From: a virus
DNA length: 64,000 nt
Virus record (IMG/VR): IMGVR_UViG_3300036715_000227
Location: 1 to 64,000 of that record
Direction: 5' to 3' (one strand)
Shown here: piece by piece, positions 1 through 64,000 of the stretch
Layout of the letters: every line of letters starts with the position of its first letter
Position numbering within the stretch: the stretch's first letter is position 1
Position numbers and translations under genes: made by a program
The notes under the pieces: generated by a model
What the model saw: only the letters and a program-made list of their open reading frames with translations
Told to the model about the DNA's origin: nothing
Databases searched by the model: none

Positions 1-645
1 TTCAGGCAGCATTTGCGGGTTAATGAAGGAGGTGTTACCAAAACAAATAACATTTTCTACATCAGTACGTTGCGATGTAATACGATTGGGATACATATTG
101 TAATTATCAATATCTTTTACAAACACTGCGGTAAAATCATTCCATCTGCTGAACTGATCAATTGGGTTAGGATCTTGGTGCGACACATACGATTCTAATA
201 GTACGTTTCTTTCGTAACCGTTTGCTTGCCCCCATTTTGACAATGCATTACCAGAGTCGGGGTAAAAGCGCCAACAATCTACTGGATAACGATGAAACGG
301 TCCATTAGACGGTGCGCTTAAGTAAAACACACCAGTGGGTTTTAGTACTCGCATGATGTCTAGGAAAGACATCCAAAAGAATTCAGAGTGTTCAAAGCAC
401 GATGAACTAACAATGATGTCTGCGCTGTTGTCGTCAAATGGTAGATGGTACGGATCAGTTAAAATAACGTCTACACCTTTACCTGCGACGAAATCAACAC
501 CGACGTATTCGTGGTGTTGCGGGGCGACAGTTTTTAGCGACCCATTTACATCTTGTGCCCCGATGTCTAAAATTTTACCTGCGGGCAAGTGGGCGCAATA
601 TGTGTCGAAAAAGTATTTTCCATTTGACATGGCTGTTGAGTGCAT
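1..645 (-). CDS. class I SAM-dependent methyltransferase, cut by window edge
   Basis: The gene is open at the left edge; 215 codons are visible from ATG 645, which follows AAGGAA by 4 nt. A second in-frame ATG at 630 is possible. The product starts MHSTAMSNGKYFFDTY. It shows a SAM-binding motif I, ILDIGAQDVNGS (residues ~27-38), an acidic turn after the second strand (YVGVDFVAGKGVDV) and a motif IV-like stretch, LPFDDNSADIIVSSSCFEHS. This is the pattern of methyltransferase family 11/23 proteins. The substrate cannot be told. Its neighbours are an acetyltransferase and a glycosyltransferase-like protein, so surface glycan or small-molecule decoration is a reasonable guess, but only an inference. 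Confidence 0.8.
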   Translation of the reverse strand, partial: MHSTAMSNGKYFFDTYCAHLPAGKILDIGAQDVNGSLKTVAPQHHEYVGVDFVAGKGVDVILTDPYHLPFDDNSADIIVSSSCFEHSEFFWMSFLDIMRVLKPTGVFYLSAPSNGPFHRYPVDCWRFYPDSGNALSKWGQANGYERNVLLESYVSHQDPNPIDQFSRWNDFTAVFVKDIDNYNMYPNRITSQRTDVENVICFGNTSFINPQMLPE

Positions 646-657
646 GATATTCCTTGT

Positions 658-1179
658 TTAATTTTGAGAAGCCGATTTGATGAATGCATCTATGTCAGAC
701 CGTAGAAGTAAATCAGCAAATTGTTCGATTTTATGTAATGGCCAGTTCCACCATGCAAGCGCCAGCAATGCATTAATTTGATCAGGTGTGAATCTGTTTC
801 TGATAAGTTTAGCAGGGTTTCCGCCAACTATCGTATAAGGAGCAACGTCTTTAATTATGTGTGATTTGGCTGCTACGATTGCACCGTTACCAATGGTAAC
901 CCCTGACATAATTGTCACCCCATAACCTATCCATACATCATTTTGTATTACTACATTGCCATTGGAATATCCATCAGGCTCAGTATTGTGACCAAATCCA
1001 TTCTTTATATTAAATGGGTAAGTAGTTACTCGATTATATCTATGATTTCCACCGAGCAATACTGTTACCCCAGGTGCAATTGAGCAATAGCTACCTATTG
1101 TTAATGCTGCACCTTGTTGCCAATCATATAGGGAAATTCCTTCTGCCCCATAGGTACCAGGACCAACACTTATATTCAT
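658..1179 (-). CDS. CatB-like hexapeptide acetyltransferase
   Basis: A 173-residue left-handed beta-helix acyltransferase of the xenobiotic (CatB/VatD) type. Imperfect hexapeptide repeats run through the middle (IGSYCSIAPGVTVLLGG, then NVVIQNDVWIGYGVTIMSG and VTIGNGAIVAAKSHIIKDV), followed by the family's closing motif YTIVGGNPAKLIRNRF. Such enzymes move an acetyl group from acetyl-CoA to a hydroxyl or amino sugar. The reading frame is open upstream, but I take the ATG at 1179 because it overlaps the stop of the preceding gene (TAATG), a normal coupling signal. The active-site His is probably the one in GGNHRYNRV. The acceptor substrate is unknown. Confidence 0.85.
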   Translation of the reverse strand: MNISVGPGTYGAEGISLYDWQQGAALTIGSYCSIAPGVTVLLGGNHRYNRVTTYPFNIKNGFGHNTEPDGYSNGNVVIQNDVWIGYGVTIMSGVTIGNGAIVAAKSHIIKDVAPYTIVGGNPAKLIRNRFTPDQINALLALAWWNWPLHKIEQFADLLLRSDIDAFIKSASQN

Positions 1180-1895
1180 TAATCTTTTACTGACTGTCCA
1201 TTCGGGCCAATCATTCCTTCTATTCCAATGTTTTGTAATTCGTGTATGTGTTTTGCTGGCAATAGTTTGCATAGCAGATGTTCAATGTCTATGTATTGAT
1301 TAGATCCTATTGCCACTGTAAAGTCTGCTAATGCATCGTCGTAGAACTTGATAATGTCGTCGATCATTGCAGCGGGCCACGACCACAAGCGTGACATGTA
1401 TTGTGCCCGTTGCTCTGTAATATGGCGTGGGAATTGTGACGGACGCTTTGCTGAAATTATGATCTTATCTTCCAGTGTAGTTTGATCGTAAGTCGTCGGA
1501 TCGAACATGTCATTGATGACATAGCGTCCCGAGATTTTGTGTATACGGTCAATACCGTCAAACTCGTTATCTTCCTTGAGCATCTTAAGTGCAGATCCAA
1601 AGATCATTATCTCTGTTCCGTTTTTAACGACATCCCAGTTGTCTGTGCTGCTATACATGGACTTGACTGATTCTTCGTCCGTGAAGTCAAGCAACAAATC
1701 AGTTTCACTTGTTAGTGTTTTTGTTTGTTGCTCGGACAATGGTTCGCCTGCCATTTCGACAAGCACTATTTTAGCTGTGGGGATTTTCTGTTTGATTGAC
1801 CGGATAGTGACTACAGTTTGCAGTAGTCGTTGGTCTGGAGTGTAAACTCCAAAGCGAGTGTTAATCGCGGAAGTAATAATAAAGCAATGTTTCAT
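1179..1895 (-). CDS. putative GT-A-like glycosyltransferase
   Basis: 238 residues. The N-terminus (MKHCFIITSAINTRFGVY) and the pattern of a first beta-strand, a TIRSIKQKIPTAKIVLVE helix-strand unit and a later DGIDRIHKISGRYVINDMF segment resemble small phage and cyanobacterial GT-A-fold transferases. I do not see a clear DXD metal motif, so the assignment rests on overall pattern only. Its stop codon overlaps the ATG of the acetyltransferase, so the two are translationally coupled and may act on the same glycan. Alternative: a phage protein of unknown function. Confidence 0.4.
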   Translation of the reverse strand: MKHCFIITSAINTRFGVYTPDQRLLQTVVTIRSIKQKIPTAKIVLVEMAGEPLSEQQTKTLTSETDLLLDFTDEESVKSMYSSTDNWDVVKNGTEIMIFGSALKMLKEDNEFDGIDRIHKISGRYVINDMFDPTTYDQTTLEDKIIISAKRPSQFPRHITEQRAQYMSRLWSWPAAMIDDIIKFYDDALADFTVAIGSNQYIDIEHLLCKLLPAKHIHELQNIGIEGMIGPNGQSVKD

Positions 1896-1903
1896 GCTTG
1901 TAT

Positions 1904-2053
1904 TTAAGCTTCCGACTTATCACCCAATAAAGATTTTACCTTGGCAAGTAGCTTGCGTTGTGTGTCGAATACAAACTCTTTGGTGTCATCTTCAGTTGTC
2001 ACGACCAGAATGAAACCGTTTGCTACTTTGCGAATCTCGATGTTTTCTAACAT
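1904..2053 (-). CDS. small conserved-looking protein, 49 aa
   Basis: Short ORF starting MLENIEIRKVANGFILVV and ending KVKSLLGDKSEA. ATG 2053 is preceded by AAGGATAT, a good ribosome site. The predicted fold is beta-hairpin plus helix, with mixed charge. It sits between the dCMP deaminase and the glycosyltransferase-like gene on the same strand. I do not recognise a family beyond small T4-like phage proteins of this size; function unknown. Confidence 0.6.
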   Translation of the reverse strand: MLENIEIRKVANGFILVVTTEDDTKEFVFDTQRKLLAKVKSLLGDKSEA

Positions 2054-2113
2054 ATTATATCCTTAGTTGAATGCTTGTGCAATTATAGCACGATATAGGA
2101 TCTAAATCAACGC

Positions 2114-2635
2114 CTATTCGTCCATTTGCGTAACATTTACCCCTGAATTCTTCAGGAATTTAACGCCACTGTCATCTCTGTACTGTTGCCCATAGACTAG
2201 GCGAGAAATGCCTGCGCCATGCAGTGCTTTGGCGCAATCTATACAAGGTGCGTGAGTGACAAATACAGTCGCGCCAGCTGCTGATACCCCAGCCTTGAGC
2301 ATTTTCGAAATGGAATTCATTTCGGCGTGGAGAACTTCTGGCTTTGTCTTGAGTGCATAGTGACCGTGTACCATTACGCCGTCTGCATCAAGTTGCTCGC
2401 CCTCAAAGGGCCAGCGTTCTGTGATCTCGTCTGGGTCAAGCCAGGCACCTGCACCACGGTCCATCCAAACTTTGTCCTCGCAGTTGTTGTCCCATCCTTC
2501 GGGAGTTCCATTGTAGCCAGGCACCATAATGTTGTGCGTTACAATGACGCAGCCAACCTTGAGTCGTTTGGCATAGGAGTTTTCAGCGAAACGTTTTGCA
2601 ACGTCCATGTATGTTTTATTGAGTTTTGGATTCAT
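2114..2635 (-). CDS. cd: dCMP deaminase
   Basis: 173 residues from the ATG giving MNPKLNKTYMDVAKRFAE. It shows the zinc deaminase signature: HAEMNSI (His and catalytic Glu) followed about 30 residues later by APCIDCAKAL (the two Cys zinc ligands). This matches phage T4 Cd and ComEB-type enzymes, which convert dCMP to dUMP for thymidylate supply. An upstream extension of the frame would run into the tRNA-Arg gene, so the later ATG at 2635 is chosen. A long insertion between the first strand and the HAE motif (GYNGTPEGWDNNCEDKVW) is usual for T4-type enzymes. Cytosolic; part of phage nucleotide metabolism. Confidence 0.93.
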   Translation of the reverse strand: MNPKLNKTYMDVAKRFAENSYAKRLKVGCVIVTHNIMVPGYNGTPEGWDNNCEDKVWMDRGAGAWLDPDEITERWPFEGEQLDADGVMVHGHYALKTKPEVLHAEMNSISKMLKAGVSAAGATVFVTHAPCIDCAKALHGAGISRLVYGQQYRDDSGVKFLKNSGVNVTQMDE

Positions 2636-2644
2636 ATTTGAATT

Positions 2645-2719
2645 TGGTCCCCTCAAGAAGAATCGAACTTCTATTTACTCGTTAGGAGTGAGTCGTACTG
2701 TCCATTGTACTATAAAGGG
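2645..2719 (-). tRNA. tRNA-Arg(CCT)
   Basis: 75 nt with encoded CCA. Acceptor CCCTTTA pairs with TGAGGGG; T arm AGAAG-TTCGATT-CTTCT; anticodon loop CTCCTAA reads AGG. The last anticodon-stem pair is an A-C mismatch. The 3' end of the upstream homing endonuclease gene overlaps its 5' end by 10 nt. Confidence 0.85.
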
Positions 2720-3438
2720 TTATAATTTTTACATTCGGCCAATGTCTTTATTATTATAAGGTTTTTTATCTGTTTTGTCAAGCACTCAAGCTTCGCTTGC
2801 TGTGCCTTGATGGCATATGGATTCTTCGGATCTAAGTATAAATCATAATCTATCAAATAAAAATCTGGGAAATAATTATGGCTTACTCCTACATCGTCAA
2901 TCCATTTAATTGCTGGTGGTCTGGTCCAATTGATTTTGATTTCATCTAATCTTTTTGCTAAAGCTTCTTTCCAGGACGAATCCAATTTAACTATTGATCC
3001 ATCTAACTTAGTGTAACTGCGAATTGACCTAACCAATCGCCTATGTGTAGAGGCTAACGCTTTTTTCCGTAATATAGCTATGGTTTCATCCGAGTGTTTC
3101 CACCCGCCAAATTGAGAATGATCGACGTGCTCATATTTTCCATCAGCCCAGGCTTGTTTAATTCCTGCGGCAGATTTTTCCCTCGAGTTTTTAGTTTGCA
3201 TTTGCGATGCATTACTTGCCTCGACATACAATTCTCGCTTAGGATTTTCCAAGCACCACCTAACATGATTTGCTCTATTTGCTTTTGCAAAAATATTTAA
3301 TTGAAGAGCGCAGTACGGGCACGTATCTAATTTTACAAATTTTGGCTTCGGCCCTTGGCCAGTACATGATCTAATATGATTAGCATAACCTTGCGTTTTA
3401 ATGTCGTAGTGACATTTACTGCATTTAGTAATTTTCAT
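2710..3438 (-). CDS. homing endonuclease-like protein, zinc fingers plus PD-(D/E)XK/Vsr-like domain
   Basis: 242 residues from the ATG giving MKITKCSKCHYDIK; the upstream extension of the frame is only an overlapping tRNA gene. Two CxxC...HxxxC zinc-finger-like units lie at ~5-25 and ~37-60 (CSKCHYDIKTQGYANHIRSC; CPYCALQLNIFAKANRANHV). The C-terminal part has a conserved acidic/strand motif, SHNYFPDFYLIDYDLYLDP, then a Lys/Glu helix, as in the nuclease domain of the two related genes at 21.6 and 25.5 kb. The strand following DFYL lacks the EIKG motif seen in those paralogues (YLDPKNPY instead), so activity is uncertain. The gene ends inside tRNA-Arg(CCT). Confidence 0.65.
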   Translation of the reverse strand: MKITKCSKCHYDIKTQGYANHIRSCTGQGPKPKFVKLDTCPYCALQLNIFAKANRANHVRWCLENPKRELYVEASNASQMQTKNSREKSAAGIKQAWADGKYEHVDHSQFGGWKHSDETIAILRKKALASTHRRLVRSIRSYTKLDGSIVKLDSSWKEALAKRLDEIKINWTRPPAIKWIDDVGVSHNYFPDFYLIDYDLYLDPKNPYAIKAQQAKLECLTKQIKNLIIIKTLAECKNYNPL

Positions 3439-3453
3439 AAAGATAAAATAAAT

Positions 3454-3530
3454 TGGTGCGCCCGGAGGGATTCGAACCCCCAACTATTCGGGTAGAAGCC
3501 GAGTACTCTGATCCATTGAGTTACGGGCGC
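3454..3530 (-). tRNA. tRNA-Arg(TCT)
   Basis: 77 nt with CCA. Acceptor GCGCCCG/CGGGCGC is fully paired. Anticodon loop CTTCTAC (anticodon TCT, reads AGA); T loop TTCGAAT. Lies 16 nt upstream of the homing endonuclease start. Confidence 0.92.
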
Positions 3531-3540
3531 ATACTTTATT

Positions 3541-3577
3541 TATGCCAAACGTTTGTACTATCCATTATACGAACGCC
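3541..3577 (-). pseudogene. 5'-half tRNA remnant
   Basis: On the minus strand the sequence GGCGTTCGTATAATGGATAG reads like an acceptor strand plus D arm, then breaks off after the first anticodon-stem strand. No T arm or CCA follows, so this is a truncated tRNA copy. Confidence 0.45.
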
Positions 3578-3628
3578 AGATATTAACTGTAGTATACTAT
3601 TTACTGATTTTGTCGTCAAACTATTTGA

Positions 3629-3701
3629 TGGTCCGCCCTAGTGGAATCGAACCACTATCACAGCGTTCGGAACACTGTATCCTATCCATTGGACGAAGAG
3701 C
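3629..3701 (-). tRNA. tRNA-Arg(CCG), weak acceptor stem
   Basis: 73 nt with CCA. Good T arm (AGTGG-TTCGATT-CCACT), good anticodon arm (CAGTG-TTCCGAA-CGCTG, anticodon CCG) and D arm. The acceptor strands GCTCTTC and AGGGCGG pair badly (three mismatches), so it may be decaying or recombined. Confidence 0.6.
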
Positions 3702-3754
3702 AGTCGTGAAAAATCCTACGTAGCTCGCGCCTTGAACGTAGGATGTTGTTAACC

Positions 3755-3830
3755 TGGAGCGGGAAAAGAGGCTCGAACTCTCGACCTCAACCTTGGCAAG
3801 GTTGCGCTCTACCAACTGAGCTATTCCCGC
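3755..3830 (-). tRNA. tRNA-Gly(GCC)
   Basis: 76 nt with CCA. Acceptor GCGGGAA, D arm TAGCTCAGTTGGTAGAGC, anticodon arm CAACC-TTGCCAA-GGTTG, T loop TTCGAGC. A second, different Gly(GCC) gene is at 24957. Confidence 0.92.
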
Positions 3831-3925
3831 ATTTAGTTTATGTTAGGCTCCCTCGTCTCCTGAGAATTTAACCCCATTCGATAGCCGTGTACTCCTGGGG
3901 ATAAACAAACCCCGAGCATATGTAT

Positions 3926-4141
3926 TTATTCCGGCTGCGCCACAGCCGCGCCAAATTCTTTCTTCTCACGCTTGACCACTACGCTTGCAGCCACTTGCGC
4001 TTCGATCATGCAACGACGGTAGTGTGCACGATGCTCTGCATCACGGAAGGGACGCAAAGCAAGAGCACGTTTTGCGGTCTTGCTTAGACGAAATGCCTTG
4101 CCGGTAATGCGAGGCTTACGGGGAATGTTTTCTGTTGCCAT
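3926..4141 (-). CDS. small basic protein of unknown function, 71 aa
   Basis: Starts MATENIPRKPRITGKAF; rich in Arg and Lys, with a central RPFRDAEHRAHYRRCMIEAQ helix. The ATG is preceded by AGGAAAAT. No recognised domain; the charge suggests nucleic-acid binding, but that is a guess. It lies between tRNA-Gly(GCC) and tRNA-Ser(GCT) on the same strand. Confidence 0.65.
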   Translation of the reverse strand: MATENIPRKPRITGKAFRLSKTAKRALALRPFRDAEHRAHYRRCMIEAQVAASVVVKREKKEFGAAVAQPE

Positions 4142-4170
4142 ATTTTCCTATAAAGGTTGTTGAAAGTTGT

Positions 4171-4260
4171 TGGCAGAGCGCTAGGGAGTCGAACCCTATG
4201 ACCGTAGTAATACGGTCTACGGATTAGCAATCCGCTGCCTTACCGTCCGGCCCGCGCTCT
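4171..4260 (-). tRNA. tRNA-Ser(GCT)
   Basis: 90 nt type II tRNA with CCA. Acceptor AGAGCGC/GCGCTCT, anticodon arm GCGGA-TTGCTAA-TCCGT, long variable arm GACCGTA...TACGGTC, T loop TTCGACT. Confidence 0.93.
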
Positions 4261-4306
4261 GTATATGTATTATAGCTTAGATTGCTTTCCCACGCAATAG
4301 TTTTGG

Positions 4307-4615
4307 TTAAACTACGGTAACAGGAGGTGCTTCGATCACTGAAGCTACTGCATGATATGCAGATACTTCATAAGAAATAGGTAGAGGAACACCATATTTA
4401 GTCATAATTGCAACGGCGACAGCCTGAAATTCTGCTGCTGCTTCTTCGTTAATCCATAACTTTTGCCATGTATTAGGGGCAATTTCATTGAAATGCATCG
4501 AATCTGTTTTTCCCGCAGCCAACATTTCTTCTAATTTTATATTCCGTTCATGTCTAGCGTCGACGTTGTCAACATCTTCTGCGTAAGCGGCCACTGATTG
4601 TATGGTCATTGTCAT
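4307..4615 (-). CDS. hypothetical protein, 102 aa
   Basis: Starts MTMTIQSVAAYAEDVDNVDA. Alpha-helical, acidic N-terminal half, an Ala/Val-rich C-terminal helix (EEAAAEFQAVAVAIMTKYGV) and a hydrophobic tail. No known motif. It has its own late promoter (CATAAATAC at 4638-4646) and a ribosome site AAGGAA 8 nt before ATG. Confidence 0.65.
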   Translation of the reverse strand: MTMTIQSVAAYAEDVDNVDARHERNIKLEEMLAAGKTDSMHFNEIAPNTWQKLWINEEAAAEFQAVAVAIMTKYGVPLPISYEVSAYHAVASVIEAPPVTVV

Positions 4616-4637
4616 AATAAAATTCCTTTTCTATCAT

Positions 4638-4646
4638 GTATTTATG
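4638..4646 (-). promoter_or_regulatory. T4-type late promoter box
   Basis: CATAAATAC on the minus strand, followed by a ~22-nt leader with AAGGAA and the ATG of the 102-aa gene. Matches the T4 late consensus TATAAATA. Confidence 0.7.
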
Positions 4647-4692
4647 CTGTACAATTGTAGTTTAACTACGATGTAAGGTATTTTGACGATAA

Positions 4693-6864
4693 TTAGTACG
4701 GCAACACTTGTACACTATCATACACTCTGTTTCTGTATTCTGCGGGCGTGGCACTCTCAGAAAACTCAACAATAGGGCTAACCAATTTAATAGTGTTCAC
4801 ATCAAATTTAGTGAACCTGTTGGACTTTTTATTGTAATCACTTATGAACGGATTCGTAAAGTCCACGATCACAGTGGCATCATTGAACCAGAATCCAGCC
4901 TTAGGTTGCACTGACTCTCCCTTTTCTAAGTAGGTCAGTACACCATAATAGTACGCAGGATCGTCGATTAAATCTATTTCATCAACTACGAATTTGTTAA
5001 TGATAATATATTTGTCTTTAATAATGTTACCGTGCTCGTCAATAATTGTATCATTGACATCTTTATTAAAGAATGATACCGTTAACTTATTCGTGTCCGC
5101 CTGTATCAAATCAGGCAAACTAATGGTGTGAGTGCCTTCTTCTAAGGTCGTGTTGTATATAATGTCGTCATTATATGTTATACGCAAACCAGGGAGATCA
5201 CCTTTGCTGTGACTTACATTCACTGCTAACTCAACATTAATTGGTTTAGAAGCTGCTCCTACTTTTTCCATTACTAACCCAAGGAACTCGTCCCAGTGTT
5301 CATAGTAATACTCTGATACGTTGACAATGTCTTTGTTATATCCATACTTGGCAAATATCTCATCGTGCCATTCTTCTGCTTCTGCTGCCTTAGCTGGCAC
5401 ACTAAGGGAAAGAGACTTAGTGTAACCTTCAGACATAATAGGAAGTTTATACTCGTGGCAAAGTCTATGAAAGATTGCCCATCTAATATATCTTTCTTTA
5501 TATGTTAGTGATGGATTCTTGGGCGTCCACCAAATTGACTTTTCTTTCTTAATGAGCTCTGACTTGCCTTCGCGGTCATCCCACGCAGGAGTACCTTCGC
5601 CTATTTCGAATGTTCGCCCGGGATTAATGGCGTTGAGTACACCTATACGAGCATACTTCATTAAGTTGAACGCAAGCACACATGTCTCGATGAAGTTATC
5701 CCATTTCTCTGCCCAATGACCCACAATCATTAAAGGAATGAATTTAATTCCATTCTTCTCGAAGTGTTCGGCATCCCAATACAATCCTTCAACTACTGTT
5801 TTCTTATTCATTGCAAGTAAGACTTCATTACTGCCTGTTTCGACACCAATGGACACACTACTAAGTCCGGAACGTCCTAGTAATTCATACAATTCAGGCT
5901 TCATTTGCCCAGCTGGCCTACTAATCCATCCAGATGCTGACCAGCGAATCTTTTTGTCAGGATTGGCATCATTATATTCTGCTAATGCAGCGGCCATCGC
6001 TTTGAGGTTTTTAACACTACCGTTAGCCAAGCTGTCAAGGAAATTGAAATGTCGTATGTTATACTTCTCAGCAAGGAAAACTATTTCACGAACAATGTTA
6101 TCACCTGTTCTAAACCTGTATTTAAATCCTTGTACCTTGTTTACATCGCAGTAGTCGCAATTACGAACACAACCCTTGCTACTAAACACAGGAAGTTGCA
6201 CTGTCCCTTCGTAACCAAACGTAGCATAATCGGCTAAGCGAAAGTCATCGAAGTTTGAGAATGGGAATTCTTGTTTGTTATAATCAGCATAGAAAAACTT
6301 TTGAGATTCCACTGAGCCGTTCTTCAATAATTCAATTAACGGTTCTTCTCCGTCCCCTGAAATAACCACGTCAACTACTTTGCGTTTCTTCACAAACATA
6401 TCATAGTTCAGCATCTTTTCAGCCGATGTAACTTTGAACATCTTTTGTGCTAATTCAAGAATAGGAATAGGTGCACCGTTCCCGCCCACTACAATGTTAA
6501 TTTCTGGATTTAATTTTTTGATTCTCTCTGCCAACAAGTAAGTGCCCACATGAGAGTAAAGCGAGAATACACTAAAGCCAACCCATCGTGGATTCATGTC
6601 CACTATGTTCCGGGCCCACAAGTCGAGAAAGTCTGATATTATTTTTGCATTATCTTCGCTAATTGGATCTTCTTCGTAGAAGTAATGCTGGAGATCGTTA
6701 AACTTTGTTAGATTGTTGTCTACATGTTTATACAATTCCATTCCGACGTCGAAAGTCTTACATGTCAACCCTTCAGCCTGAATGGCACCTTTCAAAACGG
6801 CAAGTGCCAGTGGGGGGTTTTCCAGCTGCGTGAAAGGAACCGAAACCAGTACTATGTCGAGCAT
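4693..6864 (-). CDS. B12-binding-domain radical SAM protein
   Basis: 723 residues. The N-terminal ~150 residues look like a cobalamin-binding Rossmann domain (LVSVPFTQLENPPLALAVLK; later VVGGNGAPI and DVVISGDGEEPLIELL). Next comes a radical SAM TIM barrel with the [4Fe-4S] motif CVRNCDYC in FSSKGCVRNCDYCDV, and SIGVETGSNEVLLAMNKKT as the SAM/beta-strand region. The last ~230 residues, from about KPINVELAV, form a beta-rich extra domain I cannot name. Family members do methylations or other radical chemistry. A second such protein lies at 19.2-20.8 kb next to a methyltransferase. The substrate is unknown; the ATG is preceded by a weak AAACAA-rich leader. Confidence 0.85.
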   Translation of the reverse strand: MLDIVLVSVPFTQLENPPLALAVLKGAIQAEGLTCKTFDVGMELYKHVDNNLTKFNDLQHYFYEEDPISEDNAKIISDFLDLWARNIVDMNPRWVGFSVFSLYSHVGTYLLAERIKKLNPEINIVVGGNGAPIPILELAQKMFKVTSAEKMLNYDMFVKKRKVVDVVISGDGEEPLIELLKNGSVESQKFFYADYNKQEFPFSNFDDFRLADYATFGYEGTVQLPVFSSKGCVRNCDYCDVNKVQGFKYRFRTGDNIVREIVFLAEKYNIRHFNFLDSLANGSVKNLKAMAAALAEYNDANPDKKIRWSASGWISRPAGQMKPELYELLGRSGLSSVSIGVETGSNEVLLAMNKKTVVEGLYWDAEHFEKNGIKFIPLMIVGHWAEKWDNFIETCVLAFNLMKYARIGVLNAINPGRTFEIGEGTPAWDDREGKSELIKKEKSIWWTPKNPSLTYKERYIRWAIFHRLCHEYKLPIMSEGYTKSLSLSVPAKAAEAEEWHDEIFAKYGYNKDIVNVSEYYYEHWDEFLGLVMEKVGAASKPINVELAVNVSHSKGDLPGLRITYNDDIIYNTTLEEGTHTISLPDLIQADTNKLTVSFFNKDVNDTIIDEHGNIIKDKYIIINKFVVDEIDLIDDPAYYYGVLTYLEKGESVQPKAGFWFNDATVIVDFTNPFISDYNKKSNRFTKFDVNTIKLVSPIVEFSESATPAEYRNRVYDSVQVLPY

Positions 6865-6888
6865 ATTTGTTTAATTTTGTTTAAGGAT

Positions 6889-6962
6889 TGGTGCCCCACG
6901 AGAGAATCGAACTCCCGTCCTCGGATTACAAAACCGATGTACTACCATTGTACTAGTAGGGC
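6889..6962 (-). tRNA. tRNA-Thr(TGT)
   Basis: 74 nt with CCA. Acceptor GCCCTAC/GTGGGGC, anticodon loop TTTGTAA (TGT, reads ACA). T stem contains one G-T pair. A late-type box (TATAAATAC, 6978-6986) lies just upstream. Confidence 0.87.
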
Positions 6963-7017
6963 AATGTTGCTGCTAAAGTATTTATACGCAGATAAAGAAT
7001 ATGAATATTTTGTCGTG

Positions 7018-7043
7018 GCAAAGGGCACCTAAGTGCCCTTTGC
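7018..7043 (-). terminator. hairpin after the vWA gene
   Basis: Perfect 11-bp stem GCAAAGGGCAC / GTGCCCTTTGC with loop CTAA, 12 nt after the stop codon at 7056. There is no U-tract, so it could be a processing or stabilising hairpin instead. Confidence 0.5.
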
Positions 7044-7055
7044 GTCGCCTACGCC

Positions 7056-8477
7056 TTAGGCGTAATCGTAACGTGGCTTCATAATAGCAGACTTCATGAT
7101 GCCTTCTGGTGTGAATTCATCCATATCTGCGCCTAGCAATGCTGCTACAATAGCTGGGCTAAAGCCGCTAACCAATGCTGCACCAGACTTGTCTGCCTTA
7201 ACAGGTGTGTTGTCACTAGAATTTAAATTCCAAAAAATTACACTAGGCATAGTGTAACCAGCAGCTTCGTACTTACGTTCGATCATTTGCATGGCCGAGT
7301 CGTCGTGCGTTACGCATCGGTCGAATTGCATGTCCGACAAGATCAATACCATTGCTGGCATATCAGCTTGTGGGACAGAACCCTTAACTGCAACATCAAG
7401 GATCTTTGCAAATGCCTTGTTGATGTCAGTGTTCATTGCCCACTTAGACTTAACCATTTGTTCCATCTTTTGGATGACGTCGCCCTTTAGGGTCAACAGT
7501 TCTGGCGAACCAGAGAAGGTTAAGAATGTGTCCTTGAACGCACCCTTGTTCTTATCAGCCAAGTACAATCCAAGGCTAACTGCAACGTCCAGGCAGGTTG
7601 TAACACCTGAACCAGACTTGCCACCTGCTGCGCAGGTCATAGAACCAGATACGTCAACTAGAGGCAGGATACTTGCGTCACCTACGTAGTTTGGCAATGC
7701 GTTCCATTGCGCGATGATGTGATCCTTTTCAGTCTTGTTGTAGGAAGCACCGTAGGTACCAATCCCCTTCAAGACGTCGTATGGGAAAACTGCTGCGGCG
7801 TTAACCTTAACAGTTGGATCACCCTTCACCAATGCTGCAACGTATTCTGCGAACTTGGTTGTGTTACGGCTGAAAGCCTTCTTGTAACGAGCCGAAGCTA
7901 CAGATGGAACGTGCGAGAAGTTGATGTTATCCCAGTCCTTAGCGCACATCGCGGTTTCAACGACGTTAGTCATTGTAACCAGAGACTTACGGTAGAACTT
8001 TGGAGACATACCAAAGTGTTCACGGATTTCACGTGCGACTTCACCCTTACGAGGAGTCCACTTTGCAGCCAGACCGTTCTTTGCACGAAGTGCATCGCCC
8101 AGCATGTTGTATGCTGCATCCTTCATTGGCTTGGTCTTGAATACGAACAAGTCGTCCCAACGTCCAAGTTCAGGGATCTTAGCCAACAGAGCCTTAGCTG
8201 CGTCGGTATCAGCGCCTTCCAGGTACGCCATGATGTCACGGAAGATTTGACGTTCACCTGCACCACCACGAGCATCCCTGCTCCAGAGAGCAATGCGTAG
8301 AGCCAAATCCTTATCTTCCGCAAATGCAGAGACAAACTGTGGCACGATATTCTTCCCGCGTGATGCTCCTACATTATAGAAGAAATCAACACAGGCAGAT
8401 GCCGAACTCTTGCGTGCCTTCATCCCATTGGATGTGCGAGATTCTTGGTTGGCGATTGCCTTTACAAATGCGTTCAT
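7056..8477 (-). CDS. Ro60/TROVE-like protein with vWA domain (DUF2828-like)
   Basis: 473 residues. The N-terminal ~270 residues are helical and carry the family phrase LALRIALWSRDARGGAGERQ (residues ~57-76), a HEAT-like module seen in TROVE/DUF2828 proteins. The C-terminal half is a von Willebrand A domain with MIDAS motif LVDVSGSMTC (DxSxS), a second metal Thr in the NTDIN segment and LILSDMQFD as the later acidic strand. In Ro60 and bacterial Rsr this architecture forms a ring that binds Y RNAs and misfolded RNAs. Here it lies beside a huge tRNA and tRNA-like RNA region, which makes an RNA-binding role attractive, though this is inference. The RBS (GAAGGAAATC) precedes ATG. Confidence 0.75.
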   Translation of the reverse strand: MNAFVKAIANQESRTSNGMKARKSSASACVDFFYNVGASRGKNIVPQFVSAFAEDKDLALRIALWSRDARGGAGERQIFRDIMAYLEGADTDAAKALLAKIPELGRWDDLFVFKTKPMKDAAYNMLGDALRAKNGLAAKWTPRKGEVAREIREHFGMSPKFYRKSLVTMTNVVETAMCAKDWDNINFSHVPSVASARYKKAFSRNTTKFAEYVAALVKGDPTVKVNAAAVFPYDVLKGIGTYGASYNKTEKDHIIAQWNALPNYVGDASILPLVDVSGSMTCAAGGKSGSGVTTCLDVAVSLGLYLADKNKGAFKDTFLTFSGSPELLTLKGDVIQKMEQMVKSKWAMNTDINKAFAKILDVAVKGSVPQADMPAMVLILSDMQFDRCVTHDDSAMQMIERKYEAAGYTMPSVIFWNLNSSDNTPVKADKSGAALVSGFSPAIVAALLGADMDEFTPEGIMKSAIMKPRYDYA

Positions 8478-8500
8478 TTTTGATTTCCTTCAGATTACTT

Positions 8501-8752
8501 TTAAAATATTGAAATTGCTGTTAATAACCTATTACTATAGAGTATTTGATTTAGTGCCCCGGGCTTGATTCCGGATTGTAACACACTACCAGTTACCTGC
8601 GTTGGGATATGCGTCCACATTGCCCACTCCACTTTCTCTCGATACCTTCGCAGTCTGGTCCTCACACCACAAGTCGCTAAACAAGGGACCAAATCTTTGT
8701 ATTTCTGCACCGTATCTATGGTTTCCTTCAACCACGCCACTAAATTAAACAC
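8501..8752 (-). CDS. possible small protein, 83 aa, GTG start
   Basis: The frame starts GTG at 8752 and reads MFNLVAWLKETIDTVQKYKD, ending LLTAISIF. The amino-acid pattern is protein-like (amphipathic helices, a basic RTRLRRYREK segment), but there is no ribosome site and no ATG. The 8.5-9.2 kb stretch may encode RNA instead (see findings). Treat as doubtful. Confidence 0.35.
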   Translation of the reverse strand: MFNLVAWLKETIDTVQKYKDLVPCLATCGVRTRLRRYREKVEWAMWTHIPTQVTGSVLQSGIKPGALNQILYSNRLLTAISIF

Positions 8753-9192
8753 TCTATATAACAGGATGAGCGAGACAGTAAGAGATTATCGACTAGCCCC
8801 ATCCGCAGTATATCGCTTCAAGTCTCACCAGTCTATCTAAATTATTCTAACTTAGAAAACTATCTCATATTCTACGAGCACTATTGCATGTTCTACGCAC
8901 ACTATCTCTACGGAAATTGGGGTATACCACCGAAGCAGCCACTTGCGTGCGCCCAACCTTGAACTAAATCGTCCTTCAAGCAATTTTAAGTATAGTTTTA
9001 TGGTTGCTGAATTCATCCTACGCAAACAACGGGATAGTTGCCTACTTTTTTCTTTTATCGAGAGGAACTGTCGAAACCGCTCTATCTAATCGAGCCCAAT
9101 GCAAGCACTGGGTTATCTTTTAGCATTCCATAGTGATTGTATGGGTTGCTGTACCTATCCCTTTAAAACTCTTTTAACTAACTTAAGTATCT
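8753..9192. other. gene-poor stretch, possibly structured RNA
   Basis: I see no convincing reading frame. A sigma70-like promoter (9193-9221) fires leftward into it. A hairpin (CCCAATGC/GCACTGGG on the plus strand, 9094-9111) and the minus-strand phrase GCGGTTTCGACAG occur near its right end; the latter resembles the start of tmRNA. Confidence 0.4.
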
Positions 9193-9221
9193 ATTGTACA
9201 ATAAAAAGATTTAAAGTACAA
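9193..9221 (-). promoter_or_regulatory. sigma70-type early promoter
   Basis: Minus strand TTGTAC, 17-bp spacer ending TTATTG, then TACAAT. Same design as eight other promoters in the window. Reads leftward into the gene-poor 8.5-9.2 kb stretch. Confidence 0.65.
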
Positions 9222-9235
9222 TCATTTTGGTAAAC

Positions 9236-9499
9236 TTACTTTGCTGATGCAAGCTGTTTCTTTGCTTGCTCAGCAATCTTGTCACGGAGGTAGTCTGGAC
9301 CAATCTCGCCATTTTGAATTTCAAGCAATGCTGTCACTTCAGAGTGAACATGCTCGCGACGATTGCTATTTCGATTTTTGATTCGAATCTCACGTGCCCT
9401 TGCGGATGCAATAATGACCATGTCATAACGGGAACCGATGTTGCTGACGCACTTGTCAGTGTCAATATCTGGACCGCGGCTTAGTGTTACTGAACTCAT
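9236..9499 (-). CDS. rpoZ: RNA polymerase omega subunit-like protein
   Basis: 87 residues. The central part, DKCVSNIGSRYDMVIIASAR followed by AREIRIKN, matches the omega core pattern (CxxxxxNRFxLVxxAaxRAR), and ALLEIQNGEIGPDYL matches the family's ALREIxxGKI. Bacterial omega (RpoZ) helps assemble beta' into RNA polymerase and is the ppGpp site. A phage copy could reshape the host enzyme. The ATG has only a modest ribosome site; a strong sigma70-type promoter lies at 9529-9557, so it is expressed early. Length fits RpoZ (80-100 aa). The distance from standard omega means this needs profile confirmation. Confidence 0.72.
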   Translation of the reverse strand: MSSVTLSRGPDIDTDKCVSNIGSRYDMVIIASARAREIRIKNRNSNRREHVHSEVTALLEIQNGEIGPDYLRDKIAEQAKKQLASAK

Positions 9500-9528
9500 T
9501 TTGTGACCTTTAAAGTTGTTGCAAACTT

Positions 9529-9557
9529 ATTATACAGTAAGAACAATTAAAAGTCAA
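9529..9557 (-). promoter_or_regulatory. sigma70-type early promoter of the omega-like gene
   Basis: Minus strand TTGACT, 17-bp spacer ending TTACTG, TATAAT; the omega-like ATG is ~30 nt downstream. Confidence 0.8.
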
Positions 9558-9560
9558 CTG

Positions 9561-9953
9561 TTATTTCTGTCTTTTGGAAAACTCAACCCATTGCATGTCA
9601 TAGAAGTCTATGTGGTCCAGGAAGGACCTTTCCCATATTCCGAGGGTATATCTTAACGACATATAGCGAAATCCTGTGATTGACTGGTTGTGTATATCTG
9701 TCAAATCAGACACCAATTTTTTGTGTGCTGCACTGTGCATCAGCATAAACGGGTAATGCGCATCTGTCATTAACCGTTCTTCTTCTTGCAAATCCTTGGT
9801 CAGTATCTCCACTGTTTTGCCTATTAGGGCAGAACTGAGATCTCTGTCGATTGCAACGCCCTCGGCAGTATTAAGATTATGGATGATACCCCAATGGGAT
9901 TCATCCATTTCTTTTATGCCGAGTTTATAGTGTTCAAAAATTTCTGGGCTCAT
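9561..9953 (-). CDS. hemerythrin-like protein
   Basis: 130 residues with the bacteriohemerythrin helix pattern: YKLGIKEMDESHWGIIHNLN (first His), DLQEEERLMTDAHYPFMLMH (EE pair), HSAAHKKLVSDL (HxxxH) and ERSFLDHIDFYD (HxxxxD). Hemerythrins bind O2 or sense redox at a di-iron site. The usual His of HFxxEE is Asp here (KDLQEEE), so one iron ligand is changed. Function in a phage is unknown; it could be an oxygen or iron sensor, or a four-helix scaffold. It lies just upstream of the omega-like gene and its promoter, on the same strand. Confidence 0.7.
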   Translation of the reverse strand: MSPEIFEHYKLGIKEMDESHWGIIHNLNTAEGVAIDRDLSSALIGKTVEILTKDLQEEERLMTDAHYPFMLMHSAAHKKLVSDLTDIHNQSITGFRYMSLRYTLGIWERSFLDHIDFYDMQWVEFSKRQK

Positions 9954-10030
9954 ATTTTATTGTTATTATAAAATACTTATCGCCCGCGACTAAGTAGAAA
10001 TACTATGCGTTAAGTTTTCTACTGTTATAA

Positions 10031-10106
10031 TGGTACCTTGGACTGGACTCGAACCAGTATCGCTCTCCGTGTAAAGGAGACGTATGACCTCTCTACGCAC
10101 CAAGGC
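10031..10106 (-). tRNA. tRNA-Val(TAC)
   Basis: 76 nt with CCA. Acceptor GCCTTGG/CCAAGGT (one G-T), anticodon arm TCTCC-TTTACAC-GGAGA (TAC), T loop TTCGAGT. A second Val(TAC) is at 25206. Confidence 0.88.
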
Positions 10107-10212
10107 TTTTGTATGCTCTAAGATAACTATTTCGTTTAGTTAACTTTTTATATCTGCTACCGTGTCCCTTGCTTCCGAAGTTTTCAGTTTGTGTATGACA
10201 TTAGCTATATTT

Positions 10213-10247
10213 CTAAAACGGCACTCTACCAACTGAGCTATCAAGGC
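10213..10247 (-). pseudogene. 5'-half tRNA remnant
   Basis: Minus strand GCCTTGATAGCTCAGTTGG and following TAGAGTGCCG is a clean acceptor strand plus D arm; no anticodon loop, T arm or CCA follows. Confidence 0.7.
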
Positions 10248-10250
10248 AAT

Positions 10251-10505
10251 TTAAAAAGAGGTTGACATCCAACCATCTTCATCATCTTCATATTCGGGAA
10301 ACGATTCAGCATGTAACTTTTGTAACGCAAACAATGCGGTTGTTACTTCAGCTGGGAATCCCTGCCTGTCATTGCGGCCATCCACCAACAACTTATTAAT
10401 GTAATCCGGAAACTCTTTGTTTCCCCAAAACAATTCAATTCCTTTAGCAATGCGAGGGAACGTTGCATTCAACGTAAGCAAATTCGTGATCAACTCTCCT
10501 GACAT
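10251..10505 (-). CDS. hypothetical protein, 84 aa (paralogue of next gene)
   Basis: Helical protein with the phrase GIELFWGNKEFPDYINKLLV, then ALFALQKLHAESFPEYEDDE. The neighbour at 10507-10725 has the matching phrases LCLMWGKKEFRPYMNTLLN and ALLALIELSQEHQKEF, so the two arose by tandem duplication. No known domain. The ATG follows TAGGATTTAGT closely, almost touching the upstream stop. Acidic C-terminal tail. Confidence 0.65.
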   Translation of the reverse strand: MSGELITNLLTLNATFPRIAKGIELFWGNKEFPDYINKLLVDGRNDRQGFPAEVTTALFALQKLHAESFPEYEDDEDGWMSTSF

Positions 10506-10506
10506 A

Positions 10507-10725
10507 CTAAATCCTAAATTCTTTTTGGTGTTCTTGACTCAATTCAATTAATGCAAGTAATGCATCTGCGCCAAACTCTCTTGCTCTACCTGACACGGTC
10601 ACGTTGAGCAAAGTATTCATGTACGGACGAAATTCTTTCTTGCCCCACATGAGGCATAAATGCTTACTTACTTCTGCATGTTCTTCATCAAGTAATGTAA
10701 AGTGTTCACTTTTCATAATTATCAT
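10507..10725 (-). CDS. hypothetical protein, 72 aa (paralogue of previous gene)
   Basis: Starts MIIMKSEHFTLLDEEHAEVS; a start at the second Met (10716) is equally possible because no clear ribosome site is seen. Shares the W-G-x-K-E-F pattern with its downstream paralogue. Its 5' end overlaps the end of a decayed HNH endonuclease gene. Function unknown. Confidence 0.6.
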   Translation of the reverse strand: MIIMKSEHFTLLDEEHAEVSKHLCLMWGKKEFRPYMNTLLNVTVSGRAREFGADALLALIELSQEHQKEFRI

Positions 10726-10953
10726 ACAGTATTTAGTTGTTGCGTCTTTAATATTTTGTCACGACGCTTATAAAGCGCAGCGTTAGAGATATTTAGCATT
10801 TTCTCTAGTTCACTTATGTTATAACTTGAGCAAGTCTATGATATCCCAATCTACTTTTCTTTTATTTGTCTGCGCACATTTATGACTGCAAAATTTTTGC
10901 GAGGCAGGCTTCTTAATATTGCACACTGGGCAAGCATCATACTCTGCTGTTGC
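10722..10953 (-). pseudogene. 3' remnant of an HNH homing endonuclease, frameshifted
   Basis: Minus-strand frame 1 reads ACPVCNIKKPASQKFCSHKC then AQTNKRKVDWDIIDLLK before a stop. The other frame continues NISELEKMLNISNAALYKRR. Together these are the typical zinc finger plus helix-turn-helix tail of phage HNH endonucleases, broken by one frameshift. The upstream nuclease part is gone; a tRNA-Asn gene stands there. Confidence 0.7.
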
Positions 10954-10970
10954 AGGTTAGATACTAATAA

Positions 10971-11048
10971 TGGCTCCGCACACTGGAATCGAACCAGTTT
11001 AAACAGGGATTAACAGTCCCGACCATGTCCTTACTCGGTTTCTGCGGA
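10971..11048 (-). tRNA. tRNA-Asn(GTT)
   Basis: 78 nt with CCA. Anticodon loop CTGTTAA; acceptor TCCGCAG/GTGCGGA with a G-G mismatch at the inner end. Close copy of the Asn gene at 24626. Confidence 0.85.
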
Positions 11049-11212
11049 ATAAATTCTTGCGCTACGGTCCAATAACCCCGTTCAAGTCTGCGCCAACATA
11101 TCAGCAGTATAGTTAAATTTCATCTGTGATACATCCCAGTTTACGCTGGTCCGGTAAAGTCCTATACGACTTATCACATTGGCATTCTCCTAAAACTACT
11201 GACTAACAATTC
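11049..11212. other. intergenic stretch without a recognised gene
   Basis: Between tRNA-Asn and tRNA-Thr. Some tRNA-like words occur but I cannot build a cloverleaf or reading frame. Confidence 0.4.
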
Positions 11213-11288
11213 TGGTGCCCTCAGTCGGATTCGAACTGACCACATCCGCCTTACAAGAGCGGCGCTCTACCAAATGAGCTATAAGGGC
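11213..11288 (-). tRNA. tRNA-Thr(TGT)
   Basis: 76 nt with CCA. Acceptor GCCCTTA/TGAGGGC, anticodon arm CCGCT-CTTGTAA-GGCGG, T loop TTCGAAT. A late-type box (CATAAATAG) sits immediately upstream at 11299-11307. Confidence 0.9.
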
Positions 11289-11305
11289 TTTATACTAACT
11301 ATTTA

Positions 11306-11390
11306 TGGTGCGGGTGGACGGACTTGAACCGTCAAGCTGTGAGGCGGTTGATTTTAAGTCAACTGAGTTTACCGATTTCTCCACACCCGC
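11306..11390 (-). tRNA. tRNA-Leu(TAA)
   Basis: 85-nt type II tRNA with CCA. Acceptor GCGGGTG/CACCCGC, anticodon arm GTTGA-CTTAAAA-TCAAC, variable arm GCCTCACAGC-like, T loop TTCAAGT. Confidence 0.92.
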
Positions 11391-11831
11391 GTTATTCTTT
11401 TTCCTGCCACCTTTGTGGTTGGCTGCAATCTTTGCCTTGTGATCTTCGCTTAATACGTTACCTTTATTGCCTCGACCGGCAGTATTTCCTACTGCTTTTC
11501 TACTATTAATTCTGCAAGCTTCTTCGTACCCGTATTTCTCTATCATTTTGTCCCAGGGACTTTTATGTCCTCCTGGTTGCTCTGCACGATCAATAGTCAA
11601 GTTATCTACATCAGTTCCCCAATACAAATGCTTCGGGTTGCTGCACTTACCATTGTGGCATCCGTGGCACAAAGGATTCTACCCGACGGAATTGTCGTAT
11701 CCAGATACTGTGCAAGCACGCCTTTATGGTTAAGTGGAATTTCCACCGCGCTCGCAACAAGGAGTAGTTAAGTCTAAATGACTTCTACGCTCGTCTCTTG
11801 ACCGGGTAATAAACTCTTTGATTTCTATCAT
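11391..11831 (-). pseudogene. HNH homing endonuclease pseudogene
   Basis: ATG 11831 opens MIEIKEFITRSRDERRSHLD and then LTTPCCERGGNST before a stop. The next frame continues HKGVLAQYLDTTIPSGRIL, and a third frame gives CHGCHNGKCSNPKHLYWGTD, the HNH core with its zinc Cys. Two indels therefore break the gene. The third frame continues through LSEDHKAKIAANHKGG and runs into tRNA-Leu(TAA), so the C-terminus is also cut. Either a decayed mobile gene or, less likely, sequence errors. Confidence 0.8.
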
Positions 11832-11882
11832 CTTAAAACAATTATAATACAGTATTATTTATACTGCAAGGAAAACGGTAAT

Positions 11883-12443
11883 TTAATTTGGACCCAAAGC
11901 GGCTAATTCAGTACTGTACTCTTTGCCGTCTACTTCACGTGCATAGCTATCACGGTCTGTATAAGCAGAGTCTGTCCATCCAGGGACTGAATCTTTGAAA
12001 TCTCGTGCTATCTCGTGTATAGCCCGGACAGGACGAGTGGAAGGAATTTTGTGTTCTTTTTTGTTTTCAAACACATCCACTGTCTCATTAGCTTTCCAAT
12101 ACACACCATCGATTACGATGTTGTATGAGTTAAACGCAATCTTCTTTATCGTCTCTTCCATCTGAGAAAGCTTAACAGTCGAAGTGTGCTTACTCATTGC
12201 AAAGTGCTTGGTAGTCTCAATGGTTACAATGAAGTAGTGAGCACGTTCATCAAGTAGATGAACACGGTAGCGATACATGCCGTTGATAACTTCGTATGAA
12301 GCAAGAGCGTCATGCACTGCTTTCTTTACCATTTCCTCGCGCCATTGCTTTCTTTCAGTCAGCGTCATCTTTACAGGATCTACTGTAGTAGGCCCGAAGT
12401 CTGCTGGTTGTTTAATAAACTTTTTCTTAAAGAAGGAGAACAT
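11883..12443 (-). CDS. hypothetical protein, 186 aa
   Basis: Starts MFSFFKKKFIKQPADFG. The middle is a beta-sheet-like region (INGMYRYRVHLLDERAHYFI then VTIETTKHFAM), with a charged C-terminal part (VRAIHEIARDFKDSVPGWTD). No recognised domain. Expressed leftward from near 12443, where AAGGAG does not precede the ATG but TACTATGTTC context gives a plain start. Function unknown. Confidence 0.75.
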   Translation of the reverse strand: MFSFFKKKFIKQPADFGPTTVDPVKMTLTERKQWREEMVKKAVHDALASYEVINGMYRYRVHLLDERAHYFIVTIETTKHFAMSKHTSTVKLSQMEETIKKIAFNSYNIVIDGVYWKANETVDVFENKKEHKIPSTRPVRAIHEIARDFKDSVPGWTDSAYTDRDSYAREVDGKEYSTELAALGPN

Positions 12444-12504
12444 AGTATTGTACTTTAGTACTATTTAGTGAATAGTTGCTTTATCATTTTACTATGCTAT
12501 AACG

Positions 12505-12595
12505 TGGTACGAGCGTAGGGAATCAAACCCTATCAAAGCCGCTAATCTGGCGGAAAGAGTGTATAAGGCTCCTCGGACTATCAAGTCTCGCTCGC
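12505..12595 (-). tRNA. atypical tRNA-like RNA, isotype unassigned
   Basis: 91 nt with CCA, the length of a type II tRNA. Acceptor GCGAGCG/CGCTCGT and T arm TAGGG-TTTGATT-CCCTA are good. Inside, a stem CCGC-CAGATTA-GCGG could be a variable arm or a displaced anticodon arm (GAT), and the upstream candidate arm has a 9-nt loop, CCTTATACA. No standard anticodon arm fits at position 27-43, so it may be decayed. Confidence 0.45.
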
Positions 12596-12800
12596 ATGGG
12601 ATTGGGAAGGCGTATGGAGTTTTACCCCAGGCGTTAATCGGCTTTTATAGTCCCCACCTCGTTGGACCACCGTGCCTCTGTACTTCTTGCAAGAAACCTT
12701 TTGTTGCATAGTGTTTTTATCAGTTTATTATTCACTACATCACGACGCTATGCCAACTAAATTGGCGCGCTGCTCGATACCTTCTACGGCGGGCAACAAA
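12596..12800. other. intergenic stretch, no gene recognised
   Basis: Contains tRNA-like fragments that I cannot fold into a whole cloverleaf and no reading frame with a ribosome site. Confidence 0.4.
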
Positions 12801-12925
12801 TATAACAGGATCACTTTAATTGGCGGCTGTGCTACCATTACACTAACAAGACACTCCGTGCCCTGCCCGGAATCGAACCGGACTCGCTGCTTGGATTTAT
12901 TAAATGCTGGACTGATCCTAAAACT
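12801..12925 (-). ncRNA. spacer RNA element with circularly permuted tRNA-like core (copy a)
   Basis: Terminal stem AGGATCA (12913-12919) / TGATCCT (12807-12813). Inside, in minus-strand order: T arm TCCGG-TTCGATT-CCGGG, acceptor 3' strand CAGGGCA (12859-12865), 5-nt loop CGGAG, acceptor 5' strand TGTCTTG (12847-12853, seven pairs), then D arm TAGTGTAATGGTAGCAC and a half anticodon stem GCCGC that pairs (one mismatch) with GCAGC before the T arm. The tRNA parts are thus in permuted order and open at the anticodon. No CCA is encoded after the acceptor. One of six related elements. Confidence 0.7.
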
Positions 12926-13000
12926 GGTTGCAGGTCTTGGATTTGAACCAAGGATGGCTAAGGCTTATGAGACCTCGCTGGTGACCAGACCCTACCTGCG
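12925..13000 (-). tRNA. initiator-type tRNA-fMet(CAT)
   Basis: 76 nt with CCA. Acceptor CGCAGGT/ACCTGCA has the C1-A72 mismatch that marks bacterial initiator tRNA. Anticodon loop CTCATAA; T arm CTTGG-TTCAAAT-CCAAG and 3' end CAACCA also match fMet tRNA. The anticodon stem does not have the full three G-C pairs normally found. Confidence 0.85.
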
Positions 13001-13005
13001 TTAAA

Positions 13006-13185
13006 TTGTTTTAAGGCTGACGTCTTCTACTGTGTACAGGGATCGAACCTGCCTACCCGCCGCTCTGGACGGTGTCCGCACCTTGCCGACTTACACATCA
13101 ATACTCTAAATGACGCGGTAACGCCAAGAACAGTAAAGGAAGATTACAGACCTACTGACGATTACCGTCATCAGCCTTAAAACAA
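13006..13185 (-). ncRNA. class II structured element with tRNA-like domain (copy 1)
   Basis: Closed by a perfect 15-bp inverted repeat, TTGTTTTAAGGCTGA / TCAGCCTTAAAACAA, 150 nt apart. Next to the stem is a hairpin TGACG-GTAAT-CGTCA. Near the other strand lies a tRNA-like domain (13031-13098) with T arm GCAGG-TTCGATC-CCTGT and short acceptor TGTGTA/TACACA, but no CCA and no clear anticodon. The same repeat with almost the same spacing recurs at 16692-16872. Confidence 0.7.
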
Positions 13186-13357
13186 CTATCAAACTATTTA
13201 TGCTAAAAGGTTTACGTTCGTGCCACGTGCAATACATAACACTGCGCCAATGTTACTGCAATATCCGAGAAGGGCGGATAATTTATCGGGTGTCCCAGCA
13301 GTTACAATACATGACAAACGTAGCTTTTCTCTCTTGGCCGCTACTCGAACGTAAATT

Positions 13358-13466
13358 TGGTGGATTGTAAGGGACTTGAACCCTTGTCTGACCAAGAGTG
13401 CGTTGGCGCCCACTCGATAATGCTCCTACAGCTATTCACTGTGCATGTGACCATCCTTGACAACCC
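13358..13466 (-). tRNA. oversized tRNA-like RNA, 109 nt
   Basis: Acceptor GGGTTGT/ACAATCC, T arm AAGGG-TTCAAGT-CCCTT and encoded CCA are all good. The region between is ~20 nt too long; it holds stems ACAG-TGAATAG-CTGT and GAGTG...CACTC. Could be a type II tRNA with an insertion, a fusion of two tRNAs, or a decayed gene. Confidence 0.45.
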
Positions 13467-13565
13467 AAAATTGATTGCAAGCTTCCTTGACTTGCAGCGC
13501 CGCTTTACCATGGTTTTTATTTTGTGACGGAAGCGTTTCTCACCATAAACCGTCAAAGGATTATT

Positions 13566-13640
13566 TGGTACTGCTACGGGGAGTCGAACCCCGCTTTACA
13601 GGATGAAAACCTGTTGACCTAACCGATAGTCGATAGCAGC
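13566..13640 (-). tRNA. tRNA-Glu(TTC)
   Basis: 75 nt with CCA. Acceptor GCTGCTA/TAGCAGT, anticodon arm ACAGG-TTTTCAT-CCTGT, T loop TTCGACT. A second Glu(TTC) is at 25288. Confidence 0.9.
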
Positions 13641-13742
13641 GAAATATGTGGACCTAGTTTTCTGTTATATGGCCCATCGAACATGGTGACTTGAAGTCCT
13701 GCTTGACATTGTGGTGCAGGGAACCTTGTCGTCTTCAAATTC

Positions 13743-13904
13743 TTACGAGATATTATCTAGCGTAATATTTTCTGGCTTACTTGAATCGTAGCCAGTTACT
13801 AAGCCTGCTTTAATATCAGCAGCTACTTGTGCAAGCGCAGCTAATACTGATGTAGCAGTGATTGCTTTGTATAATTTACCTTGGATGTATGCGTTAAAGT
13901 TCAT
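13743..13904 (-). CDS. small phage protein, 53 aa (paralogue of next gene)
   Basis: Starts MNFNAYIQGKLYKAITATSV, then GYDSSKPENITLDNIS. The phrases Y-[IV]-Q-G-K-x-Y-K and YDS-K-P are shared with the gene at 13914-14135. This matches a family of very small T4-like phage proteins of unknown function. ATG follows AAGGATAAATT. Confidence 0.6.
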   Translation of the reverse strand: MNFNAYIQGKLYKAITATSVLAALAQVAADIKAGLVTGYDSSKPENITLDNIS

Positions 13905-13913
13905 AATTTATCC

Positions 13914-14135
13914 TTAATCTGCGTCTGGTGTAGATTCACCCTTGACGTCTACATCGTAGTCTTCTGGTACTACTTTGATATGATCGGGCTTCTTGCTGTC
14001 ATACCATGGAATTTCTGTGTGAACTGTAGCAGTTGCTAACAGGTTGGTCATCTCCCATACTAACGACATAGAATTGTCAGTTTCGAAAGTCTTGTAATAC
14101 TTTCCTTGGACGTATACTTCGTATTGTTTTGCCAT
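13914..14135 (-). CDS. small phage protein, 73 aa (paralogue of previous gene)
   Basis: Two ATGs are adjacent (14138 and 14135); the second has AAGGAG at a better distance. The product starts MAKQYEVYVQGKYYKTFETD, with later DSKKPDHIKVVPEDYDVDVK. It shares the YVQGKxYK opening with the downstream 53-aa protein, indicating duplication. Function unknown. Confidence 0.65.
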   Translation of the reverse strand: MAKQYEVYVQGKYYKTFETDNSMSLVWEMTNLLATATVHTEIPWYDSKKPDHIKVVPEDYDVDVKGESTPDAD

Positions 14136-14186
14136 CATAACTCCTTGTTATTGTTATAATGTATTTACACGAAATCACGATTAAAA

Positions 14187-14260
14187 TGGTGGAGGATGCG
14201 AGAGTCGAACTCGCGAATGAGCCTTGCAAAGGCACCGGTTTCCCACTAGCCTAATCCCCC
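14187..14260 (-). tRNA. tRNA-Ala(TGC)
   Basis: 74 nt with CCA. Acceptor GGGGGAT/ATCCTCC, anticodon loop TTTGCAA, T loop TTCGACT. One anticodon-stem mismatch (T-T). Confidence 0.88.
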
Positions 14261-14289
14261 ATAAAGTATTTAGCAATACTTAACTAACT

Positions 14290-14373
14290 TGGTGCCCTAG
14301 GCGAGACTCGAACTCGCAACCCTCTCGGGGACAGTTTCTAAGACTGCTGTGTAAACCATTCCACCACCAGGGC
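14290..14373 (-). tRNA. tRNA-Leu(TAG)
   Basis: 84-nt type II tRNA with CCA. Acceptor GCCCTGG/CTAGGGC, anticodon loop CTTAGAA, long variable arm CCCCGAGAGG, T loop TTCGAGT. Confidence 0.9.
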
Positions 14374-14553
14374 ATTATATACATGTATTTAGCTGCAATG
14401 AGCTACCTACTAAATTTTTTATTTTTGTTTTTGTTCTTATTTGGCCTTCTTATGCACTGAAGACCAAGCATCTATTTCATCGTCACCTAACATATGACCA
14501 AACGCAGACGATTCAAACTCTGGCACAACTTATTATAACACAAATCTATGCAC

Positions 14554-14561
14554 TATAAATA
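14554..14561 (+). promoter_or_regulatory. T4-type late promoter, possibly leaderless
   Basis: TATAAATA, identical to the T4 late consensus, ends only 5 nt before the ATG of the 2OG oxygenase-like gene. Transcription would start about at the ATG. Confidence 0.7.
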
Positions 14562-14566
14562 TTATT

Positions 14567-15079
14567 ATGCCCAAATATCACAATGAACTCGGCTGGCCAA
14601 CGCTGCCAGCGGAACTCGAAAAACAAGTACTAGACCTCGTACACATTGCACCTAACATCTGGCCCACAAAGGCTAGAGAGGGTGATTACTTCCAATACGA
14701 AGTCCCTGAAAACATTAAGGAATGGTGCTATACTAATTTGCCCATTTCCCGCGAATACTGGATTCGTATACACCGCTTCACTAATCACGAAGCAGATGAT
14801 ATACATATCGACCAAAACAGAAGTGACGGATACAATTATCTCGTAACACCTGCTGGACCAACTACCGAATGGTACTCTGATCGTTTCGGAACAGAAGTAC
14901 TCGAAAATACTGTGTGCAAACAAAGCACTTGGTACTGGTTTGATGTTTCGACTATGCATACTGTACGCGGCATGACCGAAGATCGTATCGCAATAACAAC
15001 TTTCTTGCCTAAACCTTGGCGTAACTATTCTAACAACGACTTTAGAGTCGAAGCTGGATTACCTAAGTGGGGCGAATAA
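14567..15079 (+). CDS. 2OG-Fe(II) oxygenase-like protein
   Basis: 170 residues, on the plus strand inside a minus-strand region. It shows a HxD...H pattern typical of the jelly-roll dioxygenases: IHIDQNRSDGYNYLVTP (His and Asp ligands) and STMHTVRGMTEDRIAITTFL, where the distal His is followed ten residues later by an Arg that could hold 2-oxoglutarate. Family members hydroxylate proteins, nucleic acids or small molecules. The substrate is unknown. Only a late promoter lies upstream and no ribosome site is visible, so a leaderless mRNA is likely. Confidence 0.6.
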   Translation: MPKYHNELGWPTLPAELEKQVLDLVHIAPNIWPTKAREGDYFQYEVPENIKEWCYTNLPISREYWIRIHRFTNHEADDIHIDQNRSDGYNYLVTPAGPTTEWYSDRFGTEVLENTVCKQSTWYWFDVSTMHTVRGMTEDRIAITTFLPKPWRNYSNNDFRVEAGLPKWGE

Positions 15080-15294
15080 GATTTCCGACGTCATAGACAG
15101 GGCTTCTACACATTATAGTCCAAGCTGCTTACTATCGTATTGCTTGCATCGGGAAATTGAATTTGTTTATCGCACATAGTATCCAAGCTATATGCCGATG
15201 CATTACTGCACTGCCACACGCATCAGTACGACAGACTGTGCCTTGGTCGACTAACCTGTCCAGTAGGTATCCGTGTGCTCACATAAACAAAACT
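15080..15294. other. intergenic stretch, no gene recognised
   Basis: Between the oxygenase-like gene and the next tRNA-like RNA. No reading frame with a ribosome site and no cloverleaf. Confidence 0.4.
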
Positions 15295-15392
15295 TGGTGC
15301 AGTAATTGGGATTCGAACCCAACTCACATCTGTCATTTCTACAATGGGTAACGTTACTTCCCATCGCTATATACCCCTCAGCTAATTACTGC
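15295..15392 (-). tRNA. oversized tRNA-like RNA, 98 nt
   Basis: Acceptor GCAGTAA/TTACTGC, T arm TTGGG-TTCGAAT-CCCAA and CCA are perfect. The anticodon stem ATGGG/CCCAT encloses an 11-nt loop (AAGTAACGTTA) and the variable region is ~21 nt. No standard anticodon can be read; AAC is one possibility. Confidence 0.5.
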
Positions 15393-15442
15393 CTACTCAT
15401 ATACAGACACAGACTCGTCGCCTAACTTACCGCAAAACTGAA

Positions 15443-15539
15443 TAGTGTGACAGGATTCTCACCTGCAAACATCCTAGGCGTTAGTTGCATACGCTGGCAA
15501 CTGTTTCCGCCGGGGTTCTAAATGTTGAACTACACACTA
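15443..15539 (-). ncRNA. tRNA-like RNA with extended anticodon domain
   Basis: Acceptor TAGTGTG/CACACTA and D arm GTTC-AACATTTA-GAAC are good; the T arm is GCAGG-TGAGAAT-CCTGT with an odd T loop. In place of an anticodon loop there is a stem GGCG/CGCC topped by a second stem AGTTGC/GCAACT. No CCA is encoded. It cannot decode as drawn and may be a regulatory RNA or a decayed tRNA. Confidence 0.5.
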
Positions 15540-15542
15540 ATA

Positions 15543-15616
15543 TGGAGGCCAGGGATGGAGTTAAACCACCCTCCCCAGGTTTGCAACCTGATACATAAAC
15601 GATCTGCCACCTGGCC
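15543..15616 (-). tRNA. tRNA-Cys(GCA), copy 1
   Basis: 74 nt with CCA and T73. Acceptor GGCCAGG/CCTGGCC, anticodon arm TCAGG-TTGCAAA-CCTGG, T arm GTGG-TTTAACT-CCAT type. Confidence 0.88.
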
Positions 15617-15624
15617 ATAAAAAC

Positions 15625-15702
15625 TGGAACACACGATCAGATTTGAACTGATGATTTTCTGGGTTTGCAATCCAGTGCGTTGGGCCGCTCCGCCACGTGT
15701 GC
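15625..15702 (-). tRNA. tRNA-Cys(GCA), copy 2
   Basis: 78 nt with CCA and T73. Acceptor GCACACG/CGTGTGT, anticodon loop TTGCAAA; A-C mismatch closes the loop. D arm TGGCGGAGCGGCCCAACGC. Only 8 nt from copy 1, but the bodies differ, so this is not a recent duplication. Confidence 0.8.
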
Positions 15703-15829
15703 ATAAAAATAATTTGTAGTAGGCTGAGACACAACTCAATTAGTTTGCGCTTCGATATTTAACGACTGCCCTAATACTAAGCATTCCGCAACGCCTTTTA
15801 TCACCCACCAGGGGATTTACTACAAAACT

Positions 15830-15907
15830 TGGTCTCAGTATAAGGATTCGAACCTTAGACCCCTGCGTCCCAAACGCAGTGCTCTAACCAGACTGAGCTA
15901 CACTGAG
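15830..15907 (-). tRNA. tRNA-Pro(TGG), copy 1
   Basis: 78 nt with CCA. Acceptor CTCAGTG/TACTGAG, anticodon arm CTGCG-TTTGGGA-CGCAG, T arm TAAGG-TTCGAAT-CCTTA. Confidence 0.9.
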
Positions 15908-15911
15908 AAAA

Positions 15912-15975
15912 TACAACAGGATTCGCTTTTTTCATAAACGTTGAAATTTTTGAATTTGCTGAAAGAATCCTAAAA
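15912..15975 (-). ncRNA. spacer RNA element (copy b)
   Basis: Stem AGGATTC (15965-15971) / GAATCCT (15918-15924) with core TTTCAGCAAAT next to the left strand and tail CCTGTTGTAT. Starts a few nt after the CCA of tRNA-Trp and ends just before tRNA-Pro. Confidence 0.7.
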
Positions 15976-15977
15976 CT

Positions 15978-16052
15978 TGGCGGGCCGCCTAGGACTCGAA
16001 CCCAGACCTAACGGATTTGGAATCCGCGATGCTGCCATTACACTAACGACCC
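15978..16052 (-). tRNA. tRNA-Trp(CCA), copy 1
   Basis: 75 nt with G73 and CCA. Acceptor GGGTCGT/GCGGCCC, anticodon arm GCGGA-TTCCAAA-TCCGT, D arm TAGTGTAATGGCAGCAT. Confidence 0.9.
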
Positions 16053-16060
16053 ACTAAATT

Positions 16061-16135
16061 TGGTGCGACCGGGGAATTCCGACATCCCGACCAAGAGATT
16101 ATGAGTCTCCTGCTCTTCCTCTGAGCTACAGTCGC
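16061..16135 (-). tRNA. tRNA-Met(CAT), elongator type
   Basis: 75 nt with CCA. Acceptor GCGACTG/CGGTCGC, anticodon arm GGAGA-CTCATAA-TCTCT. The T loop is unusual (TCGGAAT type). Could also be read as Ile2 if modified at C34. Confidence 0.78.
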
Positions 16136-16139
16136 GATA

Positions 16140-16249
16140 CCATATAGAAGTGCATTTGTTTCCTAGCTTTCGGTAGACATGCCTGTCCTTTCGGGTAGCC
16201 CCTGCGTCCAGTTGCTAGGTACCCCAACCGTAAATACACTTCTATATGG
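16140..16249 (-). ncRNA. class III structured element, 13-bp closing stem
   Basis: Perfect inverted repeat CCATATAGAAGTG (16140-16152) / CACTTCTATATGG (16237-16249). Inside are a second stem CCTAGC/GCTAGG, a hairpin GACA-TGCC-TGTC, and two GAAA/TTTC words in tetraloop-like positions. No tRNA-like T arm. Probably a folded RNA between tRNA-Met and tRNA-Lys. Confidence 0.55.
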
Positions 16250-16260
16250 CCACTGCAAAG

Positions 16261-16334
16261 TGGTAGGACGCCTCGGTACCGACCCGAGTTCTACAGGGTA
16301 AAAGCCTGTTGCTTCACTTTAAAGCTTGCATCCC
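16261..16334 (-). tRNA. tRNA-Lys(TTT)
   Basis: 74 nt with CCA. Acceptor GGGATGC/GCGTCCT, anticodon arm ACAGG-CTTTTAC-CCTGT, T stem CTCGG/CCGAG with unusual loop GTCGGTA. Confidence 0.8.
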
Positions 16335-16339
16335 ATATT

Positions 16340-16415
16340 TGGTCCACTGCCTCAGAATCGAACTGAGTATCCTCCGGGTAAGAGCCGGCTGCTTCGCCAC
16401 TAAAGCTTGCAGTGG
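16340..16415 (-). tRNA. tRNA-Lys(CTT), copy 1
   Basis: 76 nt with CCA. Acceptor CCACTGC/GCAGTGG, anticodon arm GCCGG-CTCTTAC-CCGGA, T loop TTCGATT. Its 3' end, the spacer and the start of tRNA-Lys(TTT) are complementary to a 15-nt segment upstream (16453-16467). Confidence 0.9.
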
Positions 16416-16540
16416 TTGGTCACATTTTAATTTTCTTTTATGTGCCAACCAAGACCAAATATGGGATCTAAGTTGACACTATAGTTTACGAGATTTTCGT
16501 TTCATATAGTACCTTCTTTCATTAAATTTAAACTAACACA

Positions 16541-16605
16541 TATGACAGGAATCGAACCTATCCGCTTTCGGCTTCAAATCCGACTAGCAACACAGTCCAA
16601 GTTAA
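16541..16605 (-). pseudogene. 3'-half tRNA remnant, Ser(TGA)-like
   Basis: Minus strand holds an anticodon arm TCGGA-TTTGAAG-CCGA and T arm ATAGG-TTCGATT-CCTGT, followed by CATATGTG instead of CCA. No acceptor 5' strand or D arm precedes it. Confidence 0.55.
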
Positions 16606-16610
16606 TAACT

Positions 16611-16684
16611 TGGAGCGGGGTAGGAGAATCGAACTCCTTTGACTAGCTTGGAAGGCTAGGACACAACCAATATGCCAACTCCGC
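16611..16684 (-). tRNA. tRNA-Gly(TCC), copy 1
   Basis: 74 nt with T73 and CCA. Acceptor GCGGAGT/ACCCCGC, anticodon arm CTAGC-CTTCCAA-GCTAG, T loop TTCGATT. Confidence 0.9.
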
Positions 16685-16691
16685 ATAATAA

Positions 16692-16872
16692 TTGTTTTAA
16701 GGCTGAAATCTTGTAACTGTATGTCAGGGTCGACCCTTTACACTTCCCCCGAAAATTAGGGGCTTGCTTCCATTACAATAATACAAACATCCTTACCACT
16801 TGTGCTGCAACACGCATGGACAAGAGCCAAGACTCAGTCTGCTTCAATTTGCAGATATCAGCCTTAAAACAA
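16692..16872 (-). ncRNA. class II structured element with tRNA-like domain (copy 2)
   Basis: Same 15-bp closing repeat as at 13006 (TTGTTTTAAGGCTGA / TCAGCCTTAAAACAA), 151 nt apart. A hairpin TCTGC-AAATTGAA-GCAGA sits at the stem. A tRNA-like domain follows, with acceptor TGTTTGT/ACATACA, D-like arm ATTGTAATGGAAGC, stem CCCC-TAATTTTC-GGGG, and a T-like arm AAAGGGTCGACCCT. No CCA. Confidence 0.65.
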
Positions 16873-17690
16873 CTAACAAATATGACCTGCCGCTACGTTG
16901 GGACTCTTACCCCAGTTTTTCTCAGCATCCAGTTTCCCTTAGCTGACGCTGTTTATGGCCTTTTCAGGAACATCACTGCAAAGAGCACTGCGGAAGGATG
17001 ATGCCCTACTGTTTACTATCTCGGTTAATTACTCCGACTAATTAATTGGGAATACACGGCGTTTGAATTGGACTTAACCAATCCCTACTTCTGTCCCTGG
17101 CAACATCACCGCCGACATCACTCTTCATACCCTACTGGACCGACTTTGCTCATCGTTTGTCACATTGCTGTGAAGACCGGAACATTGTTCCGGTTCGGTT
17201 TCGCATCTACTCTCTTACTGGTTGATGTCTTAGTATTAGTCCCGGAGTATATTCACATGCACAGAGGACCGGGCTCCATGTGCCGCTATACAACCACAAT
17301 CACTAAACGCTTGCCGGCGTAAACGACCCCGGGGCGCTGATCGACTGTAAATCATATTCAAACACATTAAAAGAAATCTAACACTGCTGTGGCTTAGTAC
17401 GTCCAGCCAATGCTAAAAGGAATCCAATGCATTTGAATATGACCCCTTATGCTTCGCAGCATCTTCACGATGTAGCGGACTGTTAAAGCGTATTGCCGCA
17501 AACTTGGGCTCAGCACTGTCATCAGCTTAGGGAAATCATATCTCATTAAATTTTTAATGAACAAAATGTGTTTCTCGCATTAGGTCATTTCTGCCGTCTG
17601 CTACCTTATTGCCCCATCTAGTGGTGTGCAATCAAACACTAAACTCTTGCAGTTAACTCGATCATTTACTGCTTTATTTAACTTATGTCT
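16873..17690. other. 818-bp gene-free stretch with inverted repeats
   Basis: No convincing reading frame or cloverleaf. It contains hairpin ACCGGAA-CATTG-TTCCGGT (17177-17195) and an 11-bp inverted repeat TCATATTCAAA / TTTGAATATGA (17352-17362 and 17432-17442) around ~70 nt. Transcribed leftward by the promoter at 17692-17720, so it may give structured RNA leading into the tRNA genes. Confidence 0.45.
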
Positions 17691-17691
17691 T

Positions 17692-17720
17692 ATTATACAA
17701 TAAGAACAATTACTTAGCAA
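17692..17720 (-). promoter_or_regulatory. sigma70-type early promoter facing the tRNA region
   Basis: Minus strand TTGCTA, 17-bp spacer ending TTATTG, TATAAT. It fires toward the gene-free stretch and the tRNAs at 13-17 kb, so these are likely made early. Confidence 0.75.
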
Positions 17721-17784
17721 GTTCTTTTAACATTGTGTCTACCAACTTTCGTTGCCGTTTCCGTTAACTACTTACTAAGCTTCT

Positions 17785-17813
17785 ATTATACATTAAGATG
17801 TATTATTGCGCAA
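17785..17813 (-). promoter_or_regulatory. sigma70-type early promoter
   Basis: Minus strand TTGCGC, 17-bp spacer ending TTAATG, TATAAT; overlaps the end of the 90-aa gene and acts in tandem with 17692-17720, ~90 bp apart. Confidence 0.7.
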
Positions 17814-18075
17814 CCTTGTTTTGGTCTTTGTGCATCAATGCACCCCACTTTAGGGTAAACATAAATGTGCTGTCTGTTTCCACAGTGAACACAGCCCATG
17901 CCTTCTTAACCTTACCCCAGCGGTAATCATATTCTCGTTCGTATGTGAATGCGTAAAAATCCGCATCCAACTCTGTTTCCATTGCCCACATCAAGATCTC
18001 GTCAACGAATTCCTGGCGTGCATATTTGTGCTCGTCCCTTGTTAGGTAGACGGGCATTTCGATTCTAACTTTCAT
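17803..18075 (-). CDS. hypothetical protein, 90 aa
   Basis: Starts MKVRIEMPVYLTRDEHKYAR after a strong ribosome site (AAAGGAGCGCAAAATG). The rest is beta-rich with aromatic residues (YAFTYEREYDYRWGKVKKAW, then AVFTVETDSTFMFTLKW). Possibly a small phage host-takeover protein, judging by its size and early-region position. No domain recognised. Confidence 0.75.
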   Translation of the reverse strand: MKVRIEMPVYLTRDEHKYARQEFVDEILMWAMETELDADFYAFTYEREYDYRWGKVKKAWAVFTVETDSTFMFTLKWGALMHKDQNKVAQ

Positions 18076-18146
18076 TTTGCGCTCCTTTAGTTTGCACTAA
18101 TGAGTCGCGGTGAAGTGTGGTTGGCAGAACATTTTTGATTCCTAAT

Positions 18147-18200
18147 TGGTGGTCGGCCCACAGAGTCATGACCTCTGAATGCGCCCGGGCAATACCGACC
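18147..18200 (-). pseudogene. tRNA-Met-like gene lacking the T arm
   Basis: 54 nt. Acceptor GGTCGG/CCGACC plus A73 and encoded CCA are intact; anticodon arm CAGAG-GTCATGA-CTCTG reads CAT. Where the T arm should be there are only ~4 nt (TGGG). Either a deletion derivative or an armless tRNA. Confidence 0.6.
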
Positions 18201-18206
18201 GTAAAA

Positions 18207-18297
18207 TGGCGGAAGAAGGAGGAATTGAACCCCGACCAGCGTAAGCCAGTCCCTTGTTTTCCAAACAAGTGCCGAGACCACTCGGTCAACATCTTCC
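18207..18297 (-). tRNA. tRNA-Ser(GGA)
   Basis: 91-nt type II tRNA with G73 and CCA. Acceptor GGAAGAT, anticodon arm CTTGT-TTGGAAA-ACAAG, variable arm stem CTGGC...GCTGG region, T loop TTCAATT. Confidence 0.9.
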
Positions 18298-18303
18298 TAA
18301 ATT

Positions 18304-18391
18304 TGGCGGGATGTGATGGAGTCGAACCATCACCGCTATTAACAGTGGAACGGTATTCAAAGCCGCTTAACCTCCAAGGTCTCCACATCCC
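18304..18391 (-). tRNA. tRNA-Ser(TGA)
   Basis: 88-nt type II tRNA with G73 and CCA. Acceptor GGGATGT/ACATCCC, anticodon loop TTTGAAT, long variable arm TTCCACTGTTAATAGCGG, T loop TTCGACT. Confidence 0.88.
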
Positions 18392-18399
18392 ATATTCTT

Positions 18400-18486
18400 T
18401 GGCGGATCTTAAAAGAATCGAACTTTCACCGTTTTCACAGTGGGTCGGTATTCGAAGCCGATTAGCGCCCAGCGCACCTAAGATCC
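18400..18486 (-). tRNA. tRNA-Ser(CGA)
   Basis: 87-nt type II tRNA with G73 and CCA. Acceptor GGATCTT/AAGATCC, anticodon loop TTCGAAT, long variable arm. Body similar to the Ser(TGA) gene beside it, so likely a duplication with anticodon change. Confidence 0.88.
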
Positions 18487-19245
18487 TTAAAACTTACGTG
18501 CCAGTATATGTGCAGTTTGCAATATACGTGGCGGATATGCGACCTGATTCGGGGCCGCAAACCAACCAGGATTAAAATCCTGTGTTGTATTAAATTTCTC
18601 TATCTTCCATCCCATGTAGTATAACACCGATGTTAACCACGGAACGTTGGGCATAGCAACTAATGTCACTGAATCGCCCATATTCTTACTGTTTGAGTTG
18701 CCCGAGAAGTTACTCGTTGCACTATTAAAGCGATATTCTAGTGATGGAACACCGGTTACTGATGAAACAGTCTCTGTTAAAATCATCTGCTTTATGTCGC
18801 TGTTTGATATAACTTCCAACACTGAGATAGGATTTGCAATCTCTCCGAGAAACTTGCAAAGCATAACAGTGTCAATACCATGACACTCGTTATACAAGTA
18901 ATCTTGCTTTTCTGCATCACCAAGTAAAAACTTGTAATTCTTTACACTCAATTGATCAAATGCATAGTCTGCTATTGCATTTGGCTCTGGCTTGATGTTT
19001 ATGCCTGTTACTGATTGTGCACCACGTTGAGCTGCAATGAACGGCATGTATCCGTGATAAGAACCAACATCTAAAATGTTTTTGTCTTTGATGTAGCTAT
19101 CATCACTAAACGCAAGCTCGTATCGTTGCCTGTCGGGAGTGATGTAATCTACATTGCGTTGTGGCACATACTCTGCATACGGCACAAGTCCGGTATGCGC
19201 GAGATGGTCAAAGTATTGTTTATAATAGTAACTTGGAATTAGCAT
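18487..19245 (-). CDS. class I SAM-dependent methyltransferase
   Basis: 252 residues. SAM motif I NILDVGSYHGYMPFIAAQRG at ~57-76 is followed by VTGINIKPEPN (acidic-loop region) and FLLGDAEKQDYLYN. The N-terminal block with PDRQRYELAF and the DVGSYxGxxPF form resemble the CmoB/DUF1698-type methyltransferases, but specificity cannot be read. Its ATG overlaps the last codons of the radical SAM gene (7-nt overlap), so the two are co-translated. They probably act on one substrate. The gene ends directly at tRNA-Ser(CGA). Confidence 0.82.
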   Translation of the reverse strand: MLIPSYYYKQYFDHLAHTGLVPYAEYVPQRNVDYITPDRQRYELAFSDDSYIKDKNILDVGSYHGYMPFIAAQRGAQSVTGINIKPEPNAIADYAFDQLSVKNYKFLLGDAEKQDYLYNECHGIDTVMLCKFLGEIANPISVLEVISNSDIKQMILTETVSSVTGVPSLEYRFNSATSNFSGNSNSKNMGDSVTLVAMPNVPWLTSVLYYMGWKIEKFNTTQDFNPGWFAAPNQVAYPPRILQTAHILARKF

Positions 19246-20753
19246 TTTATTAACTCAAGTAATTTTGCTTTGTATTCTGCATGGTGATTTGGTTTCAACT
19301 CTTGCTGAATTTTACCGAACGGGAAATCATTAAATTTTACTTTACTGATCTCTTTGTAATCAAATCCATACGATGCCAATTGCATCGTAAAATATGGGTT
19401 CATTACTCGTTCAGTTGTTTTCCACATAGAGTCATTGTTGAATATGTCAGCAAGTTCAATTGCTTTGTCTCTATTCATATCAGCCGAATTCCAGTTAATA
19501 CTAAATTCATCACTACCAGTACCAATGTCTGTGTAACCAAAGCTTGCGTAATCTGCACTGAACTCACTGGTGTAAGTTAACGAGCCCGGTTGCTCGATTG
19601 TTAACGGATGCCAGTACCACGAGTCAAGCTTAATTTCATGCGCCACTAATCTACGGCTAACTTCAGTGACTTGCTCCACGGATTCACCAGGTAATCCAAC
19701 GATAAGACTTGCGTGTAATATCATGTCGGGATACTTATCCTTAATGAACGCAATCATCTCGATCATCTTGTTGGTGTTATATCCTTTGCCAATAGACTTT
19801 GCAGCCGCAGGAGTAAAGGATTCTATACCAAAGTGCAGTCCTCTAATTCCCATGTTATACAATATATCAAGGGTCTCGGGTTTAATGCAAATAAGGTCCA
19901 ATCTATGGTAACCCCAAAGCACAGGCTTAAACGAAAGCTCACTTACAACTTTCTCGAATGAGCGTAATTTATCTATGTGATCGTTGAATGTGTCATCAAC
20001 GATAATGTAATTCTTAATACCGAACTTGTCGTAGTTGTATTCAAACTCAGCTTTGATTAAGTCTGGTCGTTTAACAAAATCTAAATTTTGCTTTCCATTC
20101 AATGGGTATGAACAGAACTTACATTTAAAAATACAACCACGACCAACTTCAATTGGGATGCACTTATGGTTTACGACATCTATGTCTAACCATTGCATAT
20201 CTTCGTTAGCGAAATCGTATGACTTGGCATAGCGATCATCAATGATTACCCTGCCATATAAATTCTTCATTGCGTTTTCTAACTTAGATCCGTTAACCAG
20301 ATGATTCATTAGATTAACGATACTAACTTCGCTGTAGCCCAACGACACATAGTCAATGTTTTTGTTGTTGTATTGTGCATTGACTTTAGATCCGCCGACC
20401 ACGACTTTAACCTTGTCGCTTTTGCTTCTAATGTACTTAATGACAGATTTCTCAAACTCTTTTCCCTGAGGGAAAATCAGAGTAGTGTCAAGGTCTTTAA
20501 TTCGCGCCGCCTGCTTATCCACTGCAACTTTGTCCATAACAAATGTAGTAGAGAACCCTACTAAAAAGGTTTCATCGGTTAGCGCAGTATCTATCAAATT
20601 AGTGAGTTCATCATACGACCATTCGGACAAGTGATTAACTACCAAACATGTAAATCCATTTTTCCGTAACGAATGCGCAAGTTTGTACGGACCAATGGAA
20701 GGAATACTTACCAAGTGGTCAGTGACGTCAGAGAAAATGATTGCATTATACAT
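19239..20753 (-). CDS. B12-binding-domain radical SAM protein
   Basis: 504 residues. The N-terminal cobalamin-type Rossmann domain (SIPSIGPYKLAHSLRKNGFT; later VVVGGSKVNAQYN) is followed by a radical SAM barrel with CIFKCKFC in VGRGCIFKCKFCSYP and IRGLHFGIESFTPAAAKSIG downstream. HASLIVGLPGES is another typical barrel strand. This is the MiaB-like/B12-methylase type of radical SAM protein without a TRAM domain. Coupled to the downstream methyltransferase. With the 723-aa paralogue at 4.7 kb, the phage carries two such enzymes. Confidence 0.88.
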   Translation of the reverse strand: MYNAIIFSDVTDHLVSIPSIGPYKLAHSLRKNGFTCLVVNHLSEWSYDELTNLIDTALTDETFLVGFSTTFVMDKVAVDKQAARIKDLDTTLIFPQGKEFEKSVIKYIRSKSDKVKVVVGGSKVNAQYNNKNIDYVSLGYSEVSIVNLMNHLVNGSKLENAMKNLYGRVIIDDRYAKSYDFANEDMQWLDIDVVNHKCIPIEVGRGCIFKCKFCSYPLNGKQNLDFVKRPDLIKAEFEYNYDKFGIKNYIIVDDTFNDHIDKLRSFEKVVSELSFKPVLWGYHRLDLICIKPETLDILYNMGIRGLHFGIESFTPAAAKSIGKGYNTNKMIEMIAFIKDKYPDMILHASLIVGLPGESVEQVTEVSRRLVAHEIKLDSWYWHPLTIEQPGSLTYTSEFSADYASFGYTDIGTGSDEFSINWNSADMNRDKAIELADIFNNDSMWKTTERVMNPYFTMQLASYGFDYKEISKVKFNDFPFGKIQQELKPNHHAEYKAKLLELIKC

Positions 20754-20794
20754 AATTTAATTATAGCAGATAAAACATTATTTATCAACTAACT

Positions 20795-20868
20795 TGGTGC
20801 GATGTAAAGGAATCGAACCTTTGTATCCGTCGAGTCAGGACGGCACTCTCCCATTGAGTTAACAAAGC
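20795..20868 (-). tRNA. tRNA-Val(GAC)
   Basis: 74 nt with CCA. Anticodon arm CCGTC-CTGACTC-GACGG, T arm AAAGG-TTCGATT-CCTTT. Acceptor GCTTTGT/ACATCGC has two mismatches. Confidence 0.8.
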
Positions 20869-20873
20869 ATAAT

Positions 20874-20950
20874 TGGCATACCGGGAAGGATTCGAACCTT
20901 CATCACGCAATTTTGGAGACTGCTGTTCTGCCAATTGGAACTACCGATAT
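20874..20950 (-). tRNA. tRNA-Trp(CCA), copy 2
   Basis: 77 nt with G73 and CCA. Acceptor ATATCGG/CCGGTAT, anticodon arm GCAGT-CTCCAAA-ATTGC, T loop TTCGAAT. Body unlike copy 1. Confidence 0.87.
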
Positions 20951-20956
20951 ATAATT

Positions 20957-21042
20957 TGGCGGATAGGAGAGGACTTGAACCTCCACGCCCTTTCGAACGA
21001 CAGTTTAGCAAACTGTTGCGGCTACCATTTCGCCACCTATCC
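20957..21042 (-). tRNA. tRNA-Ser(GCT), copy 2
   Basis: 86-nt type II tRNA with G73 and CCA. Acceptor GGATAGG/CCTATCC, anticodon arm ACAGT-TTGCTAA-ACTGT, variable arm around CGTTCGAAAGGGCG. Confidence 0.9.
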
Positions 21043-21049
21043 ATTAACT

Positions 21050-21124
21050 TGGAGCCTTCAGCTAGAATCAAACTAGCGATTACTGTTTACGAAACAGTCG
21101 TGTTCTCACTAACACTATGAAGGC
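21050..21124 (-). tRNA. tRNA-Thr(CGT)
   Basis: 75 nt with T73 and CCA. Acceptor GCCTTCA/TGAAGGC, anticodon arm ACTGT-TTCGTAA-ACAGT, T arm CTAG-TTTGATT-CTAG. Confidence 0.87.
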
Positions 21125-21128
21125 ATAT

Positions 21129-21205
21129 TGGTGCACCCTCTCGGATTCGAACCGAGAACATTTAGTTTCTAAGACTAACCTGACTACCAATTGCAGCAAG
21201 GGTGC
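21129..21205 (-). tRNA. type I tRNA with Leu anticodon TAG
   Basis: 77 nt with CCA. All arms are well paired: acceptor GCACCCT/AGGGTGC, anticodon arm TTAGT-CTTAGAA-ACTAA, T arm CTCGG-TTCGAAT-CCGAG. The variable loop is only 5 nt (ATGTT), unlike normal type II leucine tRNA. The amino acid it carries is therefore uncertain. Confidence 0.8.
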
Positions 21206-21229
21206 ATAATTCTGTGTGCTAGTTTACTC

Positions 21230-21304
21230 CTTACTAGCAAGTCCTATAAGTCGACTCTGCATTTAAGCCTGCAGAGCTTACTATGCCTATAGCAGTGGCT
21301 TAAA
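21230..21304 (-). ncRNA. possible pseudoknotted RNA element
   Basis: Stem CTCTGCA/TGCAGAG (21255-21261, 21270-21276) whose 8-nt loop TTTAAGCC is complementary to GGCTTAAA (21297-21304): an H-type pseudoknot. A small hairpin CTAT-GCCT-ATAG lies between. Between tRNA-Leu and tRNA-Arg. Confidence 0.5.
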
Positions 21305-21379
21305 TGGTCGGTCCTGCCAGAATCGATCTGGCACTCACTGTTTCGAAGACAGTAGTGATATCCATTTCACTAAAGACCG
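21305..21379 (-). tRNA. tRNA-Arg(TCG)
   Basis: 75 nt with CCA. Acceptor CGGTCTT/AGGACCG, anticodon arm ACTGT-CTTCGAA-ACAGT, T stem GCCAG/CTGGC with variant loop ATCGATT. Confidence 0.82.
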
Positions 21380-21384
21380 ATAAT

Positions 21385-21460
21385 TGGTGGGTCGCACGGG
21401 AGTCGAACCCGCCTGGTACTGATTAAGAGTCAGCTGCATCTGCCGCTTTGCTAACAACCC
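21385..21460 (-). tRNA. tRNA-Lys(CTT), copy 2
   Basis: 76 nt with CCA. Acceptor GGGTTGT/GCGACCC, anticodon arm GCTGA-CTCTTAA-TCAGT, T loop TTCGACT. Confidence 0.9.
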
Positions 21461-21466
21461 AAATTT

Positions 21467-21543
21467 TGGTGCGGGTAGAGAGATTCGAACTCTCACTTTA
21501 CAGGGTTTAAATCTGTCGACTCTACCAATTGGCCTATACCCGC
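21467..21543 (-). tRNA. type I tRNA with Leu anticodon TAA
   Basis: 77 nt with CCA. Acceptor GCGGGTA/TACCCGC, anticodon loop TTTAAAC, T arm GAGAG-TTCGAAT-CTCTC. Variable loop AAAGT is short (type I), unusual for leucine. Confidence 0.75.
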
Positions 21544-21552
21544 ATTTAACTG

Positions 21553-21631
21553 TGGTAGGGGGTCTAGGAATCGAACCTAGTTCTTCTACTCTTCAGGCAG
21601 ACGCTGGAATCACCAGACTAGCTCACCCCCC
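21553..21631 (-). tRNA. tRNA-Phe(GAA), copy 1
   Basis: 79 nt with CCA. Acceptor GGGGGGT/ACCCCCT, anticodon arm TCTGC-CTGAAGA-GTAGA, T loop TTCGATT. The stop codon of the upstream homing endonuclease lies inside its 5' part. Confidence 0.85.
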
Positions 21632-22212
21632 AAAAACTTCTCGTATTGTGCTTTTTCCATAATGACAATCTTTTTGTCAGTATGTACTTGCATAACAATT
21701 CTCATCTTTTCTTTATCGTTGCCCCACCAATGCCCCTTAATCTCTAAGTAAACATCATATGCAGGCAAGTAAAAATCCGGAGTATATGAACGAGTTTTTC
21801 CGTCCATCTCATACTCTAATATATCTTTATTCGTTTTAAGCTTAGTCCAGGCGATGCCCAGTTCCTCAAGCTTTAACGCAACATTTCTTTCCCAGGTGCC
21901 TTGGCATTTTTGGCCTGCAACCTCGAACCATTTACATCTGCCACCTTTGTTGTTAGTAGATGCTTTCTGGCTTAAAATTTTCTTAGTAGCATCACTATGC
22001 GTTTTACCTGCAAATATTCCGGGTAATCCTTTGTTCCACGGAACAGGCATCACTGTGCCTTCTTGTTTAGCAAACACATACTGGTTGCTACCTTTCTTGC
22101 CGGTCATACCATTTTTGTACACTCTAGTAGCATTTAACGGGCAGCATCGTTCGTGATTGCGTAACGAGTTATCGTTTTTACATTCTTTTTGGCAAAATTT
22201 ACAAATAAACAT
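21610..22212 (-). CDS. homing endonuclease, zinc finger plus PD-(D/E)XK/Vsr-like domain
   Basis: 200 residues. N-terminal zinc finger MFICKFCQKECKNDNSLRNH-C, then a basic linker typical of mobile endonucleases (PWNKGLPGIFAGKTHSDATK). The C-terminal nuclease domain has E in GTWERNVALKLEEL, then RSYTPDFYLPAYDVYLEIKG, the D...ExK core, followed by HWWGNDKEKM. Close relative of the genes at 2.7 and 25.5 kb. It has a late promoter (22228-22236) and a ribosome site AAGAGG. Its last codons (GGELVW) are the 5' end of tRNA-Phe, suggesting the tRNA is its target or insertion site. Confidence 0.78.
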   Translation of the reverse strand: MFICKFCQKECKNDNSLRNHERCCPLNATRVYKNGMTGKKGSNQYVFAKQEGTVMPVPWNKGLPGIFAGKTHSDATKKILSQKASTNNKGGRCKWFEVAGQKCQGTWERNVALKLEELGIAWTKLKTNKDILEYEMDGKTRSYTPDFYLPAYDVYLEIKGHWWGNDKEKMRIVMQVHTDKKIVIMEKAQYEKFLGGELVW

Positions 22213-22227
22213 AGTAACCTCTTATGT

Positions 22228-22236
22228 TTATTTATG
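22228..22236 (-). promoter_or_regulatory. T4-type late promoter of the endonuclease gene
   Basis: Minus strand CATAAATAA, followed by AAGAGG and ATG at 22212. Confidence 0.65.
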
Positions 22237-22240
22237 CATA

Positions 22241-22275
22241 CTAACGCTAGTGCTCTACCAACTGAGCTACCGATG
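22241..22275 (-). pseudogene. 5'-half tRNA remnant
   Basis: Minus strand GCATCGGTAGCTCAGTTGG with TAGAGCAC following: acceptor strand and D arm only, then it merges into the late promoter region. Confidence 0.7.
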
Positions 22276-22280
22276 CATAA

Positions 22281-22347
22281 TATAACAGGATCAACTTTTA
22301 GTTTTCGAACAAAGAAAATTTTTAAAGTTTGCTGAACTGATCCTAAA
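22281..22347 (-). ncRNA. spacer RNA element (copy c)
   Basis: Stem AGGATCA (22338-22344) / TGATCCT (22287-22293), core GTTCAGCAAAC beside the left strand, tail CCTGTTATAT. The ~45-nt loop is A/T-rich. Confidence 0.75.
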
Positions 22348-22349
22348 AC

Positions 22350-22381
22350 TGGTACCCTGTCTCAGATTCGAACTGACACGA
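22350..22381 (-). pseudogene. 3'-half tRNA remnant
   Basis: T-arm-like GTCAG-TTCGAAT-CTGAG, then ACAGGGT, A73 and CCA. No 5' half with a matching acceptor is adjacent. Confidence 0.65.
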
Positions 22382-22391
22382 TGTAAAATTT

Positions 22392-22469
22392 TGGTACCCA
22401 AGATGGGATTCGAACCCACACTGTACAGATTTTGAATCTGCTGCCTCCTACCTATTGCGCTACTTGGGC
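22392..22469 (-). tRNA. type I tRNA with Leu anticodon CAA
   Basis: 78 nt with CCA. Acceptor GCCCAAG/CTTGGGT, anticodon arm GCAGA-TTCAAAA-TCTGT, T arm GTGGG-TTCGAAT-CCCAT. Variable loop ACAGT is short; third such tRNA in 1.3 kb. Confidence 0.8.
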
Positions 22470-22646
22470 GTATAATGTTTCCCAGAATTTAATTCCGTAT
22501 TTTTGTTTACAATAATTAAATTCTGCCTGGAGATTTTCTCCGAATTTGTATTCTACTAGATCTTTTGTTTGCTTAAATTTAGCATCGTCTCTGTCTTCAA
22601 CGGCTCTTCGGACCGCCGCTATGACCCAATTAGCGTAACGGGGCAT
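22452..22646 (-). CDS. hypothetical protein, 64 aa
   Basis: Starts MPRYANWVIAAVRRAVEDRD; helical, mixed charge (KFKQTKDLVEYKFGENLQAE). Its first base overlaps the last base of the metallophosphoesterase gene, so it is coupled to it. Its end overlaps tRNA-Leu(CAA) by 18 nt. No known domain. Confidence 0.65.
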   Translation of the reverse strand: MPRYANWVIAAVRRAVEDRDDAKFKQTKDLVEYKFGENLQAEFNYCKQKYGIKFWETLYAQVAQ

Positions 22647-23296
22647 TAAATATCTAACACAATAGGCGCATTAGCGTGCCTACTTTTTCTATCTGACATT
22701 GCCACATTGTAAATGTCGCAACCATCAACTTTAACGTGACCATACCCTTCGTGTATGTGTCCGTGTATCCATAACTCCGGTTTCTTATCTGCTAAGAAAT
22801 TCGGATAAACGCGATTACCAACGCTTGTGCCTGTCCTACCTGACACGTCTAAGTATCCATACACTGGTGCATGGGATACGACAATGTCATACTTGCAGTC
22901 AGGCAGCTTGCTCAAGTAATCTGCAATTTCTGCTTCAGTGCTACTAAATGCCCACCTGGGCAAGTTAGTGACTTGCGGCAATCCAAGCAATCGCTTTCCA
23001 TTGGGCAGCAAGCACGATGTATAATCGTTGTTACCAGGAAGGCCAACTACTGTTACCCCGGCACGTCGCATATCTTGCAATGCTGGGCCAGGATAAACTT
23101 GTAAGTGGAAATCGTGATTTCCGGGAACAAAAAGCTTCACCTTGTGTGGCAGTGCGGCAAGCCATTCGACTGCCCATCGCCATTCGTCTAAGTAACCTGT
23201 TGTCATAATGTCACCTGCATGTACAAACACATCCCCGTCCGGGATCTTCTTTGGGTCTACGGGTGAATGGGTGTCGCTGGTTGCTACGAGACGCAT
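22646..23296 (-). CDS. calcineurin-like metallophosphoesterase
   Basis: 216 residues with all five metal motifs in order: MRLVATSDTHS (DxH), VFVHAGDIMTTG (GD), KLFVPGNHDFHL (GNHD), IVVSHAPVYGYL (H) and LWIHGHIHEGYG (GHxH). This two-metal phosphoesterase family hydrolyses phosphomonoesters or phosphodiesters, including RNA 2',3'-cyclic phosphates and NTP derivatives. Embedded in the tRNA region, so an RNA end-processing role is possible but not shown. ATG follows CCAAGGAATATC. Confidence 0.92.
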   Translation of the reverse strand: MRLVATSDTHSPVDPKKIPDGDVFVHAGDIMTTGYLDEWRWAVEWLAALPHKVKLFVPGNHDFHLQVYPGPALQDMRRAGVTVVGLPGNNDYTSCLLPNGKRLLGLPQVTNLPRWAFSSTEAEIADYLSKLPDCKYDIVVSHAPVYGYLDVSGRTGTSVGNRVYPNFLADKKPELWIHGHIHEGYGHVKVDGCDIYNVAMSDRKSRHANAPIVLDI

Positions 23297-23317
23297 GATA
23301 TTCCTTGGTTAATGAGT

Positions 23318-23393
23318 TGGTGCAACATACAGGGATCGAACCTGTTTCATCGGCTTTTCAGACCGCTGCAATGACCACATTTGCTAAAGTTGC
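23318..23393 (-). tRNA. tRNA-Phe(GAA), copy 2
   Basis: 76 nt with CCA. Acceptor GCAACTT/ATGTTGC (one mismatch), anticodon loop CTGAAAA, T arm ACAGG-TTCGATC-CCTGT. Confidence 0.85.
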
Positions 23394-23402
23394 ATAAAAA
23401 TA

Positions 23403-23479
23403 TGGGCGGACTCCTACGGATTTGAACCGTGTCTTCGATTTTCACAGAATCGAGTGCTTACCATTACACTAAGGGCCGC
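23403..23479 (-). tRNA. tRNA-His(GTG)
   Basis: 77 nt with CCA. Anticodon arm CGATT-CTGTGAA-AATCG. The extra 5' G (G-1) pairs with C73, the histidine identity signal. Two weak pairs in the acceptor stem. Confidence 0.85.
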
Positions 23480-23484
23480 ATAAT

Positions 23485-23570
23485 TGGCTGAGGAAGTACG
23501 ACTTGAACGTACACGCCCTTTACAGGCACTGATTTCAAAGACCAGCGTGGCTACCATTTCACCATTCCCC
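23485..23570 (-). tRNA. serine-type tRNA body with anticodon TTG
   Basis: 86 nt with G73 and CCA. Acceptor GGGGAAT, D arm TGGTGAAATGGTAGCCACGC and long variable arm TGCCTGTAAAGGGCG are like Ser tRNAs, but the 7-nt loop is CTTTGAA in a well-paired stem CTGGT/ATCAG, giving anticodon TTG (Gln codon CAA). One base fewer in the T run would give the Ser loop. Confidence 0.7.
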
Positions 23571-23577
23571 AATATAT

Positions 23578-23646
23578 AACAGGCAAAGGTTGTCGACTAA
23601 GACACCAAAAGTTTAAGTCTGTATTGTTTGCAGAACTTTGCCTAAA
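23578..23646 (-). ncRNA. spacer RNA element (copy d)
   Basis: Stem AGGCAAAG (23636-23643) / CTTTGCCT (23581-23588), core GTTCTGCAAAC, tail CCTGTTATAT. The stem bases differ from the other copies but stay paired. Confidence 0.75.
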
Positions 23647-23649
23647 ACT

Positions 23650-23724
23650 TGGTGCTCTCTGGCAGATTTGAACTGCCTTCTGTGGACTACAAAACCACTA
23701 TTCTCCCGAGTGAACTAAGAGAGC
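23650..23724 (-). tRNA. tRNA-Thr(TGT), copy 3
   Basis: 75 nt with CCA. Acceptor GCTCTCT/AGAGAGC, anticodon loop TTTGTAG, stem GTGG/CCAC, T arm GGCAG-TTCAAAT-CTGCC. Confidence 0.83.
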
Positions 23725-23727
23725 AAA

Positions 23728-23850
23728 TATAACAGGATGCCTTAATAGACGGCATGAAGCCGTCGCTCTGCAGAGCGTACTACGCGATGTGCGTGGTGTT
23801 GGAATCGAACCAACTGATCTAAAAGATCGTTGCTGCAAGCATCCTTATAA
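23728..23850 (-). ncRNA. spacer RNA element with permuted tRNA-like core (copy f)
   Basis: Terminal stem AGGATGC (23839-23845) / GCATCCT (23734-23740), core TTGCAGCAACG, tail CCTGTTATAT. Inside, in minus-strand order: small stem GATC-TTTTA-GATC, T arm GTTGG-TTCGATT-CCAAC, acceptor 3' strand ACCACGC, 5-nt loop ACATC, acceptor 5' strand GCGTAGT (6 of 7 pairs), a short arm GCTC-TGCA-GAGC, then stem GACGG-CTTCATG-CCGTC. The acceptor stem is closed on itself, as in copy a. Confidence 0.7.
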
Positions 23851-23922
23851 CCGATATCGTATGTGCTCTTTTATGGCATTTACTTCGCCATACACTAAGT
23901 CGATCTTAGTTTGCGCATAATA

Positions 23923-23999
23923 TGGTACCTCTGAAGAGATTCGAACTCCTGACTCCTTCGTTCGTAGCGAAGTACTCTAATCCACTGAGTTACAGAGGC
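23923..23999 (-). tRNA. tRNA-Arg(ACG)
   Basis: 77 nt with CCA. Acceptor GCCTCTG/CAGAGGT, anticodon arm CTTCG-CTACGAA-CGAAG; A34 would need TadA editing to inosine to read CGU, CGC and CGA. Confidence 0.9.
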
Positions 24000-24005
24000 A
24001 TAAAC

Positions 24006-24081
24006 TGGTGGGCTATCGAAGATTCAAACTTCGCAACACTCTCACATGTGAAGAGCAGGATTTCTAATCACTCTAAAGCCT
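24006..24081 (-). tRNA. tRNA-like, anticodon CAT, non-canonical loop
   Basis: 76 nt with CCA; every arm falls at canonical positions. The loop is CACATGT with A33 instead of the invariant T33, the stem CTCTT/GAGAG is good, and the acceptor has two mismatches. Probably a decaying Met-type gene. Confidence 0.55.
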
Positions 24082-24085
24082 ATGT

Positions 24086-24160
24086 TGGTGGACCATGGGG
24101 GAATCGAACCCCTCAAGACATGATCATTGCAAGTGATCACCGTAACCCATTACTCAGCCC
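24086..24160 (-). tRNA. tRNA-Ala(TGC), copy 2
   Basis: 75 nt with CCA. Anticodon arm GATCA-CTTGCAA-TGATC, T arm AGGGG-TTCGATT-CCCCC. Acceptor GGGCTGA/ATGGTCC relies on several G-T pairs. Confidence 0.8.
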
Positions 24161-24169
24161 ATTGTAGGT

Positions 24170-24321
24170 TTTTGAGAGACCAACTATCTTTCTTAAGGAC
24201 TCGCTGGGTTGTCTCGAATTAAGAGAGTTTAAACTACCTTGCACAATTCTACTGGTGTGTCATGCTCAAGAAATAGGGCACTAGAATACAAGGGACTCAA
24301 TCTCAATCGTCTATCTCAAAA
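24170..24321 (-). ncRNA. possible structured spacer RNA
   Basis: 152-nt spacer bounded by an 8-bp inverted repeat TTTTGAGA / TCTCAAAA; an inner repeat ATTCTA/TAGAAT also occurs. No tRNA-like parts recognised. Confidence 0.35.
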
Positions 24322-24323
24322 TC

Positions 24324-24397
24324 TGGTGCTGAATGCGGGAATCGAACCCACGTAAGCTACGTACCAAGCAGCTAGGTTACCACTACATCAATTCAGC
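24324..24397 (-). tRNA. tRNA-Thr(GGT)
   Basis: 74 nt with CCA. Acceptor GCTGAAT/ATTCAGC, anticodon arm GCTGC-TTGGTAC-GTAGC, T loop TTCGATT. Confidence 0.85.
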
Positions 24398-24404
24398 TTG
24401 TCTC

Positions 24405-24480
24405 TGGTGGTCAAGGCGATGCTCGAAATCGCACATTCATCCTTATGAGGGATGCTCTCTTCCTCTTAAGATACTTGACC
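24405..24480 (-). tRNA. tRNA-Met(CAT)
   Basis: 76 nt with CCA. Acceptor GGTCAAG/CTTGACC, anticodon arm CATCC-CTCATAA-GGATG, T arm GCGAT-TTCGAGC-ATCGC. Elongator Met or Ile2 (needs TilS). Confidence 0.85.
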
Positions 24481-24546
24481 TAAACTAAAAGTATTACATT
24501 TAATACTTTTGATTTCTTTATCTTTTAACACACTGCAAAATAAACT

Positions 24547-24618
24547 TGGAGCGGGTGACAGGGTTCGAACCTGCATCTTTCGGCTTGGAAGGCCAAACGT
24601 ATTCCACAAACCACACGC
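24547..24618 (-). tRNA. tRNA-Gly(TCC), copy 2
   Basis: 72 nt with T73 and CCA. Acceptor GCGTGTG/CACCCGC (one mismatch), anticodon arm TTGGC-CTTCCAA-GCCGA, short D arm. Confidence 0.82.
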
Positions 24619-24625
24619 ATAAAAT

Positions 24626-24703
24626 TGGCTCCGCACACTGGAATCGAACCAGTTTAAACAGTGATTAACAGTCACGTCCTTGTCCATACTTGGATTCTGC
24701 GGA
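24626..24703 (-). tRNA. tRNA-Asn(GTT), copy 2
   Basis: 78 nt with G73 and CCA. Anticodon loop CTGTTAA, stem GTGA/TCAC; nearly the same 3' half as the Asn gene at 10971, so the two are duplicates. Confidence 0.88.
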
Positions 24704-24711
24704 ATATAAAC

Positions 24712-24800
24712 TGGTGTTGCATGTAGGATTCGAACCTACTACCCTTGGAAGGGCACGGGGTTACAGCCCGCTCTAGCACTCCAACTCTAGCGATACAACA
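24712..24800 (-). tRNA. tRNA-Tyr(GTA)
   Basis: 89-nt type II tRNA with CCA. Acceptor TGTTGTA/ATGCAAC, anticodon arm GCGGG-CTGTAAC-CCCGT, variable arm GCCCTTCCAAGGG, T loop TTCGAAT. Confidence 0.9.
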
Positions 24801-24802
24801 TT

Positions 24803-24871
24803 AAATAGCAGGATAGTTTTTACGGTTTTGATTAAAAGTCAAATGTAATTGTTTGCTGAACCTATCCTATA
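24803..24871 (-). ncRNA. spacer RNA element (copy e)
   Basis: Stem AGGATAG (24862-24868) / CTATCCT (24810-24816), core GTTCAGCAAAC, tail CCTGCTATTT. Lies between tRNA-Asp and tRNA-Tyr. Confidence 0.75.
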
Positions 24872-24873
24872 AC

Positions 24874-24948
24874 TGGCGCCGTAGACGAGACTCGAACTCG
24901 CCTGACTCACATCGACAGTGTGGTGCCCTCCCCGAGAGCTACTACGGC
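24874..24948 (-). tRNA. tRNA-Asp(GTC)
   Basis: 75 nt with G73 and CCA. Acceptor GCCGTAG/CTACGGC, anticodon loop CTGTCGA, T loop TTCGAGT. Confidence 0.9.
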
Positions 24949-24956
24949 ATATAACT

Positions 24957-25030
24957 TGGTGCGGGCTAGGAGAATCGAACTCCTCACTAAACGTTGGCAA
25001 CGTTTGATTTTACCAATAAACTAAGCACGC
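24957..25030 (-). tRNA. tRNA-Gly(GCC), copy 2
   Basis: 74 nt with CCA. Acceptor GCGTGCT/AGCCCGC, anticodon arm AAACG-TTGCCAA-CGTTT, T loop TTCGATT. Confidence 0.9.
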
Positions 25031-25035
25031 CTAAC

Positions 25036-25109
25036 TGGTCAGGGTACAAGGAATCGAACCTTGGCCACGACGTCCCAAACGTCGCATGATACCATTTCAC
25101 CACACCCTG
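25036..25109 (-). tRNA. tRNA-Pro(TGG), copy 2
   Basis: 74 nt with CCA. Acceptor CAGGGTG/TACCCTG, anticodon arm CGACG-TTTGGGA-CGTCG, T arm CAAGG-TTCGATT-CCTTG. Confidence 0.9.
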
Positions 25110-25118
25110 AAAATACAT

Positions 25119-25195
25119 TGGTCTGCGCTCAAGGATTCGAACCTTGGACCCCTCGGTTCCAGGCCGAGAACTCTACCAGACTGAGCTAAACACAG
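25119..25195 (-). tRNA. tRNA-Pro(TGG), copy 3, C33
   Basis: 77 nt with CCA. Anticodon arm CTCGG-CCTGGAA-CCGAG reads TGG but has C at position 33. Acceptor CTGTGTT/AGCGCAG, T arm CAAGG-TTCGAAT-CCTTG. Confidence 0.8.
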
Positions 25196-25205
25196 ATTAA
25201 AAACT

Positions 25206-25279
25206 TGGTACATCGTTGGAGAATCGAACTCCCGTCTACGGTATGTAACACCGCGGTTCTACCATTAAACTACCGATGC
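25206..25279 (-). tRNA. tRNA-Val(TAC), copy 2
   Basis: 74 nt with CCA. Anticodon arm GCGGT-GTTACAT-ACCGT, T loop TTCGATT, acceptor GCATCGG/ACGATGT with one mismatch. Confidence 0.85.
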
Positions 25280-25287
25280 AAACTAAC

Positions 25288-25362
25288 TGGAGTCGCGTAC
25301 GGGGATCGAACCCGCCTGCACAGGATGAAAGCCTGTTGACCTCACCAAAAGTCAAACGCGAC
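25288..25362 (-). tRNA. tRNA-Glu(TTC), copy 2
   Basis: 75 nt with T73 and CCA. Acceptor GTCGCGT/ACGCGAC, anticodon arm ACAGG-CTTTCAT-CCTGT, T loop TTCGATC. Confidence 0.9.
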
Positions 25363-25369
25363 ATAAACT

Positions 25370-25443
25370 TGGTAGCCAGAGCGAGAATCGAACTCACAAA
25401 TACCGCTTATCAGGCGATTATTATACCATTTAATTATCCGGCC
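25370..25443 (-). tRNA. tRNA-Ile(GAT)
   Basis: 74 nt with CCA. Acceptor GGCCGGA/TCTGGCT, anticodon arm ATCGC-CTGATAA-GCGGT, T loop TTCGATT. Confidence 0.87.
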
Positions 25444-25447
25444 ATTT

Positions 25448-25522
25448 TGGTAGGGGGTATGGGAGTCGAACCCATTCACTTGATTTCAAAGACCAATATC
25501 TGCTCCAATCGATTTACCCCCA
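25448..25522 (-). tRNA. tRNA-Gln(TTG)
   Basis: 75 nt with CCA. Acceptor TGGGGGT/ACCCCCT with an open first pair, as in Gln tRNAs; anticodon arm TTGGT-CTTTGAA-ATCAA. The upstream endonuclease gene overlaps its 5' half by 37 nt. Confidence 0.87.
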
Positions 25523-26154
25523 ACAATCTCTTTTAAATCATTTTTCATTATGATTTTAATTTTCACAGCAGGATTTTGTTCTATCACCCACTGCATTTTA
25601 ACTTTGTCATTGTTCCACCAATGACCTTTGATTTCAATAATTTCCTGCGTATCTATTAGATAAAAATCAGGCTTATACCAATGTACTCTGCCTATATTAT
25701 CTTTATATCGCAGTGAGCTTGGTTTGCTCCACTTTATATCGTTTGCAATAAGATAATTGTAAAATTCAATTTCCATCGACGACATAAGCATCATGTCGTT
25801 ACCATTGCTGTCAATTACACGTAACCTCGCATAATTTTTATAGTGATGTCCGCGAGCATCAGCCGCAACGTCACTCTGTATGTAACAATCCCAACACATG
25901 CCATGCTTATTAGCCGGATGTACAACTTTACCGCAAATACAAAACTTTTGTGGCTTAGTTTTTCTATAACTAGTAATGCGTTTAGCAAGTATGCTTTTGC
26001 TTTGCTCTTCAGTTAACAATGCAATAGCTTTTTTGTTACTTTCGCTACGTTTCTTGTTAGTATCTGCTGTAAAAGATCTACTATTGGCGCAAGTCCTCGA
26101 ACAAAACATTCCAGGCTTGCTGTGCTCCGCATTACATTTGGGGCATATCTTCAT
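25486..26154 (-). CDS. homing endonuclease, zinc fingers plus PD-(D/E)XK/Vsr-like domain
   Basis: 222 residues from the ATG giving MKICPKCNAEHSKPGMFCSR, which has GAGG 7 nt upstream; the longer frame lacks a start signal. N-terminal zinc ribbon (CPKC...CSRTC), a second zinc unit (KFCICGKVVHPANKHGMCWD), then the nuclease domain: E in SMEIEFYNYLI, VHWYKPDFYLIDTQEIIEIK and GHWWNNDKVKM. The PDFYL...EIKGHWW block is shared with the gene at 21.6 kb. It has a late promoter (26174-26182) and ends inside tRNA-Gln. Confidence 0.78.
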   Translation of the reverse strand: MKICPKCNAEHSKPGMFCSRTCANSRSFTADTNKKRSESNKKAIALLTEEQSKSILAKRITSYRKTKPQKFCICGKVVHPANKHGMCWDCYIQSDVAADARGHHYKNYARLRVIDSNGNDMMLMSSMEIEFYNYLIANDIKWSKPSSLRYKDNIGRVHWYKPDFYLIDTQEIIEIKGHWWNNDKVKMQWVIEQNPAVKIKIIMKNDLKEIVGGKSIGADIGL

Positions 26155-26173
26155 AATCGAACCTCTATATAAA

Positions 26174-26182
26174 GTATTTATG
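26174..26182 (-). promoter_or_regulatory. T4-type late promoter of the endonuclease gene
   Basis: Minus strand CATAAATAC, ~20 nt before the ATG at 26154 with AGAGG between. Confidence 0.7.
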
Positions 26183-26235
26183 TTACTCTGCAAATATAGG
26201 TACCATTACATAAATCCCGATCATAAATTGTCCTA

Positions 26236-26319
26236 CCTATTGTTGCTACTCCCTAAGTAGCCACTAGATTCAGAGTCTATCGGCTTCGCAACATTGTTGC
26301 CGCCATATACGTCAATAGG
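26236..26319 (-). ncRNA. tRNA-like RNA, anticodon-like CTG
   Basis: 84 nt. Acceptor CCTATTG/CAATAGG (seven pairs), an arm TAGA-CTCTGAA-TCTA whose loop would read CTG (Gln CAG), and a T-like arm GCTAC-TTAGGGA-GTAGC with a non-standard loop. The D region is expanded by a stem GGC-GGCAACAATGTTGCGAA-GCC. No CCA. Directly upstream stands an 18-bp hairpin. Confidence 0.5.
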
Positions 26320-26387
26320 TATTCAAAAGTGCACTGCAAGGTATCTGCATTATTAATGCCCACAAGCTTGTGCACTTTTGAATACCT
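26317..26387 (-). ncRNA. 18-bp inverted-repeat hairpin element
   Basis: AGGTATTCAAAAGTGCAC (26317-26334) and its exact complement at 26370-26387 enclose 35 nt that contain a small hairpin GCATT-AAT-AATGC. It abuts the tRNA-like RNA at 26236-26319 and shares its acceptor strand start. Confidence 0.6.
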
Positions 26388-26405
26388 AGCATTGCTGCTA
26401 GATAT

Positions 26406-26429
26406 GTTGGGGTCACTATGCCCCAACCA
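26406..26429 (-). other. hairpin of unknown role
   Basis: Stem GTTGGGG/CCCCAAC with 8-nt loop, after the 52-aa gene. No U-tract on either side; could be a processing signal. Confidence 0.35.
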
Positions 26430-26540
26430 GGAGTCTTACTAATGCGTTCTCACCGCAGTTTTCATGTTTCCTGTCCGCCTTTTTACAGCTTAATTTATAG
26501 TGTTCTGTTAGGTCTACGTTACCTATCCACACTGCGCATA

Positions 26541-26699
26541 TTAGCAAGCAATTAAACTGCCTTTATGCGACTTTTTCTTGCACTGTAGCTGCGCATTGCG
26601 TTCCAACTTTCTAACGATCAGCTTTTGAAACTGCTCTTTAGTCATTGTATACGTTGCAAGCCACTCTGCTTGTTGTTTACTCTTTTTATCTGTTTCCAT
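26541..26699 (-). CDS. small basic protein, 52 aa
   Basis: Starts METDKKSKQQAEWLATYTMT and ends CKKKSHKGSLIAC. A good ribosome site (AAAGGAATA) precedes the ATG. It lies just downstream of an intrinsic terminator, so it needs its own or read-through transcription. Highly charged, helical; function unknown. Confidence 0.6.
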   Translation of the reverse strand: METDKKSKQQAEWLATYTMTKEQFQKLIVRKLERNAQLQCKKKSHKGSLIAC

Positions 26700-26712
26700 T
26701 ATTCCTTTTCAC

Positions 26713-26752
26713 AAAACAAAAAACCCTGAGGTCTTTCGATCCCAGGGTTCTT
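26713..26752 (-). terminator. intrinsic terminator
   Basis: Minus strand stem AACCCTG...CAGGGTT with inner GG/CC pairs and GAAA in the loop, followed by TTTTTTG TTTT. Ends the transcript of the 64-aa gene. Confidence 0.85.
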
Positions 26753-26777
26753 GAAGTTTTTGTGTGTTACTTGCTGT

Positions 26778-26972
26778 TTAAGCGTAACCACTTCCTTCTC
26801 GAACCCTGAACGTAATCTCATTATCCCCGCGTGTCACAATAGTTTCTGTACCCGCATTATACGAGCCGTATGTAAAGCTATTGGACAAAGTCGCATCATG
26901 CCACATCGGTGCGCATACGGGCTGTTGCGCCTGGACCGCTAATGTTTGCAATGATAAGAGACTATGTTTCAT
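26778..26972 (-). CDS. small protein, 64 aa, early expressed
   Basis: Starts MKHSLLSLQTLAVQAQQPVC and ends EITFRVREGSGYA. The N-terminus is weakly hydrophobic but I would not call it a signal peptide. It sits between a sigma70-type promoter (27020-27048) and an intrinsic terminator (26713-26752), which supports it as an expressed unit. Function unknown. Confidence 0.6.
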   Translation of the reverse strand: MKHSLLSLQTLAVQAQQPVCAPMWHDATLSNSFTYGSYNAGTETIVTRGDNEITFRVREGSGYA

Positions 26973-27019
26973 TTTGTTTACCGTTTTAAGTTGCCTTGTT
27001 TAAATTTCTAACTTAAGCT

Positions 27020-27048
27020 ATTGTACATTAAGATTAATTAAAGTGCAA
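27020..27048 (-). promoter_or_regulatory. sigma70-type early promoter (tandem 1)
   Basis: Minus strand TTGCAC, 17-bp spacer ending TTAATG, TACAAT, followed by AGCTTAAGTTAG-type sequence shared with the next promoter. Drives the 64-aa gene. Confidence 0.75.
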
Positions 27049-27072
27049 CCGCTTTCTACATTTATTTATTCC

Positions 27073-27092
27073 ATTTAGCACCACTGCTAAAT
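27073..27092 (-). terminator. hairpin between tandem promoters
   Basis: Stem ATTTAGCA/TGCTAAAT with 4-nt loop, ~15 nt after the expected start from promoter 27108-27136; an AATAAATAA late-like box follows it. Confidence 0.4.
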
Positions 27093-27107
27093 TTTCTAAC
27101 TTAAGCT

Positions 27108-27136
27108 ATTGTACAATAAGATTAATTATTATGCAA
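27108..27136 (-). promoter_or_regulatory. sigma70-type early promoter (tandem 2)
   Basis: Minus strand TTGCAT, 17-bp spacer ending TTATTG, TACAAT. Confidence 0.7.
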
Positions 27137-27162
27137 CCTGCTTGTTAAGTTATTTATACCAT

Positions 27163-27197
27163 TTCAAAAAACACTGCTATTAAACACGTTTTTTGAA
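27163..27197 (-). terminator. hairpin after tandem promoter 3
   Basis: Stem TTCAAAAAAC(AC) / GTGTTTTTTGAA-like, over 10 bp; a TATAAATA late box follows at 27151-27158 on the minus strand. Confidence 0.45.
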
Positions 27198-27219
27198 CTC
27201 TTTTTGCTTTCAAGTTCTA

Positions 27220-27248
27220 ATTATGCATTAAGACGCATTGTTTGTCAA
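27220..27248 (-). promoter_or_regulatory. sigma70-type early promoter (tandem 3)
   Basis: Minus strand TTGACA (consensus -35), 17-bp spacer ending TTAATG, CATAAT. Confidence 0.7.
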
Positions 27249-27263
27249 GCCACTTTGGATAAC

Positions 27264-27530
27264 CTACTTAAAAATTGTGGACCACTTCTTTAGCTTCTCT
27301 GCCTTGGCAACGCTTGCTTGGCTTAGTTCTTCTTTATTCAATACGCCACTAGAAACCAAAAGTCCAATCATGCATATAACATCACCAGCTTCTTGCGTTA
27401 GGTTTTGTTGGTTGGAACGATCTTGCCAAGTCGAGTCTAGGCCCCAACGTGTGCACTTGCTTGCCGCCACTACCAACTCACCGCACTCTTCTTTGAGTAT
27501 ATCCAAAATCTCTTTGATTTTGTCGTCCAT
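27264..27530 (-). CDS. MazG-like nucleotide pyrophosphohydrolase
   Basis: 88 residues. The all-alpha NTP-PPase motif is clear: LDILKEECGELVVAASK (ExxE) and later NLTQEAGDVICMIGLLV (ExxD). Such proteins hydrolyse dNTPs or (p)ppGpp-like alarmones to monophosphates plus pyrophosphate. Four acidic metal ligands are present. Single-domain size is right for phage MazG-like enzymes. Stands directly after the 529-aa gene on the same strand. Confidence 0.8.
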   Translation of the reverse strand: MDDKIKEILDILKEECGELVVAASKCTRWGLDSTWQDRSNQQNLTQEAGDVICMIGLLVSSGVLNKEELSQASVAKAEKLKKWSTIFK

Positions 27531-27532
27531 AA

Positions 27533-29122
27533 TTATCGGGTTTCACGACCCATTTTTTCCCTAGTAGGTGCCGTGCTTGCTTTGTCTTTGATACGTGCAA
27601 TGGCTGCTGACTTTTCTGCGCTAGGGCCTATCTCTGTGCGGCCGCCCGTCATTACATTAGGTTTTGCCAATGGAGTTTCTTCGTCTGGAATGTCGTCAAT
27701 GTCAAGCCCTGCACCAAAACCATCATCACCATCCGTGACTCTACCTAATTTAAAACTAAATCCCCCTGCTGTTGGGTCTACAGCACTACACTTATTAACT
27801 ACACTTATCTCGCCATCTAATTTAGCAGGCCACTGAGTTGTAAACACTAATTCGCCTCCCTTAAATTCGGAATACTGCTGAATAAAATTCATCTCTAAAA
27901 TTTGCAATATTGTAGATTGAAACTCCGGAATAGCATTATGCTCATTAATTGCTTCTGCTACATACTTCTTTAGATTATAAACTAACTTACCGGCATCGCA
28001 TGTGCGTTTTTTAACATTCAACCCAGAGAATAAAGGGCTAAACTTTGCAGGCAACGTTGAATCCTTGCCTTGTTTAAAGTTAGCAAGGTCAGTAACACAT
28101 TGTTGAACTAAATTTGGATGCTTTTCAGACAACGGTAAAAATTTTAGCCAGTGTTTCGGCAAAGATTCTGGTGCTATATTAAATATAAAATCAACTGCCG
28201 AAAATGCTTGTGTAATGGTGCTAGGTCCAACTGTCCTGTCGGATGCTTGGCATAGTTCCACAAAACGCAGAGCATTTTTTAATTTGCGGTTTTCTTTTAA
28301 CTCTGGACTAATTTTCAATCCGGAGATAGCAGGGGCGGCACCGCCGCCATTCCCTTTACTAGAAATATTGACACTATGTGAGGTTGTTTCGCTAGTAATA
28401 CTAGCGAAACTATCAGCCAGGTTATTATTTGCTTTAAGCGGGAAGTTCAACGTTAACTCGCCAATATCCCCTCCTAGCCATTCTAAGAAAGCCTTACGCT
28501 TTGGGAATACAGTGCGATTATATAGCAACGCCAAAACTCCAAGGTATTCGCCCGCATAATCAACGATTGCGTTACGCACTTTTTCTTTATCTTTTTCCAA
28601 ATACTCATCCGGAAATACTACCCGTTCAGAAGAAATGATATACCGAGCAAATTGCTGTACCACTTTGCCGTAGTCAGTGCTACTCAATATATTGTTGTTC
28701 GCAATGATATCAAAAAAATCAGCAGCATCTATATTTTGATCGCATATATGAATTTGAGATGGCTTAACCTTTAACGCTTCTTTTCCTGCGTCAGAAGGGT
28801 TTTCTCCCACGGCTGCAGTCATACCACCAAATTCTTTTGTTTTAGCAAGCTTACTTAAAGGGATAGAATCAGGGCTATTCAATATCTTTGCCTTAATTCC
28901 CCCTTTAAATTGTCCTGTATCAAATAATTGTTGGAATCGACTTGCCTCTGTCGGATCTATCACTATTTCCGCCCCGTCTAAACTAGTAAAAGGCGATCCA
29001 GATGCAATTTTTTTAATAAAAAGAGGAAAACGAGCATCATGGCCAGCGCCAGTTAATTCTGATGGGGCCAGGGTAGGAGCTTCTGTTAAAAAGTAATCAA
29101 TTTTATTTAATAAATCGCGCAT
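27533..29122 (-). CDS. large phage protein of unknown function, 529 aa
   Basis: Starts MRDLLNKIDYFLTEAPTLAP. Mostly globular alpha/beta with a Gly-rich stretch (ISSKGNGGGAAPAISGLKIS) near the middle and a basic, low-complexity C-terminus (TAPTREKMGRETR). The xSKGxGGGxxxxxSG phrase may be a nucleotide or nucleic-acid loop, but I cannot place the family. It has a late promoter (29139-29147) and AAGGA before ATG, so it may be a virion or packaging-stage protein. Confidence 0.75.
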   Translation of the reverse strand: MRDLLNKIDYFLTEAPTLAPSELTGAGHDARFPLFIKKIASGSPFTSLDGAEIVIDPTEASRFQQLFDTGQFKGGIKAKILNSPDSIPLSKLAKTKEFGGMTAAVGENPSDAGKEALKVKPSQIHICDQNIDAADFFDIIANNNILSSTDYGKVVQQFARYIISSERVVFPDEYLEKDKEKVRNAIVDYAGEYLGVLALLYNRTVFPKRKAFLEWLGGDIGELTLNFPLKANNNLADSFASITSETTSHSVNISSKGNGGGAAPAISGLKISPELKENRKLKNALRFVELCQASDRTVGPSTITQAFSAVDFIFNIAPESLPKHWLKFLPLSEKHPNLVQQCVTDLANFKQGKDSTLPAKFSPLFSGLNVKKRTCDAGKLVYNLKKYVAEAINEHNAIPEFQSTILQILEMNFIQQYSEFKGGELVFTTQWPAKLDGEISVVNKCSAVDPTAGGFSFKLGRVTDGDDGFGAGLDIDDIPDEETPLAKPNVMTGGRTEIGPSAEKSAAIARIKDKASTAPTREKMGRETR

Positions 29123-29138
29123 GTTGTGTCCTTATAAG

Positions 29139-29147
29139 CTATTTATT
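29139..29147 (-). promoter_or_regulatory. T4-type late promoter
   Basis: Minus strand AATAAATAG, 17 nt before the ATG at 29122, with AAGGACA between. Confidence 0.65.
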
Positions 29148-29901
29148 CACGGATACGATAAAAGCCTTTGTCCAACCAAGTAGTAAGGATGTCTTCCTGT
29201 CGTACATAGTTATTCTTATTAAGACTGTGCTTAATGCTGTCATTGATGAGGTCAGCGTCGGCAAGGTCGTGCCACGACGTTTTGCGCGGGTCCATAGGAG
29301 CGTGACCACTCTTGTACACTGCTGCATAAAGCCACGGATCGTTCATATTCTTGTAGAAATATGCGTCTTTACAGTCGAATCCGTTCACTGCAAGCATGTA
29401 AATCAGCGATGTGATGTTGTGGTTGTAGTATACCCCGCTTGGCGTATTATTGTGCATACGATTGTACAGATAGTGAATATTCTGTGGCATTGCCATCACG
29501 AGCATCCCGTTCTCTGACATTGCATTGCTCCAGTTTTTAAGAGTTTGCAACGGATTTACTGCATACTGGAACGCATCATGGCACCACATCAAATCTACTT
29601 TTCGGGGAAATAGATTGCTATCCTCAAAATTCTTTTGTATGGGCTTTACATTCTCTAGCGCAAGGATCTCTTTGTTGATTTTAGATAAGTCTTCGTCGAC
29701 TGCATAAACTATGTAGTTATGTGGTTCAGGGGGGTCATCGCGTGTTTCCAATGTTGCCCACCATTCTACGTCGAGACCAGCGCCACAGCCCATATCTGCG
29801 ACTACAGTCAAACTGTCTAGAAAACTATCGTAGCCGTACAATAGTTCCAAAATTTGCATACTGTGGTCATGCGAGTCATATGCGTTTCTGAATTGTGCCA
29901 T
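29143..29901 (-). CDS. class I SAM-dependent methyltransferase
   Basis: 252 residues. Motif I VVADMGCGAGLDVEWWATLE, the acidic residue of motif II in YIVYAVDEDLSK, and a motif IV-like VDLMWCHDAFQYAVNPL. The order and spacing fit methyltransferase family 11. MAQFRNAYDSHDHSMQILEL at the start is a lid helix. Overlaps the upstream 88-aa gene by 26 nt. Substrate unknown; third methyltransferase in the window. Confidence 0.85.
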   Translation of the reverse strand: MAQFRNAYDSHDHSMQILELLYGYDSFLDSLTVVADMGCGAGLDVEWWATLETRDDPPEPHNYIVYAVDEDLSKINKEILALENVKPIQKNFEDSNLFPRKVDLMWCHDAFQYAVNPLQTLKNWSNAMSENGMLVMAMPQNIHYLYNRMHNNTPSGVYYNHNITSLIYMLAVNGFDCKDAYFYKNMNDPWLYAAVYKSGHAPMDPRKTSWHDLADADLINDSIKHSLNKNNYVRQEDILTTWLDKGFYRIRE

Positions 29902-30142
29902 CTTTTAATACCTCGTATACTATCTGTTCTTTTAACTTTTTAAGAGCCGGAGCTAACTTCTCACAAGCTTTTCGTAACTCGTCGTCTGATGTCCCCCATG
30001 CATACTCTTGATCTACTACGTGCGCCAATGACGAACATCTGTCTTTTGCAAGTTGAAGATCAATAACGTTTTTAGGTACTTGTGCACGTTCACACAAGTA
30101 CCATTCGTCTAATAATTCTCTTGCAAGTTGTTTATGGTCCAT
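29876..30142 (-). CDS. hypothetical protein, 88 aa
   Basis: Starts MDHKQLARELLDEWYLCERA; helical, with a Lys-rich C-terminal half (KLAPALKKLKEQIVYEVLKD). Its first base is shared with the end of uvsY, and its end overlaps the methyltransferase start, so it is part of one operon with both. Function unknown. Confidence 0.7.
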   Translation of the reverse strand: MDHKQLARELLDEWYLCERAQVPKNVIDLQLAKDRCSSLAHVVDQEYAWGTSDDELRKACEKLAPALKKLKEQIVYEVLKDGTIQKRI

Positions 30143-30594
30143 TACACTGTTACGTCTTCCATACCAGCAGTGCGTAAACGAACCACGTGCCCAGCCATAT
30201 AAGACTTGGCCTCTAGTCCCTTCATCACTCCTAAGTACTTATTCCGCAGTAAAGCCACTTCATTTATTAATGTTTCATAATCAATGACTTCGTCCTCGCC
30301 GTCAACATACTTCTCAGCATCCCTACTAGTAAGTGCTCGAGCGTATCCTTCTAGATACTTTTGGAAATGTTTACGGCGTATCTTACGAAGCTGAATGTTC
30401 ATGTGCCCCAGTACAGCTTCAATTTCTTGCAGCTGATGGAACCTATGCTCGGTTTGCCCTGGTAGCGCCGCAACGTTCTTCTCGACGTTTCCTTTAAGGG
30501 CTATCTCTCCACGGGCTCCAATAAGCTCAGACTCAAAGTACTGGATGAAGTTAGGTAGCGCGGATAAATCCGCGACTACTTTGTTGTACCACAT
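30142..30594 (-). CDS. uvsY: UvsY-like recombination mediator
   Basis: 150 residues. The C-terminal part (AEKYVDGEDEVIDYETLINE then LRNKYLGVMKGLEAKSYMAG and HVVRLRTAG) follows the T4-like UvsY pattern, with a basic, helical N-terminal half (QLRKIRRKHFQKYLEGYARA). In T4, UvsY helps load UvsX recombinase on gp32-coated single strands. Its neighbours here are uvsX and gp32, as expected. Start ATG 30594 overlaps the stop of the acidic gene upstream. Confidence 0.8.
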   Translation of the reverse strand: MWYNKVVADLSALPNFIQYFESELIGARGEIALKGNVEKNVAALPGQTEHRFHQLQEIEAVLGHMNIQLRKIRRKHFQKYLEGYARALTSRDAEKYVDGEDEVIDYETLINEVALLRNKYLGVMKGLEAKSYMAGHVVRLRTAGMEDVTV

Positions 30595-30821
30595 TACTCG
30601 TCGTCTTCGTTGTAGTAATCGTCTTCGTCTTCAGCGGCATACTCGCGCATTGCCTTGGACAATGTCGGGTCACTACCGCCAAAGTCTTGCAACTCTTCGT
30701 CAGACAACATATCAACCATTACGCTCATTACGTTGTCTGCCGCCTCTTGACGGTCCTTGGCAGGGATGTACTGCTTAAGGATGGAGTATACTTCGTTCAA
30801 TACTTCTACTTCGATGCTCAT
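30594..30821 (-). CDS. small acidic protein, 75 aa
   Basis: Start taken at the ATG giving MSIEVEVLNEVYSILKQYIP, which has AAGGAAAATCAA upstream. Ends in a run of acidic residues (REYAAEDEDDYYNEDDE). The size and acidic tail recall small T4-like transcription or recombination accessory proteins (gp33-like), but I cannot confirm this. The ATG overlaps the TGA of the inserted GIY-YIG gene (ATGA). Confidence 0.65.
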   Translation of the reverse strand: MSIEVEVLNEVYSILKQYIPAKDRQEAADNVMSVMVDMLSDEELQDFGGSDPTLSKAMREYAAEDEDDYYNEDDE

Positions 30822-31525
30822 TTGATTTTCCTTATTACTAACCAACCTTTACATTTTCCGCTAGTTGGTATTTTATTGTATTTTAACACTTTTTCCATCG
30901 TTGACACAACCAAGTTGTTAGCCAAACAAAATTTTGCAAACTCTCCTACTACATTAAACATTTCCCCGGCCGGATTAACGAAAACAAATTCCTTGCTATT
31001 ATTCTTATTCCCTGACATGCGTATAGAATGTGCCTCTTTCACTTCACTGGTATGATGCTTTCCGTAGAAAGCATTTTCCTTGCCGTTTCTTCCTATCTTA
31101 GCCTTAGTTTGCTCGGAATGCTTTTTTCTGCCCACTGTGTTGCAAGTAGTAACATAACTTGCAACTCTTTTTTCTATATGCAATTTAGATTGCTTTTTAC
31201 CTAAATGAGAAGGAGGTCGGTTATCTATACATATGTTCGTTAAAATTCCATTTTCGTCAATGTTTTCTCTGCCGTATTGCTTAATAAATTTAGCTTCAAG
31301 TAAGTATGCATCATGTTCACTCTCAATATTGTCTACTAGAATTTTTACAGGTACGTCAAATCCGTTATTAGTTAAGTATAGGATTTTAAATGTTTTATAC
31401 CGATTACTTGTCGTATCTGCACGTTCTTTAAAATGGTCTAAATGCCTAGTGTTAGCTTTAAGCCCTTTACCGATATAAAACGGATCACCTGTTCGAATAT
31501 CAATTAACGCATAGACATAATACAT
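30818..31525 (-). CDS. GIY-YIG homing endonuclease (Seg-like)
   Basis: 235 residues. GIY-YIG domain at the start: MYYVYALIDIRTGDPFYIGK with the conserved Arg in HLDHFKERADT and Glu in DAYLLEAKFIKQYG. A series of NUMOD3-like repeats follows (KKHSEQTKAKIGRNGKENAF, YGKHHTSEVKEAHS), then a helix-turn-helix near the end. It sits between uvsX and the acidic gene, and its stop overlaps the next ATG. Probably a free-standing mobile gene that cuts a related phage's copy of this locus. Confidence 0.88.
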   Translation of the reverse strand: MYYVYALIDIRTGDPFYIGKGLKANTRHLDHFKERADTTSNRYKTFKILYLTNNGFDVPVKILVDNIESEHDAYLLEAKFIKQYGRENIDENGILTNICIDNRPPSHLGKKQSKLHIEKRVASYVTTCNTVGRKKHSEQTKAKIGRNGKENAFYGKHHTSEVKEAHSIRMSGNKNNSKEFVFVNPAGEMFNVVGEFAKFCLANNLVVSTMEKVLKYNKIPTSGKCKGWLVIRKIK

Positions 31526-31568
31526 AGCAGCCTTTATAGTTATTTAGCTAGACTGCTATGTATCCATA

Positions 31569-32651
31569 TTACTCTTCCACCGGGTCAATCGAATCTACTG
31601 TTTCCGGGGTTCGGCCTGACATCAGATGAGGATTAGCCGTTATGTCAGCCATAACACGAGTCAAACATTCGTCGTCATTACGTTCCCATCCTTTTCGAAA
31701 TTTTTTAATAATTTCACCATCAGTTGTTGTATATACTAGGCTGTTACCTTCCTTCTTTAGAAGTGCCTTACCTTCAAACATATCCGTCAATCCAGACGTA
31801 GGACTCATTCCTTGCTCGTAAGGAATCTTAACTTGCACGGATTCAAACGGCTTTGCATAACGAGTCTTCATGATCTTACAAGCTGCACGAATACCAGCAA
31901 CTTCTTTAGTCTTGTTTCCATCTTCATCTTCCTTTAGCTTAAGCTTGCGCATAGCAACGACGATAGATGAGGCATAGATGAAGCCTTGTCCACCAGAGAT
32001 CTTGTCGTCTGGATCAAACATGTCTTGCGATGCGTATGTGTGGTTAGTTGCAACCAGGCCAATGCCCAACGAGCCAAACATGTTAACACAGTTGCGCACT
32101 AATGCAGTCAATGCCTTAGGCTTGCGACCCATGTCACCCTTCATGTCACCTGCATTGAACTGGTTAACGTCTGTAGGAGTCAACAACATACCCAGCGAGT
32201 CAAGTACAATCAGTACCTTAGGACGATCTGCTTCTGGTACATCTTTGTATTGTGCAACGAACTCGCTGATCATCTTTGCGACGTCATCGATCATTGCCAT
32301 GTTGAGTTTCAGAAGCTTGTCTTCCGATGTGTCAACGTTAAGAGCATGTAACCACTTTTCATCTAGTGCGTTTTCCGTATCGATTAGAATAGGAAATATG
32401 CCGGCCTTTTGTGCATTGGCAACAAGATTGCCAGAACAGATAAAGGACTTACCCGCACCAGATTCTCCAGCAAACACCGTTACCTTGCCCAACGGAATAC
32501 CGCGGTCAAAGGCGCCGGAGATTAGATAGTTGAGAGCGTAGTTATTAGTGCTTACCCAGTCAGTCGGGTCATTGAATCCTGTGCTAAGTCCTTCGATAGA
32601 CTTAGTGATAGATTTGCGAAATTTGCTAACATCAAACGGGCGATTGGCCAT
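31569..32651 (-). CDS. uvsX: UvsX RecA-like recombinase
   Basis: 360 residues. Walker A GESGAGKS in KVTVFAGESGAGKSFI, Walker B KVLIVLDSLGML, L1/L2-type region GDMGRKPKALTALV and VATNHTYASQDMF with GGQGF. Length and order fit phage T4 UvsX (RecA family), the strand-exchange protein of phage recombination-dependent replication. The ATG (MANRPFDVSKFRKS) follows AAGGAAAACAA. The coding ends of mobile GIY-YIG genes lie on both sides; the upstream one overlaps its first 20 nt. Confidence 0.95.
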   Translation of the reverse strand: MANRPFDVSKFRKSITKSIEGLSTGFNDPTDWVSTNNYALNYLISGAFDRGIPLGKVTVFAGESGAGKSFICSGNLVANAQKAGIFPILIDTENALDEKWLHALNVDTSEDKLLKLNMAMIDDVAKMISEFVAQYKDVPEADRPKVLIVLDSLGMLLTPTDVNQFNAGDMKGDMGRKPKALTALVRNCVNMFGSLGIGLVATNHTYASQDMFDPDDKISGGQGFIYASSIVVAMRKLKLKEDEDGNKTKEVAGIRAACKIMKTRYAKPFESVQVKIPYEQGMSPTSGLTDMFEGKALLKKEGNSLVYTTTDGEIIKKFRKGWERNDDECLTRVMADITANPHLMSGRTPETVDSIDPVEE

Positions 32652-33267
32652 TTTGTTTTCCTTTTAAATATGATTGTCTTCTAGCTTCGGACCAGGGCTT
32701 ACCTTTTAATGATTCGCCTAATTTAGCAGCATGTTCGGGAGTACGCTTATACTCTTTCATTTGTTGCTTAGTTGCATCCGAATGCTTATAATTCAACTGT
32801 TGTTGCGATTGACTCATTTTTTGCTTAGTTGCGTCTGAATGTTTCAATCCCAAATGACCGTTAGAATTAAATTTTCCTTTTTTAGTCGCTTGCATTTTTT
32901 GAATACGAGCTGCTTTAGCTTCAGCAGATTCACCGTAAGATGTTAAAACTCTAGAATTAGTTTCTTTATCTACATACGCTTTATTCAAACGTAACGGATC
33001 TGTTTTGCTTTCTTTAATCAATCTTTGTTCTTCCCAGAAACAATCTTCGTACTTTTCATTTCTGAATAATATTTGAACTTCAAACGAATCTGCACCATAC
33101 ATCTCTATTAACTCTTTAACTTTCCTCGATGAAGAAAAATAATGAATCCATAAATCGTCCTCTGGAGAACGTTTTTGTCGTATATTGCTTGCTCTTGATC
33201 CTATATAAAATTGATTAGTTATCTTATTTTTTAAAAAGTACACATAGGCTTGAAATTTATTTTGCAT
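32632..33267 (-). CDS. GIY-YIG homing endonuclease
   Basis: 211 residues. N-terminal GIY-YIG motif in AYVYFLKNKITNQFYIGSRA, conserved Glu in EEQRLIKESKTDP, then NUMOD3-type repeats (GLKHSDATKQKMSQSQQQL, NYKHSDATKQQMKEYKRT) and a short basic tail. Its 3' end overlaps the first 20 nt of uvsX, so it is inserted right at the uvsX start. A late promoter box lies at 33271-33279. Confidence 0.87.
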   Translation of the reverse strand: MQNKFQAYVYFLKNKITNQFYIGSRASNIRQKRSPEDDLWIHYFSSSRKVKELIEMYGADSFEVQILFRNEKYEDCFWEEQRLIKESKTDPLRLNKAYVDKETNSRVLTSYGESAEAKAARIQKMQATKKGKFNSNGHLGLKHSDATKQKMSQSQQQLNYKHSDATKQQMKEYKRTPEHAAKLGESLKGKPWSEARRQSYLKGKQNGQSPV

Positions 33268-33270
33268 ACA

Positions 33271-33279
33271 TTATTTATG
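33271..33279 (-). promoter_or_regulatory. T4-type late promoter, possibly leaderless
   Basis: Minus strand CATAAATAA ends 3 nt before the ATG of the GIY-YIG gene at 33267. Confidence 0.65.
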
Positions 33280-33301
33280 CTGTCAAATGGTTTTGCCATG
33301 A

Positions 33302-34015
33302 TTATTCCTTAATTAACTTTATAAATTCAGTTGTGCTTGTTGGATGACCAACAAGCAATTTCATTGAACTGTGATCCTTTACCGCTCGACTAATTATCGA
33401 ATGAATTATTCCTACTTCGAAAAAGTTTAAGTTCACAGTGTAGTGTATCCCTTGTATTACATCATATGCAATTTTAACACACCTGGCTATATTATCATAG
33501 TATTTTTGGTTACATTCAGCGACAAGTTTCGAAAATTCTAAAACTCTATCTTCATTCACTGCTAGTCCCATCTCGGTGAGCTTTGTTGAAAACATTTTTG
33601 GATTTTCCCAATACCATAATACATCAACCACATGGTCTGCTGATACGAACGCATGTTGCCTATCAGACAGACACACAGATAAAATCTCTAATTGTTCACC
33701 ATAATTGCCGCTAACTTTTTTATAGATAATGTCTCCGAATTCAGGAGTCCTTCCGTGCCACTTTTCAAAACTCATAAGCTGGATTAGTAATTTACCAAAT
33801 TCAGTTGTCGAGGTAGACGCAATCACTGTACTGTCATGAGGCGGACGGGCAGGGTGGAAAATTTTATAAAATAATTCAAGAGGCTTGTAATGATGTAGAT
33901 TTTTTCCCGGGACGAATGAAGGTAAAATATCACTTCCACCTTCATTCGTACAGTAATCCAACATTGCTGCCAAGGTGTTACCCATGGCACCATTTGGATA
34001 TACAATGCTTAACAC
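33302..34015 (-). CDS. hypothetical protein, 237 aa
   Basis: Starts MLSIVYPNGAMGNTLAAMLD. Mixed alpha/beta; HGRTPEFGDIIYKKVSGNYG and SADHVVDVLWYWENPKMFST are its most regular parts. The opening strand-Gly-rich loop recalls sulfotransferase or nucleotide-binding folds, but no motif is convincing. Starts 1 nt after the stop of gp32, so it is probably co-expressed with it. Confidence 0.7.
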   Translation of the reverse strand: MLSIVYPNGAMGNTLAAMLDYCTNEGGSDILPSFVPGKNLHHYKPLELFYKIFHPARPPHDSTVIASTSTTEFGKLLIQLMSFEKWHGRTPEFGDIIYKKVSGNYGEQLEILSVCLSDRQHAFVSADHVVDVLWYWENPKMFSTKLTEMGLAVNEDRVLEFSKLVAECNQKYYDNIARCVKIAYDVIQGIHYTVNLNFFEVGIIHSIISRAVKDHSSMKLLVGHPTSTTEFIKLIKE

Positions 34016-34016
34016 A

Positions 34017-35051
34017 TTAAGATTGCTTGCGGCTACGGATCATTGCCAAAATGTCTTCGGCGGACTTGGTAGTTGCCTTAGCAGGAGTTACTACTGGTGC
34101 AGTAGCTTCTGGTGCAGCATCTTCTTCCCAAGGTTGAGCAGCGGCTTCTGCAACTGGTGCAGCGGCTGGTGCAGGACGAGCGACTGGTGCGCTTGGCTTG
34201 ACTGCAACGCCGGTACCTTCGTTGGCTGTATCTTCTGCACCCTTGGATTGGAATCCACTTGGCTTGAAGTACTTTTCCCAACGTTCGCGGTCGTAAGGTT
34301 GTCCGTCAACGGATGCTTCGAACATTTCCTTCATGACCTGCAACTCAACTTCTCCTGGCTTCTTTGGCAAGAATGTAGACAAGTCAAACAGACCATGTGT
34401 TTCGATAGCAGTCGCTTCGTCTGCTGTCAATGCAGTTTCCTTACGGGACCAGCTGGATGTGCTGTAGTCAGCGTAACCACCTTTGGAGGTCTTCTTAACG
34501 GTGAAGTCAAGACCTGCAACGTAGTCAGTTGGCAAGTTTTCCAATTCTGGGTCCATCAACGCAGTCTTAACCAAGTTAAAGATTTGTGGGCTGATGATGA
34601 AACGACGGATTGGGTTGCCCTCTGGGCCCTTGTCGTCGGCGATTGGGTTTTCGTGCACGAAACCTTGGAACAAGTAAGACTTCTTCTTCCAGTACTTGCG
34701 ACCAAGTTCTTCGAGGTTAGGGTCCTTGAACCATGGGCGAACTTCTGCCAAGATTGGGCATTGCGAACCATCGTTGTACATTTCGACGCAAGGTACTTGC
34801 ACACGTACTTGCTTAGAGTCTGCCTCGCCTTTGATACCAGCGAATGTCAAATTGATCATTGCCTTCTCAACCCAGAAGTAAGAGTTTTTGGTGTTGCCGT
34901 CAGGCAGGAAACGAATGCGGGCTTGTGTGCCTTCGGCGATATTCCAGTGGGGGTAAATTACGTTGTCACCAGCAAATTTGCCTTTGCCGCCTTGACCGTT
35001 GTTGGATTGCGCTTGTAGTTTAGCGCGAATTTCTGCGAGAGTAAGTGCCAT
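34017..35051 (-). CDS. gp32: single-stranded DNA-binding protein gp32
   Basis: 344 residues. The T4 gp32 layout is visible: N-terminal basic region MALTLAEIRAKLQAQSNNGQ for cooperativity, the core OB-fold (ARIRFLPDGNTKNSYFWVEK; KQVRVQVPCVEMYNDGSQCP with metal-binding Cys; RRFIISPQIFNLVKTALMD), and a C-terminal Ala/Pro-rich linker with an acidic patch and tail (EDILAMIRSRKQS). Coats single strands and recruits UvsY/UvsX. The ~100-nt leader contains a late box (35153-35160) and a hairpin (35109-35134) that could serve translational control, as in T4. Confidence 0.93.
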   Translation of the reverse strand: MALTLAEIRAKLQAQSNNGQGGKGKFAGDNVIYPHWNIAEGTQARIRFLPDGNTKNSYFWVEKAMINLTFAGIKGEADSKQVRVQVPCVEMYNDGSQCPILAEVRPWFKDPNLEELGRKYWKKKSYLFQGFVHENPIADDKGPEGNPIRRFIISPQIFNLVKTALMDPELENLPTDYVAGLDFTVKKTSKGGYADYSTSSWSRKETALTADEATAIETHGLFDLSTFLPKKPGEVELQVMKEMFEASVDGQPYDRERWEKYFKPSGFQSKGAEDTANEGTGVAVKPSAPVARPAPAAAPVAEAAAQPWEEDAAPEATAPVVTPAKATTKSAEDILAMIRSRKQS

Positions 35052-35108
35052 GATAAATATTTCCTTGTATGTTAAGTTTTAAGTTGGTCTTAGTTTTGCT
35101 TTGATGCA

Positions 35109-35134
35109 ATAACGTCACGCTACTTGCGTAACGT
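35109..35134 (-). promoter_or_regulatory. hairpin in the gp32 leader
   Basis: Imperfect stem AACGTcACGC / GCGTaACGT around TACTT, ~60 nt before the gp32 ATG. Possible autoregulatory site, by analogy with T4 gene 32. Confidence 0.35.
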
Positions 35135-35196
35135 AAATTTATTGTAACATTGTATTTATCCCTGAGCAAGGAAAACGACTATTTTTCTTTTACCAA

Positions 35197-36666
35197 TTAT
35201 CGTTTTGTCATGCCAGCCAAATATCGGATTAGTGCAAGAGGGTCTGCACTTTCGGTTGGTTGTGCATTTGGATCCACTGGTGCATCTTGTGGCACTGCAT
35301 TTGGATCTGGATTCGGAGCAGGTTCGGGCGCTGGCTCAGGTTGTGGATTCTGTTCTGCGGTTGCTAACTCTTCTTCGATGTCGTCTGCAATGTAGCCCAT
35401 ACCGTTACCACGCATCCAATCCAAAATTGTTTGGCGTGTGTCAACTTCTGGACCTTGTGAGTTAGCCAATTCAGTAATCTGGTCAGTTAAACTCTCGTCG
35501 TTGAAAATTTGGGACAATGCCAAATTGGCATCCAGGCCCTCTACACCGGCTTGTAATGATGCAGCCATAATCTCTTTAAGTGCATCAACTTTTTCGTCAT
35601 CAGATTCAAAAGCGTCTTCTGTTACATTAGATGCCCAATCCTCAAACTGTTCGCCCATTGGAGTTGCCATGCTTTCTTGTTGCTTCTTATACGCACGATA
35701 CACATAAGGTAATGCGTCGGTAAACTTTTCGTTATACACTTTCTTTACAAAACGTTCGCGCAATGCATCAACATCGATGTCGTCTTCTACATCTGAATCT
35801 GGTTGATACGACTCCTTGAACTCAGTATAACCCTTGTGACCTGCTAAGTGGTGTAGATGACTCTTTAATTCGCTGTAGCGCGATACTGCTGCATCCGCCA
35901 TTTGTGCTGTTTCCGAATCTTCAAACTGGCGGCGCTTTGCTTCGCGAACAAAATGGCGCATAGAGCCCATCTCTGTTACCATTCCTTCAATACTGCGACC
36001 AATGTCATCAGCTATATCCCCGCCCTGGCTACAGTGCATCGCCATCGCCCTTGCGCCGTGTAAGTTCGTAAACGGTAGGAGGCGACGTTCACCTAAATGA
36101 TTGTCGAGATAGATTGCTTCAATGTTACGTGAACGAGCACCATGACGCTCTTCATCTACCGCTGCACTGTGCTTAACACGGATCTTCACTGGTCCGCATT
36201 CCTGGAAGGACATATTACGTGTCCCGTACATTTTGCTTTCAGTAGCAATAGTAGATGGGCCCGACACATCGTTGCCGGTAAACTTTGCATCAGCCTTAGA
36301 CTGCTGTTGAATATCTCTTAGGTCTAAACCACTCTTGTTAATATCGCGAGCATCAAAGCTTAGGAAGTTTTGTTTTGCAAACTGACGTATACTGCGTAAG
36401 AAAGTAAACCATTCATCTTGCTGTACGTTATCTAAGTTATCAGTAATGTTCTTAGAGAAGTAAACCTTAAGACCGTCACCGTCAATGATACTCATTGTTA
36501 CATTGCCAAAGTTCTCCCCGTCTTTAGCTACATAATCGAAGTTAAAAAAGCGAGCTTTTTCAGGATCGCTTGTACGCTTGGACTTCTCGTCGCCCAGATT
36601 CACGTTCTCAAAGCGAGTACGGATCTTGTCAAATAAATTCTCTGCTACTTTATCAAGCTCGCGCAT
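35197..36666 (-). CDS. phage protein of unknown function, 489 aa
   Basis: Starts MRELDKVAENLFDKIRTRFE. The first ~380 residues look globular (VTMSIIDGDGLKVYFSKNIT; RNIEAIYLDNHLGERRLLPF). A Pro/Glu-rich linker follows (PQPEPAPEPAPNPDPNAVPQ) before a last helix. It lies downstream of the terminase on the same strand and has AAGGAATATT before ATG. Probably a virion or head-assembly protein, judged only from position. Confidence 0.7.
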   Translation of the reverse strand: MRELDKVAENLFDKIRTRFENVNLGDEKSKRTSDPEKARFFNFDYVAKDGENFGNVTMSIIDGDGLKVYFSKNITDNLDNVQQDEWFTFLRSIRQFAKQNFLSFDARDINKSGLDLRDIQQQSKADAKFTGNDVSGPSTIATESKMYGTRNMSFQECGPVKIRVKHSAAVDEERHGARSRNIEAIYLDNHLGERRLLPFTNLHGARAMAMHCSQGGDIADDIGRSIEGMVTEMGSMRHFVREAKRRQFEDSETAQMADAAVSRYSELKSHLHHLAGHKGYTEFKESYQPDSDVEDDIDVDALRERFVKKVYNEKFTDALPYVYRAYKKQQESMATPMGEQFEDWASNVTEDAFESDDEKVDALKEIMAASLQAGVEGLDANLALSQIFNDESLTDQITELANSQGPEVDTRQTILDWMRGNGMGYIADDIEEELATAEQNPQPEPAPEPAPNPDPNAVPQDAPVDPNAQPTESADPLALIRYLAGMTKR

Positions 36667-36682
36667 AATATTCCTTGTTTAC

Positions 36683-36817
36683 TTATTTATTGCTACCGCT
36701 CAAACTGCGAGGAATAACGTGGTGTCTCTCGACATAAACACTGAGCGGTAGTTCCCGGTGGTTAGCTGATTCAATTATTGAATGATACCATTTAGAATAC
36801 TTGTTTGTGATGAACAT
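36683..36817 (-). pseudogene. N-terminal remnant of an HNH homing endonuclease
   Basis: 44-codon frame MFITNKYSKWYHSIIESANH ... ERHHVIPRSLSGSNK then stop. This is the start and HHxIPxSLGG core of phage HNH endonucleases; the rest is missing. A GATAAATAC late-like box lies just before the ATG. Confidence 0.75.
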
Positions 36818-36847
36818 AAAGTATTTATCTAAATGTACGGTATAGGA

Positions 36848-37933
36848 TCAATAATGATTTGACGAAAATACTGCAATCCACGGCAAAGGGTCAATGTAAT
36901 CAGATGCATCGTTCATTCGTTCATCAAGGTCAGCATCAAAGCTTTGCAATGCTTGCATCATACGTATGGCTAATATTAGAGACATAACCAAATCGTCCGT
37001 CTCACCTTCTTTTGCTTCAAATGAATTGCCCTGGGCCACGAATGTTTTAAACTCAGAGATCAGCAACTTAGAGGCAATGTGCAACTTCTTCTGTTCAATC
37101 ATACTCTTTAGCTTTGCACACGCTGCCAACTTGCTCTTGTGCGTTGTATTAAAGCCCTTTCGTGCACGTTTCTGCCCAGGCTTACTTGGTTCAGTTAAAA
37201 ATATGCCTCTAAAGTTTTCTTCACCGACTTGAGCAATAGCCATAAGCGCAGCTTCGCCCAGTGTATTATTTTCTACGCTGTAATAAATCTGGTTCTCTGT
37301 ATTTGTCGTTTCGTACAAGTATTCAATGATGTCTTTCATAATCTGTACTTGTCGTTGAATAGGTGTCTTATTGTGATTCCATTCTCCTATTTGCTTTAAG
37401 CTTGGTAGCTCGATAATCTGAATAGCAGATGGGTCGCCGCCCGTACCTAACGATGGATCTAATGACACTACATAAGTAGAGTGAGCATCTGGCTTCCCGT
37501 ACCAACGCACAGTGCCTTGTCTCGATACCGGATCAATACCAGCCATCTCAATGAGAGTCATCGAATTGATTAGCGTTTCATCATAAATCAAGAACTCGCA
37601 ATTTTTAATGAGAATCCCATTTGCGTAGAATCTATGATTCTTTTCTACTTCCAATAAGTCGTACACTGGTTCTATATCGGCGACAGTCACAGATACAATC
37701 GTTTCTATTCCGTCATTGACGAATATTTTAGATCGTGGCTTTAATGATTCTGCTGCAACAATCTCAAATGTAGGCTTGAAGAATTTATGGTCAGGCGTGC
37801 ATATAATATGTCTTGACTGTGTTTTAAGTAGCAATGTTTGCTTACTTCCCCGGCGCAGTAGTCCAGCAAAAGTTGACCACCCAGTATCTGTCAATACTTG
37901 CAATCCTATATTATTTTTTAATAAATCGTCCAC
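36848..37933 (-). CDS. gp17: terminase large subunit, C-terminal half with split intein C-part
   Basis: Start is taken at GTG 37933, 7 nt after AAGGA; TTG 37939 is possible. The first ~110 residues are the C-part of an intein: block B CTPDHKFF, block F VYDLLEVEKNHRFYANG, block G ILIKN followed by C+1 at 37600-37598. The extein continues EFLIYDETLINSMTLIEMAG and then the nuclease domain with YVVSLDPSLGTGGDPSAI (first catalytic Asp) as in T4 gp17. The reading frame overlaps the upstream gene by ~23 nt in another frame. A protein trans-splice with the upstream product would rebuild a full terminase. Confidence 0.88.
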   Translation of the reverse strand: MDDLLKNNIGLQVLTDTGWSTFAGLLRRGSKQTLLLKTQSRHIICTPDHKFFKPTFEIVAAESLKPRSKIFVNDGIETIVSVTVADIEPVYDLLEVEKNHRFYANGILIKNCEFLIYDETLINSMTLIEMAGIDPVSRQGTVRWYGKPDAHSTYVVSLDPSLGTGGDPSAIQIIELPSLKQIGEWNHNKTPIQRQVQIMKDIIEYLYETTNTENQIYYSVENNTLGEAALMAIAQVGEENFRGIFLTEPSKPGQKRARKGFNTTHKSKLAACAKLKSMIEQKKLHIASKLLISEFKTFVAQGNSFEAKEGETDDLVMSLILAIRMMQALQSFDADLDERMNDASDYIDPLPWIAVFSSNHY

Positions 37934-39473
37934 GAACAAATCCTTCTTCTTGTGTATTTTCTTTAAACTGCTTATTCACTACGCCGTTATTGTACCAAAC
38001 TAATCCGAGCTTACCAACCTGGTCTTTTTTCAATCTACCTTTATTAAATCCAATCGGGCACTCACTAGCGTATGTTTCAATTTGACTATCATTAAACCAA
38101 CTCAACAAAATTTCTAATTCTCCTATTGTTACCTCGCGTATTTCTCCACTGGGCCACTTTAGTGTCACTATCGAATTTGCGCCCACACAACCGTGTTCGC
38201 GGCGGAAGCGTTCTTCACCGATACGCCCAATTTCCTCTGCCTTCCACACTTCGTCGCGATCAGGATGTTCGTCCCAGCTTGAGCGATATGCGCGGAATCC
38301 ATTAGTGCCCAATGGGGTAACATTTCCAAACTCATCAAACGTCTTATTAGCTTGTTTCCATATTGTCGCAAACTGGTCTTCGTCTGAGTTAGGAGTGGAA
38401 GTAATAATAGCTTTACCACCAGTAGACAATGTAGGCGATATGGAAGTCCAAAATTCTTTAGCAATGCTTGGTCTAACGAACGCAAACTCGTCACAGTTAT
38501 GAGTTACTATGTTTCCGTTGACATAAAACTTGTGTGATATATGATCTACTTCGATAAGGTCATACACTGCACACGCACCTGATTCCCTTATAGTTTCTAT
38601 CTCTACAGGTCCATCACTGGTATCAATAAAATCACCCACCTTCAGATCTTCTACAGATATTTTTTCGTTACGCACGAAGAAAAAGTGCCTATGAGTAGCT
38701 TTAACTGATTGTCCGTTAACCAACTTTAATTCATATGTTTGTTTATTTTCTGCTTTAGTAACACCACGGAATCCGCGCCAGCCGCTCGGAGTGTCAATCA
38801 AATAGTTATTGTTTTCAACATAAGCGTCTACAATTTGATCAGGGTTACGAAGATTCCAGTATAGTTCTTCTAAGATTACTGTCGATTCCTCGCCTGTTTT
38901 TTTGTTCTGCAGTCTTACTGTAGATTCACCGTGTAGGCAATATAGGAGCGAGATAGACATACCCCGTCCTGTTGTTTCCGTGGTCGTTTGGGATACAATG
39001 CGAGAGCCATTTTCAAAGTCTATCGAGCCTTTGTTGTACGATGTAGCGCCTGCTCTAATGTGGTCCGGACATAGCTCGTATGCATAGCGAACACGCTGCA
39101 TAATTTCTTGGGCACCTGTGTACTTGTGAGCCGCAATCAAAATCGTACTATCTGGCACAAACATTGCGTACCATAATAAATACCCGGCCGCACTGGTAGA
39201 TTTGCCAGTCTGGCGTGGCATTAGACTGATTGAGAAACGGTAACTGTTGTACGTATCGATTAGCTTCTTCTGATAGTCATATGGATGGTACAGCATCTTA
39301 CCCTTTGTCGGGTGTTGGATATAAAAGAAGTTATCCATAAAGTATTGTGGCCCTGTTACAGGATCGGAACACAAGGCGAACTCTTGAATCTGCTGAGGAG
39401 TCCATAGTACGGATTTGTACGGTGTTTTAACAATAGCTTGTGGGTCTATTGGTTTTTTGGGTATATTGCTCAT
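37911..39473 (-). CDS. gp17: terminase large subunit, N-terminal half with one cis intein and a split intein N-part
   Basis: 520 residues. Extein 1 (1-178) has Walker A SLMPRQTGKS. A 148-residue mini-intein (179-326; DNA 38496-38939) starts CLHGESTV and ends YVNGNIVTHN before C327, exactly in front of the Walker B DEFAFV. Extein 2 (327-428) ends RFRREHG. From C429 (DNA 38189) a second intein begins (CVGANSIVTLKWPSG, block A); it has no block B and ends after ~92 residues in LVWYNNGVVNKQFKENTQ and EEGFVRGRFIKK, a homing-endonuclease-type DNA-binding motif. A late box lies 5 nt before the ATG and no ribosome site is seen. Confidence 0.9.
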   Translation of the reverse strand: MSNIPKKPIDPQAIVKTPYKSVLWTPQQIQEFALCSDPVTGPQYFMDNFFYIQHPTKGKMLYHPYDYQKKLIDTYNSYRFSISLMPRQTGKSTSAAGYLLWYAMFVPDSTILIAAHKYTGAQEIMQRVRYAYELCPDHIRAGATSYNKGSIDFENGSRIVSQTTTETTGRGMSISLLYCLHGESTVRLQNKKTGEESTVILEELYWNLRNPDQIVDAYVENNNYLIDTPSGWRGFRGVTKAENKQTYELKLVNGQSVKATHRHFFFVRNEKISVEDLKVGDFIDTSDGPVEIETIRESGACAVYDLIEVDHISHKFYVNGNIVTHNCDEFAFVRPSIAKEFWTSISPTLSTGGKAIITSTPNSDEDQFATIWKQANKTFDEFGNVTPLGTNGFRAYRSSWDEHPDRDEVWKAEEIGRIGEERFRREHGCVGANSIVTLKWPSGEIREVTIGELEILLSWFNDSQIETYASECPIGFNKGRLKKDQVGKLGLVWYNNGVVNKQFKENTQEEGFVRGRFIKK

Positions 39474-39477
39474 AACT

Positions 39478-39485
39478 GTATTTAA
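39478..39485 (-). promoter_or_regulatory. T4-type late promoter, possibly leaderless
   Basis: Minus strand TTAAATAC, 4-5 nt before the terminase ATG at 39473. Confidence 0.6.
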
Positions 39486-39560
39486 CAGTTTTGAAAAATG
39501 GTTGACTCAATAATCAGTTTAATGTACAATACACAATGTAAACCTTAGAGTACATCGAAA

Positions 39561-40100
39561 ATGGAACAAACTTTAATTCTGAACCGGGACTTTAACCCAA
39601 TCTCAATCTTACCTTTGAGCGTAATCGACTGGCAGCACGCCATCAAGTTATTCTTCTTGGATCGTGTTGAAATTTTGGAAACATATCCAGGGCGAGTCAT
39701 TCGCAGTGAAAAGCTTGAAATTGAAATTCCGTCCGTTGTAATGACTAAGGAATACTTCAATTTCAAGAAGAGTGTAAAGTTCTCCAAGCACAACCTGTTC
39801 TTGCGTGACCTGTACACTTGCCAATACTGCGGTGAAATGTTCCGTGAAGCTGACTTGACGAATGACCACGTTATTCCTCGGGTTGCTGGCGGCAAGACAA
39901 CTTGGGAAAACTGCACAACGGCTTGCAAGGTTTGTAACTCCAAGAAGGGACACAAGCTGCAAAAGCCAATGCGTATGCCATTCAAGCCAGACTACTACAG
40001 CCTGGTCAAGCAATGGAAGCAACGTGCACAACCGTTCCAAGTTTCACACGAAAGCTGGAACCGTTACTTGGGCTTAACTGCTAAGGTAGCGAACGGTTAA
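39561..40100 (+). CDS. HNH endonuclease
   Basis: 179 residues on the plus strand. Zinc-containing HNH core: YTCQYCGEMF, LTNDHVIPRVAGGKTTWENC, TTACKVCNSKKG. This is the bacterial McrA/HNH family type common near phage terminase genes, where it assists packaging in some phages, rather than the free-standing mobile type seen elsewhere in the window. N-terminal ~65 residues (MEQTLILNRDFNPISILPLS) are typical of that family. Divergent from the terminase and convergent (4-nt overlap) with the next minus gene. Confidence 0.9.
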   Translation: MEQTLILNRDFNPISILPLSVIDWQHAIKLFFLDRVEILETYPGRVIRSEKLEIEIPSVVMTKEYFNFKKSVKFSKHNLFLRDLYTCQYCGEMFREADLTNDHVIPRVAGGKTTWENCTTACKVCNSKKGHKLQKPMRMPFKPDYYSLVKQWKQRAQPFQVSHESWNRYLGLTAKVANG

Positions 40101-40870
40101 CGGAACGTATTGAGAGATGGGTTGTACTGTTTAATCAGTTCCATCTCTCTTGCGTGAGCAGGTCTCTTACCACGCACAACTTCAAGTAGCCCGTAAGTGA
40201 AAGCTTCCGGGCCATACTCACGAATGGACTTGCATAGTCCCCAATCCTTTTCCTCTACCCTTGCTCGCTGTGCATGTTTTTGCATACGCACCCACAGAGC
40301 TTTTTTCAAGTTAGGACGACCAGCGGTGATGCCTATGTATTGCTCACCTGTGATTATGTTTGTTATGACGTATATTCCATGATTGCAATCATTTCTTTTC
40401 TTACGCTTCTTGATTGCCGCGACCAGGTCAGGATCAACTGCTTCATTTGTTGAGCCACCTGCGTCAGTGGGATCTGTTGGTTTGGACATTAGTGTATTGC
40501 GAATCTCGTCCATTCCCAGCTTTTCATTCTTCTCAAAATCATCTGCTGTTAGGTTGTCCTTTTGGGAGAACCATAAACGGAACCATTCGTCAGTTCCGGG
40601 AACTAAGTTCTTTTCTTTTTCAATTTTGCGTTTGTCGAGGTTGCCGCCTGTAGTGCCCATTGGTGACTTAATGCCCCACGGATTGTCTCCTGCGGGTGCC
40701 ATTGGGTTTTGCTGCGATGAATTTTGCAGACCCATTTGCGAGTTAACATCTTCGCCTAACTGTGGTAAGCCGGCAAGTCGGCGCAAGTCTGCTAAGTCGC
40801 GTGGGTTCATAAACGCATCTGGATCTAGCGTCTCGCCAGGAGATACAAAATCAGCAGAGGTTAAACGCAT
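40097..40870 (-). CDS. phage protein fused to a GIY-YIG nuclease domain
   Basis: 257 residues. The first ~160 residues (PRDLADLRRLAGLPQLGEDV; NPWGIKSPMGTTGGN; TDEWFRLWFSQKDNLTADDF) look like a phage structural or scaffold protein. The last ~95 are a GIY-YIG domain: HGIYVITNIITGEQYIGITA, with Arg in KALWVRMQKHAQRA and Glu in HAREMELIKQYNPSL. There is no NUMOD or DNA-binding tail. Either a mobile nuclease has been captured as a C-terminal fusion, or the nuclease now has a virion role. ATG overlaps the stop of the upstream gene. Confidence 0.75.
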   Translation of the reverse strand: MRLTSADFVSPGETLDPDAFMNPRDLADLRRLAGLPQLGEDVNSQMGLQNSSQQNPMAPAGDNPWGIKSPMGTTGGNLDKRKIEKEKNLVPGTDEWFRLWFSQKDNLTADDFEKNEKLGMDEIRNTLMSKPTDPTDAGGSTNEAVDPDLVAAIKKRKKRNDCNHGIYVITNIITGEQYIGITAGRPNLKKALWVRMQKHAQRARVEEKDWGLCKSIREYGPEAFTYGLLEVVRGKRPAHAREMELIKQYNPSLNTFR

Positions 40871-41253
40871 TAGACACCGTACTTGTTTTTCTTGCGAGGA
40901 GCGACGATACTCTGTTTATTAGTGCCGTCCATCTCTCTGGATTTGCGGTCAGATGCAGTAGTTTGATACTCTGAGTCAATAGTCGCAAAGGCTGCATCCA
41001 TCATGTTATGCTCTTCGTCTGTGTAAGGGCGGGCAACGTTATACTTCTCTACCCACGATGCTTGATCCATGTCCACTGCTTTTTTAGACTTACCGTCTGC
41101 CATTGCAGTAGCCATCATAATACGGTGCAAGTGATATGTACGATCATACCCACCTACGTCACGGAAGCGCACCTCCCCTTTACTAGCTGTTGCTGGTACT
41201 AGTGGCTGGGTGCCTTCGCGACCTTCGGAAACGATAATCTCGTTAATTTTCAT
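40870..41253 (-). CDS. hypothetical protein, 127 aa
   Basis: Starts MKINEIIVSEGREGTQPLVP. Helical, charged, ending SIVAPRKKNKYGV. The motif FRDVGGYDRTYHLHRIMMAT may be a packing interface. It lies one base from the AT-hook protein gene and overlaps the next one, so it belongs to the same late operon. Probably a virion or assembly component. Confidence 0.65.
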   Translation of the reverse strand: MKINEIIVSEGREGTQPLVPATASKGEVRFRDVGGYDRTYHLHRIMMATAMADGKSKKAVDMDQASWVEKYNVARPYTDEEHNMMDAAFATIDSEYQTTASDRKSREMDGTNKQSIVAPRKKNKYGV

Positions 41254-41254
41254 A

Positions 41255-43618
41255 TTACTTCTTAATCTTCATTGCTTGATATTCAGCCATCAAGTCGCGG
41301 CCCATGGACTGCACTGGATCAGCTGATTCTTTGGCTACATTACGGTCCACAGAACGGTTAAATGTTTCAGCATCCTTTGCAGCATTTGGCAAATTGTTTG
41401 CGTTTGTAAAACGAGCTTGTGCTGCGTGACCGCGCATTAATCCGCCTTTGTTTGGACCGCCTGCGATCTTGCCGATTGCCTTCATAACACCAGTACCACG
41501 ACGATCAGCTTTCATGTCATCCGGTTCGTGTGCACGTTGGTCATTTGCTTTCTTAGCATACGAGCCCAATGTGTTCTTGCTTAGTTCATTAACTTGCTCG
41601 TCACCAGCCATTGGGTTGTTCCCGGGCTGGCGCATTGGGAAGTTTTGTCTCTTCTGGCGATTCATATCGTCACCAGCAGAAGTAATCTTCTCTACGCTTT
41701 GATATTGCGGAGCAGGTTCGTTCTCGTATTCTTCTTCCATTTCCTCTGCACCGCTATCGCCCATGTTCTCGTCGCCTTGTGCAGCGATGATAACTTCTTG
41801 TTCTGCTGCTGCATCGCTACCGCCCATGCCAGCGTTCTTCAACATGTCAAGTAATGCAACCGCCGCTTCGCCGTCTGCTGTTACTGTAATGCTCTTTGTG
41901 CCATCGCTGCTTTGGTTAGTGGAGATGTTCATCTTGGAATCATCTTCACATTCTTCTGCACTCATGTCGCCACCGATAACGGAAACAGACTCGGTAGTGA
42001 TGCCAGCTAAACGAGCTAGATCATCTAAATCTTTGGTACCGTTGTTACGTGCTAGATTCACAGGATCAGAGATGCTGTCTGCACGTGGTGCACGTACTTG
42101 GTCTAAGCTTAAAGGCGCTTGGCCCGCTGCTTTGCGCTGTACTGCTGGCACTGTTAATGGATCAACTGCTTCGTCCATTGCTGGGTGCTCTTGGTCAAAA
42201 CGTTGGCATACCCATTCGTATGGATCACCAGTACGTGCTTTAGCAACACCGTATGGCATTTCGCCTGCGTTCAAATAGTAATCAAACAATGCTTCGTATA
42301 AGTCGTTGTCCATATCGCCGCCAGCTTGGAACTGCTTTACTTCGTGCTTGAAACGATTCAAGATATGCTCGAAAGCGTCTTGTCCGCCAGCAGCTTCAGT
42401 TAAGTAGCCTTTGAAGTTAGTTGGGCGAGCGCCCTCGCTAACTGCCGCTTTACGGTTGATCTTGCTGTCACCCATGTTACGCTTGCCGCCAGTGCTTTGG
42501 TTGTACCAATCAGCTGGGCCAGTTGCTGCAGGGCCAGAAGGGCGCACTGCGCCAGGTGGCTTGCTGGATGGTGGCTTGATAGGCGCAGGACCTTGGCGCA
42601 CTGTTGTGAAACGCGGGGTGCCATCTTTGTTCTTCATGTTACGTGCCATGTTAGCAAAATCATCACCTAGCCCTTCTTGCTTAACTGCTGCTACACGGCC
42701 CTTTTCTGTTCCTACATCAGCAATCTTGTGCTTAACACCTGGCTTGCCTGGTAGTTTAGTAGGTGCTGGTCCAAATAAGAAACGATGCAAGCCCAATGTG
42801 CCCTGTGGTGCACTGTTTTCTTCTCCGGCCGCTGGCTGTGCACGTGGACGACCGCGACCACGTGGTGCATTAGGGTCAATACCCTTGGCTGCTAATTCTG
42901 CTGCTTTTTGTGCACGTAGCAATGCTGGTAATCCTTTTGGACGACCGCGACCACGAGCCACTTGACCTGCTGGTAATGCTGAAGGGACATCATCATCATA
43001 CTTGTTACCGTAGCCGCCTTTGCCTGCCTTGTGAACACGACCTGTATCTGTATCTAATGTCTCTGGACCTTCGTCAGGACGGTCATACCATTGGATATCA
43101 TCGCCAGCGCCTTCATCTAAATCACCGTCATCCCATTCGCTAGGAGTAGTGTCTGGGTCGCGCTTTGTTTCTTTAACTGGCTTCTTCTCATCCTTCTTAC
43201 CGGACATGCTCTTACGCATATCAGCTTTAGACTTGACATACTTCTTCTTGAAGTCAGCGTCGGATACTTCTTTAGCCTTCAACTCATAGTCAAGGTCAGA
43301 CATCTTGCCTTCTTTAACTTTTTTGTCCGACTTAAACTTCTCAGTAGTTTTTTTATCTTTATCTGCTTGCTTGACTGCTTTATCTTTGGCTGCGTCTTGC
43401 TTTCTGTAGTGGTCAAAGTCGATTTTACTTTTTTCGCTCTTGTGCTTTGCGAATGCTTCGCTCAATTTCTTTTCAACGCCTTTAACACCGCCCATAATGC
43501 TACCCTTAGCTTCGACGCTCTCGTAGATTTTTTGTGCTTGCTGCTTAGGAGTTTCAACTTCGGCTGGTTTAGTAGCGTTGTTGAATGCTGCTAAGATGTT
43601 ATATAGATTGTTGGACAT
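41255..43618 (-). CDS. large disordered virion-type protein with AT-hooks
   Basis: 787 residues, mostly low complexity. The N-terminal region (MSNNLYNILAAFNNATKPAE) is followed by a Lys/Asp/Glu-rich coiled stretch (~40-150), then two AT-hook motifs, ARGRGRPKG and PRGRGRPRA (~225-265), which bind the minor groove of A/T-rich DNA. The C-terminal part has acidic runs (EEMEEEYENEPAPQYQ) and a short helical end. Located in the late head/tail operon; it may bind packaged DNA inside the capsid, by inference only. Confidence 0.72.
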   Translation of the reverse strand: MSNNLYNILAAFNNATKPAEVETPKQQAQKIYESVEAKGSIMGGVKGVEKKLSEAFAKHKSEKSKIDFDHYRKQDAAKDKAVKQADKDKKTTEKFKSDKKVKEGKMSDLDYELKAKEVSDADFKKKYVKSKADMRKSMSGKKDEKKPVKETKRDPDTTPSEWDDGDLDEGAGDDIQWYDRPDEGPETLDTDTGRVHKAGKGGYGNKYDDDVPSALPAGQVARGRGRPKGLPALLRAQKAAELAAKGIDPNAPRGRGRPRAQPAAGEENSAPQGTLGLHRFLFGPAPTKLPGKPGVKHKIADVGTEKGRVAAVKQEGLGDDFANMARNMKNKDGTPRFTTVRQGPAPIKPPSSKPPGAVRPSGPAATGPADWYNQSTGGKRNMGDSKINRKAAVSEGARPTNFKGYLTEAAGGQDAFEHILNRFKHEVKQFQAGGDMDNDLYEALFDYYLNAGEMPYGVAKARTGDPYEWVCQRFDQEHPAMDEAVDPLTVPAVQRKAAGQAPLSLDQVRAPRADSISDPVNLARNNGTKDLDDLARLAGITTESVSVIGGDMSAEECEDDSKMNISTNQSSDGTKSITVTADGEAAVALLDMLKNAGMGGSDAAAEQEVIIAAQGDENMGDSGAEEMEEEYENEPAPQYQSVEKITSAGDDMNRQKRQNFPMRQPGNNPMAGDEQVNELSKNTLGSYAKKANDQRAHEPDDMKADRRGTGVMKAIGKIAGGPNKGGLMRGHAAQARFTNANNLPNAAKDAETFNRSVDRNVAKESADPVQSMGRDLMAEYQAMKIKK

Positions 43619-44205
43619 TATTTTGCTGCCTTTTTAACTGGGGAAGGGATTTTGTTTTGTGTTGAGCCAACTGGGCTCTTTGTGTCAGCTGGTGTTGCTG
43701 CTTTTTGTGCGGCTGGACGAGTTTCGATACCAGGGGCTTTGCCCTTAGTTAATTCTTTTAACATGCTGTCAGTACGTGCTTGGCCAACTGCTTCTTGTCC
43801 GCCTGCTTCGGATTTTAATTCTGGGTCAGTTAAACGTGCGCCTTTAACATCTTTGCCAAGTGCTTCTGCACGTTCGTTAAGGTCATCTTCGTCCTTTGTG
43901 TATACGCATACGCACTCAGGGTTAACACCAGCACGTTCACGGATCATTTGGCGAAGCAAGTTAGTTGTCGTTGGATACTTAACAGTAACTTCAAATACCC
44001 AAGCTTCGCATGGGCCCATCTTAGGGAAGTCACGGTGTTCTTGAATTGGGATGCTACGTGCTGTAGAGATTGTGTCTACTTCGTACACGTCAAGAGCATT
44101 CTTGATACGCTCCATCACTGCGCCTTTTGGGTTTACACCCGCAATCTTAACACGATATTCATATGTCTTGTTAAGCTGAAAAATATATTCTTGGAGATTT
44201 TGCAT
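43618..44205 (-). CDS. hypothetical protein, 195 aa
   Basis: Starts MQNLQEYIFQLNKTYEYRVK, which looks like a short beta domain (EYRVKIAGVNPKGAVMERIK, WVFEVTVKYPTTTNLLRQMI). The last ~60 residues are Ala/Lys/Pro-rich and probably disordered. Overlaps the 787-aa gene by one base (ATGA-like coupling). A virion-associated role is likely from the neighbourhood. Confidence 0.65.
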   Translation of the reverse strand: MQNLQEYIFQLNKTYEYRVKIAGVNPKGAVMERIKNALDVYEVDTISTARSIPIQEHRDFPKMGPCEAWVFEVTVKYPTTTNLLRQMIRERAGVNPECVCVYTKDEDDLNERAEALGKDVKGARLTDPELKSEAGGQEAVGQARTDSMLKELTKGKAPGIETRPAAQKAATPADTKSPVGSTQNKIPSPVKKAAK

Positions 44206-44241
44206 ATTGGGTTCCTATTACATATTTAGTAATAAATCATC

Positions 44242-44772
44242 TTATTCAGTTTTAGGTTTGTTTTGTGCCAGGATGGATGCCAGTAATGCATTGCGGTCAA
44301 GCACCATGCCTTGACCGTCCATTGGCTCTTCTACATCTGCACCTTCTTTAACTGCTTTAGCATCTTTGAGTATTTGGTGATCAAGCCTAGCCTTTTGTAG
44401 TTGCAAGCCAATCATTCGTAGCTTTTTATCCATCTTAGCTGTCTTGGCAGTTATAGCGTGTCCAAGTAATACAGATGCAGTTTGGAAAATAGGACCAGCA
44501 AAGCGCGGGTCAACATTGAATGCTAGATCAATCATATCTGTCGCTTTTTCTTTTGCTAAAGTAGACAGCTCGTCTAAATCAACATCTGATTGATCAAGAT
44601 CGTGAACAAATGGTAGTGCAGCATCTATCTTGTCAATACCAGCGTCCAACTGCACTAACGCCTCTTTATTAGTTGCCAGCATATCTTCCATGGCTTTTTG
44701 ATCTTCTTTGGATACCGGGTCTACAAAATTTGAGTCTGGCAAGTTCAATAAATCTGATAATTTTTTTGTCAT
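44242..44772 (-). CDS. putative small terminase subunit (gp16-like)
   Basis: 176 residues, all-helical, with a central coiled-coil-like region (ARFAG-like DPRFAGPIFQTASVLLGHAI; TAKMDKKLRMIGLQLQKARL). T4 gp16 has the same layout: short N-terminal tail, two long antiparallel helices, acidic C-terminus. The C-terminal acidic end (VKEGADVEEPMDGQG) fits. Gene order (head completion, TerS, then TerL further down) supports it. A late promoter (CTAAATAC, 44776-44783) lies 3 nt before the ATG; no clear ribosome site. Confidence 0.5.
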   Translation of the reverse strand: MTKKLSDLLNLPDSNFVDPVSKEDQKAMEDMLATNKEALVQLDAGIDKIDAALPFVHDLDQSDVDLDELSTLAKEKATDMIDLAFNVDPRFAGPIFQTASVLLGHAITAKTAKMDKKLRMIGLQLQKARLDHQILKDAKAVKEGADVEEPMDGQGMVLDRNALLASILAQNKPKTE

Positions 44773-44880
44773 GCTGTATTTAGTTTGCAGTTTTCACCGT
44801 GCCAACGATTAAAGTTAGATTGCCCTGCTACTATTCGTGCACAATGCTCATAAGCGTTAAAGTAGCCGTAGCCGCCAAGT
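44769..44880 (-). pseudogene. C-terminal remnant of an HNH homing endonuclease
   Basis: Minus-strand frame reads GGYGYFNAYEHCARIVAGQS then NFNRWHGENCKLNTA and stop. The N-x-F-x-R-W-H-G-x-x-C-K tail is the zinc finger seen at the end of phage HNH genes in this window. Its TGA overlaps the next ATG. Confidence 0.65.
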
Positions 44881-44897
44881 TCGCGAGCTACGCTTAT

Positions 44898-45329
44898 TTA
44901 TGCTCTGCCTTGATTGAAAATATCATGTTCAGTCACTACTCTAAAGCGAAGCCCATGTGCTGCACAGTACGCCTGAGCCGCTTGCCATTTAGCCATATTC
45001 AATATAGCCGCTGCTTTGTCTCTAGTAGACTTAGCATGTTCTAGTGTAGTCTCTTTAAGTGGTTTAACTTCTAGAATTTCACCATGATTTTTGCCTGCCT
45101 TATCAACGTACATGATAAAGAAGTCTGGCACATAGATAGTATTCTTACCAGTAAAAGGATTCCTATAGTTAATGTGAATTGCTTCGCTTGCCCACTGTAG
45201 TATAGCAGGATTGTTGTCAAAGAATGTCATCACTGTGAGTTCCCAGGATGACCGGTAAGTAGGAGTCTTTTTGCCTACATACTTTGCTGTATTGCGTGGC
45301 TGAAACTGACCTTGTGCATATTTTGACAT
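44898..45329 (-). CDS. gp4: head completion protein gp4 (gp50/gp4 family)
   Basis: 143 residues. The family phrases are clear: TPTYRSSWELTVMTFFDNNP, WASEAIHINYRNPFTGKNT, IYVPDFFIMYVDKAGKNHGE and EILEVKP. T4 gp4 is a small TnsA-like/restriction-fold protein (E...D...ExK) needed to finish DNA-filled heads before tail joining; the E, PDF and EVK residues of that fold are all present. Its start overlaps the stop of the preceding gene. Confidence 0.9.
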   Translation of the reverse strand: MSKYAQGQFQPRNTAKYVGKKTPTYRSSWELTVMTFFDNNPAILQWASEAIHINYRNPFTGKNTIYVPDFFIMYVDKAGKNHGEILEVKPLKETTLEHAKSTRDKAAAILNMAKWQAAQAYCAAHGLRFRVVTEHDIFNQGRA

Positions 45330-45718
45330 TATGGTAGAATTGCTCGTGCAACGTATTTGCTAGTTACTGGTTGCGTAGTAAGACCCAGTAAACTTGTGCC
45401 CACACGTTGTAAGTTCAGGAACATAGCAAGGTAAGAGTTAATCTCGCCTTTAGGTAACTTAGTAAACTCTGACAAAATTGACATAGGGTTAACACCGCGT
45501 GTCCGTGCAGTGTACATGACTGCACTAGCAAGTATTTTAGCTGATTCTTTATTATCGGCCACAGTTTCGAAGTAACTAATCACTGCATCGTCTACATTAG
45601 GACTAACAGTAAACGTAGGACTAAAGAAATTATTGAAGTATTTGTTCGCGTCTGTATTAGCGTTAGATGTTAAATCTACCGGTTCTAGGTTGTAACTATT
45701 TTGACTTGTGCTGCTCAT
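45329..45718 (-). CDS. conserved T4-like virion-cluster protein, 129 aa
   Basis: Contains ASAVMYTARTRGVNPMSILS, EFTKLPKGEINSYLAMFLNL and QRVGTSLLGLTTQPVTSKYV, a pattern I recognise from T4-like cyanophage gene clusters next to gp4 and the tail tube genes, where it has no assigned role. Coupled by one-base overlaps on both sides. Late, probably virion-associated. Confidence 0.7.
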   Translation of the reverse strand: MSSTSQNSYNLEPVDLTSNANTDANKYFNNFFSPTFTVSPNVDDAVISYFETVADNKESAKILASAVMYTARTRGVNPMSILSEFTKLPKGEINSYLAMFLNLQRVGTSLLGLTTQPVTSKYVARAILP

Positions 45719-46971
45719 TATGGTGCCGGTGGGGTGGATGTTTGAGATGGGGTTGTTACTTTATTGTATACCGTCTTGCCTGCCGCATATAGTAGACCTA
45801 GACCTGCCACTGTTTGAGGCGAGCCGGTTGCTAATAATGCAGTACCTGCAGTGAGTAATCCTGCGCTTATCTTGCTACTAGATCCATTACTAGATACATC
45901 ACCTGCTGAGTTGGCGCTAGGTTGGTCAACACCGGTAATCACTGATTGTATTTTACCAGATAGGTCAGCAATACTAGGTACAGCGATACGGTTGATAGGG
46001 TTGTCACCTCGCAGTACATCCATACCAAATTGTGTTAGTTCGCTCAGTGCGGCTTTCTTTAGATCCATTGCATTTGCATTTTGCAAACCACGGAATGCCT
46101 TTAACGCTCCGCCGATAGGATCGCTAGGTATAGAATTTATAACTTCATCTAATGTGTCTACCATACCACCAGGACCAATGATGCTGCGTGTACCATTGGC
46201 AGGTTTTAACGGCGATGGTGCAGTATCGTAATGCAGTGTCGAAAATCCTTTTACTGTATTCTTGGTTACATTGCCTTCTGAGTATAATACAAATTCATAT
46301 GCCACAGTCATATCGTGTTGCATGGGATCAGTCGAACTTGACGAATGTGTCCCGTGCTTAAAAGATGTAATGATAGGATTTACTAAAATGTATTCCGAAA
46401 AACGTTTTTGATGCAAACTGTATATTCGTATAGACTTAATAAAATGTCTAGGTTGGCCGTATGGCTTTAAGGGAGTAAACCCGTATAAGTTTTTACGATC
46501 ATTGTCGTAACGGCCATCTTGTGCTAAGTATGCTGGCGCAACGGCACCGTCTTTAGCTACACCACTGTCCATGTCTCTAAAGTAATACGAATAATACTCC
46601 GCCCACAATGTGCGTATACGGTCAGCACTGTCATCGTGAAACGCAAAGTTTACTGGATCATAGTGCACTTTATTTTGTATAATAGATGGTCTGCCGTAAC
46701 TGTTAAGCGTTTTGTTGTCTATTGTGAACTTAGGCAAGTCTACACTCTTAATAAGCATGCCTGCTTCAGACGCGCGGTCCGGGACCGAACCACCTTGCCT
46801 TAACTCATCGTCGATATCAAAAAATACATGGTATAGATACCCGAGCTTAGGATATAAAGCATTACCGGTTACCTTCTGATCACCGTCGTGGAATAACTTC
46901 GAGGCGTGCTTGTAGTCTTTGACTTGGTCGCCTGTGCCCAACTGCGTTAAAAATCCGTCTAGTAAACCCAA
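45718..46971 (-). CDS. putative baseplate/tail-tube junction protein (gp48/gp54-like)
   Basis: 417 residues. Starts TTG at 46971 (ribosome site AGGAG 6 nt upstream): MGLLDGFLTQLGTGDQVKDY. The first domain (YPKLGYLYHVFFDIDDELRQ; PKFTIDNKTLNSYGRPSIIQ; FAFHDDSADRIRTLWAEYYS) has the tube-like fold pattern of T4-type tail tube initiator and cap proteins. The C-terminal ~120 residues are Gly/Ala/Ser-rich. Likely at the tube base or end; the exact T4 equivalent is not certain. Confidence 0.5.
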   Translation of the reverse strand: MGLLDGFLTQLGTGDQVKDYKHASKLFHDGDQKVTGNALYPKLGYLYHVFFDIDDELRQGGSVPDRASEAGMLIKSVDLPKFTIDNKTLNSYGRPSIIQNKVHYDPVNFAFHDDSADRIRTLWAEYYSYYFRDMDSGVAKDGAVAPAYLAQDGRYDNDRKNLYGFTPLKPYGQPRHFIKSIRIYSLHQKRFSEYILVNPIITSFKHGTHSSSSTDPMQHDMTVAYEFVLYSEGNVTKNTVKGFSTLHYDTAPSPLKPANGTRSIIGPGGMVDTLDEVINSIPSDPIGGALKAFRGLQNANAMDLKKAALSELTQFGMDVLRGDNPINRIAVPSIADLSGKIQSVITGVDQPSANSAGDVSSNGSSSKISAGLLTAGTALLATGSPQTVAGLGLLYAAGKTVYNKVTTPSQTSTPPAP

Positions 46972-46987
46972 AGTATTCTCCTATACA

Positions 46988-46996
46988 ATATTTATG
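46988..46996 (-). promoter_or_regulatory. T4-type late promoter
   Basis: Minus strand CATAAATAT, ~16 nt before the TTG start at 46971 with AGGAG between. Confidence 0.7.
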
Positions 46997-47000
46997 CCGT

Positions 47001-47027
47001 AAAAAAGCCGGGAACTTGCCCCGGCTT
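47001..47027 (-). terminator. intrinsic terminator after the tail tube gene
   Basis: Minus strand stem AAGCCGGG / CCCGGCTT with a T6 run. It stands just before the late promoter of the next gene. Confidence 0.88.
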
Positions 47028-47046
47028 GTAAACGTTTCGTCTGGGA

Positions 47047-47664
47047 TTAGCCAGTGGTTAGGGAACCTAGTGTACGACCAACTGCTGTACCAACACCTTG
47101 TCCAATAGGAGTCTGGACTGCATTATCAAAGCGAATTGTTAATGCGATTGTAGATGCTTCTGCTGTGCCGTAAGCCATTTCGCCGTAGTCAACGCTAGAT
47201 AATTGGCAACCATATAGTTCCCATGTTTCTAATACGTTAGGAGTGTAAGCACCGTTACCGCCGTCTAGTACTTCGTAGCGTAGTAAGAACTTATAGTCAA
47301 TACCAGATGCTGCACTGCTTTGTTCTGCAAAGTCGAATTGCTTCTGAATCTGTTCGCCGACTAGACGAGAAATATTGCCGCCTGCATCATCGCGCAGTGT
47401 GACACTTGTTTCTTGCCATTCTGGCTTGCCTTGTAACCATACCTTGCTGTTATAAACGTCGATAGCAAATGGAGTAAACGACACGTTAGGACGCTTAATG
47501 TCTTGAACTTGTTTTGTTAACTCTTGTCTATCGCTGCTTACGCCGAAGTTTTCAAAAGTAGCGCGGAAGCGATACTTTAACTTAGGCATTAACAAGCCCT
47601 GTGTGCTAGAACTTTGGCTTGTTGCCAACGGAACTGTAATCTTTGTTAGTGACGAAACTGCCAT
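47047..47664 (-). CDS. gp19: tail tube protein gp19
   Basis: 205 residues. The T4-like tube protein pattern is clear: PKLKYRFRATFENFGVSSDR, VSFTPFAIDVYNSKVWLQGK, WQETSVTLRDDAGGNISRLV, and WELYGCQLSSVDYGEMAYGT near the end. Forms hexameric rings inside the sheath. It has its own late promoter (47682-47689) and terminator, as expected for a highly expressed virion gene. Confidence 0.93.
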   Translation of the reverse strand: MAVSSLTKITVPLATSQSSSTQGLLMPKLKYRFRATFENFGVSSDRQELTKQVQDIKRPNVSFTPFAIDVYNSKVWLQGKPEWQETSVTLRDDAGGNISRLVGEQIQKQFDFAEQSSAASGIDYKFLLRYEVLDGGNGAYTPNVLETWELYGCQLSSVDYGEMAYGTAEASTIALTIRFDNAVQTPIGQGVGTAVGRTLGSLTTG

Positions 47665-47681
47665 CTTAATCTCCTATATAT

Positions 47682-47689
47682 GTATTTAC
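47682..47689 (-). promoter_or_regulatory. T4-type late promoter of gp19
   Basis: Minus strand GTAAATAC, 18 nt before the gp19 ATG, with AGGAG between. Confidence 0.65.
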
Positions 47690-47704
47690 TTAAATTATGG
47701 TGTT

Positions 47705-47732
47705 ATAATGGGACCAGCAATGGTCCCATTAT
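47705..47732 (-). terminator. hairpin after the sheath gene
   Basis: Perfect 12-bp stem ATAATGGGACCA / TGGTCCCATTAT, loop GCAA (TTGC on the minus strand). No U-tract. Confidence 0.55.
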
Positions 47733-47741
47733 GTGTTCACT

Positions 47742-50700
47742 TTATAACTTAGCAATGTCTCCTGGATTGTACAAGCGAATTGGGATGTAGATAAATTCCA
47801 CGTCCTTCATTGGCTCGATAGCAACGTCAACATACAACTCATTACGAGCAATGCGTGTTGGTGTGTTGTTAGACTCGTCGCAAACAACTAGATAGTCGTA
47901 TACGCCGCGTTTTGCAACTAGATCATTTACAGCACCAGAGATGATGTTCTTGATTTGATCGCGAGTGATCTTGTCGTTTGGTTCAAACAAGAAGCCGTTA
48001 CCAACAGTAGCAAGAATTGTACGGATATAGTTAACAAGACGAGCAACGTTAACACGGTCCATGCTGCTTGCAACCGGGTTACGTGTCTTCTGACCCCAAA
48101 CAACTAAACCAATACCCGGCAAGTTAGTGATAGGGTTGATCTTTGTTTCGTACAATGTATCACGTAGACCTTGGTTTACGCCAATTGGATTGTATTCGCC
48201 AGACGCAGAGTCAATGTAACCAACGCTAGAAGCATTGTCTACTAGCCCACGACGTGTACCAGCTGGTGCAAACCACATGTAGCTTAAGTTATCGCTGTGG
48301 ATAAACGTGCGTAATGCAATGTGCGATGCTGGTTGAACAACTGTGTTGCCTTGAACGTCGTTTGTCTCTGCACAACCTGGGTAGTAAACACCAAGATATG
48401 GATCGTTGGTAGTTAAACCTGTTTCGTTGTCTGCGTTGTTAGACCAGTTAACTAGATCAATGCCGTTAGGAGCAAGACGCATCGGGGTGTCACCAATAAC
48501 GAACGCCGTATTAACGCGGTCATTGTTCAATGCAACCATGTTAGCAATAAGTTCTGGGTAACCAGGTGCAACGATCAAGTTGAACTGGAACTGTTCTTCG
48601 CGAATCTCAGTAGAACCATCAACTGCGCCCTTCATTGCAGCAACAATCATGTGACGTTGTGCTTGGTGGCCAGCATACATGGAGCCGTTATCCTTCAATC
48701 CGCTTGCTGTAACCCATGCGTCAGTGACAGCAGGTAGAACTGCGTCAGGGAAGCTTACATCATTGAAGTAGTTGTTTACAAAACGCTTCACGTTGAAGCC
48801 TGAACGGCGCATGTTGACCATAATCATACCGCGTGGGAATAAACGTGCGTCAGGAGCATCTGCATCCAAGTAATCGCTCGTAGATAAACCGCCTAAGCCA
48901 GCAATAGCAGGCATAGCACCGTTCACTACGTTAGCTGTTCCTGTTGTGTCCCAACGTGCATCGGCAAATAATACGCCGTTTTGACCGATTTGATCTGTAT
49001 TGTCAATCTTTTCCCAGATGCTACCAGTGTAACGGGAGATTGCTGGCCAGTTTTCAAGATCGCTGGTGTCTAACCATAAGTCACCTGCCACTAAAGCTGT
49101 GCTGTCTGTTTGGGAAGTTGGCTTGCTTGCAGAAACAATAACACCTGTTGGGTCAGTTTCTGTTAAGTTGTAGCCACGTGCATCAGATGCTTCGTTTTGA
49201 TAACCTTTCCATCCTGTCAATGTATTGATCATAACATCAATGTCAGTTGCAGAACCGTAGTACCACAATGTGCCATCAGTTGGGTTCTGTGTTGGTTCTG
49301 TCTTGCTGTATGTATACTGCATAGGTGTCCAAGCAGACAAGCTTAATGCTCCGCTAGGTGTGCCTGTTACACCGGCAACGCTTGTAGTGAAGCCTGCCGC
49401 TGCAACTGGTGCATCAGACAATAACATGACGCCACCGTATTTGTGTGTTAAACTGATAGCACCTGTGGTTTCAACTGCCGAAACAACCTCAGGAATGCCT
49501 GCTGCAAACACTGCAGCCACAAAAGCTGCACGGCTTGTGCCGCCGATGGTCACTGTATAGCTTGTCATTGCTGCTGTACCGATAGACGATGTTTGCAATG
49601 TAAATGTGCTACCTGCAGTGAATGGGTTTGCGCTTACTACATTAGCCACAACCTTAGTTGCACCTGCTGTTGCCTTAACATAAGGCTTGTACGTCACTGT
49701 ACCGTTAGCGTCAACATCATATGTTACAATAGATGCGCCTGCTGCAATACCAAATCCGCCACCAGCTGGATCTAAACCATATGTTGCTGTTGCTAAAGTG
49801 GAATACAACGGTGCCGCTTGTGCTGCCCATACGTTAGTGGAAGAATTATACTTCTTAATAACTATGTTTGCACCAGAACCTGTAGTAGTTGTCTTAACGA
49901 ACACGCTACCGCTTGGGCGAGGCTGAGCATCTGTGCTTCTCCAGCTAGGAATTTGAACGTAAGTGCCGTACTGTGCAATAGGACGGTAGTACGTACCTGC
50001 CGCAACACCCAATGCACGAATGTCTTGTGTGCCACCTGCAATGACTACAGCACCGTTAAGAGCTGTAGTAGAGGCATAAATTTCTAAATGACCATCGACT
50101 GCGGCTGCTGATACACCTGCAATGCCTGCAGAAGTAATGTCAGATGCGGCCGTGTCCACTGTTGTTCCTGTCATTGTAACTGTTTGACCATTGACTGTGA
50201 TGTCGCTTGCAATATTAATAGGATACAGAGAATTGTTTGGAACCGCACCCTTAACTGTCGGATGCGAGCTAGCCCATTGTGCGTCACCGACTACCGTCCA
50301 AATATTGGCTGCATTCTTGTAGTAAACCGTCCAGGAGCTACCATTGTATGCACCGCCAGCAGCTGGTCTCAATGTAACTGCGTAGCTACCAATAGAACCA
50401 ACGCTATCAACTGGATAGTTTGTACCCGCAACTAGTTCGGCAGAATCAGTAATAACAGTTGGTTGAACTTTTGTGAATACTGCTGTTGTTGCATTCCATT
50501 CGTAAACACCAAAATCTGTTGTAGCTAAGTCTAACCAGTTAGTGCCGTTAGCAACTGTGCCTGTCGGGCGAACAGATGTTGCATCTAATTGCGCAATATC
50601 AATGTCAGCACGTAATACAAATGCCTTGTTAGCTAAACCTAATGTAGAGTAAGCTGTTAACAGTCCGTATTCGTTACGCTCGTCGCCGTGCAACGGTGTG

Positions 50701-50939
50701 CCAGTCGAAGATTGCTTGAATACAGGGTAACCTAAGTTGCTAACTAAGTCACGTTGACCAGTAAACATTTGAAGTTTACCTGCGTTAGCCTTAATAGTAC
50801 CGTTCGCTACTGCGCCGGATGGGTTTGTTTTATCTTGAGTAGTTGCTAAGATGATAAGTGGAACCGAACCAACTGCGCCTGGTACATACTGGCTTTCGTC
50901 AGTGATTGTAATTTGTTGACCTGGGGAAACTAATGCCAT
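47742..50939 (-). CDS. gp18: tail sheath protein gp18, extended
   Basis: 1065 residues, far longer than T4 gp18 (659). The N-terminus MALVSPGQQITITDESQYVP and the C-terminal core (VNMRRSGFNVKRFVNNYFND; VVWGQKTRNPVASSMDRVNV; RLVNYIRTILATVGNGFLFE; TRIARNELYVDVAIEPMKDV) match phage sheath proteins. The middle (~120-640) holds a large Thr/Ala/Gly-rich insertion with repeated beta-sandwich-like phrases, likely decorating the outside of the sheath. Contracts to drive the tube into the host. Has its own late promoter and a 3' hairpin. Confidence 0.9.
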   Translation of the reverse strand: MALVSPGQQITITDESQYVPGAVGSVPLIILATTQDKTNPSGAVANGTIKANAGKLQMFTGQRDLVSNLGYPVFKQSSTGTPLHGDERNEYGLLTAYSTLGLANKAFVLRADIDIAQLDATSVRPTGTVANGTNWLDLATTDFGVYEWNATTAVFTKVQPTVITDSAELVAGTNYPVDSVGSIGSYAVTLRPAAGGAYNGSSWTVYYKNAANIWTVVGDAQWASSHPTVKGAVPNNSLYPINIASDITVNGQTVTMTGTTVDTAASDITSAGIAGVSAAAVDGHLEIYASTTALNGAVVIAGGTQDIRALGVAAGTYYRPIAQYGTYVQIPSWRSTDAQPRPSGSVFVKTTTTGSGANIVIKKYNSSTNVWAAQAAPLYSTLATATYGLDPAGGGFGIAAGASIVTYDVDANGTVTYKPYVKATAGATKVVANVVSANPFTAGSTFTLQTSSIGTAAMTSYTVTIGGTSRAAFVAAVFAAGIPEVVSAVETTGAISLTHKYGGVMLLSDAPVAAAGFTTSVAGVTGTPSGALSLSAWTPMQYTYSKTEPTQNPTDGTLWYYGSATDIDVMINTLTGWKGYQNEASDARGYNLTETDPTGVIVSASKPTSQTDSTALVAGDLWLDTSDLENWPAISRYTGSIWEKIDNTDQIGQNGVLFADARWDTTGTANVVNGAMPAIAGLGGLSTSDYLDADAPDARLFPRGMIMVNMRRSGFNVKRFVNNYFNDVSFPDAVLPAVTDAWVTASGLKDNGSMYAGHQAQRHMIVAAMKGAVDGSTEIREEQFQFNLIVAPGYPELIANMVALNNDRVNTAFVIGDTPMRLAPNGIDLVNWSNNADNETGLTTNDPYLGVYYPGCAETNDVQGNTVVQPASHIALRTFIHSDNLSYMWFAPAGTRRGLVDNASSVGYIDSASGEYNPIGVNQGLRDTLYETKINPITNLPGIGLVVWGQKTRNPVASSMDRVNVARLVNYIRTILATVGNGFLFEPNDKITRDQIKNIISGAVNDLVAKRGVYDYLVVCDESNNTPTRIARNELYVDVAIEPMKDVEFIYIPIRLYNPGDIAKL

Positions 50940-50967
50940 GGTGTTTATCCTTTAAAGTACATTATCA

Positions 50968-50976
50968 ATATTTATG
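50968..50976 (-). promoter_or_regulatory. T4-type late promoter of gp18
   Basis: Minus strand CATAAATAT, ~28 nt before the sheath ATG with AAAGGATAAACACC between. Confidence 0.75.
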
Positions 50977-51063
50977 TATTAACTCTTTACAGCACGGTGA
51001 TGAGCAAGTATCAATAGTAGAATACTACCGATATTTTTAAAATTTAAAATTTTAAAGGTTTGA

Positions 51064-51072
51064 CATAAATAC
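51064..51072 (+). promoter_or_regulatory. T4-type late promoter, possibly leaderless
   Basis: CATAAATAC ends 4 nt before the ATG of the GIY-YIG gene; no ribosome site seen. Confidence 0.65.
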
Positions 51073-51076
51073 TTAT

Positions 51077-52021
51077 ATGGATAACACAAAAAATACAATA
51101 ATATATTGGATTAGGCTTCGTAGTCACACTGATTATACATCACAAGGATATATAGGAGTGACAAAAAGAGGCACAAAAAGACTTTCAGACCATTTCACTG
51201 CGTTAGCTGCCGGGACACATAAAAACCCACATCTTACATCCGCTTTTAAAAAATACGGGCTAGAGGCATTTGTGTCAGACACTTTATTCATAGGAGAAGA
51301 AAAATATTGTTACGAAATAGAGGCTCAATGGCGGGCATCACATAACGTAGGATGGAACATTGCACCGGGCGGGCACCGAGGGCCCGGTTGGCCTAAAGGA
51401 AAATCCCACAGTGCAAAAACTTTAAGAAAAATAGCAGAAACTAAAGCTGCAAATGCAGAATTTCGTAAAGAAGCTAGTTTGCAAAGAGAACACGCAAGAA
51501 TAGAATCTAAAAAAATAGCAAAAGAAGCAAAGCTGGCCGAAAAGCAGAAAGAACTAGAACAAGTTAAACTTGAAAAAATAAAAACAAAAGAAGCAAAGCT
51601 GGCTGAAAAGCAGAAAGAACTAGAACGAATTAAACTTGAAAAAATAAAAACAAAAGAAGAAAACAACTTTCGACGTTTGTGCCCTATATGCCACAAAACA
51701 CCAGTCGCAATAAACTATATTAAAGGGACGAAAACATACTATCGCAAATGCTGTGATCAGTGTTCTTCGAAAAATGCTGGTACGCGGATTAAACCGCTTG
51801 CATGGGTTAAAGCAGGGTACAAAAAGAAACCGCATTGCGAGCATTGTGGTTTCATGGCAAGCAATATTAATATCCAATTAAATGTATTTCACCTTGACGG
51901 AAATCTTAAAAATACAGCATGGAGCAATTTAAAAACAATCTGCTTAAATTGCACTCCGTTGATTTACAAGAGTAAGCTGCCCTGGAAGCCTAGTCAACCA
52001 GAAGCTCAGTTTTCTGTTTAA
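51077..52021 (+). CDS. GIY-YIG homing endonuclease with HNH-like C-terminal domain
   Basis: 314 residues. N-terminal GIY-YIG domain (NTIIYWIRLRSHTDYTSQGY then IGVTKRGTKR; Glu in YCYEIEAQWRA). The middle is a charged coil with two near-identical 22-residue repeats (KEAKLAEKQKELE..KLEKIKT). The C-terminal ~100 residues have zinc pairs CPICHK, CCDQC, CEHCGF and CLNC around NVFHLDGNLKNTAWSNLKTI, which is the L-x-V-x-H-x-D-G-N...N...NL pattern of HNH-type phage endonucleases. So two nuclease-type modules may be joined. Plus strand, convergent with the dNMP kinase gene (32-nt overlap). Confidence 0.82.
   Translation: MDNTKNTIIYWIRLRSHTDYTSQGYIGVTKRGTKRLSDHFTALAAGTHKNPHLTSAFKKYGLEAFVSDTLFIGEEKYCYEIEAQWRASHNVGWNIAPGGHRGPGWPKGKSHSAKTLRKIAETKAANAEFRKEASLQREHARIESKKIAKEAKLAEKQKELEQVKLEKIKTKEAKLAEKQKELERIKLEKIKTKEENNFRRLCPICHKTPVAINYIKGTKTYYRKCCDQCSSKNAGTRIKPLAWVKAGYKKKPHCEHCGFMASNINIQLNVFHLDGNLKNTAWSNLKTICLNCTPLIYKSKLPWKPSQPEAQFSV
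51521..51652 (+). repeat. 66-bp tandem repeat inside the GIY-YIG gene
   Basis: Two nearly identical 66-bp units (51521-51586 and 51587-51652) differing by a few bases; they encode the two charged 22-residue repeats and keep the frame. Confidence 0.85.
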
Positions 52022-52631
52022 GCTCTTCCAGCGAGCCATTGTTTTCCAGTTCAAAATCAAACTTGGTGCCTACCCAACTTGTCTCTGAGAGATGTATTCC
52101 TAGCAATTCTAGTTGAGATGCTGCTTCTTTGTCTCCTCTGTTGGCCCAGCAAGCTGTAGTGTACCAATCAGGAAGCATACCACGCTTAACCCATCCCACT
52201 CTAGCACCGGCATTGCGCATAGATTCGATCTCGTTAGGGAAGCGGCAGTCACTTATCACAATGTTGTCTTTAGTATTGCGCAGTTGATTCTCTACAGATG
52301 CCACCCAAATGTCAGTATGAAACCTTTTCCTGCACACCTCGGTTCCCCATAGCTGCAACATGATGCGTGGTGTTAAATCAGGCATACCCAATCGTTCTGC
52401 CCACCATGGGTCAACTGTTTCTCGCCACGCTCTACCCTCTTTGGTTTTGCCTTCGAGCAGCTCACGGTCCCAGCCAAACACTGCCGCCACTGCATCTTTA
52501 AGCGTACCAGCAAAGCTCATACGCTTATATCCGAAATCGTTGACCAAAAAGTCTGCTACTGTGTCTTTGCCAGAACCAATCAAGCCTACTAGAGCAACAA
52601 CTTTATTTTGCGTGTTTACATTTATCCCCAT
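51990..52631 (-). CDS. gp1: deoxynucleoside monophosphate kinase (gp1-like)
   Basis: 213 residues. P-loop VVALVGLIGSGKDTVADFLV, then LLEGKTKEGRAWRETVDPWW (substrate-binding, kinase lid), LQLWGTEVCRKRF and IVISDCRFPNEIESMRNAGA. Matches T4 gp1, which phosphorylates dGMP, dTMP and modified dCMP for phage DNA synthesis. Ribosome site AGGAG 5 nt before ATG. Its first 29 nt overlap the end of a truncated HNH gene, another case of a mobile gene inserted at a start codon. Confidence 0.93.
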   Translation of the reverse strand: MGINVNTQNKVVALVGLIGSGKDTVADFLVNDFGYKRMSFAGTLKDAVAAVFGWDRELLEGKTKEGRAWRETVDPWWAERLGMPDLTPRIMLQLWGTEVCRKRFHTDIWVASVENQLRNTKDNIVISDCRFPNEIESMRNAGARVGWVKRGMLPDWYTTACWANRGDKEAASQLELLGIHLSETSWVGTKFDFELENNGSLEELKQKTELLVD

Positions 52632-52893
52632 GCCATCTCCTAAAATTCATTGAATCAACTAACTTACTACAATGATAACACACTAGCTTAGGAGCCGCAA
52701 GTTTTTCGGCACGTTTTCTTTCTCGTTGCGCCGATGAATGTTTCTTACCAAAAACCCATTGGCTTCGCCTACTAAGCCTGGGCGCCGTTAATTTAACTAT
52801 ATTTTCTAGCTTATTATTGCCGCCAAAACTTTTCGGCACTATGTGATGCTTTTCGCTATATCCAATTACTACGGATAAGATACTTATACTAAC
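52603..52893 (-). pseudogene. truncated HNH homing endonuclease
   Basis: Minus-strand frame reads GYSEKHHIVPKSFGGNNKLE then NIVKLTAPRLSRRSQW, and a zinc-finger tail CYHCSKLVDSMNFRRWHGDK. The N-terminus has no start codon and the middle of the nuclease is missing, so it is a remnant. It sits between the gp13-like gene and dNMP kinase. Confidence 0.75.
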
Positions 52894-52912
52894 CGCTGAG
52901 TTGAGTTACAGT

Positions 52913-53812
52913 TTAACCAGTTATCCAAGTCATCGGAGTTGACCCGTCCATAAAGCGTTTGATTTCTTCTTCGAGCTGTTCGATTTCTTCCTTAGCCTCT
53001 GCAATCAATGCCACCCCATTGAGCTGAACACCTCCATTGGGCCCGGCAATCGTTGAATATTTCGAACGTGCTTCTCCCAATAGTCTCTTAGCAAACGCAT
53101 AAGCATACTCTTGCAGCCACGGGTAAACTTGGTAATCATTCAGTAGCATCCAATCTGGTTTGTAGTTATAGCACCATAGCAAAACTGTCTCGGCATAGTC
53201 AATAGTGCTTTGGCCAGTGCCTTGGAACGGCATTTTACGCTCGATGATGAGCTTTTTGGAACTCTTGTTGTAAGTGAAGTTCATGAAACCGCCGAACATC
53301 TTCATAGCAAGCTTTTGATATTGTGCAAATAGTTCGTAGTTTACAAGTCCCCCAACACGACCAGCAACCAGCATGTATGTATTCAAGTAACCTGACGCAA
53401 ACGGTTCAAACTGAGAGGATGTTGTACCAGTAACGCTACCGATACCACGACGATAGATTTGGCGCACTTCCATAATCTCTTTAGGAAGGATGTATTCTTG
53501 CGTTTCAGGAAGAAGCTTCATTGATACATAGCTTTCCTCTACTGCATTGGAACTGCGTTGACGATACTTGATGATAGCTTGCTTTATCGCCATCTCATAG
53601 TGCTCGTTCTCGAGTTCAACATCGACAATGCCGTCTGCTAAACGCATACGGATGTAATCCGCTATCTCTGCTCGTTTCGCATCGTGCGATTCATACTTTG
53701 GATCAAACTCATCGTTGGCAATATGCCCGGCACCAGTGCCTGTATTCATATCATACAGACTGTCTGTTGTTATATTATTGTTCGAGTCAAATAGTGGGTC
53801 TTTAGTAGCCAT
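52913..53812 (-). CDS. putative neck/head-completion protein gp13-like
   Basis: 299 residues. An extended acidic N-terminus (MATKDPLFDSNNNITTDSLY) leads to ADYIRMRLADGIVDVELENE, then MAIKQAIIKYRQRSSNAVEE, PETQEYILPKEIMEVRQIYR and YKPDWMLLNDYQVYPWLQEY. This is the pattern of T4-like neck proteins (gp13/gp14 group) that close the filled head. The promoter and terminator are combined just upstream. Confidence 0.6.
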   Translation of the reverse strand: MATKDPLFDSNNNITTDSLYDMNTGTGAGHIANDEFDPKYESHDAKRAEIADYIRMRLADGIVDVELENEHYEMAIKQAIIKYRQRSSNAVEESYVSMKLLPETQEYILPKEIMEVRQIYRRGIGSVTGTTSSQFEPFASGYLNTYMLVAGRVGGLVNYELFAQYQKLAMKMFGGFMNFTYNKSSKKLIIERKMPFQGTGQSTIDYAETVLLWCYNYKPDWMLLNDYQVYPWLQEYAYAFAKRLLGEARSKYSTIAGPNGGVQLNGVALIAEAKEEIEQLEEEIKRFMDGSTPMTWITG

Positions 53813-53817
53813 GAAAA

Positions 53818-53852
53818 AGTCCTAGTTAGTGTATTTAGCACTTTCTAGGACT
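53818..53852 (-). terminator. terminator hairpin with a late promoter in its loop
   Basis: Minus strand stem AGTCCTAG (53845-53852) / CTAGGACT (53818-53825) followed by TTTTTC. The loop holds the late box CTAAATAC (53831-53838). Read-through RNA from the 392-aa gene forms the hairpin; RNA started at the late box would begin in the second arm, with AGGA as ribosome site for the gp13-like gene. Confidence 0.8.
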
Positions 53853-53872
53853 AAAGAGTTAAAGGAGTATCG

Positions 53873-55051
53873 TTATTGTACTTTGAGCAGTATAATGTCT
53901 GCGCTCAAGCGCCCGTTAAGCAGGACCTCTGTTGCACGAATGTCCTTGATGAAGGTTCGAAGAGCAACCTTACCTGCTTTCGCAAACTCCTTAAGTTGAT
54001 CAGCTGGCTTGCGCAGTGTCTTTGCCACACTCTTTGCTTCGTCATAGCCAGTAATACTTGTGCCTTTAACGCCAAGCGGTCCAGTCAAGCTGTCTGCAAG
54101 ATAGCAACCCAACTTGCGAGTCTTTGTGTTGTAGACCCAAAGCTCCTTTGCACCCGGAATAAGCGAGGGCGGGATAGATACAAGCTTCAGTGCCTTATCT
54201 TCCTTCATGTACTTCACTTTAGCCACTTGCTTCTCTTTGGAAACAACCTTGGGCTTACGTGCAGCCTTGGTAGCCTTCTTCACGCCGCGGTATTGTTCGA
54301 CTGCATCCAGGATTTCTTGGATAAAGCCCAGCATACGCTTGAAGTCTGCAGACTTCATGTGTGAATAGCCTTCAGTCAACTGCTTGTCTGTCTTAGCTTG
54401 CGCTTCCACTAGTTCTTCTTTGCGCTTGATATACAGTGCTTCGTACTTTCCGAGCTGCGATTGCGGGACGTTGTTCTTTGTCAGGAACTCGTAAATCTTA
54501 GTAGTTACCTTGTTCTTAAGGGACACTTCGTCATACAGTCCTTCCAGTTCACCGATAACCTCAGCCGTCTTCTCATTGAGACGGTCTTGTATTGTGGGAA
54601 CGCAGGGCTTAGGCGCTTTTGTATCTGCTACTACTGCGACCACTTCGGGTTCCAATGAGTCGATTGCTTTTTGGATGCAGTCCATCATAAACTCAACATG
54701 ACGGCCACGGAAGGGCATACCCTCGCGGTGCGCCATTACAAGGCTACATACGGTCATGGGAATTGCGCGGTCAGGGGTGCGCAAAAATGCTTTGGCGTCT
54801 GCCTTTGTGAAGTTGCCCGACGATGTCATCCATTCCATGACATACTTCTTGCAATCTTTTTGATTGTAGTAATAATTGTAGTAGTAAAAACTTTGGCGCA
54901 GTTGGTGATCGAACACTTCGTCGTCCCAATCCTTTGCGCTTTCATCCCACGTCGGCTCTCCGCCGGTATACTTTTCGTCAGCAAAGATTGGGTTGCGTAC
55001 TTTGAACGCCCTAACCTTGATCTTAATGCCTGCGCTCATGCGTGTTGCCAT
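53873..55051 (-). CDS. phage protein of unknown function, 392 aa
   Basis: Starts MATRMSAGIKIKVRAFKVRN. Aromatic-rich first part (RQSFYYYNYYYNQKDCKKYV), then long helices and a Lys-rich centre (KKATKAARKPKVVSKEKQVA) that could bind nucleic acid. The C-terminal third is beta-rich (KLGCYLADSLTGPLGVKGTS). It heads a row of small early-type genes; its terminator is the composite element at 53818-53852. No assignment. Confidence 0.75.
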   Translation of the reverse strand: MATRMSAGIKIKVRAFKVRNPIFADEKYTGGEPTWDESAKDWDDEVFDHQLRQSFYYYNYYYNQKDCKKYVMEWMTSSGNFTKADAKAFLRTPDRAIPMTVCSLVMAHREGMPFRGRHVEFMMDCIQKAIDSLEPEVVAVVADTKAPKPCVPTIQDRLNEKTAEVIGELEGLYDEVSLKNKVTTKIYEFLTKNNVPQSQLGKYEALYIKRKEELVEAQAKTDKQLTEGYSHMKSADFKRMLGFIQEILDAVEQYRGVKKATKAARKPKVVSKEKQVAKVKYMKEDKALKLVSIPPSLIPGAKELWVYNTKTRKLGCYLADSLTGPLGVKGTSITGYDEAKSVAKTLRKPADQLKEFAKAGKVALRTFIKDIRATEVLLNGRLSADIILLKVQ

Positions 55052-55054
55052 AAT

Positions 55055-55240
55055 TTATTCCTTGAGTTTAGTAGTTTCTACTACGATGCGTTGGGCGCAG
55101 CGGCCCAGGCCTTCGACAGTATTACTGCCCCATGACGTATTATAACGTCCTTCTTTGTTCTTTGTCAAGCTCAACATTTCGATTATCTGTTCGCCCACTT
55201 TGCGGGCTTGCTGTTCAGACAGCATTTCATACACTTGCAT
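55055..55240 (-). CDS. hypothetical protein, 61 aa
   Basis: Starts MQVYEMLSEQQARKVGEQII; includes NKEGRYNTSWGSNTVEGLGR, a phrase seen in small phage proteins that end in a short helix. Overlaps the next gene by one base. Function unknown. Confidence 0.7.
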   Translation of the reverse strand: MQVYEMLSEQQARKVGEQIIEMLSLTKNKEGRYNTSWGSNTVEGLGRCAQRIVVETTKLKE

Positions 55241-55458
55241 TATTTGGTCACTCCGAGTAGGCGGCTTTGCAGACCTTTTGCTGCATTCTTTGCATTCGTG
55301 TAAGCATAGTCGTCAGACATGCTGTTATAGCGGTAGACTGCATAAACCCACACTCCGTCGTCACCAAGTTGGTCAACAAACACATCGTAGGCATTGTCCA
55401 TTGGATTGCCATCGTAGCGCACACGGACATTGGAGCCGTAATTTTCAATTCGTGCCAT
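55240..55458 (-). CDS. hypothetical protein, 72 aa
   Basis: Starts MARIENYGSNVRVRYDGNPM, beta-rich then helical (AYTNAKNAAKGLQSRLLGVT). Tightly packed between two other small genes on the same strand, with a one-base overlap. Function unknown. Confidence 0.7.
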   Translation of the reverse strand: MARIENYGSNVRVRYDGNPMDNAYDVFVDQLGDDGVWVYAVYRYNSMSDDYAYTNAKNAAKGLQSRLLGVTK

Positions 55459-55459
55459 G

Positions 55460-55672
55460 TTAGCCTTCCACTTTCAGCCACTTACCGTTTTCTTGCTTGG
55501 CGTACTTCTGCCCGAAGCCAGGTCCCAGCTTGCCAGTGCCGTAACGTCTAAAGGATTGTTCCGACATGTTAGCCCAAGGGCCCATGCGTGTCATACCATC
55601 AATCATCACGCCTTCGTACGGGACGTCAAAATCGTCTTTCTCACTAAGGGAGCCTAACCAATACTTTGCCAT
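55460..55672 (-). CDS. hypothetical protein, 70 aa
   Basis: Starts MAKYWLGSLSEKDDFDVPYE and ends QKYAKQENGKWLKVEG. Gly-rich middle (RYGTGKLGPGFG). Start overlaps the stop of the 36-aa gene. Function unknown. Confidence 0.7.
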   Translation of the reverse strand: MAKYWLGSLSEKDDFDVPYEGVMIDGMTRMGPWANMSEQSFRRYGTGKLGPGFGQKYAKQENGKWLKVEG

Positions 55673-55782
55673 TACAGTTCTCCAAAAATCAAAAATTCTG
55701 CGAGGTCACTGTCAAACAGTGTCCAAGGGGTGATGCAGGTAATGTCCACAAAGTGAATGTATTCGTTGCTGAAGGTAATCAT
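55672..55782 (-). CDS. very small protein, 36 aa
   Basis: Reads MITFSNEYIHFVDITCITPW and ends DLAEFLIFGEL. Overlaps the preceding stop (ATGA) and the following ATG, which argues for a real coupled gene. Hydrophobic, acidic C-terminus. Function unknown. Confidence 0.55.
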   Translation of the reverse strand: MITFSNEYIHFVDITCITPWTLFDSDLAEFLIFGEL

Positions 55783-55922
55783 TTGATTTCCCAGAAAAGT
55801 TTAGGATTAAATTGCTTGCGCTTTGTCCAGTATGGGATAGAGTAAGCGAGATTGGATTCAACTACGATGGGCGTCAACTGGCCCATCAAGTTGCGAGTTT
55901 TGGAAGCGTAAACGTACATCAT
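55779..55922 (-). CDS. very small protein, 47 aa
   Basis: Reads MMYVYASKTRNLMGQLTPIV and ends KQFNPKLFWEIK. Two consecutive ATGs at 55922 and 55919. The stop overlaps the next start (ATGA). Function unknown. Confidence 0.55.
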   Translation of the reverse strand: MMYVYASKTRNLMGQLTPIVVESNLAYSIPYWTKRKQFNPKLFWEIK

Positions 55923-55923
55923 T

Positions 55924-56214
55924 TTACATAGACCAGTATGTTTCCGAACTGACATCCAGGCAACGCGGGGTGTTCACACTTTGCACAGCGTCAGTACCTG
56001 TCATTAGGTTTTGCACGACCTCAGTCTTTTCGATCTTTGCGAAGTCAACATCTTCCATAACGCAATGGTCGTTCAGCACTAGCTTGCCAGCCTTTGCGAG
56101 GCGAGTAGCGCAAGCCTTTGCAGCGCCCTCAGAAGCAAACTTAGCGTCCTGCCAGTAACCGCTGCGCATGATACGGACAATCTTTGTGGACTCTACGTGG
56201 AACAGTACAAACAT
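55924..56214 (-). CDS. hypothetical protein, 96 aa
   Basis: Start at the ATG giving MFVLFHVESTKIVRIMRSGY, 6 nt after GGAG; the in-frame TTG two codons earlier is less likely. Central part is a short zinc-less alpha/beta unit (EGAAKACATRLAKAGKLVLN). First gene of the small-gene operon after promoter 56247-56275. Confidence 0.72.
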   Translation of the reverse strand: MFVLFHVESTKIVRIMRSGYWQDAKFASEGAAKACATRLAKAGKLVLNDHCVMEDVDFAKIEKTEVVQNLMTGTDAVQSVNTPRCLDVSSETYWSM

Positions 56215-56246
56215 TTTCAACTCCGTTAACTACTTACTAAGCCACT

Positions 56247-56275
56247 ATTATACAATAAAACCATTTAATGGTCAA
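56247..56275 (-). promoter_or_regulatory. sigma70-type early promoter of the small-gene operon
   Basis: Minus strand TTGACC, 17-bp spacer ending TTATTG, TATAAT: near-perfect consensus. Confidence 0.88.
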
Positions 56276-56276
56276 A

Positions 56277-56516
56277 TCAATTTGCTTCGTTGCCAACTGC
56301 TGCAAAGTTTTCCCAAGCAACAAAGTAGCCGTCGTACTCTACGTTATACTCGAGCTTGTCGCCACTGTCACCTGTGCCTTCGGGGACAAGGGTAACTTTC
56401 TTGATATGGGGTTTAACTTGATCCCGCATTGTGAGGATGTGCACCCAGCTTTCGCTAAGTTTAGCAGTGAACATAACACGAGTGTATTGATCAAGCACCT
56501 TAACTTCAATGTCCAT
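56277..56516 (-). CDS. hypothetical protein, 79 aa
   Basis: Starts MDIEVKVLDQYTRVMFTAKL, with a beta-rich C-terminal half (GDKLEYNVEYDGYFVAWENF). Ribosome site GGAG 5 nt before ATG; its own promoter at 56547-56575. Function unknown. Confidence 0.72.
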   Translation of the reverse strand: MDIEVKVLDQYTRVMFTAKLSESWVHILTMRDQVKPHIKKVTLVPEGTGDSGDKLEYNVEYDGYFVAWENFAAVGNEAN

Positions 56517-56546
56517 CTCTAACTCCGCTTTATTAACTTAAGCTTT

Positions 56547-56575
56547 ATTATACAATAAGATGAATTTTGGTGCAA
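56547..56575 (-). promoter_or_regulatory. sigma70-type early promoter
   Basis: Minus strand TTGCAC, 17-bp spacer ending TTATTG, TATAAT. Confidence 0.82.
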
Positions 56576-56576
56576 A

Positions 56577-56837
56577 TCAAAGTAGCAGTGCAAAGGTTAG
56601 CCACTGTTCCAATTCACTAAATTGGGTGTTAAATTCCGTATCTAATGCAGTGAATGTAGCTGTAGGCGCGTGAATTCTGCGGCAATTTACTGCTTCTTTG
56701 CTAATTTTATCAGCTAACACCCGCATATTTCTGTGGATTTTAAGCATGTCATTACGGTTTTTCCAGTCTTTTACATTGAGTATAAGCGGGGTTAGCGTGT
56801 CCAAACGTGCAGTATAATCCATAGTCTGAGTATACAT
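56577..56837 (-). CDS. hypothetical protein, 86 aa
   Basis: Starts MYTQTMDYTARLDTLTPLIL; all-helical, ending EQWLTFALLL. Last gene on this strand before the plus-strand tail genes. A start at the second Met (MDYTAR, 56822) is possible. Function unknown. Confidence 0.5.
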   Translation of the reverse strand: MYTQTMDYTARLDTLTPLILNVKDWKNRNDMLKIHRNMRVLADKISKEAVNCRRIHAPTATFTALDTEFNTQFSELEQWLTFALLL

Positions 56838-56928
56838 TAAGGCGGTTTTCCAGTCAAATCAGCTAAATAAGTGTACATCGCGGGATTCCCGTCCCCATGT
56901 ACTTTAACGCTTTCAAGGAGCATCAACA

Positions 56929-57047
56929 ATGTTATTTATAGATAACAAATATACCCATTGGTATTACGCAATCATTCGCGTCGCGCAAAACAGAACACTC
57001 GCTGGCACGGCCCAAACTGCAAACTAAATACTAATACGTAAGGGGCA
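56929..57047 (+). pseudogene. internally deleted HNH homing endonuclease scar
   Basis: Ribosome site AAGGAG and ATG open MLFIDNKYTHWYYAIIRVAQ, the same start as the HNH gene at 60183. Within ~15 codons another frame continues TRWHGPNCKLNTNT and stop, the zinc-finger tail of the same family. So the gene's two ends are joined with the middle lost. The tail also carries the late box CTAAATAC of the next gene. Confidence 0.7.
57024..57031 (+). promoter_or_regulatory. T4-type late promoter
   Basis: CTAAATAC, 20 nt before the TTG start at 57052, with AAGGGG between. Confidence 0.65.
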
Positions 57048-57051
57048 TATT

Positions 57052-58167
57052 TTGAGTAGATTATCAATGTGGAAGGATGGATCGCATACGAACGATTACA
57101 AGTTTATCGACAGAATCATCAGCGAGCAATATACTGTCGGGGCCACCGGAATTCTACTCCACAAATATCTCGGTCCTATTCAGCAGACTGGTAGCACAAA
57201 CGCAACCATTCCTGACTACGCTACACAATCAGAGAAAAACATCGAAGACTTGCTATTCCTTGAGAATCGTGACCGCAAGTACGATACCAGCGTGTATGTT
57301 ATGCGTGGACATTACACCGTTGCAGATACCAGCTTCGACTTATCACAGTTCGGTCTGTTCTTGCAAACAGGTACTCTGTTTATGACGTTCCACATTAACG
57401 ACATGGTGCAGTTGTTGGGACGCAAGATTATGAACGGCGATGTGCTTGAGTTGCCTCACTTAAAAGATTACAATAGTCTAGACACAAGCACACCTGTTGC
57501 ACTAAAGCGTTTCTTTGTTTGCTCTGATGCGCAGTTTGCAAGTGAAGGATTTAGTCCTACGTGGTACCCACATAGCTGGCGTGTAAAGATTAACCCGATG
57601 ACAGACGGTCAAGAGTTTAAAGACATTCTCAATAATACAATGGCCGGCGACCCAGGTGATCCCGGTGATACTACACCTATAGGTCAAATTTTGTCTACGT
57701 TAGATTTATATCAAGGCATTAACGAAGCTGTGGTCACACAAGCAGAACGTGATGTTCCTTTTTCGGGCTACGATACGTCTAACTTGTATATCAAGAGCGA
57801 CCAAACTCCCGACGAAGATCCGCAAGTATCACCAACTAAAAAGGTTACCGGTTACTTGACCAGCGATGGCCTTCCGCCAAATGCAAACACCGTTGCGGCA
57901 GGTATTGCGTTCCCTGTTGGTCCGGCTGCTGGTGACTTCTTCTTGCGCACTGACTATGTTCCGTCTCGCTTGTTTAGATACGATAGCAAGCGTTGGGTCA
58001 AGGTTGAAGATGCTATACGCACAGACATTACTAACGGCGCAGGCGATAATAAAACATTACGTGCAACGTTCGTTAACGATACTTCCACAATCAAAACTGC
58101 TGTGGGCGTTAAACCTACACTACAGAGTCTCGACTCTATTTTACGTCCTAAGGCGGATAATCAATAA
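57052..58167 (+). CDS. T4-like virion structural protein, baseplate region
   Basis: 371 residues from TTG 57052 (AAGGGG 6 nt upstream): MSRLSMWKDGSHTNDYKFID. Strong T4-like cyanophage pattern: GATGILLHKYLGPIQQTGST, IEDLLFLENRDRKYDTSVYV, DTSFDLSQFGLFLQTGTLFM, GDVLELPHLKDYN and EGFSPTWYPHSWRVK. In relatives it is a conserved structural protein next to gp15-like genes; its precise role (baseplate or tail) is not settled. Stop overlaps the next ATG by one base. Confidence 0.72.
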   Translation: MSRLSMWKDGSHTNDYKFIDRIISEQYTVGATGILLHKYLGPIQQTGSTNATIPDYATQSEKNIEDLLFLENRDRKYDTSVYVMRGHYTVADTSFDLSQFGLFLQTGTLFMTFHINDMVQLLGRKIMNGDVLELPHLKDYNSLDTSTPVALKRFFVCSDAQFASEGFSPTWYPHSWRVKINPMTDGQEFKDILNNTMAGDPGDPGDTTPIGQILSTLDLYQGINEAVVTQAERDVPFSGYDTSNLYIKSDQTPDEDPQVSPTKKVTGYLTSDGLPPNANTVAAGIAFPVGPAAGDFFLRTDYVPSRLFRYDSKRWVKVEDAIRTDITNGAGDNKTLRATFVNDTSTIKTAVGVKPTLQSLDSILRPKADNQ

Positions 58168-59558
58168 TGGCAATACCAGCACAACAATTCTTCTATTCTG
58201 GCCAAGTACGCCGCTTTCTAGGGCAACTTATCCGTATGCTATCTGGATTTCAAGTTCAGTTCGGCAAAGATCGCTACGGCAATCAAGCACTGCAAACAGT
58301 ACCCGTTATCTACGGTGATGCAAGCAGACAGGCCGCAACTATTCTAAAGAACAATTCCGAGAGTATGCTTAGTTCGGTGCCGGCAATGGCTATCTATATC
58401 ACTGGCATTCGCTATGATCAAAATCGTATGCAAGAGCCGTACCATGTATCTAAGATGCAGATTAGGCAGAAAAGCTACGATCCTGTTACGGGCGAATACG
58501 GATCTACTCAGGACAGTGCGTACACAGTAGAGCGTTTAATGCCTGTACCATACACTATCACATTTAAGCTTGACATCTGGACTTCCAATCTCGAGCAAAA
58601 ATTACAGCTACTAGAACAGTTGGGCGTATTGTTTAACCCAAGTATGGAAATTCAAAATACAGACAACTACATCGACTGGACATCGCTCACTGTCGTAAAT
58701 CGTACCGACATGCAATGGACCGGGCGAAATGTGCCGGCAGGGAACGATGACTCGCAAATCGACATTATGACCTGGACTTTTGAAATCCCAATTTGGATAA
58801 CAGGTCCTGCTAAGGTTAAGCAATTAGGTGTGGTGCAAAAGATTATCGCGTCTGTGTTTGATGAGACCGGTGCATTATCGCAGGATGCAATGATGGAAAG
58901 CAACCTGATGATGCGCAGATTGCTCACACCATTGGGTTACAATATGGTGTATGCAGGCAATACGCTAACGTTATTCAAGAAGAGCGACATACTTGCAGAG
59001 GATGGCACTAAAATTGGCACACCAGACCAATGGCAATCACTAATAGATGTGTATGGCAAAATGACCGACGGTGTATCGCAAGCACGTATGCAGCTATATG
59101 CTGGATACGATGAGCTTGCGGGTGAGACAACATACAACGAAGTCATCGGTACTATTGCACAGAATCCGGCAGATCCTACTCAGTTATTGTTTAACCCCGA
59201 CATTGATACATTACCAGCTAATACATTGCCGCCTATTAATTCTATTATTGACCCGACGAAAGTTACCGTGGATGCATATATGTTGCACCCAACCATGGGC
59301 ACACGCTATATGATCATCGACGATATAGGACAAGAAGGAAGTAGCTCGCAAATATGGGGTACGTTAGTTGCTAAAACAAACGATATCATACAATATAATT
59401 ACAGCGGGTGGGAAGTTGCGTTAAATAGTAGTGAGACTAATACTGTAGAGTACGTAACTAACCTTAAGACAGGGACCCAGTACAAATGGCTGAACGGCCA
59501 ATGGTCCAAAGCCGTAGAGGGACTCTATTCAGAGGGAGAGTGGTCTATCATTCTTTAA
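58167..59558 (+). CDS. gp15: tail sheath stabilizer gp15-like
   Basis: 463 residues. Starts MAIPAQQFFYSGQVRRFLGQ, then VPVIYGDASRQAATILKNNS, MAIYITGIRYDQNRMQEPYH, RLMPVPYTITFKLDIWTSNL and MTWTFEIPIWITGPAKVKQL. These match T4-like gp15 proteins, the ring that caps the tail and joins it to the neck. T4 gp15 is 272 aa; this one has a C-terminal extension of ~190 residues. Coupled to the gene before it. Confidence 0.78.
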   Translation: MAIPAQQFFYSGQVRRFLGQLIRMLSGFQVQFGKDRYGNQALQTVPVIYGDASRQAATILKNNSESMLSSVPAMAIYITGIRYDQNRMQEPYHVSKMQIRQKSYDPVTGEYGSTQDSAYTVERLMPVPYTITFKLDIWTSNLEQKLQLLEQLGVLFNPSMEIQNTDNYIDWTSLTVVNRTDMQWTGRNVPAGNDDSQIDIMTWTFEIPIWITGPAKVKQLGVVQKIIASVFDETGALSQDAMMESNLMMRRLLTPLGYNMVYAGNTLTLFKKSDILAEDGTKIGTPDQWQSLIDVYGKMTDGVSQARMQLYAGYDELAGETTYNEVIGTIAQNPADPTQLLFNPDIDTLPANTLPPINSIIDPTKVTVDAYMLHPTMGTRYMIIDDIGQEGSSSQIWGTLVAKTNDIIQYNYSGWEVALNSSETNTVEYVTNLKTGTQYKWLNGQWSKAVEGLYSEGEWSIIL

Positions 59559-60183
59559 CTTACATTTATCAAAATGCCATCTAAGCATATTTGATTTGCT
59601 TCCCTCTTTGCCGCATTGCGGCCAGTTAACTATTGGCTTTTTGACTCCTATCATTCCACGAGACATATTGGCGCACCACTCTGCTGAATCTTTCCTTTAT
59701 TTCCAGCAGAGTTATTAGCTTTGTGAGTAGCAGTTGCCGGAATCCCTTTATTCCACGGTATTATTATTTTCCCGATGTTTCCTTCTTTCCGTGATTTAGA
59801 AAGATTTGCCTTGTGTGCATCAGTCATTGGTCCACGCTTCATTCCGCGTGTTGCGTCAGAAAATTCTCGCCTAATCAATGAGTACTGGCCAGCAGTAAGG
59901 ATATGGCGATGTTGGTTATTGCTAGTTCTCTTAAATGAATTCAACGCCCATTGCATTTTTCTTGTGCTGCGGGCACGTTCACCATTTTTATTAACAGATG
60001 CTGGCATATAAAATGCTCTTTAGCTGTTAAATTTACTAAATTTTCCTTGGTGTTTGTACCGCCCAAACTTTTCGGAATAATATGATTCTTTTTAGTATGT
60101 GTTCCTGCACTTATATTCCGTACTTTTGCTCGCGTAATGATATTATAATACCACTGAGTGTATTTGCTATCTATAAATAACAT
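59535..60183 (-). pseudogene. HNH homing endonuclease pseudogene, frameshifted
   Basis: ATG 60183 opens MLFIDSKYTQWYYNIITRAK and continues through NHIIPKSLGGTNTKENLVNL and KEHFICQHLLIKM. A second frame carries GERARSTRKMQWALNSFKRT and SDATRGMKRGPMTDAHKANL; a third gives DSAEWCANMSRG and WPQCGKEGSKSNMLRWHFDK (zinc tail). Two indels break it. It lies 3' of gp15, pointing against it, and ends inside its last codons. Confidence 0.8.
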
Positions 60184-60247
60184 AGCTGGTGCTCCTTTAA
60201 AGCATTAGGGTAGGTGGGAATTCGAGGTCCGCGGCCTACACTTATTT

Positions 60248-60667
60248 ATGCATAATACATCAGCAGTCGGTGCGCTAATCTATAGCTGTTCCACAAAACG
60301 GTACTTGTTTTTACTTCGGAATGGTTTGAAAAACGGTAATACTTGGGCATTGCCTGGTGGTAAGATTGATGCTGGCGAGATACCTATCCAAGCACTTAAG
60401 CGCGAAATCTCAGAAGAGATAGGTGTAGTTACCTACGACAAGATTATCCCATTAGAACATTTTACTAGCGACAATGCACGGTTCGAATATCATACTTACA
60501 TCATACCAGTGGCAGATGAGTTTATCCCAACATTAAATCACGAACACAGAGGTTATGCATGGACGCATATAGAAGATCACCCGAGGCCATTGCACCCGGG
60601 TGTCTGGAGAAGTTTCAGTTTTGATAGCGTATTAAAGAAAATACGCACCGTAGAACATATTTTATAG
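60248..60667 (+). CDS. Nudix hydrolase
   Basis: 139 residues. Nudix box GGKIDAGEIPIQALKREISE-EIGV matches GX5EX7REUXEEXGU (residues ~36-58). Family enzymes cleave nucleoside diphosphates linked to another group: mutagenic dNTPs, NAD(H), ADP-ribose or capped RNA ends. Substrate cannot be told. Plus strand, 6-nt convergent overlap with the next minus gene. No obvious ribosome site; a minus-strand ATAAATA box overlaps its start region. Confidence 0.92.
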   Translation: MHNTSAVGALIYSCSTKRYLFLLRNGLKNGNTWALPGGKIDAGEIPIQALKREISEEIGVVTYDKIIPLEHFTSDNARFEYHTYIIPVADEFIPTLNHEHRGYAWTHIEDHPRPLHPGVWRSFSFDSVLKKIRTVEHIL

Positions 60668-61399
60668 GTCTACTTCAATAGCCATTTCGTGGAATGTAGC
60701 TTGACGAACGTTAGGCATAAACTTCCACGCTTCCGGTAAGCGGAATGTATCTGTAGGAGATACACGCACAAAGTCAACGTCGTTATATGTTGAAAAAATC
60801 TTGCACATAGCTTGAGTCATGAACTCTTCGTTGTAACCGTGCGATGGATCTGTGTATGCGTTTGTACCTTGATACAAGCAGTAACCAGAAGTAGCAGTAT
60901 CCACACCGTCAAAGCCAAGTAAGAAAACTTGTTTGTGCCCATCGAAGCAAGCCAAGTAGGTAGCAATAGTGCCAGCGTTCCAGGCAGGGTCTTGGGGAAT
61001 CAAATAGAACTTACTAGGATTGTCTTGAATAGCTGCCGCGCTTGCGTATGTGATATACTGGTTAGGGTAATGAGAACTTGCAATTTCTTTAACAAATTCA
61101 GGGCCGTTAGCTACTAAGAAGTGTGGAGCAAAGTCACGGTACAAAGCGTTGCAACCGTAAGTTTGAACTGCACCAGCAGCAAGAAGGCCACCTTTATGGT
61201 TTTTCAACAATTGCAAGTCGAAATTTTTACGAGACCAACCGTTACCAATAATTACAGCCTTGTTGCTGATTTGGTTGTTAGTGATCACGTTAGGGATGTG
61301 CTCTCTCACCGCTCTCCAGTAACCATCAACATAAGTTAATTCGGAAGTTACATCTTCACCTGTGTATGTGGAACGGTATAGTTTTTTAATATCGCGCAT
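60662..61399 (-). CDS. conserved T4-like phage protein, 245 aa
   Basis: Starts MRDIKKLYRSTYTGEDVTSE. Rossmann-like start KAVIIGNGWSRKNFDLQLLK, then LLAAGAVQTYGCNALYRDFA, HFLVANGPEFVKEIASSHYP and FYLIPQDPAWNAGTIATYLA, CFDGHKQVFLLGFDG. This resembles DUF115-like/MptE-type and capsule-sugar proteins in T4-like cyanophages; function unknown, possibly a glycan or nucleotide-sugar step. Late promoter at 61422-61429. Confidence 0.65.
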   Translation of the reverse strand: MRDIKKLYRSTYTGEDVTSELTYVDGYWRAVREHIPNVITNNQISNKAVIIGNGWSRKNFDLQLLKNHKGGLLAAGAVQTYGCNALYRDFAPHFLVANGPEFVKEIASSHYPNQYITYASAAAIQDNPSKFYLIPQDPAWNAGTIATYLACFDGHKQVFLLGFDGVDTATSGYCLYQGTNAYTDPSHGYNEEFMTQAMCKIFSTYNDVDFVRVSPTDTFRLPEAWKFMPNVRQATFHEMAIEVDL

Positions 61400-61421
61400 A
61401 ATTCTTCAGCCTTTATATTAG

Positions 61422-61429
61422 TTATTTAT
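61422..61429 (-). promoter_or_regulatory. T4-type late promoter
   Basis: Minus strand ATAAATAA, ~22 nt before the ATG at 61399. Confidence 0.6.
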
Positions 61430-61499
61430 CAGATTTGCCCATAGGTAACAGTAGTGTATATACATTTTGCTACCTTAATAATGTATTTAACGATTTCTG

Positions 61500-61507
61500 C
61501 TAAATAC
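61500..61507 (+). promoter_or_regulatory. T4-type late promoter of the tail fibre gene
   Basis: CTAAATAC, 20 nt before the ATG at 61528, with AGGGAAATC between. Confidence 0.65.
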
Positions 61508-61527
61508 TGCATTACAGTAGGGAAATC

Positions 61528-63840
61528 ATGGCATTAACACGGGTCAGACAACAACAAATCAACACCACTGTCACAGGGTTTGACGATCCACTCGTCCCCA
61601 TTAATGCTGCGCAAACTGGTGTTAACACGGGCGACATCGGCTTCATATTTAATCGTGGCACGTTAGAAAATGCTGCTTTGATATGGGACGAGACAAACGA
61701 TACTTTCAAAGTAGTATTAACAACCGACGACGGAGCAAACAACTTAGTAACTGGCAACGTAATCGCTGCTAACTTTAGCGCAGGTAACATTACTGCGAGC
61801 ACAATCACAGCCACAGTAACTGGCAATGCAAGTACTGCTACCAAATTGGCAACTGCACGTACTATCAACGGCGTGGCTTTTGACGGCACCGCCAATATCA
61901 CAATTACTGCTGCGGCGGCTGCAAGTACCTTGTCCGGTAATACCATTGCATCCAATGTACTTTACTCTAGCTTAACTAGCGTGGGCACGTTGGGCAATTT
62001 GACAGTAGCTAATCTAAGCACACTGAATAATGTAATCATTAATGGAAACTTAACCATTAACGGCTCGTCCACTGTAGTTAACTCCGCTATGTTAAATGTA
62101 GTTGATAAGAACATCACAGTGGCAAACGGTGCAACTAATTCTGCGTCTGCTGACGGTGCAGGATTGACCGTAGCAGGCGCAAACGCTACTCTTTTATACG
62201 CTAGTAGCACTGATAGCTGGGGATTTAACAAGACATTGTATGCTACATCGTTTAGTGGTGCAGGCACTGGATTAACTGGCACGGCTGCCAGTTTAACTGC
62301 CGGCACAGCTACAGTAGCAAACGCACTGGCTGTTCCGCGATATATTAACGGTGTGGCATTTGATGGCACTGCTAGTATTACTGTTACGGCAAATGCAGCC
62401 ACACTAAGCGGATCTGCGTTAAACTCAACAGTAACTGATTCTAGTTTAACTAGCGTGGGCACGTTGGGTAACTTAAATGTTACTGGCACGGCCACAGCAG
62501 GAACGTTCTCTGGTGTAGGTACTTCGATAACGGGCACTGCAACTACGCTGAACATTGGCGGCAATGCAGGTACTGCAACTAAGTTAGCCACTGGTCGTTA
62601 TATCAATGATTCATTATTTGACGGCTCCACAAATATTACGATTACTGCGGCTGCAAATACACTAACGGGTACCACATTAAATTCCGGGGTTATTACTTCC
62701 TCGTTAACATCTGTCGGTACATTGAACAATTTAACAGTCGGCAGTGCTGCTACTTATAGTGCTGTTGGCTTGCTAGGAACGTTTGTGAGTAACATCGCGG
62801 GATACAACCAGTTAATTTTACAAAACAAGAGTGCCAATGTTAACGCAAGTTCTAGCTTCGTAGTAAGTAACGATATTGCCACTGATACCAGCTATTATGG
62901 CGAACTTGGCATTAATTCCAGCACACACTCTGGTGCTAGTTCGTTTAACTTAACAAGTGCAGTATATGTAGCATCTGCTACGTCTGATTTAACTATTGGT
63001 ACTTACGGTGCGAATAATATTCACTTCGTAAACAATACAAGCAGCGTAGACACTGCAACATTCTTTGCAAACGGTGTAGCCAAATTTAATCAACCAATCA
63101 TTGGTTCGTTAGTTGGCGGTACAGATCATGCAGACAAACTAACCACTGCCCGAAATATTAACAGTGTGCCGTTTGATGGCACTGCTGATATTACTATTAC
63201 TGCCAATGCAAGCACGTTAAGCGGCACATTTCTAAACAGTAATGTAACTGCATCAAGCTTGACTACTGTTGGCAACTTAACTGCGTTAAACGTAACTGGC
63301 AACATTACTACGCAAGCCATCACGGGACTTGTTAATACTAGTTTAACATCGTCATCGGCAGTGCCGTTATCTTACTTGCAGGCTAACTATACCTCAATGA
63401 GCAGAGTAGTGAAGTTGGTAGCCGCAGGGTACACCGCAGCTATGACAGCCACAGGTACAATACCGTTTGACAATACTATCCCGTTAAGCACCGAAGGCAC
63501 GCAAATTTGGACTACAACTTTTACACCAGCGAGTACGGCATCTAGATTCATAATTGATCAGTCATTCGTTGTCGACGCTGCGACAAGCAACAGAAATATG
63601 ACAATCGCACTGTTCCGTAACGGCACATGCATAAACGCAACCGTCACTAATGTTATATCGTCAGGACATCCGGAAGCAATTGCAATTCACGCATTTGACT
63701 CACCAGCAACTGCATCAGCAGTCACGTACATGCTACGTGTAGGTATAAGCACTTCGGGTACTTGGTACTTAAATCAATCGATAATCGCAGTGTTCAGTAC
63801 TGCTGCAACGTCGGACTACACTATTTTAGAGGTTTTATAA
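61528..63840 (+). CDS. repeat-rich tail fibre-type virion protein
   Basis: 770 residues. N-terminal anchor-like part (MALTRVRQQQINTTVTGFDD; TGDIGFIFNRGTLENAALIW). Then repeated units with INGVAFDGTANITITA and SSLTSVGTLGNL phrases at least five times, typical of phage fibre shaft sequences. The C-terminal ~130 residues (AMTATGTIPFDNTIPLSTEG; RFIIDQSFVVDAATSNRNMT; ALFRNGTC) resemble globular fibre tips. Likely host contact or long tail fibre component. Confidence 0.78.
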   Translation: MALTRVRQQQINTTVTGFDDPLVPINAAQTGVNTGDIGFIFNRGTLENAALIWDETNDTFKVVLTTDDGANNLVTGNVIAANFSAGNITASTITATVTGNASTATKLATARTINGVAFDGTANITITAAAAASTLSGNTIASNVLYSSLTSVGTLGNLTVANLSTLNNVIINGNLTINGSSTVVNSAMLNVVDKNITVANGATNSASADGAGLTVAGANATLLYASSTDSWGFNKTLYATSFSGAGTGLTGTAASLTAGTATVANALAVPRYINGVAFDGTASITVTANAATLSGSALNSTVTDSSLTSVGTLGNLNVTGTATAGTFSGVGTSITGTATTLNIGGNAGTATKLATGRYINDSLFDGSTNITITAAANTLTGTTLNSGVITSSLTSVGTLNNLTVGSAATYSAVGLLGTFVSNIAGYNQLILQNKSANVNASSSFVVSNDIATDTSYYGELGINSSTHSGASSFNLTSAVYVASATSDLTIGTYGANNIHFVNNTSSVDTATFFANGVAKFNQPIIGSLVGGTDHADKLTTARNINSVPFDGTADITITANASTLSGTFLNSNVTASSLTTVGNLTALNVTGNITTQAITGLVNTSLTSSSAVPLSYLQANYTSMSRVVKLVAAGYTAAMTATGTIPFDNTIPLSTEGTQIWTTTFTPASTASRFIIDQSFVVDAATSNRNMTIALFRNGTCINATVTNVISSGHPEAIAIHAFDSPATASAVTYMLRVGISTSGTWYLNQSIIAVFSTAATSDYTILEVL
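61850..63250 (+). repeat. coding repeats of the tail fibre shaft
   Basis: Units of ~0.3-0.5 kb with near-identical DNA words such as actagcgtgggcacgttggg (61976 and 62452) encode the INGVAFDGT / SLTSVGTLG repeats. Such repeats favour recombination and fibre length change. Confidence 0.65.
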
Positions 63841-63841
63841 T

Positions 63842-64000
63842 ATGGCATATACATACATTCAAGCGATCGGGCATGGCTTTCCGGCTGTGCAGTGTCACGC
63901 ATCTGGGGACGGATCAGTTTATACTGACATCGTTTGGGACAGTGGTGCTGCAATGCCTACTCAACAAGAATTGGATAATTGGATTGCTGCTAACCCGGCG
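63842..64000 (+). CDS. small tail-region protein, cut by window end
   Basis: 53 codons visible: MAYTYIQAIGHGFPAVQCHA, DGSVYTDIVWDSGAAMPTQQ. ATG lies 2 nt after the fibre stop, so the genes are coupled. Small proteins of this type often follow tail fibre genes in T4-like phages, sometimes as fibre-associated or chaperone proteins; identity unknown. Confidence 0.7.
   Translation, partial: MAYTYIQAIGHGFPAVQCHASGDGSVYTDIVWDSGAAMPTQQELDNWIAANPA

What the first reader, a model, noticed from the sequence alone, without database searches (positions are those of the whole stretch)
36848..39473. Terminase large subunit split over two genes and carrying two inteins
Seen: gene 1 holds Walker A, then a 148-aa intein (CLHGESTV...THN/C) exactly in front of the Walker B DEFAFV, then extein to RFRREHG, then an intein start (CVGANS). 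Gene 2, in another frame, starts with intein blocks B, F and G (CTPDHKFF, VYDLLEVEKNHRFYANG, ILIKN/C) and continues with EFLIYDE and the nuclease domain. Known: atypically split inteins with a short N-part occur in terminase genes of environmental phages. Inference: two proteins trans-splice at HG/C...N/C, while the first intein splices in cis. The split falls before block B, which is unusual.
Basis: partly seen in the sequence, partly recalled or inferred. Interest (0 to 1): 0.92.

Follow-up and report, generated by a model that had tools for sequence, protein, structure and literature searches.

The report
Two-gene terminase joined by split intein
A virus of bacteria encodes its DNA-packaging motor in two separate genes whose protein products carry matching halves of a self-splicing element that should stitch them together, and relatives show that the split is the scar of a lost mobile DNA-cutting gene.

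Summary
On the minus strand, gene 1 (39473-37911) encodes the terminase ATPase with a complete 148-aa intein before Walker B, then a 30-aa N-terminal half-intein. Gene 2 (GTG at 37933, good ribosome site, 23-nt overlap, +1 frame) encodes a 111-aa C-terminal half-intein and the nuclease. The closest relatives (L010-L012) have both insertion sites empty at exactly the predicted joints. About 25 other phage contigs have the same split, almost all with a homing endonuclease gene (HNH, GIY-YIG or DUF7487) between the halves. In the window that gene is deleted except its last 62 codons, now fused in frame to the N-half. L008/L009 lost it independently. Trans-splicing is the best explanation (0.87) but is not shown experimentally. 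The split site is not unusual: it is the atypical site of the AceL-TerL/GOS-TerL/Cat inteins. So this is a new variant of a known kind.

New points: the endonuclease-tail extension; a conserved KN/C end; relatives with terminase in three or four pieces; and, in endonuclease-bearing relatives, an out-of-frame copy of the C-extein target between the N-half and a late-promoter-like NATAAATA, resembling the I-TevI autorepressor operator.

The parts
37911..39473 (-). Gene 1: terminase large subunit N part (ATPase) + cis intein b + N-terminal half of split intein c + endonuclease tail
39198..39221 (-). Walker A (MPRQTGKS)
   Evidence: translation; Pfam Terminase_6N
38496..38939 (-). Intein b, contiguous 148-aa mini-intein, Y/C...HN/C, directly before Walker B CDEFAF; no endonuclease domain
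   Evidence: empty site in L010-L012; split homologues at the same site in L014 and L051
38190..38495 (-). Middle extein CDEFAF...RREHG
38100..38189 (-). Int-N of split intein c (30 aa, Cys1; CVGANS...ELEILLS)
   Evidence: alignments A3/A5 with 29-32 aa Int-N of relatives
37914..38099 (-). Remnant of a homing endonuclease gene: its last 62 codons fused in frame to Int-N; 74% identical to the end of the HNH endonuclease of L006
37941..37948 (-). Shine-Dalgarno-like AAGAAGGA for gene 2, inside the endonuclease remnant; position conserved in relatives
36848..37933 (-). Gene 2 (GTG start): Int-C + terminase C part (nuclease); overlaps gene 1 by 23 nt in the +1 frame
37601..37933 (-). Int-C of split intein c (111 aa; TPDH block B, block F with Asp and His, KN/C end)
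36851..37600 (-). C-extein CEFLIYDET... RNase-H-like nuclease domain

Best explanation
The terminase large subunit is made as two polypeptides. Intein b removes itself in cis from the first. The 30-aa Int-N at the end of the first and the 111-aa Int-C at the start of the second associate into one HINT fold. They splice in trans by the class 1 pathway (Cys1, Asn111, Cys+1), joining ...RREHG to CEFLIYDE... and giving an intact ATPase-nuclease. The split is inherited from an ancestor in which a homing endonuclease gene with its own start sat between the halves. In the window a deletion removed that gene but kept its last 62 codons, which hold the ribosome binding site and start of gene 2 and now trail Int-N as a passenger that leaves with the intein. 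Shown: anatomy, boundaries, homology, history. Inferred: association, splicing, function of the product.
For: Exact empty sites in the nearest terminases (L010-L012; middle extein 94%, C-extein 86% identical). About 25 relatives with Int-N of 29-32 aa ending in a stop and Int-C in a separate gene; invariant Cys1, Asn, Cys+1 and block-B His in the aligned sets. Purifying selection on Int-C (dN/dS about 0.1 against L006 and L008). AlphaFold of the joined halves: 135 residues at pLDDT over 90, in the intein part, endonuclease tail near 50; best PDB matches are inteins: VidaL 1.2e-10, gp41-1, NrdJ-1, Cat. The GTG plus ribosome-site overlap is conserved in relatives where the upstream frame is a separate endonuclease gene. 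No second terminase found in the 66-kb record. Tree groups the window copy (L005) with endonuclease-bearing L006/L007 at 98/93, and L008/L009 with endonuclease-bearing L021 at 95/86: two independent losses.
Against: No experiment. Penultimate His is replaced by Lys (conserved in the clade, Ser in some members), so Asn cyclisation must do without it. Int-N is the least conserved part (W-L006 63% identical). The 62-aa tail could slow association. The record is a 66-kb piece of a larger genome, so an intact terminase elsewhere cannot be excluded.
Confidence: 0.87

Rival explanations
1. The halves are joined at translation or transcription: slippage on the A6 run at the end of gene 1 gives one chain and the intein splices in cis.
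For: The A6 run (ATTAAAAAATAA) lies at the end of gene 1 and dropping one base would join the frames.
Against: A6 and the same +1 overlap are present in relatives where the upstream frame is a free endonuclease gene, so slippage there would not restore terminase. No stable RNA structure at the junction (z -0.21). A conserved ribosome site and GTG/ATG start precede Int-C.
Confidence: 0.05
2. No splicing: the ATPase and nuclease work as two separate chains, as with the genes-in-pieces ribonucleotide reductase split by a homing endonuclease.
For: A precedent for function in pieces exists (cited in PMC10448857); the cut lies between the two terminase domains.
Against: Catalytic intein residues are conserved and Int-C is under purifying selection; there is no reason to keep Cys1, the TxxH motif and the terminal Asn otherwise.
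Confidence: 0.05
3. Decayed, non-functional terminase or sequencing error.
For: An endonuclease deletion shows the locus is decaying in part.
Against: Both extein frames are open and conserved; two contigs agree with one mismatch in 6515 bp; relatives share the layout.
Confidence: 0.03

Closest known systems
AceL-TerL and GOS-TerL natural split inteins and their consensus Cat (PDB 6dsl)
   Same: Terminase large subunit; short Int-N (25-37 aa) and long Int-C (104-115 aa); Cys+1 Glu+2 C-extein; same split position before block B; structural match to CatC TMt 0.79
   Different: Here Int-N carries a 62-aa endonuclease tail (92 aa in all); penultimate Lys instead of His; sequence identity to Cat is low (about 22%)
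Fractured genes of Dassa et al. 2009 (split intein plus free endonuclease between the halves); PolB of Pseudomonas phage MIJ3
   Same: Most relatives (for example L006, L013, L014) have exactly this layout; [quoted passage not shown]
   Different: In the window the endonuclease is reduced to its tail. The Dassa paper itself could not be read here; known from citations and memory
Terminases of Serratia phage 92A1 and Providencia phage PSTRCR_127
   Same: Cultured phages with a split intein at the homologous terminase site and a GIY-YIG gene between the halves
   Different: HN/C end, complete endonuclease, T4-like terminase; only about 30% identical
Terminase of Vibrio phage Va1
   Same: Split intein at the homologous site
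   Different: Endonuclease is fused in frame to Int-C, rather than a remnant fused to Int-N

Membership tests
T4-type terminase large subunit | ATPase (Terminase_6N) and RNase-H-like nuclease (Terminase_6C) over cut-off | tested here: met
   (42.4 vs 22 bits; 23.8 vs 22.6 bits)
Class 1 intein | Cys/Ser1, block B TxxH, block F Asp, terminal Asn, Cys/Ser/Thr+1 | tested here: met
   Cys1, TPDH, block F VYDL, Asn111, Cys+1
Class 1 intein | Penultimate His in block G (usual, not obligatory) | tested here: not met
   KN/C for intein c, conserved in relatives; met in intein b (THN/C). A common but not obligatory feature, so not used to exclude membership
Class 1 intein | HINT fold | tested here: met
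   (prediction on a single-chain proxy)
Natural split intein | Halves in two genes with independent starts | tested here: met
Natural split intein | Trans-splicing shown | not testable with these tools
   needs protein work
Atypical (AceL-TerL type) terminase split intein | Short Int-N, split before block B, C-extein starting CE | tested here: met
Fractured gene with homing endonuclease in the gap | Complete endonuclease gene between the halves | tested here: not met
   only its 62-codon tail remains in the window; complete in most relatives

The most novel reading that the evidence does not exclude
Endonucleases in split-intein gaps regulate themselves by target mimicry. In 17 of 17 distinct tailed HNH/GIY-YIG loci a 27-nt out-of-frame copy of the C-extein start (EFLIYDET) follows Int-N and supplies its stop codon. 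In 15 of these a NATAAATA late-promoter-like box lies 4-5 nt before the endonuclease ATG. This is the I-TevI operator design inside a protein-splicing element. The box is absent from the window and L008/L009, which lost the endonuclease. The window is then a released, regulator-free split intein.
Probability: 0.4. Interest if true: 0.75.

Novelty: new variant of a known kind. Interest (0 to 1): 0.57.

Why it matters
Split inteins are thought to arise when an endonuclease breaks a contiguous intein, but intermediate stages are rarely seen side by side. Here one gene family shows empty site, endonuclease-bearing split (three nuclease types), endonuclease fused to one half, endonuclease eroded to a tail (window) and endonuclease all but gone (L008/L009). 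That makes the path from mobile element to fixed split intein directly testable, and adds about 25 short-Int-N split inteins that may be useful for N-terminal protein labelling. Terminases in three or four pieces (L014, L051) would need two or three trans-splicing events to make one motor.

Tried and rejected
Frameshift fusion (rejected as the main explanation: conserved start, no RNA structure). Chance intein-like motifs (rejected by empty sites and profile hits). Second intact terminase in the record (none found). PDB search with Int-N alone gave nothing. A first structural alignment with short Int-N rows misplaced them and was redone with more extein. A DNA-pattern scan of viral contigs for the junction returned nothing because the pattern was mis-specified. 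The four-letter word AAAT shifted frame at several places and was replaced by CGTG; the modelled single chain is a proxy, not the natural product. Looked for the extein copy in cultured phages Va1, 92A1 and PSTRCR_127 and in DUF7487-type loci: not found at the same place. Dassa 2009 could not be read.

Full report
Observation. Gene 1 runs 39473-37911 on the minus strand (520 aa). It has Walker A at 39221-39198, a 148-aa intein at 38939-38496 directly before CDEFAF, extein to RREHG, and Cys1 of a second intein at 38189. Gene 2 is in the +1 frame and ends at 36848. Its first possible start codon is TTG 37939, but GTG 37933 lies 7 nt after AAGAAGGA and is the position conserved in relatives. The genes overlap by 23 nt. 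Pfam finds the terminase ATPase and nuclease domains in the two genes and PHROGs terminase families in both. NCBIfam intein_Cterm is over its cut-off on gene 2 (24.2 vs 15.6 bits) and intein_Nterm on intein b (25.8 vs 24.5). A second contig, L005, matches 6515 bp with one mismatch and no gap.

Boundaries. The closest terminases, L010-L012 (middle extein 94% and C-extein 86% identical), carry neither intein...SLLYCDEFAF... and ...RREHGCEFLIYDE... are continuous. Dozens of further relatives have site c (HG/CEF) empty. Both inteins are therefore insertions with the exact joints predicted.

What lies between the halves. In most of about 26 distinct contigs where both ends are visible, Int-N is 29-32 aa and ends in a stop, and an endonuclease gene follows before the Int-C gene; L008/L009, L051 and the window/L005 are the exceptions. 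Three types fill the same gap: HNH with NUMOD3 (L006, L013, L018-L023, L104-L106, L115, L116), GIY-YIG with NUMOD3 (L014, L015, L024, L026, L100) and DUF7487 (L025, L072). Not every member was profile-searched; some are assigned by gap length and by sequence seen. The GIY-YIG call rests on sub-threshold Pfam matches, PHROG 314 and the visible motif. HNH and GIY-YIG types end in the same tail (WYNNG...GFxRGRxxKK), and the Int-C start overlaps the end of that tail. In the window the tail alone is left: residues 459-520 of gene 1 are 74% identical to the last 62 residues of the L006 endonuclease and follow Int-N in frame. L008/L009 keep only the last dozen or so codons in a 64-nt gap. A tree of Int-C puts the window copy with endonuclease-bearing L006/L007 (98/93) and L008/L009 with endonuclease-bearing L021 (95/86): two separate losses from an endonuclease-bearing split ancestor. 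What both losses keep is the ribosome site and start of gene 2. Synonymous divergence from L006 is lower in the intein and tail (dS 1.0-1.4) than in the exteins (saturated), which suggests the element moved between these phages after the terminases diverged; this is a pairwise estimate on short stretches.

Mechanism. Conserved in the aligned sets: Cys1, block B Thr and His, Asp of block F, Asn111 and Cys+1. The penultimate residue is Lys in most, Ser in L020, L025, L051, L072 and L087, and His in the distant cultured phages, so Lys is a clade feature and not damage in the window. The joined halves were modelled as one chain by reading CGTG as one step (a proxy): the intein part exceeds pLDDT 90, the endonuclease tail is near 50 and predicted as a loose insertion at the split site. 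Foldseek's best matches are inteins, first VidaL (1.2e-10); Cat has TMt 0.79. Trans-splicing giving one terminase is the simplest reading; I put it at 0.87. It has not been shown.

Comparison with the known. AceL-TerL (25+104 aa), GOS-TerL (37+115) and Cat (30+104) have the same host gene, format and split site (PMC11766414; alignment to CatC). Among cultured phages, Serratia 92A1 and Providencia PSTRCR_127 have the split with a GIY-YIG gene in the gap, and Vibrio Va1 has an endonuclease fused to Int-C. [quoted passage not shown] The window is therefore a new variant: a split intein whose Int-N has absorbed the end of the endonuclease.

Intein b. The contiguous 148-aa intein before Walker B has split homologues at the same site in L014 (with an endonuclease in the gap) and L051 (without), broken at the equivalent point after about 38 residues. 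Whether the window's form is the unsplit ancestor or a re-fused split intein was not resolved.

Extein copy and late-promoter-like box. Directly after Int-N in the HNH/GIY-YIG loci, a 27-nt stretch copies the DNA of the C-extein start (14-21 of 27 identical against a mean of about 11 for windows elsewhere; peptide KFIIFDEMI, EFVIFDET and the like), always starting at codon +2 and out of frame with Int-N, whose stop codon it supplies. Then comes NATAAATA, and the endonuclease ATG follows after 5 nt (14 loci) or 4 nt (one); 0.04 boxes would be expected per window. L014 shows the same at site b with a different nuclease: GACGAGTTTGCGTTTG (DEFAFV) running into TATAAATA. The box is missing in the window and in L008/L009, which have no endonuclease. 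In phage T4 the endonucleases I-TevI, II and III have homing-site look-alikes over their promoters, and I-TevI is proven to repress itself there (PMC2988022). I propose the same here at probability 0.4. A relic of how the endonuclease entered is the alternative. The loci are related, so the per-locus statistics are not independent; that NATAAATA acts as a late promoter rests on resemblance to T4 only.

Limits. The record is a 66-kb piece of what is probably a large phage genome (48 tRNA genes; terminase N part about 60% identical to the PA5oct group). Host unknown. All functional statements are inferences from sequence.

Noticed in passing
L006 1400-1450, L013 4300-4340, L014 4205-4250 and 14 other loci: Out-of-frame copy of the C-extein start after Int-N, followed in most by NATAAATA 4-5 nt before the endonuclease ATG; candidate autorepressor operator like that of I-TevI.
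   Followed up: partly
L051 2892-5671: Terminase interrupted by three inteins (Walker A, Walker B and HG/C sites), at least two of them split without an endonuclease: the motor would be encoded in three or four pieces.
   Followed up: partly
L014 1913-6101: Both the Walker B-site and HG/C-site inteins are split, each with a different endonuclease-like gene in the gap.
   Followed up: partly
L153 2495-3823 (Campylobacter phage PC5) and related Fletcherviruses: Terminase gene starts with an Int-C at the Walker B site; the gene just upstream is a neck protein, so the N half must be encoded elsewhere in the genome.
   Followed up: no
L154 1892-5085 (Salicola phage SCTP-2): Annotated terminase begins with an Int-C at the Walker B site; the gene before it resembles by eye the endonuclease-like gene of L014; a further cis intein lies downstream.
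   Followed up: no
L072 2069-3973: Long cis intein (LAGLIDADG-like by eye) in the Walker A site of a terminase that also has the split HG/C intein.
   Followed up: no
window 2645-25522: 48 tRNA genes, several anticodons in two or more copies.
   Followed up: no
window 40097-40870: GIY-YIG domain fused to the C-terminal end of a neighbouring protein of unknown function; the same fusion occurs in the intein-less relative L010.
   Followed up: no
window 39561-40100 (+) and 32632-33267 (-): HNH_5 gene on the opposite strand next to the terminase, and a SegE-like GIY-YIG gene with NUMOD3.
   Followed up: no
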